A stretch of DNA of 64,000 bases from Aspidapion aeneum (lineage: Eukaryota; Arthropoda; Insecta; Coleoptera; Brentidae), in NCBI GenBank assembly GCA_963576565.1, contig OY755040.1:88651002-88715001 (forward strand), written 5' to 3'. The position numbers were made by a program, and so were the translations under genes. This document shows, one piece after another, positions 1-64,000 of this stretch. The number at the start of each line of letters is the position of its first letter. Within the stretch, counting starts at the first letter, position 1. Under the pieces are notes generated by a model, which searched no databases, was not told the DNA's origin, and saw only the letters and a program-made list of their open reading frames with translations.

Positions 1-1058
1 TTTTTTGCTCATCGGCTGCTTGCGCCTTATGACCAGTTTTTTTTTGGTTTAATAACACTAGGCATTTGCCTAATAACGGCACCTTTTTTTTAAATTAATA
101 AAGAAATTTTAGCAAAAAAATATAATCTAAACTAATGCCGATAAAATTCAAGATGGCGCCCCCCCCCACACCCCTGCGCGGGTTTGGAGGAAAAAAAACT
201 ACTTTTTAAACTTACCTTAAGCCTCTAGATCTACAGTTAAAACGGCGCACAGAGGGGCAAAATCAAGAAAACATGCGATTTAGTGCAGAACTCATTTACC
301 TAATATGGGAGATATTTTTTCTAAAAACTATTTATTAATAATCGCTTTACTATAGCAAGTTAGCTTCGGATCGTCAAACGTCAAACAAATGAATAAAACA
401 CCCTGTCAAAGTTAGCGTGTTTTAAAAACTGACATTGCGTAGTTTTAAGAACACAAATGAATCAACTTTGTCATAATTTTTAGTCTTGACCAAGTTTGGT
501 TAAAACAATTTTAATTATGTAAGATAATCACTATGGTGAGTACATTATTTTCATATAAAAAAAATGCGGGATTTTTTGTTGTTTTTCTTCAATTTATTAT
601 TTTATTTGTTCTTAAAAATTTACGTGGACAAAAAGTAACTTGTCGCCCGCTGTCGCGGGCCAGTTTGAACATGTTATTTTTTATTGAACCTTCCTTTTTA
701 AAATGATGCCCCATTTAGCTGCTAATTTTTGCCCATAAGGCCGGAATTAATTTTTAAATATTAACATTTTTCTCCAAAATATGAAACATGTGTTTAAATT
801 GTAGTATGGATATTTAAAATATAAAGTACTATAAAGTATACTCGTTATATATTAAGGAATAAAAGGCACACCTTATCCTGAGGCAAAAAGTTTGTAGCCT
901 GAGCGTAGCGAGGTATATAATTGGCCAATAGCTAAAAGGACACTTTAATTACGAATTTTAGGAAATACTTTTTGAACTTTTGGATTTTTCTGCCCTAAAA
1001 TCATTAAAAATTATAATTATGTGGCTTTCAGCTACTTTACTAAAGACATTATGTCTGA
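1..1058. other. AT-rich non-coding flank
   Basis: No open reading frame here looks like a protein family I know. The stretch is A+T-rich with a C-rich patch near 155-180. The only structured part is the palindromic motif cluster at 840-960, described separately. Confidence 0.6.
840..960. repeat. Palindromic motif cluster with GAGCGTAGCGA core (left copy)
   Basis: Positions 901-911 read GAGCGTAGCGA. They are followed by 11 more bases that match 15453-15463 at all but two positions. Around the core are degenerate inverted repeats built on AAAAGG/CACTTT words (870-890 and 931-948). The same core in similar surroundings recurs at 15442-15452, on the far side of BEL1 and BEL2. Seen: the shared motif. 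Inferred: both copies belong to one older element that the two BEL elements split. Confidence 0.5.
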
Positions 1059-1063
1059 TACAG

Positions 1064-1536
1064 TGTTAGCTCGCGGTAAGAAAAACGATAAATGCAATGG
1101 ACTGTATAAGTTAATTAATGAAAACGCGAGCAAACATAAATATATTGATATGAAATTACGAAATAATCAAACGTCCATAGGTAAAATATTTGGTGCCACA
1201 CCACGGTAATCAGATACAAATGCACTCACCAGTTTGCAGCCAAATTCTCCACGTTCCAAGGGGCCCCTGAATGGATCTAATGATGTCACCACGTAGCTGA
1301 AGGGCTGAAGTTTCTAGTTCTATGCTTCAGTACACAAAAATCGAGCACTTTCAGGTGTAGATATTTGAAATAGTTGGAGAACGAAATTAACACGCCATTT
1401 TCTCGAGGCGGTCGACAAGGATCTCACTGGTTGTTGGTGCGCATGTCCAAATACGCGAAATGCGCTTTGTCCTTCATACAATTGTGTGGTTTTAAAAATA
1501 TATATAAACAACCGCGAAATTTAGCGGGAGCTAACA
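1064..1536 (-). repeat. BEL1 3' LTR
   Basis: It matches 7436-7907 along its whole length with scattered substitutions and small indels. The ends form a 12-bp imperfect inverted repeat starting TGTTAGCTC. A minus-strand TATA-like stretch (TTTATATATA) lies at about 1496-1508. The minus-strand purine run GGAGGGCAG next to the right edge (1539-1547) is the polypurine tract. Confidence 0.9.
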
Positions 1537-1771
1537 TAACTGCCCTCCAAAACACACAATTTTAGAATCTCAACCGGACAGATATAGATATAAGAAAAAG
1601 AATCGACCGATAAATATAAATGAATGAAAACAGATAAGTATCGTAAGTTTATTTAGAGATAACGAAATCCCGAAAAAAGGCAAAACAAACAAACAAAAAA
1701 TTCAAAAAAAAAATAAAAATAAAAAAAACCTATTGTAATACCCGGTAAAAGGTAGAAAATTAAAATTACTT
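1537..1771 (-). other. BEL1 3' untranslated segment
   Basis: About 235 bp lie between the integrase stop and the 3' LTR. The segment contains an A-rich stretch (1680-1735 on the plus strand) and, beside the LTR, the polypurine tract. I see no gene in it. Confidence 0.6.
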
Positions 1772-3780
1772 TTAATTTGGCAAGAGGCACAGTTTTACAA
1801 CTGGCCGCTTATAAACACCGGTAACCGTTTGTACCGTCGCAACACGCACCTGACCGTCCCCGCCGGGATGCAGTTCGATGACCTGACCGACCGGCCATTT
1901 CAAAGGCGATTGAATGTGATCACTTGTTATGATAACCAAATCATTTAATTTGATATTTGGGAACGAATCAGCCCACTTGTGTCGCTGTTGTAGCGTATGC
2001 AAATACTCTATAGAATGCCGTTTCCAAAAATCATTATGTAGTTTTTGGATTAGTTGCCATCTCGAGAGCCGATTTAGGGGAACCTCGGACAAATCTGACT
2101 CCGGAATTTCTGAATTAAGGGGTTCAAGTGTCAAAAAATGCCCAGGGGTAAGAGATTGAAGATCGTGTGGGTCTGAAGAGGCAGGAGATAACGGGCGACT
2201 ATTAAGTACGGCTTCTATGCGACAGGTAAGGGTGGACATCTCGATGATAGACAACTTCTGGTCGCCGACAACTCGAACAAAGTGAGTTTTAAAACTTTTG
2301 ACGCCAGCTTCTGCCAGGCCATTGAAATATGGACTGAGAGGAGGTCCCAGATGCCAACGAATAGAAAGTCTGGTGGCAGCACTTCTTGCGTAATCAAGCA
2401 ATTGGTTACGAAACCCTATAAAATTACTGCCTTGATCTGACCAGCACTGCGTCACGCTTCCGCGTCTGGAAATGAATCGATGGAATGCACCTACGAACCC
2501 TTCGGTGGACAGTTCCATGGTTAATTCCAAATGCACGCAATGTGTGGCCGTACAGACAAACACACAGACATACGATTTGAAAGCTTTACAACCACGGTAA
2601 CGATGAGGAATCACAAAGAAAGGTCCACAAAAGTCGATAGCTACACTCGAAAAAGGTTTAAGTTGATTGATTCGATGAGCGGGAAGTGAACTCATTATGG
2701 GCGGTCTATAGGGTTTAGGGTTGACTCTAAAACACTGCAAGCACTTGGATATGGTTCTTTGAATTGCCCGTCTAGCAGATAATATCCAAAATTGCTGTAA
2801 AAGCAGATTATGTAATGTTTTAAACCCAGGATGAAGGTATTGTCGATGAGCGGACTCGATAAGAAGAGTAGTTAAACGATGGTTACTCGAAAGTAAGACG
2901 GGGTGTTTTGCAGAATAAGACAAAAGGTCAGATTTCTGTAATCTGCCACCGACTCTAATGATATTATTCTCATCAAGAAAAGGTGAAAGTTTTCGCAAAG
3001 GTTTCGGTATTGGTTTATCCTTAGATAACGCGGAAAAAAGCTCAGAAAAACAAGAACCTTGAACGCGTTTGATAAGAAGGTGTAACGCACTTTGCATCTC
3101 ACCGGTGGTAGGAAAAACAATATTCTCAAAAATACCTTTTTGGTCCGGCGGCTTAGTGGGTTTTTGATAGGAATGGTTTTGAAAAAGGTTAACTATTCGA
3201 AGGACATAACAAATGATACGTTGAATTTTTGATATAGATGAATATTTGATAAGAAGCTGATCTAAGAAGTTGACATCAATTATCGCATTGCAACAGACTT
3301 TTGGCTTTTTCTCCAGATTAATATCTCCGAAATCAATCGGCATTTTTGATTTATGAAAATCGGGCCATTCGTTTTCGGGAGACCACAAAAACGACGGTGC
3401 GTTCCACCACATGTCATGTGACATGAGCTGTGAAGGGGTGGCCCCTCGTGGCGCAATATCGGCTGCATTCAAAGCAGAAGGAATGTAGCGCCACGAGTTT
3501 GAGGGAATGATTTCTTGGATTCTACTGACTCGATTTCCAACAAAGGTTTGCCAGCGATTAGGAGGGGATGAAAGCCAGTGCAATACGACTTGCGAATCGC
3601 AGAAAGTAACGATATTTGTAAAAGTTATTTTTCCTTCATAGCTAGATAAAACGAAGTCAATTAATTCGCTTAAAAGAAATGCGCCTAGGAGTTCTAGCCT
3701 AGCCAAAGTTTGTGACTTTATAGGCGCGACCCTAGATTTTGCAGATATGAGAGAAACAGATATATTGTTTTCCTCTTCTA
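1772..3780 (-). pseudogene. BEL1 pol, RNase H and integrase part
   Basis: An open stretch of about 670 codons encodes the RNase H tail (FCDSQVVLHWL), then an integrase with HHCC-type residues (residues CLQCF mark the second Cys pair). The catalytic acids are at AIDFCGPF (first D), WSDQGSNF (second D) and GLAEAGVKS (E). The C-terminal DUF5641-like segment ends in RPVVKLCLLP, the usual BEL end. This is the best-preserved part of BEL1; its integrase core looks intact. Upstream it is separated from RT by a frameshift near 3780, so it could not be made as part of Gag-Pol. It would act in the nucleus, joining retroelement DNA to the chromosome. Confidence 0.88.
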
Positions 3781-5242
3781 CACGAAAATATACGACGCCT
3801 GCGTAGCCTCGAATGAGAGCGTATTGGTTTTTGACAGTTTGATTTGTCGGGGTAATTGAAAATTGGAAAGAAGCGGGAATTCAGAACGAAGTTTGTTCCA
3901 AGAGTCGATGATAGAAGAATCTGGTTCTTCGTCCCAGCCTATTTTCGATATCCACAACTGTTGCAAAATAAATTTTGCTTGTAGCAACAAGGGACAAAGA
4001 AAACCTAAGGGATCGAAGATTGTCCCTATGATAGATAAAATAGAACGTTTGGTTGGGGGTTTGTCCTTCATTCGGCATTAATAAGAAAAAATGTCGTTTT
4101 TTGGATGCCATTGAAGTCCTAAAACTTTGATAGTGGGGTTCCTCCTTGTCGAAAGAGAGAGGCATTTGACGATCGGACTCTGGCAATGTTGCCAATAACT
4201 CAGGACAATTGCTTGCCCATTTTTTAAGTTCAAATCCTCCCGACTTCAACAAATCATTGAGTTCTGTTTGAAGGGAGAGAGCTTCAGAAAGCGAAGGGCT
4301 AGTTCCCAAGATATCGTCGATATAGATTGACGTTTTTAGAACAGTACTAACCATAGGAAAACGTTCCTTTTCTCTCTCTGCCAGCTCATTTAAGGTACGC
4401 ATGGCTAGAAAAGGTAAGCATGTCATGCCAAAAGTGACAGTAGAAAGTTCCCACACTGAAAGTGGGTCCTGTGGAGAAAATCTCCACAATATCCTTTGAT
4501 AAGGACGGTGATAAGGATTAATAAGGACTTGACGGAACATCTGTTTGATGTCAGCAATGTAGGCAATAGGATTAAGACGAAACGTAAGGAGTAAAGAAGC
4601 AATATCCTTTTGAAGTTTCGGTCCAGATAACAATGTGTCATTGAGACTAATATTTTTTGGGGTGACTGCCGAACAATCCCAGACTACCCTTAATTTTGTA
4701 CTTAAGCTTTCCGGCTTTAGTACGCAATGATGTGCTAATAAACACGATACGTCGACCTTTGGTTGACTAGATAAAACTAAACTCATATGATTAGAATCGA
4801 TATAGTCTTGCATGAAACTTGAATAGGCAGTGTACAGATCAGGATTTTTGATTAATCTATTTTCTAGAAGTAAAAATCTACGATAAGCTTGCGGATAAGT
4901 ATTTCCTAGGTCAGGGTTTATTTTATCTTTAAACGGAAGATCTACCATGAATCTACTGCTCAGTTGCCGTACTACACTAGCAGTAAAAATTGATTCGGCC
5001 TGTTTTTCTTCCTTTGATAAGATTTGTTTTTTAGGCAAATGTTCGATTTCCCAAAACCTAGGGAGAATGACCTCTAAAGGAGGTGAATGACTCGTTAAAA
5101 AACAACTGGTTCGTTCCGTAAGACTACCTACTTCGTCAACCTTTCCCATGACGACCCAGTCAAAGATAGTTTCAAGGGCGAAGGCTGCCCTACCTGTCCA
5201 AGAACCCTGCCCTCCTTGAATATCTGTGCGAATAGCTCGCAA
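3778..5242 (-). pseudogene. BEL1 pol, reverse transcriptase part
   Basis: The BEL/Pao RT is readable. It has the TKLRVVWDCSA block, IADIKQMFRQV (first catalytic Asp), QRILWRF, and the YIDDIL active-site box at about 4310-4327. The connecting segment (TIFDPLGFLCP) lies in another frame after a shift near 4090. It copies element RNA into DNA in cytoplasmic particles. The frame changes at about 5200 (protease to RT), about 4090 and about 3780 mark this as a dead copy. Confidence 0.88.
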
Positions 5243-5907
5243 CCAATAACCAGGTCCACAGGTCTAGATTTGAAATAAGATGGGTCGGCAAGTTTAAGGT
5301 TTTCCAAGTGTTTCCACTGATTATCGTTCAAAGAGAATGTAGGCATATTGGAACATAGTTGTGGAACAACAATTGCTTCGAAATTAAGTAAAGGAGTGAC
5401 TTGTCCTTGTGGCTTAATGTGACATTGAACGAGCCCTTTGGAAGTAAAAGAAGACATCTGATTTAATCCGAATATTTCAGTGGTGTAACTTCGCCTAGGA
5501 AGATTAAGACGCTGAATACACTTTTCACTGATGAATCCTGTCTGTGATCCAGAATCAAGCAGTGCCCTTACAGGTTGAAAATTTCCGCAACCGTCATCTA
5601 TTATGGCGGTGCATAAAAGAAAGGTACCTGAAGGTCCTGAGGCATTTAATGACACATGAAGATTATTGACAGGTGGTGTGTGAATGACAGGACTAGTATC
5701 TTGGCTTCCAGACTCTTGATTAGTTTCTAAGATATGAGTTAAAGTGTGGTGCCTTTTACTATTGCAAGTCCTGCATGAATATTTTGATTTGCACGTATCT
5801 ACACCATGCAAGGGATGAAAACACGCTAGACATAATTTTTTCTGCTTGACGAAAGATAGGCGATCGATAGGTGAGAGATCAAGAAATGTTTGACATTTCG
5901 AAAGCAC
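5128..5907 (-). pseudogene. BEL1 zinc knuckle and aspartic protease
   Basis: The reading frame, which is also open a little upstream of 5907, carries a CX2CX4HX4C knuckle (KCFRCNQGHVLSKC) at about 5888-5930. A second Cys cluster (CLACFHPLHGVDTCKSKYSC) follows. The DUF1758-type protease comes next, with canonical active site LLDSGS at 5547-5564. The frame then passes out of register with RT near 5200. The protease would cut the Gag-Pol polyprotein. Unlike BEL2 and BEL3, the Asp-Ser-Gly triad is normal here. Confidence 0.85.
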
Positions 5908-6898
5908 GTGACCTTGATTACACCGGAAACATTTTATTCCCGTACTTGAATTAGTTGAGGTGCCAGCCAGTCCTATAAAAGGCGAATTGGATTATTTATA
6001 GGTAGGCTTTTGCCCAAACTGATTTCGCATAGAATGTGAATTTTGATAGGTAGGCTTTTGCCCAGACTGATTTTGCATAGAATTTGATTTTTGATAGATA
6101 GGCACCTTTTTGGGTGCTGTTGATTGAGGAAGTGATTCCAAAACTTTACATCTTTTTTCTAGAAATTGAAAAAGTGACTGAAAAGTGGGAATTTCGGTAT
6201 TAGTATTGGCGTGACTCATTTCGAAATTTGAACGCGTCGGAATATCCAATTTTTCTAACAAAATGAAAAAAATAATAAAGTCCCAACTGTCAACGTCAAA
6301 GCTAAGTGATTTTAAAATTTCTAGGGATTCAGAAAAGGTGTCAATTAAATTACGCAATTCTTTAACTGATTCGTTTTTTAAGGTGGAGTTCATGATTTAA
6401 AGGCTCATCCTCGAGATATGAAAATAAATATTGAAGTTTTCGGACGTTACTTAGACTTTGATTTTGATCTATAATGTTATTAAAATGATCGAAAAAGCTT
6501 GGCCATAATTTTTTATCACCTCGGAATATGGGAATACCTAACTTTTTAAGTTTTGGAGTTTCAGATTCGTTTTGTCGAACATATGATCCCGAAAGGGTTG
6601 GGGCCTCAACCGGAAATATTTTAGAGTAAACCCCCTTACACGCATAAAAATATTTACGAGCTTCTGAAAGGATCGCATCCTGTGTTTTAAACTCCTCGTC
6701 GTCCGAGTCGTCTATCAACATAATGACGTCATTATGTGCCAGCATGCATTTATCGAAGGTTTCATCCAAATCGGAATACCTCACTTGAAACTCGTTTCTC
6801 GCTTTTTCATCCTTTTCCGCGGTCTGTGACAACACATAACACTCGGTGATCGCAGATAAAAAACCCTTGCGTTTTTGTACGGCTTTTTTGACAGACAT
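5872..6898 (-). pseudogene. BEL1 gag
   Basis: Gag starts at the ATG at 6898 (MSVKKAVQKRKG) and carries an N-terminal helical region. A DUF1759-type block (KKLGIPIFRGDKKLWPSF) and a second half in another frame (from about 6393) follow. Two near-identical 15-residue Gln/Asn-rich segments (MQNQSGQKPTYQNSHS type) sit before the zinc knuckle. A frameshift near 6370-6395 and a stop at 5992 break it. It is a particle-forming structural protein by family. Confidence 0.8.
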
Positions 6899-6923
6899 GA
6901 TTTTACCTTTGAAATGACGAAAT

Positions 6924-7196
6924 TGTCGGTAAATATACAATTAACGCTAAATTAATGCTTCTGAAATAGAAAAATGACGAATTGTCGAAAATATGCACTA
7001 ATTTATCGCAATTGATGAAAATTATTTTAAATATCGAAATGATATGGAACACATCTAATCACAGAAATGTCGGTAAATATACAATTAACGCTAAATTAAT
7101 GCTTCTGAAATAGAAAAATGACGAATTGTCGAAAATATGCACTAATTTATCGCAATTGATGAAAATTGTTTTAAATATCGAAATGATATGGTACAC
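6924..7196. repeat. Tandem duplication in the BEL1 leader, period 144 bp
   Basis: The sequence starting TGTCGGTAAATATACAATTA at 6924 is repeated at 7068 with very few changes, ending in GATATGG(A/T)ACACA in both copies. It lies between the primer-binding site and the gag start, so it lengthened the untranslated leader. Confidence 0.85.
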
Positions 7197-7412
7197 ACAC
7201 TGAACGTTTGTTTTGTTTGTTTTGATTCCTTCTCGGTTTTGTTTATACCACGCGGAGTAGACCCGTTACCATAGCAGCGGACCAAAAACAAGTACTGCGC
7301 CGACACCTTTCTCTAGTTTCAATACGAAGCGAAAATTCAAGGCCCCCTTGTTTTTCTGCATGAAAGTAGTGGCCGACCTATTAATACCGTCGTATGGATT
7401 TAATTTAAAATA

Positions 7413-7431
7413 ATTCGGCTCGCAAGGAACA
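7413..7431 (-). promoter_or_regulatory. BEL1 primer-binding site
   Basis: On the minus strand TGTTCCTTGCGAGCCGAAT lies 4 nt after the 5' LTR. It resembles the BEL2 primer-binding site (TGGTCCTTCGAGCCGGAT) with one inserted base and substitutions, so it is probably a decayed tRNA-Tyr-type site. Confidence 0.6.
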
Positions 7432-7435
7432 CTTA

Positions 7436-7907
7436 TGATAGCTCGCGGATAGAAAAACGATAAATGCAATGGACTGTAAATATTTAATTAATGAAAGCGC
7501 GAGCAAACATAAATATATTGATATGAATTACGAAATAATCAAACGTCCATAGGTTAAATTATTTGTGTCACACAACGGTAATCAGAATCAAAGGCACTCA
7601 CCCGTTTGCAGCCAAATTCTCCACTTCAAAGGGGCCCCTGATTGGATCTGATGATGTCACCACGTAGCTGAAGGGATGAAGTTTCTAGTTCTATGCTTCA
7701 GTACACAAAAATCGAGCACTTTCAGGTGTACATATTTGAAATAGTTGGAGAACGAAATTAACACGCCATTTTCTCGAGGCGGTCGACAAGGATCTCACTG
7801 GTTGTTGGTGCGCATGTCCAAATACGCGAAATGCGATTTGTCCTTCATACAATTGTGTGGTTTTAAAAATATATATAAACAACCGCGAAATTTAGCGGGA
7901 GCTAACA
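7436..7907 (-). repeat. BEL1 5' LTR
   Basis: This is the partner of 1064-1536. It begins TGATAGCTC (a T-to-A change in the terminal TGT) and ends GAGCTAACA. The target duplication TACAG follows at 7908-7912. Confidence 0.9.
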
Positions 7908-7949
7908 TACAGTCTTTTATTTTGAATTTTAAGGATAAAAAGTGACAGT

Positions 7950-8709
7950 TGCTTCGTCCCGGCGTTTAGTTTTAAGATATAAAATTTAGAGACATTTATC
8001 TAAATTAGAATGCTTTTTATTTTCTTTTTTTTTTTGCTAGAGTTATGCTAAAACTTTATACTTAAAGTTACTTTTATTTCTTGGTTTAACCTAATTTAGT
8101 TACTAAGATATGCCTTGCCTACAAAAAGGGTAAAAATTTGAATTTGCGCGGTGAATTATATGCTCAAGAATGCATTGACTTTACTTTATTATTTTTGCTT
8201 TTTTTCTACCTTGAGTATATCCATTTTCCATCCTTTTTTAATTTATGTTTTTTTCCCTAATTTTATACATACCTTTACTGCCGTATTGCTACATATAGCA
8301 GTGCTCCAAAGTCCGTCTTGCTATACGGAGCTCATGCGAATATTTGGGGTACTCTCCATACCAGTGATATATATTGATCGCCAAGTGAAATCACATGCGT
8401 GCTTTTAAGACCGCGGTCGTGTATAAACATTTTATGGATTGCTTTGATGTACTACTGCTACTACTTTGATTGGAATTATTTGGATTCGACTGCAGTTGTC
8501 CATGTACCAAGTTCCTTTCATCCAAGGGTAAGTCAAAGTGTTTTTGAGCTGCGTTTCTTTACATTTTTTACTTATTCCCTATGCTACTATTCCTAACTAA
8601 GAACACAAAAGTGTAACCTAAGAGTGGGAACTATTGGACTGGAGATCCCTATTGCTACAGTTCGGTTGGTTTGTTGACTTTTTCATGCGAAAGACGTCTC
8701 GACCGACCA
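7950..8709 (+). repeat. BEL2 5' LTR
   Basis: It starts TGCTTCGTCCCGGCG and ends GACCGACCA. A TATA-like GTGTATAAAC sits near 8418-8428. Short hydrophobic reading frames at 8151-8596 recur in the other LTR only because the LTRs are nearly identical. Confidence 0.93.
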
Positions 8710-8714
8710 TTTTT

Positions 8715-8732
8715 TGGTCCTTCGAGCCGGAT
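8715..8732 (+). promoter_or_regulatory. BEL2 primer-binding site (tRNA-Tyr type)
   Basis: TGGTCCTTCGAGCCGGAT begins 5 nt after the LTR. It is complementary to the 3' end of animal tRNA-Tyr (...CCGGCTCGAAGGA plus CCA) as I recall that tRNA. The tRNA match is from memory, not a search. Confidence 0.8.
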
Positions 8733-9234
8733 TTCCCGTTCTGCGTAATAGGTGCTCTCAGAGTTGCATAATTGTGTTTGAAGTTAGGACTTTACTTTGC
8801 GTCTTTTTGAGACAAGGCATATCTTAGGTTTTACATTTTATCTACGGTTTGTCTATTGTACGTTGCACGTACCAACTTGCATTGCATTTTTTAATTGTGC
8901 AATATACAAATTGCATACAAATTTTGAAAAAATTTTTTTTTTCAAAATTAAAAATTATTGCGCTGTCGATGTATGTAAGGCTTGCGTTTCCTTGCGTACC
9001 TACACAAATATAGAAACTCTTATCAGTTGCTAAATTTTTTGTGCATATTTTTTAGCATTTATACTTTTTGCTAAAAACTTGCTGTTCTTTACTCAATATT
9101 TGCTAAAAGCCGCTGGCCTTTTAATATTGCTTTGAATCTTGGTTTACGAGGGAATTTGAAAAGTAGTACGATATATTTTTTAAATTTGCTTCCCTTATTA
9201 ACTATTGCTTTACTTTACACTTTAACCTTTTAAA
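8733..9234 (+). other. BEL2 leader
   Basis: This is a 500-bp T-rich untranslated leader between the primer site and the gag start. No gene is seen. The short open frame at 8797-9033 is unlike any family I know. Confidence 0.6.
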
Positions 9235-11412
9235 ATGGTAAACGATACCGAAAAAAAGGTAAGCTCGGCTAAGGCCTTGCGTCAAACTGTAATCAATCAG
9301 TTGAGTGTGCTTGAACACTATGCCAATCAGGCGAAAACAAATCCAGCTGCTCACACAAGGTTTAAAGTTAACTTTAAAAAACTTTCTTCTTGTTGTAAGA
9401 GCTTTGAAAAGCATCATAATGCTTTACTGATCTTGATTTCAGACGATTCTGAAGCTCTGGAAGCTCAGAATAAAATACAAAAAGATTTTTTGGATAGATG
9501 CGTAGAGGTTGAGGCTTTGCACTATGATTTATTTGAGGTGGAGGCTGAAGAAATAAATCGAAGCCACAATGAGGTAAATAATCAAACAATTATTTTTCCG
9601 GAACCAGAATTTTCTCTTCCCAAGTTAAATGTCCCTCCTTTTTCGGGCGATGTTGAGGAGTTTCCAAGCTTTATTGAGATTTACAATGCGATTGTACATA
9701 CGCGTAAGAGCTCGGACATTGAGAAGTTTAAATATTTACGTACGATTTTAAGAGGCCCTGCTTTAAATTTAATTAAAAATATACCTCTTGAAGAAAATAA
9801 TTATTTACTTTGCTACGATACGCTGATTTCCAGATATGACAATAAGCGCTTGCGTGCGGTTTCTTACTGGAAATCTATCAAAAGCTCACCTCGGCTATCC
9901 AATGATGACGTTTTAGAATTGCGCAAAATGCTAGATACGTTCAAGGAAAACCTTGATTGCTTAAAAAATATGGGATATGCGACCTATAGTTGGTGCTTTA
10001 TTACTGCGAACATGCTTTTGGATCGATTAGATCCGGGAACGCGTAAGTTATTTGAACAAAATCACTCTTCTAATTTAATGCCAAAATACGAAGATATTTA
10101 CAAATTTTTAGAGCAACATTGCACGTCTCTTGAATCTTTATCTTTGTCTATGAAACAAGATAATGTTCAAAACTCACGACCATGGAACTTCTCGAGATCC
10201 CCCCGTAATCCACGAAATAAAACAGTTTTACTTGCAAACAGACAGTCACAAAAAACTCCAAATTCCAAACAAAACACGTGTTTCTACTGCAAAGCAAAAA
10301 ATACACATCTGATTTTTAGCTGTGAATCTTTTTTAATGAAACCAATTCAAGAACGCATTGATTTTATTAGAAATAATAAGGGATGCACCAACTGCATGGC
10401 TAGTTTTCATCAAGTAAACTCGTGCACTTCACAAAAAAGATGTAGATTTTGTTTTTTAAATCACCACAGTCTTTTATGCCTAAAAAATAACTCCCCAGCT
10501 TCGGTGATTGCTTCTTCTTCTGTGACGTCTAGTGGATCACAAACTAACCCCGTAGAAAATCAGATTACTGAAAATAAATCTATTCACGCGGGTACTGTGC
10601 TTGGCGACTATGGCACGTTGCTTTGCACTGCTTTGCTGCACATCCGTGATGCATACGGAAATTGGCACGAAATACGCGCCATCTTGGATAATGGCGCCAT
10701 GTGCTCCTTTATAACGGAAAAATGTGCGAATGCACTCGAACTTCCTAAATCCAACATTTCGCTTAATGTAAACGGTTTAGGAGATATGTCTACTACTGCG
10801 CGCCATGCGGTGCATTGTAAAATTGCTGCTATCGATAATAAATCGAAAATTTTTAGTCTAGAACCTGTATTAATAGACCAAGTTTGCGATAAAATGCCAA
10901 GTGTATCTTTTAACCAAAATTCTTTGCACTACTTAACTGGTCTAAAATTAGCTGATCCCAGTTGGTATAATCAAGCTGGAATTCAGCTTCTTATTGGCGC
11001 GGACCTTTATGGATCACTTTTAAAAGAAGGTAGACTTTATTTCGGTCCAGACACCCCCTCTTGTATTAATACAGTCTTCGGATGGACTTTGCTCGGAAAA
11101 ATGCCTCTGCAAAATGCTGCTTTTGCATCAAAAAATATTTCTACTTTTATGGCAACTATTTCCACTCCTGATTTAAATAATACTTTGCAAAAATTCTGGG
11201 AGTTGGAAGAGGTTCCTACGGTGGAGAAAAATTCACCTTCAGATATTTTTTGCGAAAAATATTTTGAAAAAACTACTATACGCGATGTGGACGGTAGATA
11301 CACCGTTTCGTTGCCTTTTAAAATGAATCCCGTTGATTTCGGCGATACCCGAACCCTTGCTTTGCGTCGGTTGTACTCGCTTGAAAAACGTTTGCTAAAT
11401 GATAAAAAATGA
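9235..11412 (+). CDS. BEL2 Gag and protease (ends at in-frame TGA)
   Basis: The frame starts at the ATG after the AT-rich leader (MVNDTEKKV). Residues about 1-120 are helical. A DUF1759-type Gag block follows (PKLNVPPFSGDVEEFPSF, about 9620-9900). Cys/His knuckles come next (CFYCKAKNTHLIFSC at about 10278, then CTNC, then CRFCFLNHHSLLC). A DUF1758 aspartic protease follows at about 10610-11090. Its active site reads LDNGA (about 10684-10698) instead of the usual D-S/T-G, so catalysis is doubtful. The frame enters the protease-RT linker and stops at a TGA (11410-11412). The next codons continue the polyprotein in the same frame, so the TGA is a nonsense change inside Pol. Suppression at this site is possible but not shown. 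Confidence 0.92.
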   Translation: MVNDTEKKVSSAKALRQTVINQLSVLEHYANQAKTNPAAHTRFKVNFKKLSSCCKSFEKHHNALLILISDDSEALEAQNKIQKDFLDRCVEVEALHYDLFEVEAEEINRSHNEVNNQTIIFPEPEFSLPKLNVPPFSGDVEEFPSFIEIYNAIVHTRKSSDIEKFKYLRTILRGPALNLIKNIPLEENNYLLCYDTLISRYDNKRLRAVSYWKSIKSSPRLSNDDVLELRKMLDTFKENLDCLKNMGYATYSWCFITANMLLDRLDPGTRKLFEQNHSSNLMPKYEDIYKFLEQHCTSLESLSLSMKQDNVQNSRPWNFSRSPRNPRNKTVLLANRQSQKTPNSKQNTCFYCKAKNTHLIFSCESFLMKPIQERIDFIRNNKGCTNCMASFHQVNSCTSQKRCRFCFLNHHSLLCLKNNSPASVIASSSVTSSGSQTNPVENQITENKSIHAGTVLGDYGTLLCTALLHIRDAYGNWHEIRAILDNGAMCSFITEKCANALELPKSNISLNVNGLGDMSTTARHAVHCKIAAIDNKSKIFSLEPVLIDQVCDKMPSVSFNQNSLHYLTGLKLADPSWYNQAGIQLLIGADLYGSLLKEGRLYFGPDTPSCINTVFGWTLLGKMPLQNAAFASKNISTFMATISTPDLNNTLQKFWELEEVPTVEKNSPSDIFCEKYFEKTTIRDVDGRYTVSLPFKMNPVDFGDTRTLALRRLYSLEKRLLNDKK

Positions 11413-12612
11413 TTTACTTCTTACTCACAAGTAATGCAAGAATATTTGGATATGGGTCACATGCGTGCAGTTTCACCCCCTAATAACTCAGAAATTCATG
11501 AATATTTTTATATTGCTCACCATGCGGTTATAAAAGAAAGCTCGAGTAGCACGCCTGTTCGTCCTGTCTTTCACGCATCGAGTCATTCTTTAAATAAGTC
11601 TAGCCTAAATCAAGCCCTTCACACGGGTCCTAAACTACAAGGAGATTTAGTTAAAATTTTGCTTAATTTTCGGCTACATAAATATTGTTTTGTTAGCGAT
11701 ATTTCTAAAATGTACAGAATGATAAATGTGAAGGAAAATCAACATAAATACCAACGAATTTTATGGCGTTTTAATTCTGAAGAATCGGTGCAAGATTACG
11801 AATTAAAAACTTTGACTTTCGGGGTAAACTGTTCTCCATATTTAGCAATTCGAACCTTGCTTAAATTAGCCGATGATTATCAAGACTTACCGTTGGCTTC
11901 TGCGATTTTAAAGGACAGCGTCTATATAGACGACTGCGTAGTAAGTTGCAATGATTTTGATCAAATCATGCTTATGAAAAATCAATTAATTGAGTCATTA
12001 GGGCGAGGTGGATTTGAACTGAAAAAATGGGCATCAAACGAACCCAAATTGCTTGCAGACTTGCCTGCAACCCACATACAAACCAAAGACTTTTCTTTGG
12101 ATCGAGAGGATGCAAACTCTCTAAAAATTTTAGGCTTGAGGTGGAACCCTCAAAGTGATAACTTTTTTTATTCTTTTAATTATAATACAAAAATTTGCAC
12201 TAAGCGTAATTTGCTTAGTACCCTTGCGAAATGCTTTGACCCTTTAGGTTTTCTTACACCGGTTACGTTTTTTGCAAAAAATTTAATCCAGTACTTATGG
12301 TTTATAAAGTTAGATTGGGATCAGTTAGCACCCCCGGAAATAATTTCCAAGTGGAAAAAATTCGAGGAAGAACTCAAATTATTTTCTGATTTTTATATCC
12401 CAAGAATGATTGATCTCTCTAATTTTCAATTTTGTCAAATTGTTGGATTTAGCGATGCATCCGAGCGCGGTATGTGTGCGGCTGTTTATTTTCGTATTGT
12501 TTATCAAAACGGAGATATTAAAACGTATTTTGTGTGCGCAAAATCGAAAGTCGCGCATAAAAAGAATCAGTATTCCCCGTTTGGAGCTCTGTGCGGCAGT
12601 TTTGCTAGCTAA
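11413..12612 (+). pseudogene. BEL2 reverse transcriptase and start of RNase H
   Basis: This is the same frame as Gag-protease after the TGA. It carries PVRPVFHASSHSLNKSS, FVSDISKMYRMI (first Asp), QRILWRF, and the YIDDCV box at about 11921-11938. The connection (CFDPLGFLTPV) and the RNase H start GFSDASERGM (about 12445) follow. The frame runs into a stop at 12610 because one base is missing near 12560, where the BEL consensus continues in the next frame. It has the full RT motif set, but it lies downstream of a stop and upstream of a frameshift. Confidence 0.9.
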
Positions 12613-14470
12613 ACTCATTCAATTTATTCAAAATACTTTTGCTAATAAAATTGCTTTTCAAAATACTATTGCTTTTACGGATAGTATGGTAGCGCTCTCT
12701 TGGATCAAAGGATCACCACATGCGTGGCGCACTTTTGTATCCAACCGAGTCACATACATACAAGAAAAAATTCAGCCTTGCCATTGGAACCATGTTCCTT
12801 CTGAATTAAACGCCGCGGACCCCGGGTCACGTGGTCTATTACCTGCAGATTTAATTAATTGTTCCCTTTGGTGGCAAGGACCCGAGTTCCTTTGTAAGCC
12901 ACAAGAGACATGGGATTTTACTAAAAATAATATTACTACACCCAAAGAAGCTCTCGAAGAGGAGCGAAAATTGGTGTTTGCTGCAACAATTGAACCAAAT
13001 TTTTTGGATTGTCTGCTCAACAAATTTTCAAATTTTTTGCGTTTAATTAGACTTGTTGCTTTTATACTCCGTTTTATTCACAATCTTCGCGCGCGTAAAT
13101 TCAATAATGAGAAAATTATTATTAATTCTACGTGGTTAATACAATATGAGTTACAAAATGCAATATTTGTGCTTATAAAACACGTTCAAAATAAATATTT
13201 TCAAAACGAGATTTCTTTACTTGTCGATAATAAACCGTTGCCAAAGGTTTTTAGAAAATTAAATCCGTTTTTGGATCAAAATGATATTTTACGCATTGGC
13301 GGAAGATTATGCAATTCGGAATTAGATTATGAGAAAAAATTTCCTATACTTTTACCCGGTGATTCTCAATTTACAAAGTTATTGATTGCGCATACTCACG
13401 AGAAACACATGCATACCGGCATAAACACGACTTTATTTTTACTTTTTCAAAATTATTGGATTTTTGCAGCTAAAAGGCATATAAGAAAAATAATTTCACG
13501 TTGTTCTACATGCTGGCGCACGCGCCCCAATAATTATCAACCCCCTGTTGGAAATTTGCCAAAATTTCGCGTTTCACAAGCAAAAGCTTTTCAACACGTT
13601 GGCGTTGATCTTACGGGAAGTTTTGCTATTACAATGAGCCGCATGCGCGGTGCAAAACGACTTAAGGCTTATGTCGTTCTATTTATTTGCGGTTGTACGA
13701 AGGCGGTACACTTAGAAATTGTGTCAGACTTATCGGCAGACGCTTTTGTGGCAGCATTCCGACGTTTTATGGCCAGAAGAGGACGCGTGGAAGTAGTCTA
13801 CTCGGATAACGCGTCAAATTTTACGCTTTCTGCTAAAATGCTTAACGAGATGTTTGCTGAAGTTGCTAATCGCGAATCAATCCGTTGGCACTTCAACCCT
13901 CCATCCGCACCCCACATGGGCGGTTTGTGGGAAAGTAACATCAAAAGTGCAAAGTCTCATTTACTACGAGTAATTGGAGAACAGGTGCTTACTTTTGAGG
14001 AGCTTTATACTGTGGTTACTCAAGTAGAAGCTATCCTCAACTCTAGGCCTTTGTGTCCAGTCAGCACAGATCCAAATGATTTGACTGCACTGACGCCCGG
14101 TCATTTCCTTAGCCTGGAACCACTTACGACTGTTCCAGACCTCGAATTTGACCAAGTGCCTTTAAATAGGCTTTCTCGGTGGCAGTTGCTGCAAAAACTA
14201 CATCGCGATTTTTGGCGTAGATGGCACAGAGATTACTTACATACATTGCAACAGCACGCTAAAGTGAATCAAGACAAAATTGATCCCATTGCGATTGATA
14301 CGATGGTTTTGATCAAAGATGATCAAACCACTCCCTTAAACTGGGTATTGGGACGAGTAGTAGGATTGCACCCTGGTACTGATAATGTAGTAAGAGTTGC
14401 TACAGTTAAAACCTCCAAAGGTTTATTCAAGAGGCCTTTGGTGAAATTGTGCCCTCTCCCTAATGCTTAG
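12560..14470 (+). pseudogene. BEL2 RNase H tail and integrase
   Basis: In the frame shifted relative to RT, the RNase H tail (TDSMVALSWIKG) leads into integrase. The HHCC zinc site (HEKHMHTG to CSTCW) lies at about 13390-13515. The catalytic residues are at VDLTGSF (about 13604), YSDNASNF (about 13799) and GGLWES (about 13919), so the D,D,E triad is complete. The C-terminus is the DUF5641-like segment ending LVKLCPLP. A single-base deletion near 12560 separates it from RT. Confidence 0.9.
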
Positions 14471-14500
14471 TTCAGAAAATACCATACCCTGGGTATTTTC

Positions 14501-14513
14501 AGGGGGGCCGGAA
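14501..14513 (+). promoter_or_regulatory. BEL2 polypurine tract
   Basis: AGGGGGGCCGGAA lies directly before the 3' LTR, where plus-strand DNA synthesis is primed in LTR elements. Confidence 0.8.
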
Positions 14514-15271
14514 TGCTTCGTCCCGGCGTTTAGTTTTAAGATATAAAATTTAGAGACATTTATCTAAATTAGAATGCTTTTTATTTTCTTTTTTTTTGCT
14601 AGAGTTATGCTAAAACTTTATACTTAAAGTTACTTTTATTTCTTGGTTTAACCTAATTTAGTTACTAAGATATGCCTTGCCTACAAAAAGGGTAAAAATT
14701 TGAATTTGCGCGGTGAATTATATGCTCAAGAATGCAGTGACTTTACTTTATTATTTTTGCTTTTTTTCTACCTTGAGTATATCCATTTTCCATCCTTTTT
14801 TAATTTATGTTTTTTTCCCTAATTTTATACATACCTTTACTGCCGTATTGCTACATATAGCAGTGCTCCAAAGTCCGTCTTGCTATACGGAGCTCATGCG
14901 AATATTTGGGGTACTCTCCATACCAGTGATATATATTGATCGCCAAGTGAAATCACATGCGTGCTTTTAAGACCGCGGTCGTGTATAAACATTTTATGGA
15001 TTGCTTTGATGTACTACTGCTACTACTTTGATTGGAATTATTTGGATTCGACTGCAGTTGTCCATGTACCAAGTTCCTTTCATCCAAGGGTAAGTCAAAG
15101 TGTTTTTGAGCTGCGTTTCTTTACATTTTTTACTTATTCCCTATGCTACTATTCCTAACTAAGAACAAAAAAGTGTATCCTAAGAGTGGGAACTATTGGA
15201 CTGGAGATCCCTATTGCTACAGTTCGGTTGGTTTGTTGACTTTTTCATGCGAAAGACGTCTCGACCGACCA
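14514..15271 (+). repeat. BEL2 3' LTR
   Basis: It is nearly identical to the 5' LTR. Differences noticed: C-A-T-T-G to C-A-G-T-G near 14736, a T-run shorter by 2, and two substitutions near 15166-15178. It is followed by the ACAGT duplication at 15272-15276. Confidence 0.94.
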
Positions 15272-15276
15272 ACAGT

Positions 15277-15594
15277 ATTATAGCTAAAATAAGGATTAAG
15301 GAGGACCCGCTAGTCTTATTTTTTTTTTAATTTTGTTTATTGACATATATAGCATTTACAAATAATATAATATAATAATTATAATATAAATCAAGCGATA
15401 AAAGTGACAGTTTTTATCTCGAGATAAAAAGTTTTTGACACGAGCGTAGCGAAATCTATAATTTGTCAACGGATAAAAATACTCTTTTATAACGAGGTTT
15501 ATACGTTAATTTTACACTTTTAAACGGAACTTTTTTAACTTATTATTTGCTTTATTAATATAATGAAATTATTTTTTGTTCTGTTTGGTATAAT
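15277..15594. repeat. Palindromic motif cluster with GAGCGTAGCGA core (right copy)
   Basis: A 20-bp perfect palindrome TTTTTATCTCGAGATAAAAA lies at 15411-15430. It is preceded by GATAAAAGTGACAG and followed by an inverted repeat TTGACA/TGTCAA enclosing GAGCGTAGCGA (15442-15452). The latter resembles 901-911. GATAAAAAGTGACAGT also occurs just before BEL2 (7934-7949). The rest is A+T-rich with no gene. Confidence 0.55.
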
Positions 15595-16301
15595 ATACAG
15601 GGTGTCTCTAAAAGGTCTTTACAAAATCTTAGCACATATTCCTGAGGTCAAAATAAGTCGATTTATTGCAAATTACCTTCAAAGATACAGGGTGGTGAAT
15701 TTAAAAATTAAATTTTTAAATTAAAAAATTTCATGAGCGAAGAAGAGAAGTTGCTTTAAATAAATAAATATGATAATTTATAAACGAAATAGTTTCAATA
15801 TCAGATTCAATGCTGTGTCGTTTTAAAATGGCGAAAGTCAATAGAAGGAAAGTGTGCAAAATTTTATGTCGGTTCTGTAAAGTGGGGGTTAGGTGTTTTG
15901 ATTTTTCAGGGGGACGATTAGTTATTGGGGAGCAGGCAAACTTGGCCTTTACGTTTTTGTAGGCTCGGCAACATAATATAATATTTTGTGAACATTGCCG
16001 TCGTACATAGTATTGTAGGAAATATTTTGAAGCTTATTCAACCACTTATACCTCGACTAACAGCTCGGGGTTATTTTTTTTTGTTTTAGATCATTAAGTA
16101 ATTAATTCTAAACATTCCCGACTACAAAAGAATCTTTTTGTGCTTCCTGCCCCACTGTGCGGCGTTTTGCCGAACCTCAAAGATCGCACGATAAAACCAT
16201 TTTTACATAGGCCATCTGCTCTACTAAAGAAACTTCTTTAATAAAATAAAAACTTAAAATTAACATACTAACTTACAAAAATGGATCTATGATGGATCTG
16301 A
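15595..16301. other. Non-coding stretch with TACAGGGTG motif
   Basis: The words ATACAGGGTGTCTCTAAAAGG (15596) and ATACAGGGTGG (15684) look like transposon-terminus sequence that I have seen repeatedly in insect genomes, but I cannot place the family. No coding potential is seen. Confidence 0.35.
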
Positions 16302-16806
16302 TACCTTCCTGGCTAGCCTATTAGCACACTTCAAGTGAAGCCATGATATTATATCAGCCTTGAAAACACTTTTTTGTAAATATCTCAGAAACTAAAGCCT
16401 TTACTAAGTTTTTGGTTATATAACACAAATTATGAGCAAAATATAATCTACTATATTCCGAAAAGCGCATTGATACGAGGCTCCGTTAAAAAGTTAGCAT
16501 TAAAAAAGAAATATTGTCAAAAAACTGTCATGAGCAGTAATGGATTTTGACCAAAATCTAATCAGTTCGTTAGAGTGTGAAACACTATTTTACCTGAAAA
16601 TTTTATGAAAATCAGTTCAGCGGTTTAGGAGCTATCGTGTTACGGACAGAAATAATATATACACACACACAGATAGACATCACGACGATATTGCTAAGAT
16701 AGGTCAAAATCCACCCAGATAACACATTTTCTTCGTTATCTCAAAAAAAATGTTTGCGTTGAAAATAATACCTTCTCTAGCCATTGCTACGCGGGCTAGG
16801 AAGGTA
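16302..16806. repeat. Dispersed repeat with inverted ends TACCTTCCTGGCTAGCC
   Basis: The left end TACCTTCCTGGCTAGCC (16302) pairs with the right end GGGCTAGGAAGGTA (16793-16806). The right part contains a hairpin CTAGCC...GGGCTAG. A related copy lies inverted at 36340-36684. It is about 505 bp and non-coding, so a MITE-like or other non-autonomous element. Confidence 0.7.
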
Positions 16807-17409
16807 AAAATTAAGTTCATTGATTTGCATCTTGCTAGACCCTTTACGACAAAAAATAATTTGTTATTTTCTTAAAAAATACCGAGGCTAATTCCCGCAC
16901 GAACGTCACTGCTTGAAATAAAATAAAAACATTTTATTTAAAGGAGATTTTTTTTACCTGTATCCAAAGACGTATGAATTAAATCATGCATCTTTGCTGT
17001 ATCTTAAAACTTAAGACATTTAGTATACAGGGAGTTTCAGACCACCCGCACAGGCCGATTATTTTAAAAGGGATAATTATTTTTATACATTCTTAAATCA
17101 CTATCAAGGTCGTGAAATGGGCTCTTTCTGATGATGTAGGTTTTAAGGCCCTAGCCTCACAGGAAGTGTCAAAATTCCGCTCGACGTTGATTTTTTTAAA
17201 TGGAACATGCTATTTCTGATTGCCGATTTCAATTCTACGCGGAAAAATTAAAACGTTTTATTCGAAAACTTTTCCACAAAAATGCTTTTTAAACCTTAAA
17301 ACTGATATTAAATTATTTCGCAGTTATACCCAAGAAAATACTCTGCCAATCTATGGGCACCTAAGCTCACACTGGATACTAAAGTTATAGTGTATCTACG
17401 TGAAAGCTA

Positions 17410-17760
17410 ATATAACTAAAAACTAAAGTTTATTTTACTCCAGACTCAATTACCTTTCGTTTGATACCACACAAGCCATGTTTTGACTTAAACTCTAATT
17501 TTTCAAATCTACCCCCACCCTTTTTTAAAAAATTAAAATGTATTTTGTTTAACTCCAGACTCAATTACCTTTCGTTTGATATCACACACGCTATATTTCC
17601 ACTTAAACACTAATTTTTGAAATTTACCCCCACCCTTTTTTTTTAAATAAACTAAAATGTATTTTGTTTAGCTCCAGACTCAATTACCTTTCGTATGATA
17701 TCACACACGCTATATTTTTACATAAACTCTAATTTTTGAAATCTACCCCCACCCTTTTAT
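17410..17760. repeat. Three tandem units of about 115 bp
   Basis: Each unit contains CTCCAGACTCAATTACCTTT, then CACACACGC or a similar word, then CTACCCCCACCCTTTT (units starting near 17440, 17551 and 17672). It lies inside the foldback element's loop. Confidence 0.8.
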
Positions 17761-17880
17761 TTGGCTTGTGTTCGGTGGATTTTGTTCATTTTTAAACCAT
17801 CTCGACACAAAACCCAGCCTGGGTACCAAATTTCATTAAAATCGGGCAAGCCGTTTTTGAATTATGCGCGTTGGTCGTTA

Positions 17881-17915
17881 CAGACAGACATACAGACACA
17901 CAGACAGACAGACAT

Positions 17916-17965
<50 letters not shown>

Positions 17966-17966
17966 G
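17881..17966. repeat. (CAGA)n microsatellite
   Basis: It is a near-uninterrupted run of CAGA/GACA units with a few ATA and ACA interruptions at its left end. The open frames across it on both strands are repeat artefacts. Confidence 0.95.
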
Positions 17967-18067
17967 GCGCAACAAAAAAGTTTCAAAATCATCTGAAACG
18001 CAAAGATATATAAAATTTTTTTAAATCGGAGCAACTTTTTTTTTCTCGAAAAAGTTAGGATCACCAT

Positions 18068-18103
18068 AGCTCACACTACTATAGTATAGTAGTAGTGTGA
18101 GCT
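18068..18103. repeat. Perfect 14-bp stem palindrome
   Basis: AGCTCACACTACTA (18068-18081) and its exact complement (18090-18103) flank an 8-nt loop. It lies in the middle region of the foldback element. Confidence 0.85.
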
Positions 18104-18538
18104 AAAAACGGAAATTTACCAAAATATTTACTTCCCAAACTTGTTGACACTCAATGACACATTTCCATTAAAAAGATTGTTTTTGCCTGTCTTGTGTCAT
18201 TTAATTTAAACTTTGGTTACTTTCCGTTTTTGTCTTGGTTATAAATGCGAAATAATTTAATATCAGTTTTGAGGTTTAAAAAAGCATTTTTGGGAAAAAG
18301 TTTTCGAATAAAACGTTTTAATTTTTCCGCGTAGAATTGAAATCCGCAATCAGAAATAGCATGTTCCATTTAAAAAAATCAACGTCTAGCGGAATTTTGA
18401 CACTTCTTGTAAGGCTAGGACCTTAAAACCCACATCATCAGAAAGAGCACATCTCACTACCTAGTGATTTAAAAATGTTTAAAAATAATTATCCCTTTTA
18501 AAATAATCGGCCTGTGCGGGTGGTCTGAATAAGGGTGC

Positions 18539-18727
18539 TGTCTAAATATAAGAAAATTCTTATATTTAGGCATAAAGGCTTTTAAAATATTATTTGAAAA
18601 TGTAGTCCACCAAACATTCTGCTGACATAGAAAATCAATGAGTATTGAACTCGGATGTTGTTGAATTCCTAACCTGGACATTGACGCAATAGGAAATATC
18701 AATTACCGATTTTACAGCAGATCGATG
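18539..18727 (+). repeat. BEL3 5' LTR (truncated and internally deleted)
   Basis: It matches 31473 onward. Compared with the 3' LTR it lacks an 8-bp word and a block of about 73 bp, and it ends abruptly at CAGATCGATGC. A GAGCC-rich minisatellite follows directly. Confidence 0.8.
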
Positions 18728-18965
18728 CCAAGTAGAGCCACAACGAGCCATGCCGAGCCACGACGAGCTACGCCGAACCACTGCAGAGCCACTACGAGCC
18801 AAGCAGAGCCACTACAAGCCGAGCCAAGTCGAGCCACAACGAGCTACGCCGAACCACTTCTGAAACACAACGAGCAACATCGAGCCACGACGAGCTACGC
18901 CGAACTACTGCAGAGCCAAGCAGAGCCACTACAAGCCAAGCCAAACCAAACCAAGCTAAGCCAAA
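18728..18965. repeat. GAGCC minisatellite
   Basis: Degenerate units of 10-11 bp of the form GAGCCACNAC, with nested longer repeats (ACGAGCTACGCCGAACCACT occurs twice), fill the BEL3 leader. They create an Ala/Thr/Glu/Pro-rich open frame that I regard as a repeat artefact. The 3' LTR does not contain this sequence. Confidence 0.8.
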
Positions 18966-19231
18966 TCGTCCAGACTTGCACAACAACCCAACAGAGGTTC
19001 AATCACCGTCCACCCTACAACAAAGCATAAAAGCGCCGTCCACACCTACAGGTCTGTCGTCTAGACTGTTACAACAGCCTAAAGAGACTCGTCGTCCAGA
19101 CTGGTATAAAAACCCAAAGAAAATCATCATCCATACTTGCACTCGCACAGTCACCGTCCACACTTACAAAAGTCTACTAGTTAACTGCCCGTCCAATCAA
19201 CGTAACATCTCCATCGCAAAACAAAGAGAAA
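18966..19231 (+). other. BEL3 untranslated leader
   Basis: This is a leader with repeated CCGTCCA words (CACCGTCCAC, GCCGTCCACAC, CGTCCAGACT). It ends at the gag ATG at 19232. No other feature is seen. Confidence 0.5.
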
Positions 19232-20600
19232 ATGACTACCACACTCGAAGAAATGAATCTTCTAGCCCAAGATCAAGAACAACGTGAAAAAGATATACAA
19301 CGATATTTAACAAACATAAAAAAAGATTCATCCAGTAGAAAAACTATCAAATACTTCGAAGAAAAAGCATTAGCAGTAGAAACATTATGGATTACTATTC
19401 AACAGAAAGACAAGCAGATCAAAGACCTAAACTACCCCTCCCACAACTACCATACGCAGCAATATTTCGAACAATTGGCAAAAGTATACACATACACGAT
19501 CAGCTACATAGAGGAAGGCATTGCTAAAAACAAAATTCAAGCAAAGCAAAAAGACGAGATGAATAAATTAGAAGTTATGCTAGACCAATTAGAAGAAATT
19601 TTGGACGACACTGAAGCAGAGATAAACAGCTCCATACGAAGTAACAGACAAAAACAACTACATGCTAAAATCAATGAGAAATGGAGAGTCATTTCGCAGC
19701 AATATTTAGAACTCGAGATTCAAAAAATTCACGCATATCTCAAGCCAACGTACAAGGTACTAGAGAAAAGACATGAAGAAACCCTACTACAACTAAGTGA
19801 TCCTTTACCACAAACCACAACAATGATGCCAATTCCACAGTAAGCTGCGCCAACAATTATTCGGCAACAGCCAAGATCAAGCACCATATCTCTTCCCCAA
19901 GTAAATCTACCACTATTTGACGGATCATATGAAGAATGGTCCACCTTTAGAGACATTTTTAAGAAAATTGTCCACGAAAACGAAGCACTTGACGATATTG
20001 AGAAAATAAAATATCTTAAGACCCACTTACGAGGTTAAGCAAGCAGAGTCATCCAACATCTTCAGATAACCAGTGACAACTACACAGCAAGTTCGAACAT
20101 TCTCGAAAAAAGATACTTCAATGAAAGATTGAACGTTAACAAGCTAATAGACAAAATTCTAGATACTCCGTCAGTCACTCAAGAATCAGCAGACAAATTA
20201 AAGCAACTACATGACACCATTATAGAATGTTTAGAAGCACTCAACTACCTTAAAATAAACACAACGTCATGGGGTGCCATCAACAAACTATTTGAACAAT
20301 CTTTACAACCAAACAAACTGCAGCATCTAGAAGAAATCCTCAGATTCCTACAAACCAGATTCCAATCCCTCGAAGCAGCCGGCCAAAGAAAAAATAACAG
20401 CACTGAGCAAGGACATATTACAACCGAACGCTGTGGATACTGCAACGATATTATACACAACATCTACAACTGTTTTAAGTTTCAAGCACTTACTTCTACA
20501 ACACGACTTCAAGTGATAAAGGAAAAAAGATCTTCGTTAACCGTCTGAGACATCCATCACACATAAGATGTTATTCAAGCATTGGGTGCCACACATGCAA
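19232..20600 (+). pseudogene. BEL3 gag
   Basis: It starts MTTTLEEMNLLAQDQ. An N-terminal helical domain runs to a stop at 19841. The DUF1759-type block (QVNLPLFDGSYEEWSTFRDI) follows in the same region and is hit by a second stop at 20036. It then reads on through the Gag C-terminal helices to a zinc-binding segment (CGYCNDIIHNIYNC) at about 20430-20475. A frameshift near 20545 moves the last Cys/His residues into another frame. It is structural particle protein by family and dead here. Confidence 0.82.
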
Positions 20601-20616
20601 AAGACCTCACCACACT

Positions 20617-21285
20617 ATGGTACATGTAGACTATCTAGTACAACGAAATCAAAATAGACCCAGAGGCAACCAACAGCCACAATACAATAGGAATAATCAA
20701 CCTAATCAACAGCCGCGACATCCATCAAGGCAATACTCAGTCAACCATGCTAACAGGCAAAACGAATTCATTCTGTTGGCAACTGCAATGATTAAAGTTC
20801 AAAACAATCAAGGAATGTTTGAATTTCTTCGTGTATTAGTAGATCCAGGATCCCAATGCACATTTATCACAGAAGAAGCGGCATCAATATTAGCTATACC
20901 CCGACATCCAATAAGAGCAGAAGTATCTGGACTTGGAAGTACTGAGCCACAAACCGTTAAGTGGATGGTAGATGCTACATTAAAGCCAAGATTTTCCAGC
21001 AACTATAAAATAAATGTTCCATGTATTATTCTCCCAAAATTAACTCAGTCACTTCCAAGTAAAGAAATTGACATTAATATCGCCGATTGGAAAAATGATG
21101 TATTGGCGATCCTACATTTAACCGACCTGGACCAATTGACATTATACTTGGCGCAAAAGAATACGGCGAAATACTACTTAAAGGCAACAGAAAGACAGAA
21201 AATGGTTTACTTGGCCAAAAAACTGAATTTGGTTGGATTTTATCTGGCAACATTTTACGTAACGAAAGAAAAAATATTCAAGTAA
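20617..21285 (+). pseudogene. BEL3 aspartic protease region
   Basis: A Gln/Asn/Arg-rich linker leads into a DUF1758-type protease (ILLATAMIKVQNNQG, then VLVDPGSQCTFIT). The active site reads DPGS where D-S/T-G is expected, so the catalytic triad is altered. The frame breaks near 21130 and at 21283. Confidence 0.8.
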
Positions 21286-21290
21286 TTAGC

Positions 21291-22198
21291 TTGATATCCT
21301 GCATTGAAGAAGATCAACAGCTAACAAAGTTTTGGGAGATCGAAGAAGTATCTCCAGCCAGATCGCTTACCGAAGATGAAAATAAATGCGAGGAACACTA
21401 CCAACAAAATACAGTTAGAAATGCGGATGGAACATACACCGTCCGAATCCCATTCAATAACCAACTTCAAACATTAGGAGCATCAAGATCACGTGCAGTT
21501 GCACAGTTTCTTCAATTAGAAAAACGGTTTATAAGAGATAAGCAACTCGAAGACAGATACAAACAAGAATATTTATATCTAAACCACATGCAAAGATGCA
21601 GTCAATTATTTAACGGACGTTACTACATTCCCCATCAGCGTGTCACAAAAGAATCCAGTACGACTACAAAATTAAGAGTAGTTTTTGATGCCTCGAGCAA
21701 AACGTCAAATGGAATCAGCCTTAATAATGCAATGTACGCAGGCCCAAAACTTCAACAAGAATTACCAGATATACTTCTTCGTTGGAGAACGCACAAAGAT
21801 GTGTTAGCCGCAGACATTGAAAAGATGTACTGACAAATAAAAATTTATGCAGATGACCAAAAATTTCAAACAATTATATGGAGATCTAACACCAACAAGC
21901 CAATGGAAGAATACAAACTAACAACCGTTACATACGGAACTACAGCAGCTCCATATTTGGCCATATGAACGATCCACCAATTAGCAGAAGATGAAAAAGA
22001 CAATTATCCACTGGCCGCCAGGGTAGCCACACAAGATTTCTACGTTGACGACCTTCTATCTGGAACCAACACAGTAGAAGAAGCCCTTGAAGTTTAAGCA
22101 GCAGCAAATAAACAAAGAACTGAAGATTACTAAACAAACGATTCTTTCCGAAGTTGCCAAGCTATTTGATCCATTAGGATGGTTGGCGCCAGTGGTGA
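21291..22198 (+). pseudogene. BEL3 reverse transcriptase (first part)
   Basis: It has TTKLRVVFDASSKTSNG, LAADIEKMY (first Asp), then a TGA at 21832. The remaining RT continues in frame after that stop. FYVDDLLSG is at about 22038-22060. A deletion follows and joins directly to the connection segment (EVAKLFDPLGWLAP). The Penelope-like element inserts right after this point. Confidence 0.85.
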
Positions 22199-22248
22199 TT
22201 AAGGCTAATTTTTTTTTGTTTGAAGTTCCCCTCGTGCAGCATTTTTTC

Positions 22249-23286
22249 AACTGATTTGGTGGGATTTGTTCTTTACTCCACCCTTAAAACCTTTAAATTT
22301 TGATCAATAAAAGATTTTTTTTTCAAGAAATTTGTTTATTCATTCAAAAATCAAATTTAACCAGACCGGTTTCGAACCTAAGTTCATTTTCAAGGGTTTT
22401 CATCTAAAAACAAAAATACAAAGTGTAAAACTAACATTAAAAATAAGTCGCTTGGATTTATAAACATCAAGTTTACACAAAAATAAAAACTTACCAAGAA
22501 ATTTTGCAGGTCCCACATAACTAGATATTAAAAAACTAGGATCAACCAGATTTTTAGAAAAGTGGGATGGTAAAACATCATAATTAACAATTTAAAAACC
22601 TTTTTTTAAAAAACTTATTTTCTAGTCTTTGTAGTTACTACCATAATCTATTAAAAAACAGCTGTCTTGTTAGAACTTAAAAGTTTAAAAGTAGGTCAAA
22701 CGAACACAAATTACAATATTAAGAACACTAACGTAAGTATTAAAAAGGTTATTCAAAAATTCTACAAAAAGTTATACTAATTTAAAAAAATACTAAAAAC
22801 AATCATTTTGAAAACTGTTCTTTCGTCACAAAAATTAAAAACTAAAACGCTCAAAAATAAAAAACAAAAAACAATAAAATTTTTAAAAAACACATTCAAA
22901 AAAAGAAAAACATTAAAATTAAAAAACTAAAAGATATTAAAAAGCGATAAAAAACAAAACTAGCTAAAAAATACGTGTTTTCAATCGGTGAATCACTTTT
23001 TGACTACTCGCAGCAAACAAAATTAATTTAAATTAAACAACAAAAAAGTTTAAAGACAAAAATCGTTAGTTTAAATATTTTAAATCTAATAAAAAGCAAA
23101 AAAATTTAATTAAAATTTAAAAAGGTTTATAACTTTAGCTGCTTCCAAAAAGTTAGACGGAGATTTTTCATTTAAAGAAACCACATCAGGATTAAGTTCC
23201 AATGTAGCAATCTCTAAGTTTTCAAGAGTATTGAGTTTACTACCTTTATTTTGTACATGCAAAACGTTCAAACCATCCCTCATATC
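22249..23286. repeat. Penelope element left inverted arm
   Basis: Its outer end reads AACTGATTTGGTGGGATTTG. At about 22355-22410 (minus strand) it holds a short fold with a GAAACCGGTC block that resembles hammerhead-ribozyme remnants known from Penelope terminal repeats. Confidence 0.85.
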
Positions 23287-24870
23287 AGATGGGATCCAAA
23301 TGAAGATCTGTTATCGTATTTCTGAGATCTTAAGTGCTCTTTTACTCTAACCTCAAACGAGCGGCCTGACTGACCTACATACTGCGCATTGCAGTCTTGG
23401 CATTTTAATTTGTATCTTTAAGTTGTGAAGTTTCTTTAAGTCTACAAAAAAGTGATTTTACAGATTCCAAAGGTTTAAAAGCGATTTTTATATTCGGATA
23501 ATAATTTTTAATAATGTTCGATAATTTATTAGAAATAACACCTGTGTATGTAATAGAAGAATATTTTGTTGTTGTTGCTGTTGTGAAAGTATGTTAGTGC
23601 AAATTGGTGAGGTTGTGTTATTAGTTAAGTTAGTATTGCCTGTAATTTTTTGTAAGTCTTTCTGTAACATTTTCTTCGTTAATTTATTGTAGATTCCGTT
23701 CACCGTTTGTAGAGAAAAACCATTTTCTGACGCAATTTGATATATGATTTTCTTTTCTTTAGTAAAGTTCAAAAGTTGGAATATGTAAAAGTCTGTAAAC
23801 TAAAGAGTAAATGCCGGAATTTTTGTGTTCTTTTGAATGACACGAATCAAAAGGTATTAAATGGTCGGTCTGACTAGGTTTTCTAAAAACAGAAAAAATA
23901 AATTTATTTTTAAACCTTTCAATAGTAATATCCAAAAAATTCAACTTTCTGTTAGTTCTCCACAGTAAAGTCTATCTTGTTGTGCAAAGAATTTAAGAAA
24001 GTTAAAAAATTATCCAAATCAACCTCAGTACCAGTCCAGTAACAAACCACATCATCCACATAACGGTGCCAAAACCTAACATATTGCAGTAACGGATTAT
24101 TCGATTTAAAAATAAGATCTTCAAAAAAAGACATAAAAGTTTCAGCAAGCAACGGAGACACTCCATTACCCATCGGCAAACCATCATTCTGTTTATATAA
24201 TATGGAAAAAAATGAGAAATAATCATAATCCATGATCTTTTTTAAAATGGTTGTCGGACAATTTAATTGGGAAGTTGACAAATCTGACTGTTCCAGTTTA
24301 TTCTTAAGGATCAGTACTGTCTGATTTCTCGGCACACTAGGAAAAAGATTTTTTACGTCAAACGAAACCAAAATACCTTCCTCTGGAATATTCAAACCTT
24401 TTATTTTTTCTATGAGTTCTAAAGAATTTTTTATAGTATATTTAGATTTAAAATTGATTTTTTCTGAAATGATGGTGTTTAACCATTTCGCTATATTATA
24501 AACTGGAGCTTGAATAAAAGATACTAGCATCTAACGTAGGTTTATGTATTTTAATTAAACCATAAAGTTTTGGAATGGAAAAATTCATTGGTATAAAAGG
24601 TATTTTTGTACTTAAAGTTAATATTGTTTCTTGAAAAGATGACATTAATTCTTTTAACTGTTTGGTGTAAGTTATTGTTGGATCTTTGATGATCCTGATG
24701 AACTCCACTTTTTCTACATAAAAATCCCTTTCCATAATTATCAAACAGTTACCTTTGTCAGCTTTTCCCATTACAAGATTATTAAGTTTTATTTTTGTTC
24801 TGATATTTCTAATCATTTTTTTGTTGTAAATTTGCTCTCTGTTTGGTTGTTTCTCTGCAAAAGTTTTCAA
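23279..24870 (-). pseudogene. Penelope-like reverse transcriptase and GIY-YIG endonuclease
   Basis: The RT starts within the finger region (MGKADKGNCLIIMERDFY at about 24770). FPSVPRN, LPMGNGVSPLLAETF and the YVDD box (RFWHRYVDDVVCYWTG, about 24040-24085) follow. A Penelope-specific segment (RKPSQTDHLIPFDSCHSKEHK, about 23830-23890) comes next. The GIY-YIG-type nuclease is at about 23402-23286 (CQDCNAQYVGQSGR then FEVRVKEHL) and runs into the left arm. Frameshifts near 24500, 23950, 23765 and 23490 break it, and the N-terminus is missing. The enzyme nicks target DNA and primes reverse transcription in this family. Confidence 0.88.
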
Positions 24871-24986
24871 AATGTGTCGACAAGAGCCTCTAATTGTGTT
24901 GCTAAATTGACTAGAGTCACCCTGTAACAGAAATTCAATGTCAGCTAACAGCTTAGTGATACTTACTTGATTAAGAATATACCTTT

Positions 24987-26023
24987 GATATGAGGGATGG
25001 TTTGAACGTTTTGCATGTACAAAATAAAGGTAGTAAACTCAATACTCTTGAAAACTTAGAGATTGGAACTTAATCCTGATGTGGTTTCTTTAAATGAAAA
25101 ATCTCCGTCTAACTTTTTGGAAGCAGCTAAAGTTATAAACCTTTTTAAATTTTAATATTTTTTTTTTTGCTTTTTATTAGATTTTAAATATTTAAACTAA
25201 CGATTTTTGTCTTTAAACTTTTTTGTTGTTTAATTTAAATTAATTTTGTTTGCTGCGAGTAGTCAAAAAGTGATTCACCGATTGAAAACACGTATTTTTT
25301 AGCTAGTTTTGTTTTTTATCGCTTTTTAATATTTTTTAGTTTTTTAATTTTAATGTTTTTCTTCTTTTGAATGTGTTTTTTAAAAATTTTGTTGTTTTTT
25401 GTTTTTTATTTTTGAGCGTTTTAGTTTTTAATTTTGGTGACGAAAGAACAGTTTTCAAAATGATTGTTTTTAGTATTTTTTAAAATTGGAAAAAGTATAA
25501 CTTTTTGTAGAATTTTTGAATAACCTTTTTAATACTTACGTTAGTGTTCTTAATATTGTGATTTGTGTTTGTTTGACCTACTTTTAAACTTATAAGTTCT
25601 AACAAGACAGCTGTTTTTTAATAGGTTATGGTAGTAACTACAAAGACTAGAAAATAAGTTTTTAAAAAAAAGTTTTTTAAATTGTTAATTATGATGTTTT
25701 ACCATCCCACTTTTCTAAAAATGTAGTTGATCCTAGTTTTTTAATATCTAGTTATATGGGACCTGCAAAATTTGTTGGTAAGTTTTTATTTTTGTGTAAA
25801 CTTGATGTTTATAAATCCAAGCGACTTATTTTTAATGTTAGTTTTACACTTTGTATTTTTGTTTTTAGATGAAAACCCTTGAAAATGAACTTAGGTTCGC
25901 AACCGGTCGGGTTAAATTTGATTTTTGAATGAATAAACAAATTTCTTGAAAAAGAGATCTTTTATTGATCAAAATTTAAAGGTTTTAAGTGTGGAGTAAA
26001 GGACAAATCCCACCAAATCAGTT
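24987..26023. repeat. Penelope element right inverted arm
   Basis: It is the reverse complement of 22249-23286 with scattered differences. In the fold at 25868-25920 the GAAAC of the left arm reads GCAAC. The arm ends CACCAAATCAGTT at the target duplication. Confidence 0.85.
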
Positions 26024-26032
26024 TAAGGCTAA

Positions 26033-26826
26033 ATTATTGATTCAAGAACTATGGCTTCAAAATCTAAAATGGGATGAGGCAGTGCCAGAAAATATTAAAA
26101 TTAGATAGAAATTATTTCAAACGGAGCTAATTACTGTAGAAGAAATTATCATCCCTAGATGGAAGTTCCAAACCATAAATCGTCAAAAATCAAATACATG
26201 GATTTTGCGATGCTTCTGAAACAGCATATGGCGCTGTTATATACCCGAAAGTCATCGATCACGACTTAAATAAAACCAAAATAACGTTACTTATAGCTAA
26301 ATCCAAGATCGCTCCCGCTCGATCAAAAATCACAATACCACGATTAGAACTATGTGCAGCTCTATTACTCACAAAGCTTATGAAAAGAACACTAGATACA
26401 CTGTCATTAAAAGAAATAGACAAATTTGCATGGACAGACTCAATGATAACTTTAGCATGGATAAAAGGAGATGTATCGAAATGGAAGACGTTCGTTGCCA
26501 ATCGAATGTCAGAAATCAATAAATTACTGCCAGAGAAACATTGGAATCATGTAAAAACGGCTGAGAATCCCGCAGATGCTATCTCAAGAGGCATAGACCC
26601 AGCAAAACTAAAACAATGTAAAATTTGGTGGAATGGTCCAGAATGGCTAGCATCAACTACCATCTCAGAAAATTGTCCAAAGAAATTGGAACTACCAGTA
26701 GTAACCGAAGAAATAAAACGTTGTCATACAACAGTAATAAAAGAAAATATATCTGAAGTATTTATCACCAATAGATTCTCACCCTTAAACAAGATGGTTC
26801 GCGTCTTGGTGTCGCCGATTGCTTAA
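26033..26826 (+). pseudogene. BEL3 RNase H region
   Basis: This resumes BEL3 pol immediately after the Penelope target duplication. It has the connection segment (LWLQNLKWDEAVPENIK), then RNase H in another frame (GFCDASETAYGAVIY, AWTDSMITLAWIKG, ADAISRGIDP). Stops and shifts lie near 26105 and 26200. It ends at a TAA at 26824 with the integrase start overlapping in the next frame. Confidence 0.85.
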
Positions 26827-28282
26827 AGAAAACTGGCAAAGAAAACGTTTACTAACAGTTCAGGAACTACAAGATACCCTGGATGTACTTGTAAAACAAG
26901 AACAAAATTATTACTTTTCGGAAGAAATTAAAACACTAAAAGAAAAGAAACCAATAAATAGCCAATGCAGGCTCATAAGCCTTAACCCATTTCTCGATAA
27001 CAAGGACATACTAAGAGTCGGAGGTATATTAGAGAAATCCCAACTACCATACGAAGGCAAACATCCAAAAGTTCTATCAGCTCATGGTCATCTCACAAAG
27101 CTTATTATTCTTGATGCTCACAGTCAAACCCTGCATGTAGGAAACCAACTTTCACTGGCGTATATTAGAAAGCAATTTTGGATAGTCAATGCCAAGAAGG
27201 TCATAAGAACAACAATCGGAAAAAGCTACAGTGGATCAACTAATGGGAAATCTTCCAGCACCAACCTTCTCATCCCTTTAATCATACAGGTGTAGACTAT
27301 GCCGGACCTCTACAAATACGAACAACAAAAGGAAGAGGCCATAAAGCATATAAAGGATACATTGCAATATTTGTTTGTTTTTCTACCAAGGCAGTGCATT
27401 TAGAAGTTGTTAGTGATATGTCCTCCGATAAATTCTTGGCTGCCTTCCGACGTTTTATCTCACCAAGAGGTCGCTGTGCACACATGTATAGTGACAATGG
27501 CACCAACTTTGTTGGAGCTAGCAGAAGCCTGCAAAAAGAAATTTATGACACAATACAAAATTCCAATATTCAAGACGCACTCACCTCAGTTGGAACACAA
27601 TGGCATTTGATACCTCCAGCGGCACCTCATTTTGGCGGACTATGCGAAGCTGCCGTCAAATCGATGAAGTACCATCTTAAAAGAACTATTGGACAAACTT
27701 GTTTGACATATGAAGAAATGTCAACTCTGATAAGCCAAATCGAAGCCTGCCTCAATTCACGGCCACTCTGCCCATTATCAAACAACGATATACAACGAAG
27801 TGATTTTGATGCACTAACTCCGGGTCACTTTCTTATTGGAAGGCCGTTAGTAGAACCGTTAAACCCAATCAATGCATCAACGACACCTAATTTAACAGAA
27901 AGATGGGAGTTAATACAGAAAATTAAAAAAGACTTCTGGAAGAAGTGGACCTGCGACTAAAATGGAGAAATCAACAAAAAAATCTTCAAGTAGGAGAGCT
28001 TGTTATTGTCAAGGATCAAGAGGTCAATCCTAGTAGATGGCCGCTGGCAAGAATAACTGAAGTACACATATCTGACGACAATATGGTACGTGTAGTCACT
28101 ACGAAAAAATCTGATGGAAATCCAATGAAACGGCCAGTGCATAAGTTGATTCCAATCCCGTCAGAAAAAATCGATGACATCAGCGATAACGTTAAAGCCA
28201 AGCGCCATCGAACGACGCATCCAAAGAAACACACCGTGCTGTGGAGAAAAATTATCATAGATAGGGTATTTGACAAATTTTA
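26819..28282 (+). pseudogene. BEL3 integrase
   Basis: The N-terminal part (LISLNPFLDNKDILRVGG, then HVGNQLSLAYIRKQFW) runs to 27295, with the zinc-site Cys region lost. The catalytic core lies in two frames, with acids at VDYAGPL (about 27293), YSDNGTNF (about 27490) and GGLCEAAVKS (about 27637). The C-terminal DUF5641-like segment (RVVTTKKSDGNPMKRPVHKL) ends at 28282. Frameshifts lie near 26819, 27290, 27390 and 27950. Confidence 0.85.
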
Positions 28283-28389
28283 GAAAAGTATTTAGAATGA
28301 TACATAGGTCCCTAATTTGCTACGCAAAATTATTAAAATAGTATATTTTATCATGGCTACATTTAAAATCAAGTTTTCTAATTTCCGAT
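28283..28389. other. Short non-coding junction after integrase
   Basis: AT-rich sequence lies between the integrase stop and the first THAP-like fragment. The edge of the inserted sequence could not be fixed. Confidence 0.4.
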
Positions 28390-28552
28390 AAAGAACGGAA
28401 AAAGTTGCTAGAACTTGCTCGAAGAGACCCAAGGGCCTTATCTATTACATCTTCACTTTACATTTGTGAAGATCACTTTGATGTGAGTATAACTAAATTG
28501 TTTCTATTAATTTTTCTCACGTTGTCTATAATATATATTTCGTAAATGACGT
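28390..28552 (+). pseudogene. THAP-domain exon fragment, copy 1 (3' half)
   Basis: It encodes KKLLELARRDPRAL and then, after a short frame disturbance, YICEDHFD, the Cys/His end of a C2CH THAP zinc finger. A canonical splice donor GTGAGT follows directly (28482). THAP domains are DNA-binding modules of P-element-type transposases and host factors. The N-terminal half is absent. A second copy lies about 340 bp downstream. Confidence 0.7.
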
Positions 28553-28639
28553 CACAGCGCAGTAAACTCGCTGACAGATACAAGGCATTCAAGTGTTTAT
28601 TTGTTTTTGGTCTGTGTTTTTACAGTTTTTTATGTAAAA

Positions 28640-28871
28640 AAATGTCCTATAAGTGGTGTGTAGTGCCTCAGTGTTCGAATACTAGCATAAAAACACCTGA
28701 AAAAATATTTATTCATGTGCCTACAGCAGTAAAAGAATGGAAAAAGTTGCTAGAACTTGCTCGAAGAGACCCAAGAGCCTTATCTATTACACTTCACTTT
28801 GATTTGAGTATAACTAAATTGTTTCTATTAATTTTTCTCACGTTGTCTATAATATATATTTCGTAAATGAC
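28640..28871 (+). pseudogene. THAP-domain exon fragment, copy 2 (5' half)
   Basis: It begins MSYKWCVVPQCSNTS (first two zinc ligands of the C2CH finger), then KIFIHVPTAVKEWKKLLELA. Compared with copy 1, about 23 bp between two CACTTT words are deleted. This removes the last Cys and His ligands, and the splice donor GT is also lost. A downstream 70-bp stretch is the same in both copies. So neither copy alone encodes a complete finger. Confidence 0.75.
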
Positions 28872-28919
28872 GATGAAATTTTTGAGGTTATGTTACTACA
28901 AGGGCTGAACAACTATAAT

Positions 28920-29125
28920 AGGCAGAAAGGTGTACAAATTTTTAGGCGGTGCTAGGCAGTTATTAGGCAAGACTAGGTAGTACCTCTAAATGCAGGATTA
29001 AGCAGTGCACATGCAGGCTAAATGTAGGACTGAGCAGTGCATATGCAAGACTAGGCAGTGCATAGGCAGGACTAGGCAGTACCTACGCAGGACTATGCAA
29101 TGTAACCTATGCAGTACTTCAAGTA
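28920..29125. repeat. Degenerate AGGCAGGACTAGGCAGT minisatellite
   Basis: Irregular repeats of about 25-30 bp combine AGGCAGNNCTAGGCAGT and GCATATGCA words. Confidence 0.7.
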
Positions 29126-29839
29126 TTGCTGGTCTTTGTATACTTTTTGCTTCCCTGTCCTGCAATTTTTGATTGTTTCTTAATGCTTAAAATAATAATG
29201 ATTGGGTATTTAATTGAATCTATTGTAAGTGGCATATTAAACAAAAAAGCAAAATATATAACCTAACCTCAAAATCTAAATGAGTAAAAGTAGGCGAAGA
29301 ATATCATAAAAGAACTTTCAGCTATCTACAAAACAACTCATCGAATACTTACATCAACATTTTAACGTTTCTAAATTCCGCAGAACAAAAATCACTGTTG
29401 TTGGCAAAGAAGCCTGCCACCATAAAGGAATGTAGCATTGGCAAGTTGGAACTTTTGTAAGCAAAACGCAAAATAAAATCTAATTTAGGACGATAATTCG
29501 AACTTTAAACCACAGCAAACATTACCATCCATAAGAAAATAACACAGAAAATAGGTTCGTTCGAGGCGTTTACTGTTTGGGACGTCACTCGCAGCTGATT
29601 GGTAGACCGCCTGTTTTGAATCACGGGGCTAATTGTTTTAATTCAATGAATTTATTTAATTAAAAGAACTATGAATTTGAGAAAAAATTAAACAAAAAAG
29701 TTTGTTTATAGCATTACCAAGACCTAAAGAGATATCTAAAAATAAATATATATTTATTTTTTACTACTGTCAAACACCCTATTATATTTATTATGACCTT
29801 AAAAACTAGTACAGCACTAAACTTCGAAGTACATTACCC
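29126..29839. other. Non-coding stretch before BEL3 env
   Basis: About 700 bp of A+T-rich sequence with no supported gene. The first recognisable env codons appear near 29840, so the start of env has been lost or replaced. Confidence 0.5.
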
Positions 29840-31479
29840 ACCGAACTCTACATTGAACATATTGGGCATGCGAAAATTGACCGTGGCACTTTCAGAATTG
29901 AACTAAGATTTAATAAATCAAAAATTTTAAATGACACCATCAACAAAGCGACCTCAATCGAACAACTAGCTTCTCTTTGTGAGAGGGCCAGAGAATTAGC
30001 ATCAAACACAGAGTGCACTTCGCTAATTCACCACCTGAAGGAAAGGCAGCAACAAATTGATTGGATGAATAAAGGAATGCAAAGATTATTCTCTAACAAC
30101 CGCACCAAACGAGGCCTGTTGGGAAAACTTATGAAATCAGTATTTGGAGTAAATGACGAGGTTTATACAGATATTGAACAGTTAGATAAGAACCAGAAAG
30201 AACTGATTAAAGCATCAAACCACCAAACAAAGTTTATGCTACATGCATTAAGTACTTTTAACGACACGGAAGTAAGAATCCATCACCAGTTAGATAGATT
30301 TAATCAGAAACTTAACGAAGCTATCGAAACTATTCACAATATGCATAACTGGTACAGAAAGCTTGATGAAAACAAACTTAATATTCAACTGTTAAGTACA
30401 TACCAAGTAATGTCGAACTACATAGATGAAGTTACTGACTAACACAAAAAACTTCTAGACATTCATTATCATAAAGGACACTTTTTTGAAATTATATCTC
30501 CAGCTCACGTAGAACAAACCATTGCATCAGCAAATATGAACCTTCCTACAAATATAAAAATAATTACATTTTTACAAACCAAGGTTAAACACAGCAAGGA
30601 ATTCATCCACGTGTTTGGACATTTTATTATTACGGAAAGCAATTAATTTTTGCTGATAAAAGCAACACCCATTCCTCTAAAAGTGACAGCAGAAGCTTAC
30701 TGGATTTCAGACATACCAGGTGAACTATTGGCAGTAGACTACAATTTCCAGCTGTATTTTCAAATAAATGAAGTAGAACTAAGAAATTGTATCAGCATTG
30801 GCCAAGAAACATTTGTTTGTTCCCCAACAACCACACGCAATATAGAATCAACCACCAATTGTATCATCGACGAAATATACCAACGTTCTCAAAATGCTTC
30901 CTGCAACCTTCAAAAGAGGACATTTACCTCAAAAATAATATGGAAACCTCTAAACACTCCAAATGCCTGGATGTTTATTACTACCGAACAGCGCAAAATA
31001 GCTGTTCTCAGTGATGGCGTCCGTGAAGATATCAGTCTTGACGATACAGGAATCTTGACCATCTCAAAATTGCACAATCAAGACTTACGCCACGACGAGC
31101 TGAGACGTTTACCGTTTTACAATCCATGGTGCACCCGATACAACCAAATTTTACGGAACCCCAACTTCCCGACAATACAGAGATAACCACTTTAGAAGAA
31201 CTAGTTTTAGACGCTTCTTCCTCTTTAAACAAACTCAAACAAAAATTAAGTGAATACAGATGGTCCTTAATCCATCACCTGGCATCCAGCAGCACCATAA
31301 TTTCTGGACTTGCCATCATCACAGTACTGTCATTAATGGGGTACCTTTATCAGAAAAAGAAATCCAAAAGGTCAAAACCGAAACAAACAGATGAAGACTT
31401 TGCCGGAATACCTCTGGCAACTCTCAGAAGCCTCAACAATCTTTCCCATGATGCCAATGAGGCCGGCCAGAATGTCTAA
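29840..31479 (+). pseudogene. BEL3 envelope gene, baculovirus-F-like, broken
   Basis: A class-I-fusion-type Env fragment. An N-terminal part (PTELYIEHIGHAKIDRG region) leads to a furin-type site RTKR at about 30101-30112, followed by GLLGKLMKSVFGV, resembling the F/Env fusion-peptide region of errantiviruses and baculoviruses. A heptad-like helix (TKFMLHALSTFNDTEVRIHH) comes next. Stops at 30440 and about 30644 and a frameshift near 31125 break the gene. The end has a membrane segment (ISGLAIITVLSLMGYLY, about 31300-31350) and a basic tail with KKKSKRSK. The signal peptide is not visible. By family it would sit in membranes and mediate fusion; this copy cannot. Confidence 0.8.
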
Positions 31480-31951
31480 ATATAAGAAAATTCTTATATT
31501 TAGGCATAAAGGCTTTTTAAATATTATTTGAGAATGTAGTCCACCAAACATTCTGCTGACATAGAAAATCAATGAGTATTGAACTCGGATGTTGTTGAAT
31601 TCCTAAGGCGATGACCTGGGCATTGACGCAATAGGAAATACCAATTACCGATACCTACTTCAAATACCTATCGACATTATCGATGCCTTCCATCCAGGGA
31701 ACAATGACACATGCCGTCAGCAAGTTTACAGCAGATCGATGCTTTCGATCCAGGAGACAATGACACATGCAGTCAGCAATGTTTTAAACTTATGTATTAA
31801 TTTTACGTCATACTTTTAGTATAAAAGCATGTATTGATACCTTCAATAAATCAGTATTAAACCTGTTATGGTATTTTACTCATTACACACCAAACAAATC
31901 ACTAAGCCTATATCCGGAGTGTGAGGCTGCACTCCATACACAAACGCTACA
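31473..31951 (+). repeat. BEL3 3' LTR
   Basis: It begins TGTCTAAATATAAG after the purine-rich ATGAGGCCGGCCAGAA. It contains a duplicated word (ATCGATGCNTTCNATCCAGG, twice), a TATA-like TATAAAAGCATG (about 31820) and AATAAA (about 31845). The right edge is an estimate. Confidence 0.75.
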
Positions 31952-33054
31952 GTTGTCACCTTACAAAGGGCACTGTGCATAATTTGACAGAACGTCACCC
32001 TCAAGTAAACAGGGGCGTCTGTCAGCTTCGTAACAGGTTGCTTTACACACGGAGCAACTCTGTTCAGGTGCCAAGGGGTTGGTTTTAGGTATTGGCAGGT
32101 CGTTAATTACCTGTCACGACTTTACGACCCCAAGTTTTGTTCGTTATTTAATTAATTAATTTGATTCCGGTCGAATCGGTCTGACGGAATTATATCGATT
32201 CGAGCCGTCAAGAATCTTTGCTTAAAGTTAAGGGATCCAGATAAAATGATAGCTGTATGGGACTAAAAGCTGTATTTTAGAATCCAATTAAGTAAGTCGG
32301 CTTACAAAGGCTTGGTTGGTTGGCTCTTAGGGACAAACACCCAAACTTACCTAAATCTGCAAGATTCGCTGCCAACTGTCAACAAAACCACGGTTAATGC
32401 TTAAAAAGTGTCACCCGCCCGTATAGCGGTTAAGTTTACGCGAGTACCCGATCTAATACTTGTTATAGGAAACACGCCCGAACTTTTAATTTGGCGCGGC
32501 GAGGCAACGCCTCGCGTCACCGTACTTTGGTCTCGCGAGTCTATGTCAAAAAACCCTGGGTAACCTACTTCGATTTTGGTTATAAACTTTTATTGCTGAA
32601 TTGCATTTGTTTCTATTGACCGTTAGGGTAAAAGCTATACTGACCGTGAAGGCTCTGCTTAGAAAGAGAAAAACTAATTTAGCAGATGTTTCCTCTCGAG
32701 TCATGCTCCGCCTTCCATAAGCCGCGTCGAATGCATTTATTGCATGGTTTTTGAATTAAGATATTTAATTGCCTATTTTTCGTTTATTATTGTCTCTAAA
32801 CATCGCGTTAAATTAGGTTGCCATATTCTACGAATAAAATTGATTTTTTACCCTGCTGTTGTTGGCACGGCAGAGCTGATTTAACAGCTTAAAAAAAGTA
32901 AGAATATGTGATTTTAAAAACCTTACAAAGCCCTTTTAAGAGCTACCAAATTAAATGCTCAAACTTGCCACCCTGTTGTACTAAACAATAACGTAACTGG
33001 TTATAAAATCCCTGCCGTACATCGCTTAGCATCTCAGGTGTGATTGCATTAACA
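31952..33054. other. Unassigned non-coding stretch
   Basis: No gene is seen. A GC-rich hairpin (GCGAGGC/GCCTCGC) lies near 32497-32514. Confidence 0.5.
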
Positions 33055-33200
33055 AAAAACTCAGTCATCTATGAGAGTATCAAACTGTTCAATTATTTAC
33101 CAGAGAACATCAAAAATATTCAAGATTTCACAGCTTACATAAGGTTCTCCTGGTAACCAAAGCTTTCTATAGTCTGGGTGAGTTTTATGATACGACATTT
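33055..33200 (+). pseudogene. Possible tail of a Jockey/CR1-type non-LTR reverse transcriptase
   Basis: The plus strand reads YESIKLFNYLPENIKNIQDF and, after a break, AFYSLGEF. This is the kind of C-terminal tail that ends non-LTR RT proteins (FN-LP--IKN... then FYS--EF). It is very short and no RT core is present, so it is a remnant at most. Confidence 0.4.
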
Positions 33201-33466
33201 TAAACTACTTTTAAAGCATGTGTTTATCTTTTAGATTAGATAAAATTTACTTTATAGTTTAATTTTTGGTTAATTTAATATGGTTTGTGCCAGACTTGCT
33301 GTGATTTTACTTCAGGAAACTGTTTTATATTAAATATTTAAGGGTGATTAAATGTCAATTTGACAAGACTAATTCGTTTTTGTATATGTTTCTTTTTGTT
33401 CTATTTTTACTGTTGTCGGTATTTTTATTTTGTTTTATGTATTTTTATCATTTTAAATGACCAATA

Positions 33467-33656
33467 TCTTATGGTGGGTGTGCTTTTGGGGCTGTTCGGC
33501 CGTCGTCGTTGGAAATTCGTTCCAGTCTTCGAGAAGCCGACAAACAGTCAACATCTCCTGAAGATGCCATCCACTCGAGATGGCGAAACGTCGAGAACGA
33601 ATTTCCAATGACGACGGCCGAACAGCCAGAAAGCACACCCACCATTGGACGATGGC
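33467..33656. repeat. Long inverted repeat with CTGAAGATG...GCGAAACGTC loop
   Basis: Arms of about 50 bp (33470-33520 and 33593-33652, one spacer difference) enclose a loop of about 75 nt. The loop contains CTGAAGATGCCATC and GATGGCGAAACGTC, which pair through GCCATC/GATGGC. The layout resembles the fold in the Penelope arms. It is probably a terminal-repeat remnant. Confidence 0.75.
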
Positions 33657-36339
33657 CGCGAAAGCCTTTCACAATTTCACCAATATCTTGTTATTTTAAA
33701 CGTTAGGTATCAATATATGTGTAAAAGATATAATGCATACAAATTTTGGATAAAGGAAAAAAAATCAATTAATACAAAAAAAATTACTTGCCTACTCATT
33801 TTATAGTACTAGTTTGTATATTGTTAAGTAAAACTTTGACAGGGATTTAAATAATTAAAAGCTCTCCATATTGCCAAAGAACTGTAATAAAATCTGTGTA
33901 TTTTTAATATTGGGGAAAAATAATGGAATCTGTATTTTGTGATAATATTTTTATTGTAATAATCTATGGATCTTTGATTTGGCGGTTGGCCTAAGTTTTT
34001 GATTTCGAGTTAAAACAATTATTATATTTCAATAGAAATTAACATTTTTTGGACAACAAAGTTTATGACATTAAATTAAAATTATCGAATTAAAAGCCTC
34101 TTTAATTTTAATTCGAAGTTCGGCTAAATTAGTCAGTCCCGTCAGGTATCTAGGGGGGGCCTGGTAATATTGCGTCTGCTTATTACTCGTCGGGGAAAAG
34201 TTTCTTCTAAAAATTCCCTGGCGAGTATTGCAGGAATCACTTGATTTTGCGACAAGTTTAAATAAGCGGCCCCATTCAAGTTACCATTAATAAAAAATGG
34301 CTCGATGATATTATCTCCAAAAACCCCCGACCATCCAACGATTCATTGTATTCGCACATTTTAGTGCAGGCGCTGGAGGTAGTTAAGTATGCAAAATATG
34401 AGGACCGCAGTTTGACAATGGATTCTAGCTGAGAATAGGTCACAGATTAACGATCTGGATGTTGCCAAGCCAGCTTTTGGTCCAATTTTTTTTTATTTCC
34501 CCTCTTATAGTCATCTTACAATGACTTAGAAATACATAAAACATGTGTAAAATCTAACCCAAAAACAAAATTATATTGGTTTTTTAAATTTGAGCTGCAA
34601 AATCCCCAAAAACCCCCCAGACCCCCCAAAATCTGAAATTTTGGGTTTTCTTCAAAGTTCCTCAAAAACTATCCTTAGAGAAAAATATGTAATTACCTTT
34701 ATTGTAGACAATAAGATTTCGTTTTTAACGATATACAAGTCAGTTGAGTACGACCAGTGACAAAATCTCCAGCGGCGTAATTTTAAAAAATTTATTTTAT
34801 GTACGGACGCCTCTGAAGTTTTAAAAATTAAATTAATGTTACCGTGTTATACATCATTTAAAAGAAAATTTTATTTTCTACAATCAAGTATATTAAGGTT
34901 TGGGTATGGCAGAGCCTTTCAAATGCAGTGAAATGAAGACTTTAATAAACTAAAAGCAGTGACAAACGTAAGACTTTTTAATGACTATATAAAACTATCA
35001 ATTACATTGACATCACATCAATAATAACCTAAACACTTCAATATAAGGGCACGGCAATATACATGATGAACATTATATCTCCAACAAAGTATAAGAGACA
35101 TTTTTTGATAAAGAGCTTGGTTTTTTTGAAAGTCGGGTGAAACAGATGACAAAAATGTTTTTATTTTTTTTTAAATGACCCTTATTTACGAACGTCGCAG
35201 GAGAGTTTTTCATTAATCAAACCTCACTGACTTATATGTCATTAAAAGGGGAATTTTATTTTCTACAATAAAGTATGGAACCAATTTTTTTCAGTTGAGC
35301 TTAGTTTCTGCGGAAATTGGATAAAACGTAACAAAATTAATTTGTTTGCTGATTTGTAACAATTGGTTTTATTTACGGACGGCTGTGAAGTTTTAATCTG
35401 AATATAAATCTCACTTTGTAATACAGCATTTTTTTTTTATTAAAAAAAATTGCAGGATTTTCTAGTCTCCCGGTTCGGTTCGGTTCAGGGATTTCAAGGT
35501 TGCAAATTTGGGAATGAAATACCCTCAAGGATCTTTGCAACATATAAAAAAATTGTAGATACATGCGCATTTGCAATGTTGAATGCTTGTATTGACTGGC
35601 CTGTTATTGGATAATTTAAAATTAATTTAAACCAAAATACTTACATATTTTTTTGATTATTTTGCAAATCAATTTGCATAATAACAAATCTTACCAGATG
35701 TAGTATAAGTCCAGTGCACTGATAAATAATTTTCTTGAAATCTTTTTTATCGTTGCATTTTTATACCATACCATCAACTGGATGCAACCTTGTTGAAAAG
35801 CCGAGTTTAAAAAAAACAATATCAACATCCCAAAAATTTCGTTGAATATATCTATTGTCTTTGTGTAAAACTCGTAGACAATGATTGAGTAAAAATAAAA
35901 TTTCGGACTTCCATTGTCTTTATTTATTTTTTCGGTTAGTAAGTATCTCTAACTGGTTTCAAGTGTATATTTGCGATTTATAATTTATAAAAACATATGC
36001 TACAAGAAACATATGCTATTGTAAAAACTATTGAAAACTTGTTTATGTTTGAGTGTGCAGTTTTTCCCTTCTTTAGTTTATAAATTGGTAATGCAGACCA
36101 AAAACTAAAATAAAAAATTATCCTGGGATCTAAGGTTTTTAGGCATGTAACGATTATTCTTTAAAATGTTATGCATTATTTCTTTTAAACTTTTATTAGG
36201 ATATTAGGATAACATCATTCATGTGAAGCAAATATTAATATTTTTTTGTGTCATTAAGTTAAAGGGGCCAAACGCCATATAAAACACAACAATTATTATT
36301 ATTAGCTACAATAATAGTGGATATTTTCTTTGGCTTTTT
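33657..36339. other. AT-rich non-coding stretch, probably intergenic or intronic
   Basis: I see no gene, LTR or terminal inverted repeat here. Short C-runs and poly-T tracts only. If the DAXX-like exon is part of a longer gene, this could be intron. Confidence 0.4.
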
Positions 36340-36684
36340 ACTTTCCTAGCCCGCGCAGCAATGGCTAGAGGGGGTCTTGTTTTCGACGAAAAAAAATATT
36401 TTGAGTTAACGCCGACAATGTGTTATTTGGGTGTATTTTATATATATTTCTTAGCAATGTCGTCGTGACGTATATCCGTGTCTGTCCGGCTCTTTTCGTG
36501 AAACGTAGTATTTGACATCAATATGGGGTTTTCGGAATATAGTAGAACACATTTTTCTTAATAATTTGTATTATAACCGAAAACTTCGTAGGAGATTTTG
36601 TTTTTGAGATAATTACAAAAAACTGTTTTCAAGGCAGATATGACGTGGAGTGCACTCGGAGTGTGCTACTGGGCTATCCGTCAT
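36340..36684. repeat. Inverted copy of the TACCTTCC...GGAAGGTA repeat
   Basis: The reverse complement matches 16302-16806 in blocks: CACGACGATATTGCTAA-like, CTACTATATTCCGAAAA, and CTTGAAAAC-(A)CTTTTTTGTAA. The end hairpin CTAGCCC...GGGCTAG equivalent is at 36345-36370. It lies 25 bp before the DAXX-like exon. Confidence 0.7.
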
Positions 36685-36708
36685 GGACCCATTTATTTTA
36701 TATTTTAG

Positions 36709-37625
36709 AGAATAAAGCCAACAATTATTGAACAAACCAGCAACAAACTGATAGACCAGGATTTTAAGATTGATGAGACAGATTCTAAAAATTCGATATT
36801 TGATGAAAACAGAGAAGTTATTGGTAAAAATGTTGAAATTTACATTCATAACAATGATTTATTAGAGGATAACAATACGGACCATTTGAACATATATAAA
36901 AACGAAGAAAATACTGCCACTCATAAAGACATAACTTTAGAAAATAAAGGACCAATTTTTATTACACAAAATAATGTTATACATGAAGAAGGGTCTTTAC
37001 CAGATATAGACAGGTTAAGTAATGAAAATGCCAATGAAAATCATAGTCATAACGAAGATAATGATGATGATGATGCAAGTGTTTTTAGTGCAGATTTAAA
37101 TAGATTAGAAAAGGAAGCGTTTGAAGACATCGAAAAAGAAAACATGAAAGATAAAAAAGCAGAAGAAAATAAATTAGATTTAGCATCAACAAGCAATTAT
37201 AGTAAACCTGTACAAATGATAGAATTGGAAACTAAACTAAATAAATTCCTAGATTTGGTAAAACATGCCGTTTTAAAGTCTCAATTTGAAGAGGTGATTG
37301 TCAACAAATGTTCTTCAATTAAAAAATACTTTGATAAATGCGGCATGAACGCAAATGAAAAAAGTTTCATAAAACTTTTAAATGACTGCACGTTTAGTAC
37401 ACAAGAAGCCACCGCTGCAGGAGCAACTATAGCTTTTCACAAAATTTACGAACATTTAAAGTTGTTATCAGCCAAATCCAAAGCTGAAGTCATGCCGGAG
37501 GATGTTCACAGAGTTAAAAAACTAGAAAACTTGTTAACGTCGTTAATGAGAAAGATTCATAGATTGGAAAAGGCTGAGGTTGATTTTGATGATGAAGAAG
37601 ATTCAAGTTACATGCAAGTCGATAG
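36709..37625 (+). CDS. Exon of a DAXX-like histone chaperone gene
   Basis: This is a 917-bp open segment. It starts directly after an acceptor TATTTTAG (36708) and ends at a donor AG|GTGAGT (37625/37626). The first about 110 residues are low-complexity acidic, with an Asp run near 37063-37073. From about 37200, ETKLNKFLDLVKHAVLKSQF onward resembles the DAXX N-terminal helical bundle. The end, KKLENLLTSLMRKIHRLEKA then EVDFDDEEDSSYMQVDR, resembles the start of the DAXX histone-binding domain. DAXX is a nuclear H3.3-H4 chaperone that helps silence repeats. No other exon was found in the window, and a processed origin is unlikely given both splice sites. The assignment is by memory of the family. 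Confidence 0.65.
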
Positions 37626-37867
37626 GTGAGTACCTACTGAGGTTTAGATAAGAGCAATTCCACACCAAGTCTTCCAATTTACAAAAAAAGTGTTGCCCTG
37701 ACATGCTTACTAAATGACACAACTTATGCTTTACCACTTTTGCACAATTTTAGATTTGTAAATCTAATTAGTCTGTTGCACACGCATTTGAAGTCTAAAA
37801 ACGAGCAAAAGCAACTACTACTATACTTTAATATTTTTAGTGATGTTAAATTGCATCACAAATTACA
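37626..37867. other. Start of the intron after the DAXX-like exon
   Basis: It begins GTGAGTACC. It contains no continuation of the DAXX reading frame. Confidence 0.5.
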
Positions 37868-38032
37868 TGCGCGGATCTACGGGAGGGGAAAAAGGGGAAA
37901 TCCCCCCCTCAAATCTGAAACTTTATTTAGTTTTGACACATAGAATACACCTCCTGGTCACTACGCAAAATAGTTTTGTGAAGTATTTATTATGCTATCC
38001 CCCCCCCATATAAAGTTTCTAGATCCGCCCCT
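37868..38032. mobile_element. hAT-like MITE
   Basis: The left end CATGCGCGGATCTAC pairs with the right end TAGATCCGCCCCTG. The inner sequences on both sides are C/G-rich. The hAT-type consensus would be CAGGGGCGGATCTAG. It is 165 bp and non-coding, and the 8-bp flanks are only partly alike. Confidence 0.6.
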
Positions 38033-38328
38033 GCAAAATAAGGTTTATCAGAAGGTAAAGTTTATTCATCTGAGCAGTGTTCACTAAATTATGATCTAAA
38101 CTCTCTTCGTAAGGTCACTACACAAATTTTTTAAAAGTTTATTTACTTTTTTATTAGTTACTGTCGTATTTCAAAAATCGGAAAAGAAGTTGAGATCTAT
38201 AATTTCAGAAACCGAACAATTTTTTTTCTGAGCTTGATGTAAATTTAGCATCTATAGTTAAATCATCCAGAGGAGTGAAACAATGGTGTCCAGTTGTTGT
38301 TCGTTTGAGATTTTAATGTCAAACAAAT

Positions 38329-38570
38329 GAAGGGTCCAGTGGAAAAACGATGAGATTCAATTTTTTTCCGAAATCGACATTTTGACGCCATGCGATAGCT
38401 TGTAACGTGCAGTGCTAACACACTAAACATTACAGGGGATAAACAATGAGATTCCACCAAAAGCTACGGCTAAAAATAGGCAGCACTGTGGAAAAACATT
38501 GAGACTCCCACTTTCGTTTTACTCAGCTTTTTGAAAAATGGAATCTCATCGTTTTTCCACTGGACCCTTC
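38329..38570. mobile_element. MITE with perfect 30-bp terminal inverted repeats
   Basis: 38329-38358 and 38541-38570 are exact reverse complements, starting GAAGGGTCCAGTGGAAAAAC. They are flanked by AAAT on both sides (38325-38328 and 38571-38574). The 180-bp interior holds further imperfect copies of the GGAAAAAC-TGAGATTCC word. No coding sequence is present. Confidence 0.85.
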
Positions 38571-38649
38571 AAATCGTTTCACAGTTCCTCCAAACGCATC
38601 ACATGGACTTTTACCATGCGTTAGTTTAGTAGTTAGTTTTTTTAATGCC

Positions 38650-38810
38650 CAGTGGCGTACGCAAAAATTTTCCAAGGGGGTTGGGAGAGGGGACTTAAGT
38701 AAAAGCAAAGTCCTAAAACCATTTATTTCTTCTTTCGGAAAAATTCAATCTTTAGGAGAAGTTATTTTTTTGGAAAGATTAGGCCCCCATCCCTCCTGCG
38801 TACGCCACTG
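38650..38810. mobile_element. hAT-like MITE with CAGTGGCGTACGCA ends
   Basis: CAGTGGCGTACGCA at 38650 and TGCGTACGCCACTG at 38797-38810 are perfect 14-bp inverted ends typical of hAT elements. The flanks TTAATGCC and TTAAACCT are imperfect 8-bp partners. The element is 161 bp and non-coding. Confidence 0.85.
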
Positions 38811-40417
38811 TTAAACCTGAGCCATTTCATTTGCCAAAGAAAGAAACTAATTAATGTCCGTGTCTCACCAAAAATGTATTTTTAAAACTAAAAAAAAAAT
38901 TTCCGACAGTGTACGAAGATGGAAATTGAACCCACAAACTAGGATGTCACGCAAAACAGTATGTGGCTATAAATAAGATCCCCTGACGATGATTTTTATA
39001 TATAATTTTTTTATTTTTGCGACTGAAAAATATGTGATTTTTTACATACTTTAATCAAACCCAGATTTTTTATTTTACTTTTATTTAGACGATACATTGT
39101 CAAGTAAAACAAGGTACAAGCAAAGTTTCAATAGACAGATAGACATGCCAATTTTTTTAGTCAAGTTGCCAATTCTGAGGTTTATGCAGTTTTTCCAATT
39201 TTTAAAAATGTAGTTTGCTTGAATCAATAGACCTAGGAATTTTTCTTTCGCCTTGTAGGATAGTCAAGCCACTGCGCTTTAATGTGCGTATAGACTTATT
39301 TTTGATGGACCATATTCCGCACCTGTGTAATTAATTAAAAATCGAGAAAATCATAAAATTTTCTATTTTTTTAAAACTATTTTTGCTATCAGAAAAGTGA
39401 GGTAATTTTTTTTTCTGTACAGGATTATTCACCAATATTAAAGATTGCTTCCGTCAAATTTGTTTTTACATTAGATTTAATACAAAAGAAATAAAAAAAA
39501 AATAAGGCCACAACTGATTTTTTTATTTTTTTTACTTTGAAAGTGGCCTGTAAAATACGGGAGGCGACACAAAAATTAAAATTTATTAATTTGGTATTCC
39601 TAAGGTGTTCCTACATGTTATCAAAATTTAGATTTTTTTCGTGACATAGGACCTCCCCCCGTTGGATGATTTGGCGTGGAATTCCTCATAAGAGTGGTAC
39701 ATGCTCAATTTTAGAAAAAATCGATTTTTTTATTGCTATAATAATCAGTGTTTTTTCAATAACCCATTTAGGTTTATATTGTCATCTGGATAGTAGATAT
39801 CCTATGTGCCCAGTGTTGCATTTCCGTAACAGCGCAGCCCCAGCGGTTTTTTAAAAAACTGAACCAGTTATTTTCTAAAAACTGGCTATTTTGTTTATTT
39901 TACATTATTGTTATATAAAGTGTGCCATTATGGATAACTGCCGAATTTAATTCAGGGGTCGATTTTGAGCTTGTTAAATCTCTCATTTGAGATTTAACAA
40001 CGGTACAATCTCTAGTAGTCAGCTTGGCAATGGAAATTTTAAAACTAGAATTGTGGCTAAAATACAGACTTTTATTTACCATTTTCTATGTTTTTACATA
40101 CCTTTATGGATTTTCTTATATAATTTGGCCCCACAAGTTTCCTTTTATCACTATTTTCCGAATTTTTCGCGATTTTCCGTGATTGTATTTCATTGATTTT
40201 ACTTTAGAACTGTCACTTTTCTGATTTGACAAACACAGGGTAAATTTATTATTTTTTCATTATAAATTGACCTATACTTTATTATTATTAAATTAATAGC
40301 AACTTCGCGCAATTCTTTCCTATTTTTTTTTTATTTGTTTGAATATAACTTTTTTCAAACTTTTCCAACTAGGTGGTTAGTATACAATTCAACTTATTTT
40401 TTATTAAGAAAATACAT
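38811..40417. other. AT-rich non-coding stretch
   Basis: No gene or bounded element recognised. Confidence 0.45.
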
Positions 40418-40835
40418 AAAATGGCGAATCCGAAATGGCGCATTTTCCCATTTATGAACCGATTTGCTTCAAACTCGGAACTTTGAGATCTTTCAGGTCG
40501 CTGATTATTATTTTTGACTTAAATTTATAAATATCAAAATGGCGGATCCAAAATGGTGGACTTTCCCATTTATGAACCAATATGCATCAAATTCGAAAGT
40601 TTGGGGTGTTTCAGCTAATATGATTGCTAACTTAAACTTTAAAAAAATCAAAATGGCGCACTTTCTTATTTATAAACCGATTTGCATCAAACTTGGAACT
40701 TTGAGATCTTTCAGGTCGTTGATTATTATTTTTAACTTAACTTTATAAAAATTTCCCATTTATGAAGCGGATCCCAAATGGCGGACGTTCCCATTTATGA
40801 ACCAATATGCATCAAACTCGGAACTTTGGGGTTAA
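40418..40835. repeat. AAAATGGCGGATCC satellite, first array
   Basis: About four units of about 115 bp. Each contains AAAATGGCGGATCCAAAATGG, then CCCATTTATGAACCAATATG, then a CGGAACTTTGGGGTG-type word and TCGCTGATTATTATTTTTAA. The units differ by 10-20 percent by eye. Confidence 0.85.
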
Positions 40836-41356
40836 ACGGCAGGGGAGAAAACTAGAGATATCACAAAAAAATTACCCCAAAGTTAAATTCACCCCGTCTG
40901 GGAAAACAGATGTTTATTGAACTAAAACAAAGGAAAAAAATCGGCAACACGCTAGAAGCTTACCTTCTTTCATTTAGCAGCAGTTCCACATTTCACTCGC
41001 GACCTTGCGGATTTTCTTGTGGATGGAATTTGGTCTTAATCTTAAAAGCAGGTGTGACTTTTTCGGTGGTTTTTGCGGAAGTGGTTCTTCATTCCCCTGT
41101 CAAATACAGGGGGGCGCTTCAAACTCCCAGCGTGTGCAAAGCACGCATGATTTTTGCCAAAATGATCTGGTGATCAAAAAGAAAATAACTTTCAATAGAG
41201 AGAGAAATTATCACCTGATCGGAATTTTCCCAAACAAGGAGTTTCTTTTTTAATGGTTTGGCTAAAGAGCCCAAAAATATCAAAACAAAATTTAAGGTTA
41301 GGTTTTCCCAAAAATTCAAATAAAAACAACAGCAAAAAATAACTAGCCACTAAACA
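40836..41356 (-). repeat. LTR copy A of a short BEL-like derivative
   Basis: It is related along its length to 43562-44091 and 46381-46910. It ends CTAAACA and starts within GGGGAGAAAACTAGAG, lacking the TGTGCCTGAA start. On the minus strand an AATAAA lies near 40915. Confidence 0.8.
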
Positions 41357-41364
41357 GGGGTGTT

Positions 41365-41875
41365 TAAGGTCGCTGATTATTATTCTTAACTTAAATTTAT
41401 AAAAATCAAAATAGCGGATCCAAAGTAGCGCACTTTCCCATTTATGAACCAATATCCATCAAATTCGAAAATTTAGAGTGTTCCAGGTTGCTGATTTTGA
41501 TTTCTAACAAACTTTAAAAAAATCAAAATGGCGGATCCAAAATGGCGGACTTTCCCATTTATGAACCAATATGCATCAAATTCGGAACTTTGGGGTGTTT
41601 AAGGTCGCTGATTATTATTTTTAACTTAAATTTATAAAAATCAAAATAGCGGATCCAAAATGGCGGACTTTCCCATTTATGAACCAATATCCATCAAATT
41701 CGAAACTTTGGAGTGTTCCAGGTCGCTGATTATGATTTCTAACTTAAACTTTTAAAAAATCAAAATGGCGGATTCAAAATGGCGGACTTTTCCATTTATG
41801 AACCAATATGCATCAAACTCGGAACTTTGGGGTGTTTAAGGTCGCTGATTATTATTTTTAACTTAAATTAAATAA
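41365..41875. repeat. AAAATGGCGGATCC satellite, second array
   Basis: About four units of the same satellite as 40418-40835, placed between LTR copy A and the gag remnant. Unit starts are near 41405, 41525, 41645 and 41763. Confidence 0.85.
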
Positions 41876-41884
41876 TTTGTAGCG

Positions 41885-43097
41885 CATTGAGAAACACCAT
41901 GTCTGCCAAAACAGTTAAAACAAAGTCGTTCACGCTTAACAAATAGATGGCGTTGACCTACTTCCAATTCCAGAAATCTGGCACACTTCACAAGGGGGTG
42001 GTCGGGCTGCTGCTGGCAATAAGCACAGGATAGGGTGGTTTGCCACCCTTCCTAGGGGGTAGAGGAGGTAAGACCTCCTTTGGCTTATTGAAAAGAGAAC
42101 TATTTTCCAAAGCCCGACAATTTTTCCCTAAGAATTTAAACAAATCTTTATAGGACGGGATTTCCTTATCACTATACTCAATCTCAAACTGATTTTTTAA
42201 TGGGTTATCAACCTTTTGCAAAAGTCTACATCATCATAGTTTGACAGTGCTTCCAAATTTTCCCGAAAAGTGGACAACAATAATCTCAAATCATGTGGGT
42301 TGCTCGATATTGCAGGGGGGGCTTGACAAAAAGACGTCCAATAATTTTTTACCAAAAGTCTTTTATTATTAAATCATCATCGCATCAAAAGCTACTCGAT
42401 AATTATCCGAGGTTAGCGGTATATTCCTAATTACAGCTGCTTCTCCCACGAGAGCGGTATTTAAGGCCTGAAATTTAGCTATTTCACTCAAGTCAGCTTT
42501 ATCATGAACAAGTGACTTAAACATATCAAAAAAAGTGGGCCATTTTTTAAGATTACCGTCAAAATGGGGTACCTCTATTCTTTTAATTTCAAGACCCTTG
42601 TCCACATTCAACAGGGAATGGTTTAAAATTGCCTGTGAGGCATCTTGGTAATCCTCAGGATAGAGCTCACGACAAATCGATCTAATTGTGTAAAGTCGAA
42701 CCTCTATAACTCGAACTCAAAGGGACAACCAAAACAGTTCGAATTAAACTGGTTAAAATACATATAAAAAGAGCAGGGACCACTTAAAAGGTTCGAGTTA
42801 TAGAGAGGTTCGAGTTATAGATGTTCGAGTTAAAGAGGTTCGACTGTATTTCATTTCATCAAATTCCTGCACTAAGGTTTCCTGACTTTCCTGTATCTGA
42901 TCATTACTATCTAAGCTTATAATTTCAAAATGCAAGGCATCAAATTGACTTACCAGAGAAGGCACATCTTCCCATCTGGTTTTTAACTTTTTGGCTTTAT
43001 CCGCATTGCCCTGGGCTTCCACGGCTCTATTGTAAGTTGTTTTTAATTTATTAAAAACGCTTTTTTGTTGTTGTTTTAAAGCTTTTGTTTCAGACAT
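41885..43097 (-). pseudogene. Gag remnant of the BEL-like derivative, copy 1
   Basis: It starts at the ATG at 43097 (MSETKALKQQQKSVFNKLKT). It has an N-terminal helical region, then a pogo-type MITE insertion at 42693-42846. The DUF1759-type block (IKRIEVPHFDGNLKKWPTFF, 42369-42611) follows, then a further Gag stretch (IPSYKDLFKFLGKNCRALE). Two Cys/His knuckles (CAYC... and CFNCFGRHGVSQC) end near 41885. Protease and pol are absent; satellite follows directly. So this was a gag-only element dependent on another BEL for enzymes. Confidence 0.8.
42693..42846. mobile_element. pogo/Tigger-like MITE inside gag, copy 1
   Basis: It is 154 bp with ends (C/A)AGTCGAACCTCTATAACTCG and its complement, flanked by TA on both sides (42691-42692, 42847-42848). 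The inner part repeats GGTTCGAGTTATAGA. The same insertion is present in the duplicate at 45512-45665, so it entered before the tandem duplication. Confidence 0.85.
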
Positions 43098-43561
43098 GAC
43101 AAAGCGGTTCGGTTCGGTTCATCAGACACAAAGAGTTAGTTTTTTTGCGACAAATTCGCTATCAACAAACGAGTAAGGTTCGGTAATAGCGCGGCAATAA
43201 TCTCGCGCTTAACGAAAGCAAATAACGAAGGCAAATCAACACACGGGTAAGGTTTGGTAATAACGCGACAATAATCTCGCGGTTAGCGAAAGCAACTAAC
43301 GTCAATCAAACAACGGCCAACAAGAAAAAGAACGCGACGTTCCCAAATGTCGAACGGGGTTTTTTTTTTGCCGCATGAGGTCATATACCAAACTCAGGGC
43401 AACCAACCTTCAAAACCATGCGGAAGCTAAAAAAAACCAGTACAAAAAACACAATGTTCGAATCTGGCAAAAACAATAAAATGTGGCTGCTTCTTACAAA
43501 AAAACTGTAAAATCCAAAGGGCTTTTTCATACATAAGGGTCTGAAGGACCAATTAGACGGC
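43098..43561 (-). other. Leader and primer site of the BEL-like derivative, copy 1
   Basis: This is the untranslated leader, with repeats of AACGAAGGCAAATCAACACA type. On the minus strand TGGTCCTTCAGACC lies about 11 nt after the LTR (about 43538-43551). It resembles the 5' half of the tRNA-Tyr-type primer site of BEL2. Confidence 0.6.
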
Positions 43562-44091
43562 TGTGCCTGAAGGGGAGAAAACTAGAGATATAACAAAAAA
43601 AATTACCCCAAAGTTAAATTTACCCCGTCTGGGAAAACAGACGTTTATTGAACTAAAACAAAGGAAAAAAATCGGCACCACGCTAGAAGCTTACCTTCTT
43701 TCATTTAGCAGCCGTTCCACATTGCACTCGCGGCGCCGCGGATTTTCTTGTGGATGGAATTTGGTCTTACTCTTAAAAGCAGGTGTGACTTTCTCGGTGG
43801 TTTTTGCGGAAGTGGTTCTTCATTCACCTGTCAAATACAGGGGGGCGCTTCAAACTCCCAGCGTGTGCAAAGCACACACATGATTTTTGCCAAAATGATC
43901 AGGTGATCAAAAAGAAAATAACTTTCAACAAAGAGAGAAATTATCACCTGATCAGAATTTTCCCAAACAAGGAGTTTCTTTTTTAAAGGTTTGGCTAAAA
44001 AGCCCAAAAATATCACAACAAAATTTAAGGTTAGGTTTTCCCAAAAATTCAAATAAAAACAAAAACAAAAAATAACTGGCAGCACTAAACA
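43562..44091 (-). repeat. LTR copy B
   Basis: It is 530 bp and starts TGTGCCTGAAGGGG and ends CACTAAACA. On the minus strand it begins TGTTTAGTGCTGCC. It includes AATAAA near 43640 on the minus strand. Confidence 0.85.
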
Positions 44092-44094
44092 GGG

Positions 44095-44700
44095 GTGTTT
44101 AAGGTCGCTGATTATTATTCTTAACTTAAATTTATAAAAATCAAAATAACGTATCCAAAATAGCGGACTTTCCCATTTATGAACCAATATCCATCAAATT
44201 CGAAACTTTGGAGTGTTCCAGGTCGCTGATTATGATTTCTAACTTAAACCTTAAAAAAATCAAAATGGCGGACTTTCCCATTTATGAACCAATATGCATT
44301 AAGCTCGGAACTTTGGGGTGTTTAAGGTCGCTGATTATTATTTTTAACTTAAATTTATAAAAATCAAAGTAGCGGATCCAAAATGGCGGACTTTTCCATT
44401 TATGAACCAATATCCATCAAATTCGAAACTTTGGAGTGTTCCAGGTCGCTGATTATGATTTCTAACTTAAACTTTAAAAAATCAAAATGGCGGATTTTGC
44501 ATTTATGAACCAATATGCATCAAACTCGGAACTTTGGAACAAATAACGAAGGCAAATCAACACACGGGTAAGGTTTGGTAATAATGGCGGATTCAAAATG
44601 GCGGACTTTTCCATTTATGAACCAATATGCATCAAACTCGGAACTTTGGGGTGTTTAAGGTCGCTGATTATTATTTTTAACTTAAATTAAATAATTTGTA
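44095..44700. repeat. AAAATGGCGGATCC satellite, third array
   Basis: About five units. A 45-bp piece of retroelement leader (44538-44582) is inserted at the tandem-duplication junction. Confidence 0.85.
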
Positions 44701-44703
44701 GCG

Positions 44704-45916
44704 CATTGAGAAACACCATGTCTGCCAAAACAGTTAAAACAAAGTCGTTCACGCTTAACAAATAGATGGCGTTGACCTACTTCCAATTCCAGAAATCTGG
44801 CACACTTCACAAGGGGGTGGTCGGGCTGCTGCTGGCAATAAGCACAGGATAGGGTGGTTTGCCACCCTTCCTAGGGGGTAGAGGAGGTAAGACCTCCTTT
44901 GGCTTATTGAAAAGAGAACTATTTTCCAAAGCCCGACAATTTTTCCCTAAGAATTTAAACAAATCTTTATAGGACGGGATTTCCTTATCACTATACTCAA
45001 TCTCAAACTGATTTTTTAATGGGTTATCAACCTTTTGCAAAAGTCTACATCATCATAGTTTGACAGTGCTTCCAAATTTTCCCGAAAAGTGGACAACAAT
45101 AATCTCAAATCATGTGGGTTGCTCGATATTGCAGGGGGGGCTTGACAAAAAGACGTCCAATAATTTTTTACCAAAAGTCTTTTATTATTAAATCATCATC
45201 GCATCAAAAGCTACTCGATAATTATCCGAGGTTAGCGGTATATTCCTAATTACAGCTGCTTCTCCCACGAGAGCGGTATTTAAGGCCTGAAATTTAGCTA
45301 TTTCACTCAAGTCAGCTTTATCATGAACAAGTGACTTAAACATATCAAAAAAAGTGGGCCATTTTTTAAGATTACCGTCAAAATGGGGTACCTCTATTCT
45401 TTTAATTTCAAGACCCTTGTCCACATTCAACAGGGAATGGTTTAAAATTGCCTGTGAGGCATCTTGGTAATCCTCAGGATAGAGCTCACGACAAATCGAT
45501 CTAATTGTGTAAAGTCGAACCTCTATAACTCGAACTCAAAGGGACAACCAAAACAGTTCGAATTAAACTGGTTAAAATACATATAAAAAGAGCAGGGACC
45601 ACTTAAAAGGTTCGAGTTATAGAGAGGTTCGAGTTATAGATGTTCGAGTTAAAGAGGTTCGACTGTATTTCATTTCATCAAATTCCTGCACTAAGGTTTC
45701 CTGACTTTCCTGTATCTGATCATTACTATCTAAGCTTATAATTTCAAAATGCAAGGCATCAAATTGACTTACCAGAGAAGGCACATCTTCCCATCTGGTT
45801 TTTAACTTTTTGGCTTTATCCGCATTGCCCTGGGCTTCCACGGCTCTATTGTAAGTTGTTTTTAATTTATTAAAAACGCTTTTTTGTTGTTGTTTTAAAG
45901 CTTTTGTTTCAGACAT
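44704..45916 (-). pseudogene. Gag remnant of the BEL-like derivative, copy 2
   Basis: It is identical in every part compared to 41885-43097, at an offset of 2819 bp, including the MITE at 45512-45665 and all stops. It has the same gag-only content with no pol. Confidence 0.85.
45512..45665. mobile_element. pogo/Tigger-like MITE inside gag, copy 2
   Basis: This is the duplicate of 42693-42846, carried along by the tandem duplication. Confidence 0.85.
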
Positions 45917-46380
45917 GACAAAGCGGTTCGGTTCGGTTCATCAGACACAAAGAGTTAGTTTTTTTGCGACAAATTCGCTATCAACAAACGAGTAAGGTTC
46001 GGTAATAGCGCGGCAATAATCTCGCGCTTAACGAAAGCAAATAACGAAGGCAAATCAACACACGGGTAAGGTTTGGTAATAACGCGACAATAATCTCGCG
46101 GTTAGCGAAAGCAACTAACGTCAATCAAACAACGGCCAACAAGAAAAAGAACGCGACGTTCCCAAATGTCGAACGGGGTTTTTTTTTTGCCGCATGAGGT
46201 CATATACCAAACTCAGGGCAACCAACCTTCAAAACCATGCGGAAGCTAAAAAAAACCAGTACAAAAAACACAATGTTCGAATCTGGCAAAAACAATAAAA
46301 TGTGGCTGCTTCTTACAAAAAAACTGTAAAATCCAAAGGGCTTTTTCATACATAAGGGTCTGAAGGACCAATTAGACGGC

Positions 46381-46910
46381 TGTGCCTGAAGGGGAGAAAA
46401 CTAGAGATATAACAAAAAAAATTACCCCAAAGTTAAATTTACCCCGTCTGGGAAAACAGACGTTTATTGAACTAAAACAAAGGAAAAAAATCGGCACCAC
46501 GCTAGAAGCTTACCTTCTTTCATTTAGCAGCCGTTCCACATTGCACTCGCGGCGCCGCGGATTTTCTTGTGGATGGAATTTGGTCTTACTCTTAAAAGCA
46601 GGTGTGACTTTCTCGGTGGTTTTTGCGGAAGTGGTTCTTCATTCACCTGTCAAATACAGGGGGGCGCTTCAAACTCCCAGCGTGTGCAAAGCACACACAT
46701 GATTTTTGCCAAAATGATCAGGTGATCAAAAAGAAAATAACTTTCAACAAAGAGAGAAATTATCACCTGATCAGAATTTTCCCAAACAAGGAGTTTCTTT
46801 TTTAAAGGTTTGGCTAAAAAGCCCAAAAATATCACAACAAAATTTAAGGTTAGGTTTTCCCAAAAATTCAAATAAAAACAAAAACAAAAAATAACTGGCA
46901 GCACTAAACA
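46381..46910 (-). repeat. LTR copy C
   Basis: It is the duplicate of LTR copy B at an offset of 2819 bp. Confidence 0.88.
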
Positions 46911-46913
46911 GGG

Positions 46914-47355
46914 GTGTTTAAGGTCGCTGATTATTATTCTTAACTTAAATTTATAAAAATCAAAATAACGTATCCAAAATAGCGGACTTTCCCATTTATG
47001 AACCAATATCCATCAAATTCGAAACTTTGGAGTGTTCCAGGTCGCTGATTATGATTTCTAACTTAAACCTTAAAAAAATCAAAATGGCGGACTTTCCCAT
47101 TTATGAACCAATATGCATTAAGCTCGGAACTTTGGGGTGTTTAAGGTCGCTGATTATTATTTTTAACTTAAATTTATAAAAATCAAAGTAGCGGATCCAA
47201 AATGGCGGACTTTTCCATTTATGAACCAATATCCATCAAATTCGAAACTTTGGAGTGTTCCAGGTCGCTGATTATGATTTCTAACTTAAACTTTAAAAAA
47301 TCAAAATGGCGGATTTTGCATTTATGAACCAATATGCATCAAACTCGGAACTTTG
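46914..47355. repeat. AAAATGGCGGATCC satellite, fourth array
   Basis: About four units, the duplicate of 44095-44536. It is followed by retroelement leader sequence rather than gag. Confidence 0.85.
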
Positions 47356-47778
47356 GAACAAATAACGAAGGCAAATCAACACACGGGTAAGGTTTGGTAA
47401 TAACGCGGCAATAATCTCGCGGTTAAAGAAAGCAAATAACGAAGGCAAATTTCCTAAAATTTGCGAAATGAGGTTAGAACACACAAACGTCAATCAAACA
47501 ACGGCCAACAAGAAAAAGAACGCGACGTTCCCAAATGTCGAACGGGGGTTTTTTTTCGCCGCACGAGGTCATATACCAAACTCAGGGCAACCAACCTTCA
47601 AAACCATGCGGAAACTAAAAAAAAACCAGTACAAAAAACACAATGTTCGAATCTGGCAAAAAACAATAAAATGTGGCTGCTGCAACAAAACTATAAAATT
47701 ACCAATTTTTTTACAAAAAACTGTAAAATCCAAAGGGCTTTTTCATACATAAGGGTCTGAAGGACCAATTAGACGGCT
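47356..47778 (-). other. Third leader copy (no gag)
   Basis: It is related to 43216-43561, with small differences and an extra insert near 47690-47712. It contains the TGGTCCTTCAGACC primer-like word again. Confidence 0.65.
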
Positions 47779-48054
47779 GTGCCTGAAGGGGAGAAAACTA
47801 GAGATATAACAAAAAAATTACCCCAAAGTTAAATTCACCCCGTCTGGGAAAACAGACGTTTATTGAACTAAGGCAAAGGAAAAAAATCGGCACCACGCTA
47901 GAAGCTTACCTTCTTTCATTTAGCAGCAGTTCCACATTTCACTCGCGGCGCCGCGGATTTTCTTGTGGATGGAATTTGGTCTTAATCTTAAAAGCAGGTG
48001 TGACTTTCTCGGTGGTTTTTGCGGAAGTGGTTCTTCATTCCCCTGTCAAATACT
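47779..48054 (-). repeat. LTR copy D (truncated)
   Basis: It starts TGTGCCTGAAGGGG as in copy B and breaks off after CCCCTGTCAAATAC, where the next tandem array begins. Confidence 0.8.
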
Positions 48055-49245
48055 CAGACTTATAGAAATTATGACCAAACCCCTGGAAAAAATCAAAAAA
48101 CCCCAAAATTCTAATTTACTCCCTTCCCCCACACATTTTAATTTATGTAAAAGTAACATTGCCCACTTGCAGAAATGGCACACTGATAGGAACTATGATA
48201 AAACTATAGAAAAAAAATTAAAAACCTTAAAATTATAATTTGCTTTCCTCTCCTATAAATGTAAAGTAATGTAAAAGTAACATTGCCCACTTTCGGACAC
48301 GCTAGAGAGCTGAGCTTTGGAAGGCTGATAGGAACTATGATAAAACTATAAAAGAAAATTAAAAAACCCCAAAGTTTAATTAACTTCCCTCCCCTATAAA
48401 TGTAAAGTTATGTATATTAGCATTGTCCACTTCTAGAAACGCTAGAGAGCTGAGCTTTGGAAGACTATAGGAAAAAATTTAAAAACACCAAAATTTTAAT
48501 TTACTTTCCTCCCCTAAAAATGTAAAGTTATGTAAAATTAACTTTGCCTACTTCCAGGGACACTAGAGAGCTGAGCTTTAGAAGGCTGATAGGAACTATG
48601 ATAAAACCATAGAAAAAAATTTTAAAACACCAAAATTATAATTTACTTTCCTTCCCTATAAATGTAAAGTTATGTAAAATGAACACTGCCCACTTCCAGA
48701 AACGCTAGAGAGCTGAGCTTTAGAAGGCCGATTGTAACTATGATAAAACTATAGAAAAAAATTAAAACACCCCAAAAATCTAATTTACTTCCCTCCCCTA
48801 TACTATCCCACTTCCAGAAACGCCAGAGAGCTGAGCTTTTTAAGACTAAAAGGCACCATAATAAAACTATAGAAAAAAATTTAAAAACACCAAAATTTTA
48901 ATTTACATTGCACACTTCCAGAAACGCTAGGGAGCTGAGCTTTGAAAGGCTGAAAGGACCTATGAAACCAGGGGAAAAATTTAAAAACCCTAAACTTTTA
49001 ATTTGCTCCCCTCCCCTATAAATGTAAAGTTATTTAAAAGTAACATTGCCCACTTCCAGAAACGGTAGAGAATTGAGCTTTGGAAGGCCGATAGGAACTA
49101 TGATAAAACTATAAAAGAAAATTAAAAACCCCAAATTTTAATTAGCTTCCCTGCCCTATAAATGTAAAGTTATGTAAAAGTAACAATCTCCACTTACAGA
49201 AACGCTAGAGAGCTGAGCTTTGGATGGCTGATAGGAACTATTATG
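48055..49245. repeat. Tandem array of about 140-bp units
   Basis: Roughly eight to nine degenerate units. Each contains GCTAGAGAGCTGAGCTTTGG, AGGAACTATGATAAAACTAT, an A-run, CCTCCCCTATAAATGTAAAG and TTGCCCACTTCCAG. Some units are truncated. Confidence 0.85.
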
Positions 49246-49499
49246 TGGGGGCACAGTAGTGCCCCGTCATGTTCGCGCGGAAATGGCTGTACCATCTTTT
49301 CTGGAAACATTTAAGCCCATATTTGACCTATCTAAAACTCTAATTCGGAATAAGCTACGAAACTCAAACTTTGCACACAGTCGTATATCTTTATAGAGTT
49401 AACAATCTCTACAAGTTTCATGGAATTCCATGAAATAGTAAAGTAGTTACGAAATTTCAAAAAACATCGAAATTGCCACTCACTCACTCATGTATAGAT
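49246..49499. other. Insert or divergent unit with GGGGCAC hairpin
   Basis: It interrupts the array and begins with a perfect hairpin GGGGCAC-AGTA-GTGCCCC (49248-49265 region). It ends near CACTCACTCACTC. It could be the original element from which the array units expanded, because the next unit (CTTCCAGACACGCTACAAAG) follows on smoothly. Confidence 0.6.
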
Positions 49500-49890
49500 C
49501 ATCAAAATTCTACTGTACTTCCAGACACGCTACAAAGCTGAAATTTGGCATACTGATAGAAATTATGACCAAACCATTGGAAAAAATCAAAAAACCCGAA
49601 AATTCTAATTTACTCCTCTCCCCCATACATGTAAAGTTATGTAAAAGTAACACTGCCCACTTCCAGAGGCGCTAGAGAGCTGAGTTATGGCAGACTGATA
49701 GGAAATATGACCAAACTATAGGAAAACATTTAAAAACACCAAAATTTTAATTTACTTTCCTCCCCTATAAATGTAAAGTTATGTAAAATTAGCATTGCCT
49801 ATTTCGAGGAACACTAGAGAGCTGAGTTTTAGAAGGCTGATAGGAACTATGATAAAACCATAGGAAAATATAAAAAAAACTTCAAAAATT
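49500..49890. repeat. Tandem array of about 140-bp units, right part
   Basis: About two and a half further units of the 48055-49245 repeat. Confidence 0.8.
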
Positions 49891-51437
49891 TTTAATAAGG
49901 CATTGCAAAACTTTTGAATAATATTCCTCATATTTTACTACTTTAAAACTTAAATATTATCCAAATCCTTTAAAAAATTAGTGAAATCATAACAAAAACA
50001 TTTCATGTAAAAAAATCCAAGTACGCGAGAGTGGTGTTCCGTTAAAAGAATTGAGATAAAAGTAAAGCCAAGTTCTCCAATACAAATTTTAAAATGAAAG
50101 ATTCCCACTAGTTTGGAAATGTTTTTGTAAACTTGGCTATTACGGCTGCAAATGACTCTTAGGCACAGTGCTAAATTGAACATAAAGATATTATAATTTT
50201 GATATGACTTACTTGGAAATTAAATAATAAAGAATGTCAAAGCTGCAAATTGACAGTTGGTCTCTCCTCAGTAAACACCATATTTCCTATTTCTTTTTCA
50301 GATACCGACATGATCATTTCATTTCATGGTTATGCTCGGGCTGAATGAGGCCTAATGAGGCCGGAACGCTTCCCCGAGCTACCTTTACCTCTGAGGACTT
50401 GCCCGTAAAACTTTATTGTTAAGACTTTTTACCTCGTGAAATTCCTTCAAATTTAAAAAAATCCAGGGCTTAGGCTGTCTTCTGGGAGCCGAAACGCGTC
50501 CCCAAGCTACTTTACCTCTGAGGATTCGTCCGTGAAACTTTTTTGATAAAGAATGCCATTTACAAATTCTGACATCACGTCAACATTTGAGCCTTGTGAT
50601 TGCTGGTGGTTATTATTAGATTAATAATATTCGCGTTGGGTTGTGGCGTGGGCAAACACATCATTCCTGTATATGGTTTTCCTGTTTTAAACGGCTTAAC
50701 TAATTATCACAATTTCTTTTTTATTAAATTTATTGTTACGGATAAATAATTTTTTTTTAAAATTCTGTCATATCAATCATGTCATAAACATTGCAAACCC
50801 AAAAATAAATATTTTTGACAATTTCCTTTTAATGTTTATCGGATCTATGTGTAGAATTTTTGACAGTAAGTAAACCCTTTTTCAACAAAAATTGTATTTA
50901 GGACTTTCAAGCTATGCAACTTTTCTGAGATCACAAAACCTCAAAATGTGTTTTCCAAAAAAAATAACAGCAAGTTTTTCTATAATGAAAGTATAAATGT
51001 TCGGTTTTTTATATAAAGACAGTATGTTGTCACCATTAATCTTTTCTTACAAACTTTTGCAACCTTTTAAAGTTGTAATATTTCCTAAAGTATCCCTAAA
51101 TAAAAGTAACACGTTGTTACCTTATATTTAATATTTAAATTTAGTTAGATAAACTATTATGACTTACGCCATACGTTATCACCTTATATAACCGGCAACA
51201 GTGCCTGAGGTGGCAGGAAATAGCACATATCCAAAGGTTGTATATCGGTCTGAGGTCCGAACGTATTCCACGTATTTATCAAATATTTGAAAAAAAATAT
51301 TTACCCCTCTTTTGAAATTCTGGTAAAAGAACTTCCCCTCATGTCATATATGTACCTATATATGGGCTAACACCACTAGAAATAGGTGAGGTCAGGTCGT
51401 CATATCCTTAACGCCGAGGTGACAACGCCGAGTGCAT

Positions 51438-51439
<2 letters not shown>
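49891..51439. other. Non-coding stretch with one imperfect tandem pair
   Basis: Two imperfect units about 128 bp apart (from about 50358 and about 50486) share CCGAAACGC/CCGGAACGC, CCCCNAGCTAC and TTTACCTCTGAGGA, then GTCCGTGAAACTTT-like words. No gene is seen elsewhere in the stretch. Confidence 0.6.

Positions 51440-51476
<37 letters not shown>
51440..51476. repeat. (TA)n microsatellite
   Basis: An uninterrupted TA run lies directly outside the left LTR of the gypsy element. Confidence 0.95.
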
Positions 51477-51483
<7 letters not shown>

Positions 51484-51817
51484 GTATTTTAGATGCGAGC
51501 TTAATAAAACTCTTTTTTAAAAAAATAACTTTATTTTATTTAGTCACAAATAAGACAACTTTAAAGTTAGATGTGAACCGTTTAGATGCTAAGTCAAACC
51601 TAAGAGACGTTTACCTGCTAGCCTACTTATAGTTATAAGAGCGCTGACACAGCTTCGCGTGGGTTCCCGAAGAATATGGAAGTAAGCATGTTTATGAAAT
51701 GACTTTTATATGATCTTGAAAACAATAGCAATATTGTGCAATTATGGTACTACATCTTAACTTATTCTAGAAACTACGCATTAAGTAAATACGCCTACGC
51801 ATATTTTTAATATAACA
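51477..51817 (-). repeat. Gypsy 3' LTR
   Basis: On the minus strand it begins TGTTATATTAAAAATATGCG directly after a polypurine tract ATTGCGGGGGAGT (51818-51830). A TATA-like CATATAAAAG (about 51700-51712) and AATAAAATAAAG (about 51528-51540) follow. The outer end at 51477 is an estimate because the partner LTR is outside the window. Confidence 0.65.
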
Positions 51818-51907
51818 ACTCCCCCGCAATTTAAAAAGTTAGTGCTATACAATGCAGTAACTTTTATTCACAAAATTAAAAAAAAATCCTAAAATTACAA
51901 AATACAA

Positions 51908-52108
51908 TTAGACATAAGTTTTTCTTAAAACATTAGTATTTAATTCAATATCTTCTTCGATTGGCTCTGTGAGCCTTATTGATGGCCTGCGCCTAGCTAT
52001 TGAAAATCTTTTGCCTAAACTTGATATATTTGGTGATGGTGGAAAATCATTATTATCAGTATTATTTTCGATGCCTATACGTACATTTTTAGCTCTTCGA
52101 TTTTTACA
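51908..52108 (-). pseudogene. Gypsy env cytoplasmic tail fragment
   Basis: An open segment reads VKNCKCKNRRAKNVRIGIEN and then an acidic stretch ending at a TAA just before the 3' untranslated part. Its place between the env membrane segment (beyond the non-LTR insertion) and the LTR suggests it is the basic cytoplasmic tail of Env. I first took it for a host terminal exon. The polypurine tract and LTR to its left argue against that. Confidence 0.5.
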
Positions 52109-52119
52109 TTTACAATTTT

Positions 52120-55100
52120 TCACCTGCAAGACCTTTTGATGAAATCTTAACATTTACAGAACAACCTCAAGTTGTCAGCCGCAGTAACCACCCCGAAAGC
52201 ATTTACCTAAATTTTTCAGGTAATCTTGATAGTGGACATTTTGACTTACTACTTCCCTTAACCTTAAACGACACCATACCTTTAATTTCTGACCAGCCCA
52301 ATCAATGCCTTTTATGTAGCAAATCTTTTAAAACCAAAAACGGCCTTAATATACACAAGTCAAAAGTCCATAAGGATTTTGGAGTTCTAAATTTAAATTT
52401 CTCATTAAGTAATATAACAGATATTGACAATCATCCAAAAATCCCAAAATAGCTCTTCACCTCTTGGAGAAAGAATCAAATCCCCTAATTCTCCAAAATG
52501 TATAAATAAAATTGAATGTTCTATCTGCGGAAAGCTTTTTTAAGGTGAAAGAGGTTTGAAACAACATAAATCAATTAAACATATTTCAGAAGAAATGACT
52601 GACGATTATATTTTAAGTAGTGAAGGAATAAACGAATATTTAGCACAACTTAGATCTGCTGTCCCAGTAATTCGCCGCATTCCAAAAGGTGCTCGTTCCA
52701 GTATAGCAAACGAACTATCAAGCCTTTTAAGGAAATGTACATCCGAAAACTCTTCCCGATCATGGTTTAATTTGTTTCTGTTCCCTTATGCTGTTTTAAG
52801 GCTTCCTGAAAAATCAAGAAAAAATAAAAAGCATTCTTTAACCACTTTAATAAAACAAAATCTATCATCATGGATAAAACAAAAATTTCTATCAAACAAG
52901 TTACTTCAAGATTTTTATAAACCTTCGCAGTCACAGTCAAAACCAAAAATGAAGAAATCTAATGTCGACCATTTAAAAAATAAAATTAAAAGTAAACTTT
53001 CTGAAAACGATGTCAATGGAGCTATACGACTACTTTGTTCAGAAGATACATTAGCAAACAATAATTCAACTACATTGGAAAAACTGGAAGAAAAACATCC
53101 ATCTGCTCCACTGAATAAAGTTTTTCCGGATCCACCTGATCAAATTTTTTTTTCATAATTAAATATTTCCAATTCCGAAATAAAATATTTGATTAATTCC
53201 TTTAGACCAGGATCGTCTGGTGGTTTAGACGCCCTTCGTCCGCAACATTTGAAAGACTTAATTCAAGATGAACTAGGTAACACCTCGCATAATCTTATTG
53301 AAACAATTTGCTCTTTTATTGATTTTGTTTTAACTGATTCCCTTCCAAATTCAATCCGTCCAATTTTTTTTGGAGCATCACTATGTGCATTAAACAAAAA
53401 AGATGGCGGTATACGCCCTATCGCAGTTGGTATGTTTTTTCGCAGGCTTGCTACAAAATATATTTGCTCTAAGGTTTACTCACAACTCTGCAACTATTTT
53501 CGTCCTCATCAATTGGGTTTTGCTACCAAATCCGGCTGTGAAGCCACCGTCCATGCAGTTCGAAAATTTATGTCTTTTCCTCATAATAGCCCAAAAATAT
53601 TGTTAAAAGTTGATTTTTTCAATGCATTCAATATGATTAATAGAGGCGATATAATACTTAAAGTAAAAGAGACTATTCCCCAATTTTATAATTTCATTTC
53701 TTCTTGTTACAGGGAGCTAATTTTTTCTCAGCGAGGAGTGCAACAAGGAGACCCTATAGGTCCACTTTTATTTTGCTTATCAATTCAACCTATCATTCTT
53801 TCCTTAAAATCAGAAATAAACTTATGGTACCTAGATGACGGTAGCCTTGCTGGTGAGCCAGAAATCGTATTAAATGATTTTAGAAAAATTCTTAAAGAAT
53901 GTTCTTCTGCTGGCCTACAAGTAAATTTGAAAAAATGTGAGTTCTTCTTCTCTTTCTTAAGATTTTAGAATTAATAATTTTGTAATACAAAATCCTGAGC
54001 TTTCATCAATATTACAAATAGATAAAGATGACCTAACACTTTTAGGAAGCCCTTTTTCTAATCAATCTACTTTTGACTGTTTACAAAAGAAAATTAATAT
54101 TTTTAATAAATTATCAAAAAAACTATCTTTAATTGATTCACTCTCTGCCTATTACCTTTTAAAACATTCTTTTGCAGTACCTCGAATAAGTTATTTACTT
54201 CGCTGTGCTCCTTGCTGGAAAGTCCAAAATCTTTTATCAGATTTTGTTAAAAATTTAAAAATAACTTTGGAAAATATTACCAACTGCCATATAGGTAACA
54301 CTGCTTGGTCTCAATGTAACATTTCCATAAAAATGGGAGGCCTCGGCATTCGTGATGCTTCTAGTCTTTGTTTTTCTGCATTCCTTGGCTCAGTTAATGA
54401 CGCTTCAAATCTTCTTAAAACTATATTATCGCCTGAAATTTTAAGTTATCCTGACTGTGATTTCAAAGAAGCTTTTGATTTTTTTACTTCTTTTTCTTAT
54501 ATCAATAATATCCCTTTCAATAATGTCTATCGTCAAAAAGATTTTGATAATATAATTTGTCGTTCTAAATTTGATACAATTTTTAATTCATCCAGTGATC
54601 CCAAACATCATGCTAGGCTTCTAGCTCTGCAAGAACCGGAGAGCAACGCCTTGTTACAGGCTCTACCTTCGCCTGCTCTAGGGAACCTTTTGGATGATTC
54701 CACTTTTCGTATTTCCATCTCGTTACGTTTGGGCCAACCTTTGTGCGAGATACACGACTGCACTTGCGGCAAAACCGTAGACATTTATGGGCACCACGCC
54801 CTAAGCTGCTACAAAAGTGCAGGTCGTTTATCTCGCCACGGGTTGCTCAACAATATTATCAGGAGGGCTCTTGTATCTGCAGGAATACCCTCTGTGCTTG
54901 AACCTCCTGGTATGTTCAGGGGAGATGGAAAGCGAGTAGATGGTTTGTCTTTGTTCCCTGGTGCAGAGGAAAATCCCTAATTTGGGACGCCACTTGCAGA
55001 GATACTTTTGCATTTTCTTATCTTGACAAAACATCAATAAAATCAGGAGAAGCTGCCCGCAACGGAGAAAAACAAAAGCAAAAAAAATACGAAGAGCTGG

Positions 55101-55334
55101 AAGCCAAAGGGTCGAAACATTGGGGCCCTGGGGTGAAGAAGCTAAATCTTTTGTTCAAAAATTATCAAAATTAATAAACAATAAAAATGCAAATTGCTTC
55201 ATTAAACAACAAATAGGTCTTGCAATTCAACGCGGCAACGCAGCTTCAATTCTAGGAACAATCCCAGACGATACTGGTTTAGAGGAATTTTTTTATTGTT
55301 AATGTTTCCTTTTTTTTTTTGTTTTTTTTTTAGT
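52120..55334 (+). mobile_element. RLE-type non-LTR retrotransposon inserted in gypsy env
   Basis: It is flanked by an 11-bp target duplication TTTACAATTTT (52109-52119 and 55335-55345). It is 3.2 kb and encodes zinc fingers, RT, a CCHC motif and a restriction-like endonuclease. The 3' untranslated part is short and ends in T-rich sequence. It lies opposite to gypsy in orientation. Confidence 0.8.
52270..55302 (+). pseudogene. Zinc-finger RT with restriction-like endonuclease
   Basis: Two N-terminal C2H2 fingers are visible (CLLCSKSFKTKNGLNIHKSK at about 52305-52370 and CSICGKLF then GLKQHKSIKH at about 52520-52580, with a stop inside). The RT reads GSSGGLDALRPQHLKDL, KKDGGIRPIAVG, KVDFFNAFN, GVQQGDPIGPLLF and the YLDD box at about 53828. 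Then come a CCHC motif (CTCGKTVDIYGHHALSC, about 54763) and an endonuclease core (GDGKRVDGLSLF, then LIWDATCRDTF, about 54930-55000). The end is AIQRGNAASILGTIPDDTG. Stops at about 52450, 52541 and 53157 and shifts near 53965 and 54970 make it inactive. It belongs to the RLE-bearing non-LTR group; the clade is not certain. Confidence 0.82.
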
Positions 55335-55383
55335 TTTACAATTTTATTTATTTCTTTGATTTTATTATTAATTTTATCAATTG

Positions 55384-57068
55384 TTATACATTTATTATAC
55401 CTTGTTTTATGTAAAAAAAAATAAATACACCTAATACTAAAGCCAATACAAGATATGTTAGCCATAAATGATATTTTTCAATTTCAGGTTCATTGATTAA
55501 ATCATCCAATTCATTTGCATATTGATCTAATTTATGTTTAGCAATTTCCAAATCTTCCAAATTTAGTTTTGTTATTTTTAAAGGTTTTAATCTAGAAAGA
55601 TTTCTAAGTTTTTCTGGATATTTTTCGCAACAATTGAAAGGAATTTAAATAAAATTTGAATAATTATAACTTAAATCAAGTGTTTGTAATTGATTGGCTT
55701 GGATTTTAGTTGATCCTACAAAAGCTGAGCAATATGGTTTTAAAGACAAAATTAAATTTTTTGTTACAATTTTCGAAATAGTATCAGTGTTACATTTTAT
55801 TGTAATTGGAAGTTGATTTGTTACACTTATTAGCCAAATTTTGTAAAATTTGAATATTATAATCTTCCGCTAAAATCAAAACTAACTTACAGGTTTTTGG
55901 AAAAGTTAACAATTTTTGAGTTCTTAATAATTGAGCTTCACAAATTGAATTGCTATCAATCGGAAGAGGATATAAATTTTTACAAATTTTTATTTTATAG
56001 CCCAAATCCCTACAAGTGTCAATTTCCGATAAAGACAAATAGAAATCATCATCATTATCTTTAGCAATATATTTCTTACTAACAGGCAAAATATGATGTA
56101 ACATAGTTCGATTATCATAAATTGGTATTGGGTACAATCGGAAAACGGAATACCATTCTGGTCGAACCAATGGTATGTCCAAGACAAAAACAAGTCTTTC
56201 ATTTGTAATATAAGCATTTAAATCAATAATATCCAAGTATGTTGCAATTCTGTCGTCCATGGGTGCTACCGGTAAATTATTTGTATGTACATTTTGGGCA
56301 ATTTGTTTTAAAGCATTAGTTGATTCATTAGGAAGGATAATACTTTTATGAATAATTTTTAATCTGGCAAAAGAGATTGAATCTAATTCATCCCTTATTT
56401 GAGATTGAATATAAGTGTATGATTCCAATAATTGTTCACAAAGATTATTAAAACAAAATTTAAGATTAAGAACTTCGATTTCATCATGAATCTGATGTAT
56501 TGATTTTGAAATTTCAATTATATTGGAGTTGAAACGTTCTTCATCAATTTGAAGTTTGCGCAAAGTTGCATTAAATTGTTTTATTACTGACGTAGTAACA
56601 CTTATTTGATTTTTCATTAAGTTTTTCAATTTTTTATCATCTTTTTCAATTTTATTGATACAATTTTCATAATATTGACCGTCAGCTGCATCTAAATTTC
56701 CCGTTATGTACTTCCAAACAGTACCGAGAGCGTTTAATAAACCTCTTTTACATCTTGGTGTGTAAGGCATGTCTGAATAGATTTCATTAAATTTATTGGT
56801 TATATCATTGGAAATTTGAAATAAAAGTGACACGTGTGGTCTTATATCTAAGTGTTGATTGATTAAGCATTAAGCGTAAGCTATCTAAAATAACATTATT
56901 ACTAATAAAAGCATCTTGCAAAGCTTTAATATCTTTATAAACAAATAAGATCCATTTATCATTGGATACCTTTATACTAAGTTCCTTATGAAAATAAACA
57001 CCTACGGTATTATTTATTTTATCGATTTTGTATTGTGCTTTTCCCCATCCGATAAGGAAAACGAGCAA
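55384..57068 (-). pseudogene. Gypsy envelope gene, baculovirus-F-like, broken
   Basis: The N-terminus has a short hydrophobic signal-like stretch (LVFLIGWGKAQ, about 57035-57065). A frameshift near 56820 follows, then a furin-type site RCKR (56745-56756) before GLLNALGTVWKYITG. Long helices and an ectodomain with several Cys come next. A frameshift at about 55795 and a stop near 55650 precede the membrane segment (WLTYLVLALVLGVFIFFYIK, about 55400-55465). The order signal, cleavage site, fusion-peptide-like region, helices and membrane anchor matches errantivirus Env proteins. The cytoplasmic tail is displaced by the non-LTR insertion. Confidence 0.82.
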
Positions 57069-57164
57069 TCTGAAACACGGAAAAGTTTCAGTCAGAATCA
57101 GAGTCTGAATCGGGTTTATGACAAGGTTTTAAAAGATCAAAATTATATTTTGAAGTTTGTTTAG

Positions 57165-58632
57165 TTACTGGATTATAAACAGTTGCGGAATTATTTGAAT
57201 TATTGCTTTAATTATAAAAGGTCCATTAAATTTAGGTGATAATTTTCCAGTAATTTGAATTTCTTTCACGAAACCTCTATCGCCTACTTTAAATTCATGA
57301 TTTGGAGTTACGTGTTTATCGAATCTTTCTTTAGCTTTTTGTTTTGACAGTTTTGTTCTTGATCTAGCTATTCGATAATATTGTTTGATCCTTGCATTTA
57401 AATCTCTGATATATTTAGAAATAAGTTCTTTTTCATTGTAAAGAGTTTCTGGGGGTCTTGCTGCTGTATGTCCAAAAACTAACTCGTAGGGTGTAAATCC
57501 ATGAGTTTTACATGTTGAATTGTTATAACAAATGACAGTAAATGGTAACAATTGTAGTGGATGTTCTTCAGGACTTTCTGTTTTACAAACTCTGATCATT
57601 TCTAATAATGTTGCATGAAATCTTTCTAAACTTCCATTTGATTGTGGATGTCCTGTACTTGAAAAAGTTAGTTTGATATCGTAAAGGAGTTCCATAATGT
57701 TGAAAAAATAATAATAGTGTATTAACAATTGATTTTGCAGTTTTATCATTTAATGGATAAGCTTGAATGAATTTTGTCAATTCGTCTTTTACTGCTAAAA
57801 CCAAATTTCTTTCTGGAATTTCTAAAATATCTGGATTAATTCTTTCAAATGGTGTTTTTGGAGTTTCAGTAATCACAAGTGGATTGTCCAATTTTTTTCT
57901 TAAAATTTTATTTCTTTGACATATTTCGCATTGGTTTATAAATTTTTCAACATCTTTGGTTAAATTTTTCCAATTATATTTTTCTTTAATTCTCCTGATT
58001 GTTTCATTAATTCCCCTATGAATATTCCTTTTTCCGGAATGATATTGATCAATTATTATTTGTCTTTGATCTTCTACTGGCTCAGTAACTATGTCTTGAC
58101 AAATTCCTAAATTTAAATCTTTTTCAGCAAAGACAAAACAGAGCATTTCTAAAATTGGTAAATCTACATTATTTTCAACATAGTATGTTTTGGAGATATC
58201 AATGTCATTTTGACATCTACATAAAATTTTGAAAAGAGTTAAATTGGCTTCTTCCTGAACATGGTACTGGAATTATAAAATACTTTCGTTTATTAACTGT
58301 TTTTGAAGAATAAATATTAATTTTATTTAAATCAAAGTTAAGCTCTTCATCTAATATGTCACTTATTATATTATGATGTTTTTCTTTTAAATTATCTTGT
58401 TGAAAAATGGTTATAATATTTTTGTGTTTTTTATCCAATAGTTGATCATTTGTATATCTAATCTTTGAATAATCAATTAACGATGTTGTTTGATATAAAT
58501 TGTGAAATCTCTTAAATTCATTTTCCAAAGTTTGAGGAGACATTAAAGCTAGTTCATCTTCAACTATATTTTCTGATTCATTGAAATTTTCATCCTCTGT
58601 AAGGGCATTAATTAAAGCAGATCTTTTGTCTG
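57165..58632 (-). pseudogene. Gypsy integrase with deletion in the catalytic core
   Basis: A linker (to about 58217) precedes the HHCC zinc site (YHSGKRNIHRGINE to CEICQRNK, about 57890-58050). The core then begins (RINPDILEIPERNLVLAVKD). The run from the HYGTP block jumps almost directly to YDIKLTFSSTGHPQSNGS. The segment that normally carries the second catalytic Asp is missing, while the Glu (GSLERFHATL) remains. The C-terminal part (VGDRGFVKEIQITGKLSPKF) ends at 57165. A frameshift near 57670 coincides with the deletion. Not functional. Confidence 0.85.
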
Positions 58633-59055
58633 GTAAAATATAAATATTTATTTGTATATCAGTTGATTGAAAGGTTGATTTAATCATTGCCAATATAACG
58701 TTCCAATCGAGTGAGTCTAAACCACATGCTATTTTGGGTATAGCTAAATATTTCTCATTATTTTGCAGAAGAATATTTTTTAGGTTTTGCAAAATTTGAT
58801 AAATTGTATCATATGTTTGCTTTTGATAGTATAATTCTTTTGTAACTAAATAGTTCTGTTGGATAGTTGTAAAGTTGCTATTTTACCAATTTGTTTATTT
58901 TGTTCTTTTAAATAATCTACATTATCATCATCATCAAATCTTTCTTTGAATTCTTTTGCAATTCCTTTTTTCATTTTTAAATCTTTTGATACACAATGTG
59001 CTAATGAAAAATTTTGAGGTGCATCAAATAAGTTTCCATCGAAAATTTTAATATT
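58633..59055 (-). pseudogene. Macrodomain of TARG1/OARD1 type within gypsy pol
   Basis: Directly after the RNase H (ADALSRI) and before the integrase linker the frame encodes a macrodomain of about 140 residues. It reads IFDGNLFDAPQNFSLAHCVS, then DLKMKKGIAKEFKERF (59055-58935 region). After one frameshift near 58850 come YLVTKE and QTYDTIYQIL, then AIPKIACGLDSLDW and FQSTDIQINIYIL (about 58633-58750). This matches the TARG1/OARD1 (Poa1-like) family from N- to C-terminus. The Lys of YLVTK (58838-58840) and the Asp of CGLD (58715-58717) correspond to the catalytic Lys and Asp of human TARG1 by my recollection. These enzymes remove ADP-ribose from proteins. The role in a retroelement is unknown; countering host ADP-ribosylation is an inference. 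Confidence 0.85.
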
Positions 59056-59114
59056 TTCTTCATTAATTTGCTTTTGAAACATTACTAAGTGATATATTTC
59101 GTTTATGTTTTCTT

Positions 59115-59797
59115 CAATTCTTATTCTAGAAAGGGCATCTGCATTTTTGTTAATTTTTCCTGGTTTATAAATTATTTCATAATCATATTCTTCCAGTTTT
59201 AATCTCCATCTGGCTAAACGACTTCCAGGATCTTTAATTGAGAATAACCAAGTTAAAAGACGATGGTCTGTGATTAATTTAAATTTTCTTCCGTATAAAT
59301 ATGGTCTGAAATGTTTGACTGACCATACAACGGCTAAAAGTTCTCTTTCAATGACAGAATATTTTTGTTCCGTATTATTTAAAGTTCTTGAGGCATATGC
59401 AATAGGCAAATCTTTTCCTATTGGTCCTTGAAATAACACAGATCCTATTGAATAACCACTGGCATCAGTTGTTAAAAGAAAAGGTTCATTAAAATTAAGA
59501 TAAATCAAAATTGGACTGGTTGTCAAAATATTTTTTAATTTTTCAAAAGATTCTTTACAAGTTGCGTCAAAAACAAATGGTTGATCTTTTTGCAATAATT
59601 TAGTTAATTGTTTAGAAATTTTGGCAAAATCTTGGATAAATCGTCGATAATATCCTGCTAATCCTAGGAAACCTTTAATTTCTCTTTGATTTTTGGGTTC
59701 TGGAAAATTTTTCAAAGCTGAAATTTTATTTGGATTAGGTTTTACACCTTTATCTGTTATTAAGTGACCTAGATATGCAACCTCTTTTCGTAGGAAT
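59115..59797 (-). pseudogene. Gypsy RNase H region
   Basis: RT thumb/connection (REIKGFLGLAGYYRRFIQDF) leads to RNase H with LTTDASGYSIGSVL, VIERELLAVVWSVKHFRPYL, LITDHRLLTWL and NADALSRI. All four acidic catalytic positions are visible. It is continuous in frame with the first part of the macrodomain. A frameshift near 59800 separates it from RT. Confidence 0.9.
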
Positions 59798-60520
59798 TCA
59801 CACTTCTGGTTGAATCTTTAAATTTGCTTTTCTTAATCTAGAAAAAACTTCTGTTAGTCTTTTGACATGTTCATGAATTGTATCAGAATAAATAATAATA
59901 TCGTCCATGTATACCAAACATCTTTCATTTTGGATACCAAGTAAAATATTGTCCATAACTCTATGAAATGTTGATGGAGCATTTTTAAGTCCAAGCGGCA
60001 CTCTAATGTATTCATAATGACCGTTTTCAACTAAAAAAGCTGTTTTTTGAGTATCTTTAGGATCTACCTCAATTTGGTGGAATCCTGATGCAAGATCAAG
60101 TTGAAAAGTATTCAAAATGTCCTAATTGATCAAGTAAATCTGATATCATTGGCAAAGGATATTTATCATCAATTGTAATTTCATTCAACTTTCTGTAATC
60201 AATTACAACTCTCCACTTTTGTTTCCCTGAAGCATCTAATTTCTTTGGTACTACGCATACTGGAGAAGACCATGGAGAAACAGAATGTTGAATTATTCCC
60301 TCTTCTAACATTTTTGAAATTTGACTTTTTACTTCTTGTTTATGTACTTGAGGATATCGATAGGACTTTGTAAAAATTAGTTTGGTTTCTTTGGTGTGAA
60401 TGGAGTGTTTAATTTCACTTGTAAAAGTTAAATTATCTCCCTCTAAGTAAAATATATCCGAAAAATCTAGACCAAGTGATGTTATGATTTCTTTTTCTTC
60501 GTCATTTAAGTGATCTAATC
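59798..60520 (-). pseudogene. Gypsy reverse transcriptase
   Basis: It has the MLEEGIIQHSVSPWSSPVCV block, WRVVIDYRKLNEIT, LDLASGFHQIEV (first Asp), TAFLVENGHYEY, VPLGLKNAPSTF and the YMDDIIIYS box (about 59893-59920). Upstream, the fragment before 60311 is in other frames. Frameshifts lie near 60110 and 60311. Motifs are intact in sequence but not in frame. Confidence 0.9.
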
Positions 60521-60906
60521 TTAATTGTTTTGGTATTTCATGTTCTCTTATTATTGGTTTATTTTCTTTTAGATTAAAACATACTTCAGTTGTTTTTAAG
60601 TTGCCGGGTAAATTTTCAAATTCAAAATTATCAAAATTTATCGTTTTAGTAGTTGCATAGGCATTAATAATTGTTGTACAAAATTCTCCTTTTTCATTTA
60701 TTTTAACAACGCAATTAGGAATGTAACATTTGTCTTTTTGTTGAGCTAGTAAAATAACTTCTGTATTTTTTAATTTAAAAGCTCTTCCTGTTCTTCCTTC
60801 TATTTGTATTATATTTTTTATTGGTTCATTATTTACAGTAGTCTTTTTGTTCTGGGTTAGTTCTATATAAAGGAACTGTTATAAAATTGGTAATCAATTT
60901 ATTATT
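60521..60906 (-). other. Decayed protease-RT linker of gypsy
   Basis: No continuous frame. Short pieces look like the region between protease and RT, with many stops. Confidence 0.5.
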
Positions 60907-61200
60907 TTAATAATCAATAATGCAATTATAATGTTTTAAAAAATCTGATCCTACTAGTCCATCAAATCCTATGATAAGATCACAAACTAGTACTTTAAAA
61001 GGATCTTTCAAAGTAAAAGGAATTAAAACTGATTCTTTCATTGAAATTGGTTCATTTGAAATGCCTTTGACAGTTACATTTTCAGGAAATCTTTGTAAAT
61101 ATTGCTCACATGTTTTTGGTTTAAAAACAAGCACCTGTATCAACTAAAATTTTAAATTTTTGTGTAATGTCTGTAAAATAATAAAGATTACTTGAAAAAG
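60907..61200 (-). pseudogene. Gypsy aspartic protease
   Basis: KILVDTGACF with the D-T-G active site lies at about 61128-61160, followed at once by a frameshift. The rest (KVLVCDLIIGFDGLVGSDFL, the second conserved protease block) follows in the next frame and ends at 60907. Confidence 0.8.
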
Positions 61201-61260
61201 TTAAAATTTGATGTTTTACATGAATTCGTTTTGAGTTTGGTTCGCTTGATCTTGTTCGTT

Positions 61261-62011
61261 CTATATTGACATAGTTTGAAAATTTATTAACGTTTGATCG
61301 ATTTCCGAGGCTTGCATTCGAAAATTTAGATTTTGTTCATCATTAGATTCATATTCTCGTTCAAAAGAAACATCTTCATATTGCTCAAAATTACTATCAT
61401 AAAAATTTTGATCATTGGAAAAATCATTAGTTTGATTTTGATAATAAGTATCTTCAAAATCTTGAGTTTCACTTTCTACATTTTCCATAAAATGCATAGG
61501 TTTATTTTGAAAATTTGATCTTTGATTATTGTTTGATTGAGGATTATTATTTGATAGAGACCTAAAATAATTTCCTTGATTATTTGGTCTATAATTGTTA
61601 GATGTTGGTGATTGATTTGGTCGATAGTTTGACGTGGAAGGTTGGTTTTGTCTAAAATTTGACGTGGAAGGTTGATTTTGTCTATAATTTGGGGTAAAAG
61701 TTTGAGTTTGTCTATAATTTGACGTGGAAGGTAAAGTCGGATTAAAGTTTGGTATGTAATTTTGAATAGTTCTACTATTTTGTTTTGTTCTACACTCATG
61801 TATTAAATGTCCCGATCTTTTGCAAAAAGAACAAATTTTTTGTTGATTAGGTTTTAATTTTTGAGAAAATTGTAATTTATGAAGTCTTTGTTTTTGAAAA
61901 TATTCAAATTGAAGTTCAGATTTAACACAAGAAACTGCTTCTAAAAATGTTGCAGGTTTACTTGCTCTTACAACTAAACTTAAGTCTTTATCTAACCCTG
62001 TTAATATAGTA
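61261..62011 (-). pseudogene. Gypsy gag, 3' part
   Basis: After the tyrosine-recombinase insertion, gag continues through TGLDKDLSLVVRASKPATFL to a zinc knuckle CSFCKRSGHLIHEC (about 61792-61833). Four repeats of about 33 bp encoding an STSNYRQNQP-type Asn/Gln/Pro motif follow (61606-61735). An acidic tail (ESETQDFEDTYYQNQ) ends at 61261. A frameshift lies within the repeats. Confidence 0.82.
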
Positions 62012-62016
62012 GTTTA

Positions 62017-62133
62017 CCTAACTAGTGCGGAAAGTGCCTCTTTTCCGCACGCGATTGCAGATGGCCAAACGACGCGATAGCGGAGTTTGGCCAGCAATCA
62101 AGTGCGGAAAAGACACTTTACGCACGAGTTAGG
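62017..62133. repeat. Left-end hairpin of the tyrosine-recombinase element
   Basis: Arms start CCTAACTAGTGCGG and end CGCACGAGTTAGG. They pair over about 50 bp with a few mismatches and small bulges and enclose the loop GACGCGATAGCGGA (62071-62084). Within each arm lies the motif TTTTCCGCAC or its complement, also used at the right end. Confidence 0.9.
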
Positions 62134-62214
62134 TACATTATTTTTTCTATAAGCGTGAGGAAAAAACTAAAAATTAATCAGAAAATTATTTATATTCAAC
62201 ACATTTTAATCAAA

Positions 62215-63386
62215 TCAATTATTATTATTAACATTAATATTAAAGGTGCAGTTTGTAGCGTGCTGTAAGTTGATAGCAGAGGCAAGTGTTTTCTCAAATG
62301 AAGTGGCAGATTTGAAACTTGGGTTTTGGTTCTCCACTGCGTTCTCCAAGTTTTCGGAAACATCTGTTGCAACTGTGGTCATGCATTTGGGGCTGGATTG
62401 AGGCACTTTGGAAGGTTGTATGGTAGAAGAAAGTTGCTGACTAGTTGAAGGACCAGGGTGGCTGAACTTCAAAATTTTATTCGAAATATTTTTTTGGAAT
62501 CCAGTTGAAATGTCAAGGTACCCTTCTGCGACACTTGAAGATTTCCATCCACCGAGTCGTTTGATATTGGTTATTCCTTCGCCTGAATCTGCCAACATTG
62601 TTGCGGCAGAACGTCGGAAGCTGTGGCCCGTGTATAATTCTGGATTTGAAAGCTTCAGATAGCATGCGATATCTGATGGCATTTTACCGAATGTATTAAT
62701 TCCAATGCATTGTACCGTACATGCTCCTTTTTTGTAGTTTACGAAGAACCGTCTATGTGGGGTCTCTGGTTTCCTTAAGTTGACATATTTTCGGATCAAT
62801 TGGAGAAGTTTTCCATTCTCGGCTTCTTCTGAAATAGCAAAACTTCTAAATGTATGGTTTTTTGAGTCAGGAATTTTTATAATGATCATATTTCCTTTTT
62901 CTTCAATGTCATCTAGGCACATTTTTGCTAGTTCTTCACGGCGACATGCGCCCGCCAAACCAAAAATCGTGGCAACTTTCATATGCAAATAAACTAGGTC
63001 AGGAGCTTCGCTTAAAAACTTAAAAATTTCTTCTTTTGTGAAGATTTTTGCCTTCTTGGGTCTGAATCCAACGTTTTGTTTTCTCAAGTAGGCCGTAACT
63101 TTAAAAAAATTGCTTAAGTCAACGTTTTTTCTGAGTTTTATTACACTTTTGAGCATAGAATACCTCGACCAAAGGGTATTCGGTTTGCACGTTTTGGAAA
63201 TTTCGGAGAAATATGCCAAAAAACAGCTTCTTGAAGGGATTTGATGCCTTTAGCGTGGCACCATCTCTCAAAGAAACTATATTCCTTCTCATACCTGTGA
63301 CGAGATTTTGAAGGAAGCAGGTCCAAATTAGCGATTCTAGCGGCTTCTAGAACTGACTGGGGTAGATCTTCGTCCGAAGAATCCAT
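62215..63386 (-). pseudogene. Tyrosine recombinase, one frameshift
   Basis: It starts at the ATG at 63386 (MDSSDEDLPQSVLEAARIAN). A SAM-like N-terminal DNA-binding domain (RYEKEYSFFERWCHAKGI) runs into a six-T run near 63213, where one base appears to be missing. The rest is open to 62215. The catalytic domain shows the full set: Arg (GACRREEL), Lys (PDSKNHT), HxxR (GHSFRRSA), Trp (GGWKSSS) and the nucleophile Tyr (AEGYLD). The C-terminal about 85 residues are Ser/Asn-rich and end in an Asn run. By family it cuts and rejoins DNA through a 3'-phosphotyrosine link. Many insect genomes carry relatives as uncharacterised proteins, to my knowledge. Apart from the frameshift it looks young. Confidence 0.88.
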
Positions 63387-63742
63387 TGAAAATCTGATTT
63401 TTTTGTTTGAAAAATTCAAAAGACGCTTGTATCTGCAAAATTGGCTTTGTTTTGACAGTTTGTTTGTACTTTGTTGCTATGGTGATTTAAGATGCCAAAT
63501 CTAAAACCACTAGTGTTCATTGTTGTTTGACATTGACAATGACGATATTTATACCGGGGAGGTTAAAAACTTAATAATTTGAACCTATTTTACTGAAAAC
63601 TTTATTTTATCGAAAATATTGAAAATATAGCAGAATTTTAGTCAATTTGAATATTTTTAGGATATTTCGTGTGCTAGGAAAGATACAAATGTATTTTGAA
63701 CGGTCTAAATGTTATAGAACACCTCAAAATCGTAACAAATTT

Positions 63743-63816
63743 ACTTTTCCGCACTAGTGCGGAAAAGTGGCACTTTCCACACTAAAATGCGTGCGGAAAA
63801 GTGGACTTTTCCGCAC
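63743..63816. repeat. Right-end double palindrome of the tyrosine-recombinase element
   Basis: 63743-63768 is a perfect 26-bp palindrome centred on GCACTAGTGC. 63791-63816 has 12-bp arms (GTGCGGAAAAGT and its complement) around GG. Between them is GGCACTTTCCACAC, an imperfect third copy of the same half-site. Confidence 0.92.
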
Positions 63817-63833
63817 GCTTATAGAAAAAAGTA

Positions 63834-64000
63834 TTTAAAATCATTGTTTTTATTAGTGTACCTTGAGCTTGTTTCTCAATATTTGTTAAGTCTTGTTTAT
63901 TAATTGCAGCATTTATTTTAGCAATATGGACTTGAAGTCTTGAAATAAAAGTTAAAGGACTTTCGTTTGGTAATTGAAATAATTTTTGGAGATCTTGAGT
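63834..64000 (-). pseudogene. Gypsy gag, upstream part (continues beyond window)
   Basis: The minus strand is open over the whole piece (LQKLFQLPNESPLTFISRLQ, then AAINKQDLTNIEKQAQGT), a typical gypsy Gag helix region. It continues across the transposon in the same frame at 62007. Confidence 0.8.

What the first reader, a model, noticed from the sequence alone, without database searches (positions are those of the whole stretch)
58633..59055. A TARG1/OARD1-type macrodomain sits between RNase H and integrase in a gypsy retroelement
Seen: the frame runs from RNase H straight into GNLFDAPQNFSLAHCVS...KMKKGIA and, after one frameshift, YLVTK...IPKIACGLDSLDW...TDIQINIY. Established: this pattern defines the TARG1/OARD1 (Poa1-like) macrodomains, which hydrolyse ADP-ribosyl links; Lys and Asp residues are catalytic in human TARG1, and both are present here. 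Inference: an env-bearing retroelement took up a host ADP-ribose hydrolase and carries it inside Pol, perhaps to counter PARP-type defence or to process ADP-ribosylated DNA or proteins during integration. Macrodomains with a defence-countering role are known in RNA viruses; I do not know of this as a standard gypsy Pol domain.
Basis: partly seen in the sequence, partly recalled or inferred. Interest (0 to 1): 0.92.

Follow-up and report, generated by a model that had tools for sequence, protein, structure and literature searches.

The report
ADP-ribose-removing enzyme inside a retroelement
A virus-like gypsy retroelement with more than a hundred related copies in this genome carries, inside its replication polyprotein, a domain that matches the human ADP-ribose-removing enzyme TARG1 and keeps both of its catalytic residues, and it likely uses it to strip ADP-ribose marks that would otherwise hinder the element's own DNA or proteins.

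Summary
Confirmed. On the minus strand, the frame leaving RNase H runs into the N half of a TARG1/OARD1-type macrodomain; after a frameshift the C half follows, then a linker and integrase. Each half alone matches human TARG1 in the PDB (2.4e-8, 8.3e-14); both catalytic residues are present.
It is no chimera. The genome gave 152 matches to the C-half piece; in 5 of 12 loci read closely, RNase H, macro, linker and integrase pieces share one open frame. Two relatives from other sources (one Harmonia axyridis) share the layout; three close relatives lack the macro.
Beyond the finding: other gypsy families here carry the domain between protease and RT, some with an OTU-type protease after it, and one relative carries it after integrase: three slots. 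Lys84 is kept in 30 of 30 aligned rows, Asp125 in 29. dN/dS in the macro is about 0.29: constrained, apparently less than RNase H or integrase.
Hydrolase activity is predicted, not shown. The role (erasing ADP-ribose from the element's DNA or proteins) is inferred. The nearest precedent found is macro-domain ORFs in fish endogenous retroviruses. The source and number of captures are unresolved.

The parts
58849..59067 (-). N half of TARG1-type macrodomain, in the RNase H frame
   Evidence: phmmer to 4j5q (TARG1) 2.4e-8 over query 6-71; shuffle control
58631..58852 (-). C half of TARG1-type macrodomain, in another frame; catalytic Lys84 equivalent at 58838-58840, Asp125 equivalent at 58715-58717
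   Evidence: phmmer to 4j5r 8.3e-14 over query 1-73; positions worked out
59131..59805 (-). RNase H of the gypsy Pol
   Evidence: Pfam RT_RNaseH 1.3e-38 in 58849-59817; 76% to relative P0006
59843..60506 (-). reverse transcriptase, in two frames in this copy
   Evidence: tblastn pieces of P0006: 73% and 83%
58262..58555 (-). linker between macrodomain and integrase; in relatives P0006 and P0007 it follows RNase H after a short stretch, without a macro
   Evidence: 63% to P0006 linker; junction letters
57570..58254 (-). integrase, H2C2 and core part, in more than one frame in this copy
   Evidence: Pfam Integrase_H2C2 5.3e-17; 65% and 85% to P0006
57216..57563 (-). C-terminal part of integrase
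   Evidence: 70% to P0006
55793..56869 (-). env piece, baculovirus F-type
   Evidence: Pfam Baculo_F 1.7e-25
61264..62013 (-). gag piece with a possible zinc knuckle
   Evidence: zf-CCHC_3 E 0.0058, below the curated cut-off
61121..61336 (-). possible aspartic protease piece (LVDTGA motif, recognised by eye)
   Evidence: sequence; this frame was not tested against families

Best explanation
This is a TARG1/OARD1-type macrodomain fused into the Pol polyprotein of a gypsy-like, env-bearing retroelement between RNase H and integrase, and it is predicted to be an active ADP-ribosylhydrolase that likely strips host-added ADP-ribose from the element's cDNA ends and replication proteins before integration. 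Shown: homology, both catalytic residues, the one-frame fusion in several copies, constraint on the protein sequence, and presence or absence of the module between close relatives. Predicted: that it hydrolyses ADP-ribosyl esters, by the Lys84/Asp125 chemistry known for TARG1. Inferred: that as part of Pol it would be packaged in the particle and stay near the reverse-transcribed DNA, where PARP-type enzymes modify DNA ends and bound proteins, and that removing those marks would free DNA ends for integrase or blunt host repression. The spread over three positions in Pol fits a free-standing catalytic module rather than one built for contact with a given neighbour.
For: TARG1 match of an open-frame domain of the window's family 2.3e-34 and of the second family 4.7e-29. 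Lys84 in 30 of 30 and Asp125 in 29 of 30 aligned rows, two of them non-element TARG1s. One-frame RNase H - macro - linker - integrase pieces in 5 of 12 loci of this genome (Pfam on pieces of one), and the same order in P0004 and P0005. Macro dN/dS 0.286, bootstrap 0.16-0.48. Close relatives P0006, P0007 and P0009 lack the module, with flanking letters kept in P0006 and P0007. A separate slot between protease and RT, open in one frame in L007/L009. TARG1 removes ADP-ribose from acidic residues and from phosphates at nucleic-acid ends (PMC7050489 passages; PMC8053099 passages). In parp-1 mutant Drosophila the misregulated mobile elements were mainly up, gypsy-superfamily elements among them (PMC7712786 passages).
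Against: No enzymatic, expression or replication data. Relatives without the domain exist, so it is dispensable in some settings. The macro changes faster at the protein level than RNase H and integrase (pN 0.243 against 0.149 and 0.148; dN/dS 0.286 against 0.116 and 0.061), though dS differs between the domains (1.03, 1.43, 2.68), so that comparison is rough. In PMC7712786 three of the eight significant mobile elements went down, ten further upregulated ones were not significant after correction, and the authors say the effect may be indirect. Whether DNA ends, Gag/Pol proteins or chromatin are the substrate is not decided by anything here.
Confidence: 0.6

Rival explanations
1. The domain is mainly an ADP-ribose reader that tethers integrase or the pre-integration complex to PARylated or damaged chromatin, as chromodomains steer some gypsy integrases (recalled).
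For: It sits beside integrase in the window family and C-terminal to integrase in P0008. Human TARG1 accumulates at damage sites depending on PAR (PMC8053099 passage).
Against: 13 of 20 classified loci carry it between protease and RT matches, far from integrase. Both catalytic residues are kept almost without exception, which pure binding would not demand.
Confidence: 0.15
2. It acts on PARP-dependent silencing of the integrated copy or on antiviral ADP-ribosylation of host proteins, not on the element's DNA.
For: parp-1 mutant flies over-express several gypsy-superfamily elements (PMC7712786). RNA-virus macrodomains reverse protein mono-ADP-ribosylation (PMC8053099). Some families pair the macro with an OTU-type protease, as if two host protein marks were being removed.
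Against: Pol products are made in small amount and carried in particles (recalled), which suits local rather than cell-wide action. No host target is known. The fly effect may be indirect.
Confidence: 0.2
3. It is a house-cleaning enzyme for small ADP-ribose metabolites (O-acetyl-ADP-ribose), as dUTPase is for dUTP in some retroviruses and fungal Metaviridae.
For: TARG1 hydrolyses O-acyl-ADP-ribose esters (PMC7050489). dUTPase-bearing Metaviridae are on record (cited in PMC2774666).
Against: I know of no benefit of removing O-acetyl-ADP-ribose for reverse transcription (recall; not searched).
Confidence: 0.05
4. Chance chimera, assembly join or passenger without function.
For: This copy is broken by frameshifts, and three close relatives lack the module.
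Against: 152 matches in the genome; the same order in proteins from other sources; dN/dS well under 1 between subfamilies; catalytic residues kept.
Confidence: 0.03

Closest known systems
Human TARG1/OARD1 (C6orf130; PDB 4j5q, 4j5r, 4j5s)
   Same: Near whole-length sequence match of an open-frame domain (2.3e-34); Lys84 and Asp125 kept
   Different: TARG1 is a free-standing cellular enzyme; here the domain is one segment of a retroelement Pol polyprotein
Macro-domain ORFs of epsilon-like endogenous retroviruses in ray-finned fish (Basta et al. 2009, seen only as a passage of PMC4977317)
   Same: A retrovirus-like element that took up a macro-domain gene
   Different: There additional open reading frames in vertebrate retroviruses; here inside Pol of gypsy-type elements. 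The macro class of the fish ORFs was not seen
Viral macrodomains of alphaviruses and coronaviruses
   Same: Virus-borne ADP-ribosylhydrolase fold, with a role in infection (PMC7050489, PMC8053099 passages)
   Different: RNA viruses, and MacroD-type in the review's sections; the best PDB matches here are to TARG1
dUTPase carried by betaretroviruses and some fungal Metaviridae (PMC2774666 passages)
   Same: A captured accessory enzyme in a reverse-transcribing element
   Different: Another enzyme; acts on dUTP
DarG antitoxin and TARG1-like macros of IMG/VR contigs
   Same: Same ALC1-like class; NCBIfam DarG model matches the C half at 35.9 bits; 31 viral-contig loci encode distant relatives
   Different: DarG score far below its cut-off of 250; viral-contig matches at 21-36% identity, with no match to my RNase H, RT, protease or integrase pieces in the fetched flanks of 31 of 31 loci
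Ginger1 transposases with OTU or Ulp1 domains (PMC2836005 passages)
   Same: Gypsy-type integrase in a mobile element that also carries a ubiquitin-type protease
   Different: DNA transposons; no macrodomain is mentioned in the passages seen

Membership tests
TARG1 (ALC1-like hydrolase class) | Sequence homology to TARG1 above other macrodomains | tested here: met
   Top five PDB matches of an open-frame domain are all TARG1/C6orf130, 2.3e-34; next macro 0.013. Same order for the window halves
TARG1 (ALC1-like hydrolase class) | Catalytic Lys84 | tested here: met
   30 of 30 rows; present in the window copy
TARG1 (ALC1-like hydrolase class) | Catalytic acidic residue 125 | tested here: met
   29 of 30 rows; His in L059, a copy with a stop in the domain; present in the window copy
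TARG1 (ALC1-like hydrolase class) | ADP-ribosylhydrolase activity | not testable with these tools
   needs an enzyme assay
TARG1 (ALC1-like hydrolase class) | Macro fold | not tested
   no structure was predicted; inferred from homology to solved structures
MacroD-type macrodomain | Best match to MacroD1/2 structures | tested here: not met
   no chain named MacroD1 or MacroD2 among the matches
DarG antitoxin | Score over the NCBIfam equivalog cut-off | tested here: not met
   35.9 bits (window C half; N half no match) and 43.2 (L007) against 250
Ty3/gypsy (Metaviridae) Pol | RT, RNase H, then H2C2 zinc-finger integrase | tested here: met
Errantivirus-like (env-bearing gypsy) | Baculovirus-F-type env downstream of Pol | tested here: met
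   Baculo_F 1.7e-25 at 55793-56869 in the window copy; other copies not looked at for env
Ty3/gypsy (Metaviridae) element | Paired long terminal repeats | tested here: inconclusive
   no direct repeat that could be LTRs, at 60 bases or more, in 50000-64000; the element seems to run beyond the window end

The most novel reading that the evidence does not exclude
Gypsy-type elements repeatedly captured or moved an ADP-ribose eraser into at least three positions of Pol, and some added an OTU deubiquitinase beside it, so that the particle carries a mark-removing kit against two host defence signals, ADP-ribose and ubiquitin: an arms race between retroelements and PARP-type defence written into Pol architecture.
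Probability: 0.35. Interest if true: 0.92.

Novelty: new variant of a known kind. Interest (0 to 1): 0.82.

Why it matters
If the domain is active, ADP-ribosylation is a barrier that these retroelements have to overcome, which would be genetic evidence for a PARP-type defence against reverse-transcribing elements. Lineages with and without the module, and the three positions, give natural comparisons. An isolated domain can be assayed without any working element.

Tried and rejected
Pfam alone was too weak to decide: Macro E 0.11 for the window C piece, and 21.5 bits against a cut-off of 22 for an open-frame domain of the family; the second family passes (32-33 bits). The first viral-contig scan with the window piece found no relative. 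A protein search with the second family's macro gave 0 of 1911 candidates at E <= 0.01. The viral-contig scan with alignment A2 gave 31 distant macros, none beside retroelement pieces.

A single capture for all element macros is neither shown nor rejected (p-AU 0.18). The tree has only two non-element TARG1 rows and several long branches, and the program warns that long branches meet at P0008. P0001 and P0002 (macro plus CCCH finger; the finger is under the Pfam cut-off in P0001, over it in P0002) nest with the protease-RT group; whether they are host genes or element parts is unknown.

The host's own OARD1 was sought by one request with P0003, repeated; it did not complete. The answered searches did not settle it: one search lists macro exons of other genes, and one search scored only 150 of 270 candidates.

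dN/dS of six close pairs (0.44-1.34) reflects decay after insertion and was not used as evidence; 8 of 11 far pairs are saturated at synonymous sites. The linker pair was saturated too.

Full report
What is there. The window lies in a genome of 1.286 Gb. On its minus strand is a broken gypsy-type element: a gag piece, RT pieces, RNase H, integrase and a baculovirus-F-type env piece. Between RNase H and integrase lie two pieces in different frames. The N piece (58849-59067) matches human TARG1 at 2.4e-8 and the C piece (58631-58852) at 8.3e-14. A profile of seven related rows (two of them the window halves) matches TARG1 at 1.1e-45; the next macrodomain is at 3e-8. Shuffles of each piece do not come near. 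Pfam on the window pieces is not significant.

Catalytic residues. A review names Lys84, with an acidic residue at 125, as the catalytic dyad of TARG1 (PMC7050489, passages; it writes Glu125, while the PDB chain shows Asp there). The chain offset of 6 fits both positions (Lys at chain 78, Asp at 119). The window copy has both. Over 30 aligned rows that I chose from what was fetched (28 element or element-like rows plus human TARG1 and P0003; the frameshifted L024, L026 and L028 and some near-duplicates were left out), Lys is kept in 30 and Asp in 29. The median column conservation among the 28 is 0.52.

Not a chimera. A search of the genome with the C piece gave 152 matches at E <= 0.001 from 751 candidates, of which 150 were scored; the tool calls such counts lower bounds, and some matches are two pieces of one copy. 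By my count of that table, 30 rows have an open frame of exactly 1446 residues and no stop in the match, and more than 100 rows are distinct places. In 10 of the 12 loci read closely (L011-L022, L011 being the window's own copy), the tail of RNase H, the macro and the linker lie in one open frame; L011 is frameshifted, and in L013 the frame opens inside the macro. In 5 of the 12 the whole RNase H piece, macro, linker and integrase piece lie in one open frame. Pfam finds RNase H, then Macro (21.5 bits, just under the cut-off of 22), then Integrase_H2C2 and rve in pieces of one copy; the isolated domain of that copy matches TARG1 at 2.3e-34. Eleven copies, chosen as the best matches after the window's own, have in 55 pairs over more than 3 kb a median nucleotide identity of 99.5% (minimum 97.5%), which suggests recent spread, though some may be segmental duplicates; the window copy is 95.7-96.8% like them.

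Other sources. The third protein search gave 6 relatives among 2255 candidates. P0004 (Harmonia axyridis) and P0005 have RT - RNase H - macro - integrase. P0008 has RT - RNase H - integrase - macro. P0006, P0007 and P0009 have no macro. In P0006 and P0007 the letters NADALSRI before and LMSPQT.ENEF after the gap are the same as those that flank the module in the window family; P0009 differs after the gap. On an RNase H tree of 18 rows the three macro-free relatives fall among the macro-bearing ones, so the module may have been lost or gained more than once; but well-supported branches force only one change.

Other slots in this genome. The Pfam Macro search of the genome found a second element family with the macro after a retroviral-type protease, followed in the same 1525-residue open frame by RT, RNase H and integrase in L007/L009 (RT by similarity to P0004). 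A search with P0001 gave 150 matches (270 candidates, 150 scored), the window's family among them. Of 20 further loci from it that I classified (two are the same place), 17 have a protease match before the macro, 15 an RT match after it and 13 both; 1 (L054) has neither, and none has an RNase H or integrase match before the macro; many are frameshifted. OTU-type protease domains were tested in three loci and found in three: directly after the macro in L030 (6e-14), about 130 residues on in L046 (3.6e-14), and about 1.5 kb on, in another frame and partial, in L044 (3.7e-7). The OTU motif is seen in four more (L029, L034, L052, L053).

Trees and selection. On a macro tree of 30 rows, the RNase H - macro - integrase rows form one group (86/88), and a supported split (95/98) puts them with human TARG1 and P0003, apart from the protease - macro - RT rows, P0008 and the CCCH proteins P0001 and P0002. 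That would suggest two captures, but one clade of all 28 rows is not rejected (p-AU 0.18), and only two non-element rows were available. Between two subfamilies (L022, L023) dN/dS is 0.286 (bootstrap 0.16-0.48) in the macro, 0.116 in RNase H and 0.061 in integrase; a second pair gives 0.30 in the macro and 0.06 in integrase. dS itself differs between the domains (1.03, 1.43, 2.68; infinite for the linker), so the comparison between domains is rough; that the macro is under constraint does not depend on it.

How it likely works. Shown: the anatomy and constraint above. Predicted from homology: ADP-ribosyl ester hydrolysis. TARG1 acts on acidic residues and on phosphates at nucleic-acid ends. 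Inferred: as part of Pol the domain is delivered with the reverse transcriptase and integrase and clears ADP-ribose from cDNA ends or from particle and chromatin proteins. A link between PARP-1 and gypsy-superfamily expression exists in Drosophila, possibly indirect and in part not significant (PMC7712786, passages). Tethering through ADP-ribose binding is the main rival where the macro sits beside integrase, but it does not explain the protease - RT slot.

What is known. Paper searches for macrodomain or macro-domain terms with retrotransposon, gypsy, integrase, TARG1 or transposable-element terms, and with OTU terms, in the held open-access library showed no report of a TARG1-type domain in gypsy Pol. 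The listings show only 20 of 45, 12 of 2,468 and 12 of 642 papers, and most subscription papers are not in the library. The nearest precedent is one sentence in PMC4977317 (passage), citing Basta et al. 2009, on macro-domain ORFs in fish retroviruses. Papers seen: PMC12440569 (abstract; find gave nothing), passages only of PMC7050489, PMC4977317, PMC2836005, PMC7712786, PMC8053099, PMC2774666 and PMC11943222; PMC12992720 (find gave nothing).

Verdict. A real, multi-copy, conserved fusion. The captured-enzyme idea is a known kind in reverse-transcribing elements; a TARG1-type enzyme inside gypsy Pol, in three slots and sometimes with an OTU domain, is a new variant by these searches.

Noticed in passing
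L030:1138-1506 (-), L046:1-1530 (-), L044:2523-3701 (+): OTU-type cysteine protease domain downstream of the macrodomain in some protease - macro - RT gypsy elements of this genome: directly after it in L030, further on in L046 and L044.
   Followed up: partly
window 62218-63249 (-): Tyrosine recombinase frame (Phage_integrase 1.9e-10), Crypton-like by recall, between the gag piece 61264-62013 and a piece at 63785-63997 that looks gag-like by eye (no Pfam match): perhaps a nested insertion.
   Followed up: partly
P0008 residues 1025-1152: A macrodomain at the C-terminus of Pol, after integrase: a third slot.
   Followed up: partly
P0001 (Brassicogethes aeneus), P0002: TARG1-type macro followed by a CCCH zinc finger; nests with element macros on the tree. 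Host gene or element part is unknown.
   Followed up: partly
L001, L002, L003: Pfam Macro exons of other genes of this genome, over the cut-off; their class was not tested.
   Followed up: no
window 53961-54977 (+): Open frame of 339 residues next to the element with no Pfam match at E <= 0.1.
   Followed up: no
L070-L100: 31 IMG/VR loci encode distant TARG1-like macrodomains (21-36% identity); possible counter-defence genes of viruses of microbes.
   Followed up: partly
window 61598-61747: Direct repeat with 30-base spacing within the gag piece.
   Followed up: no
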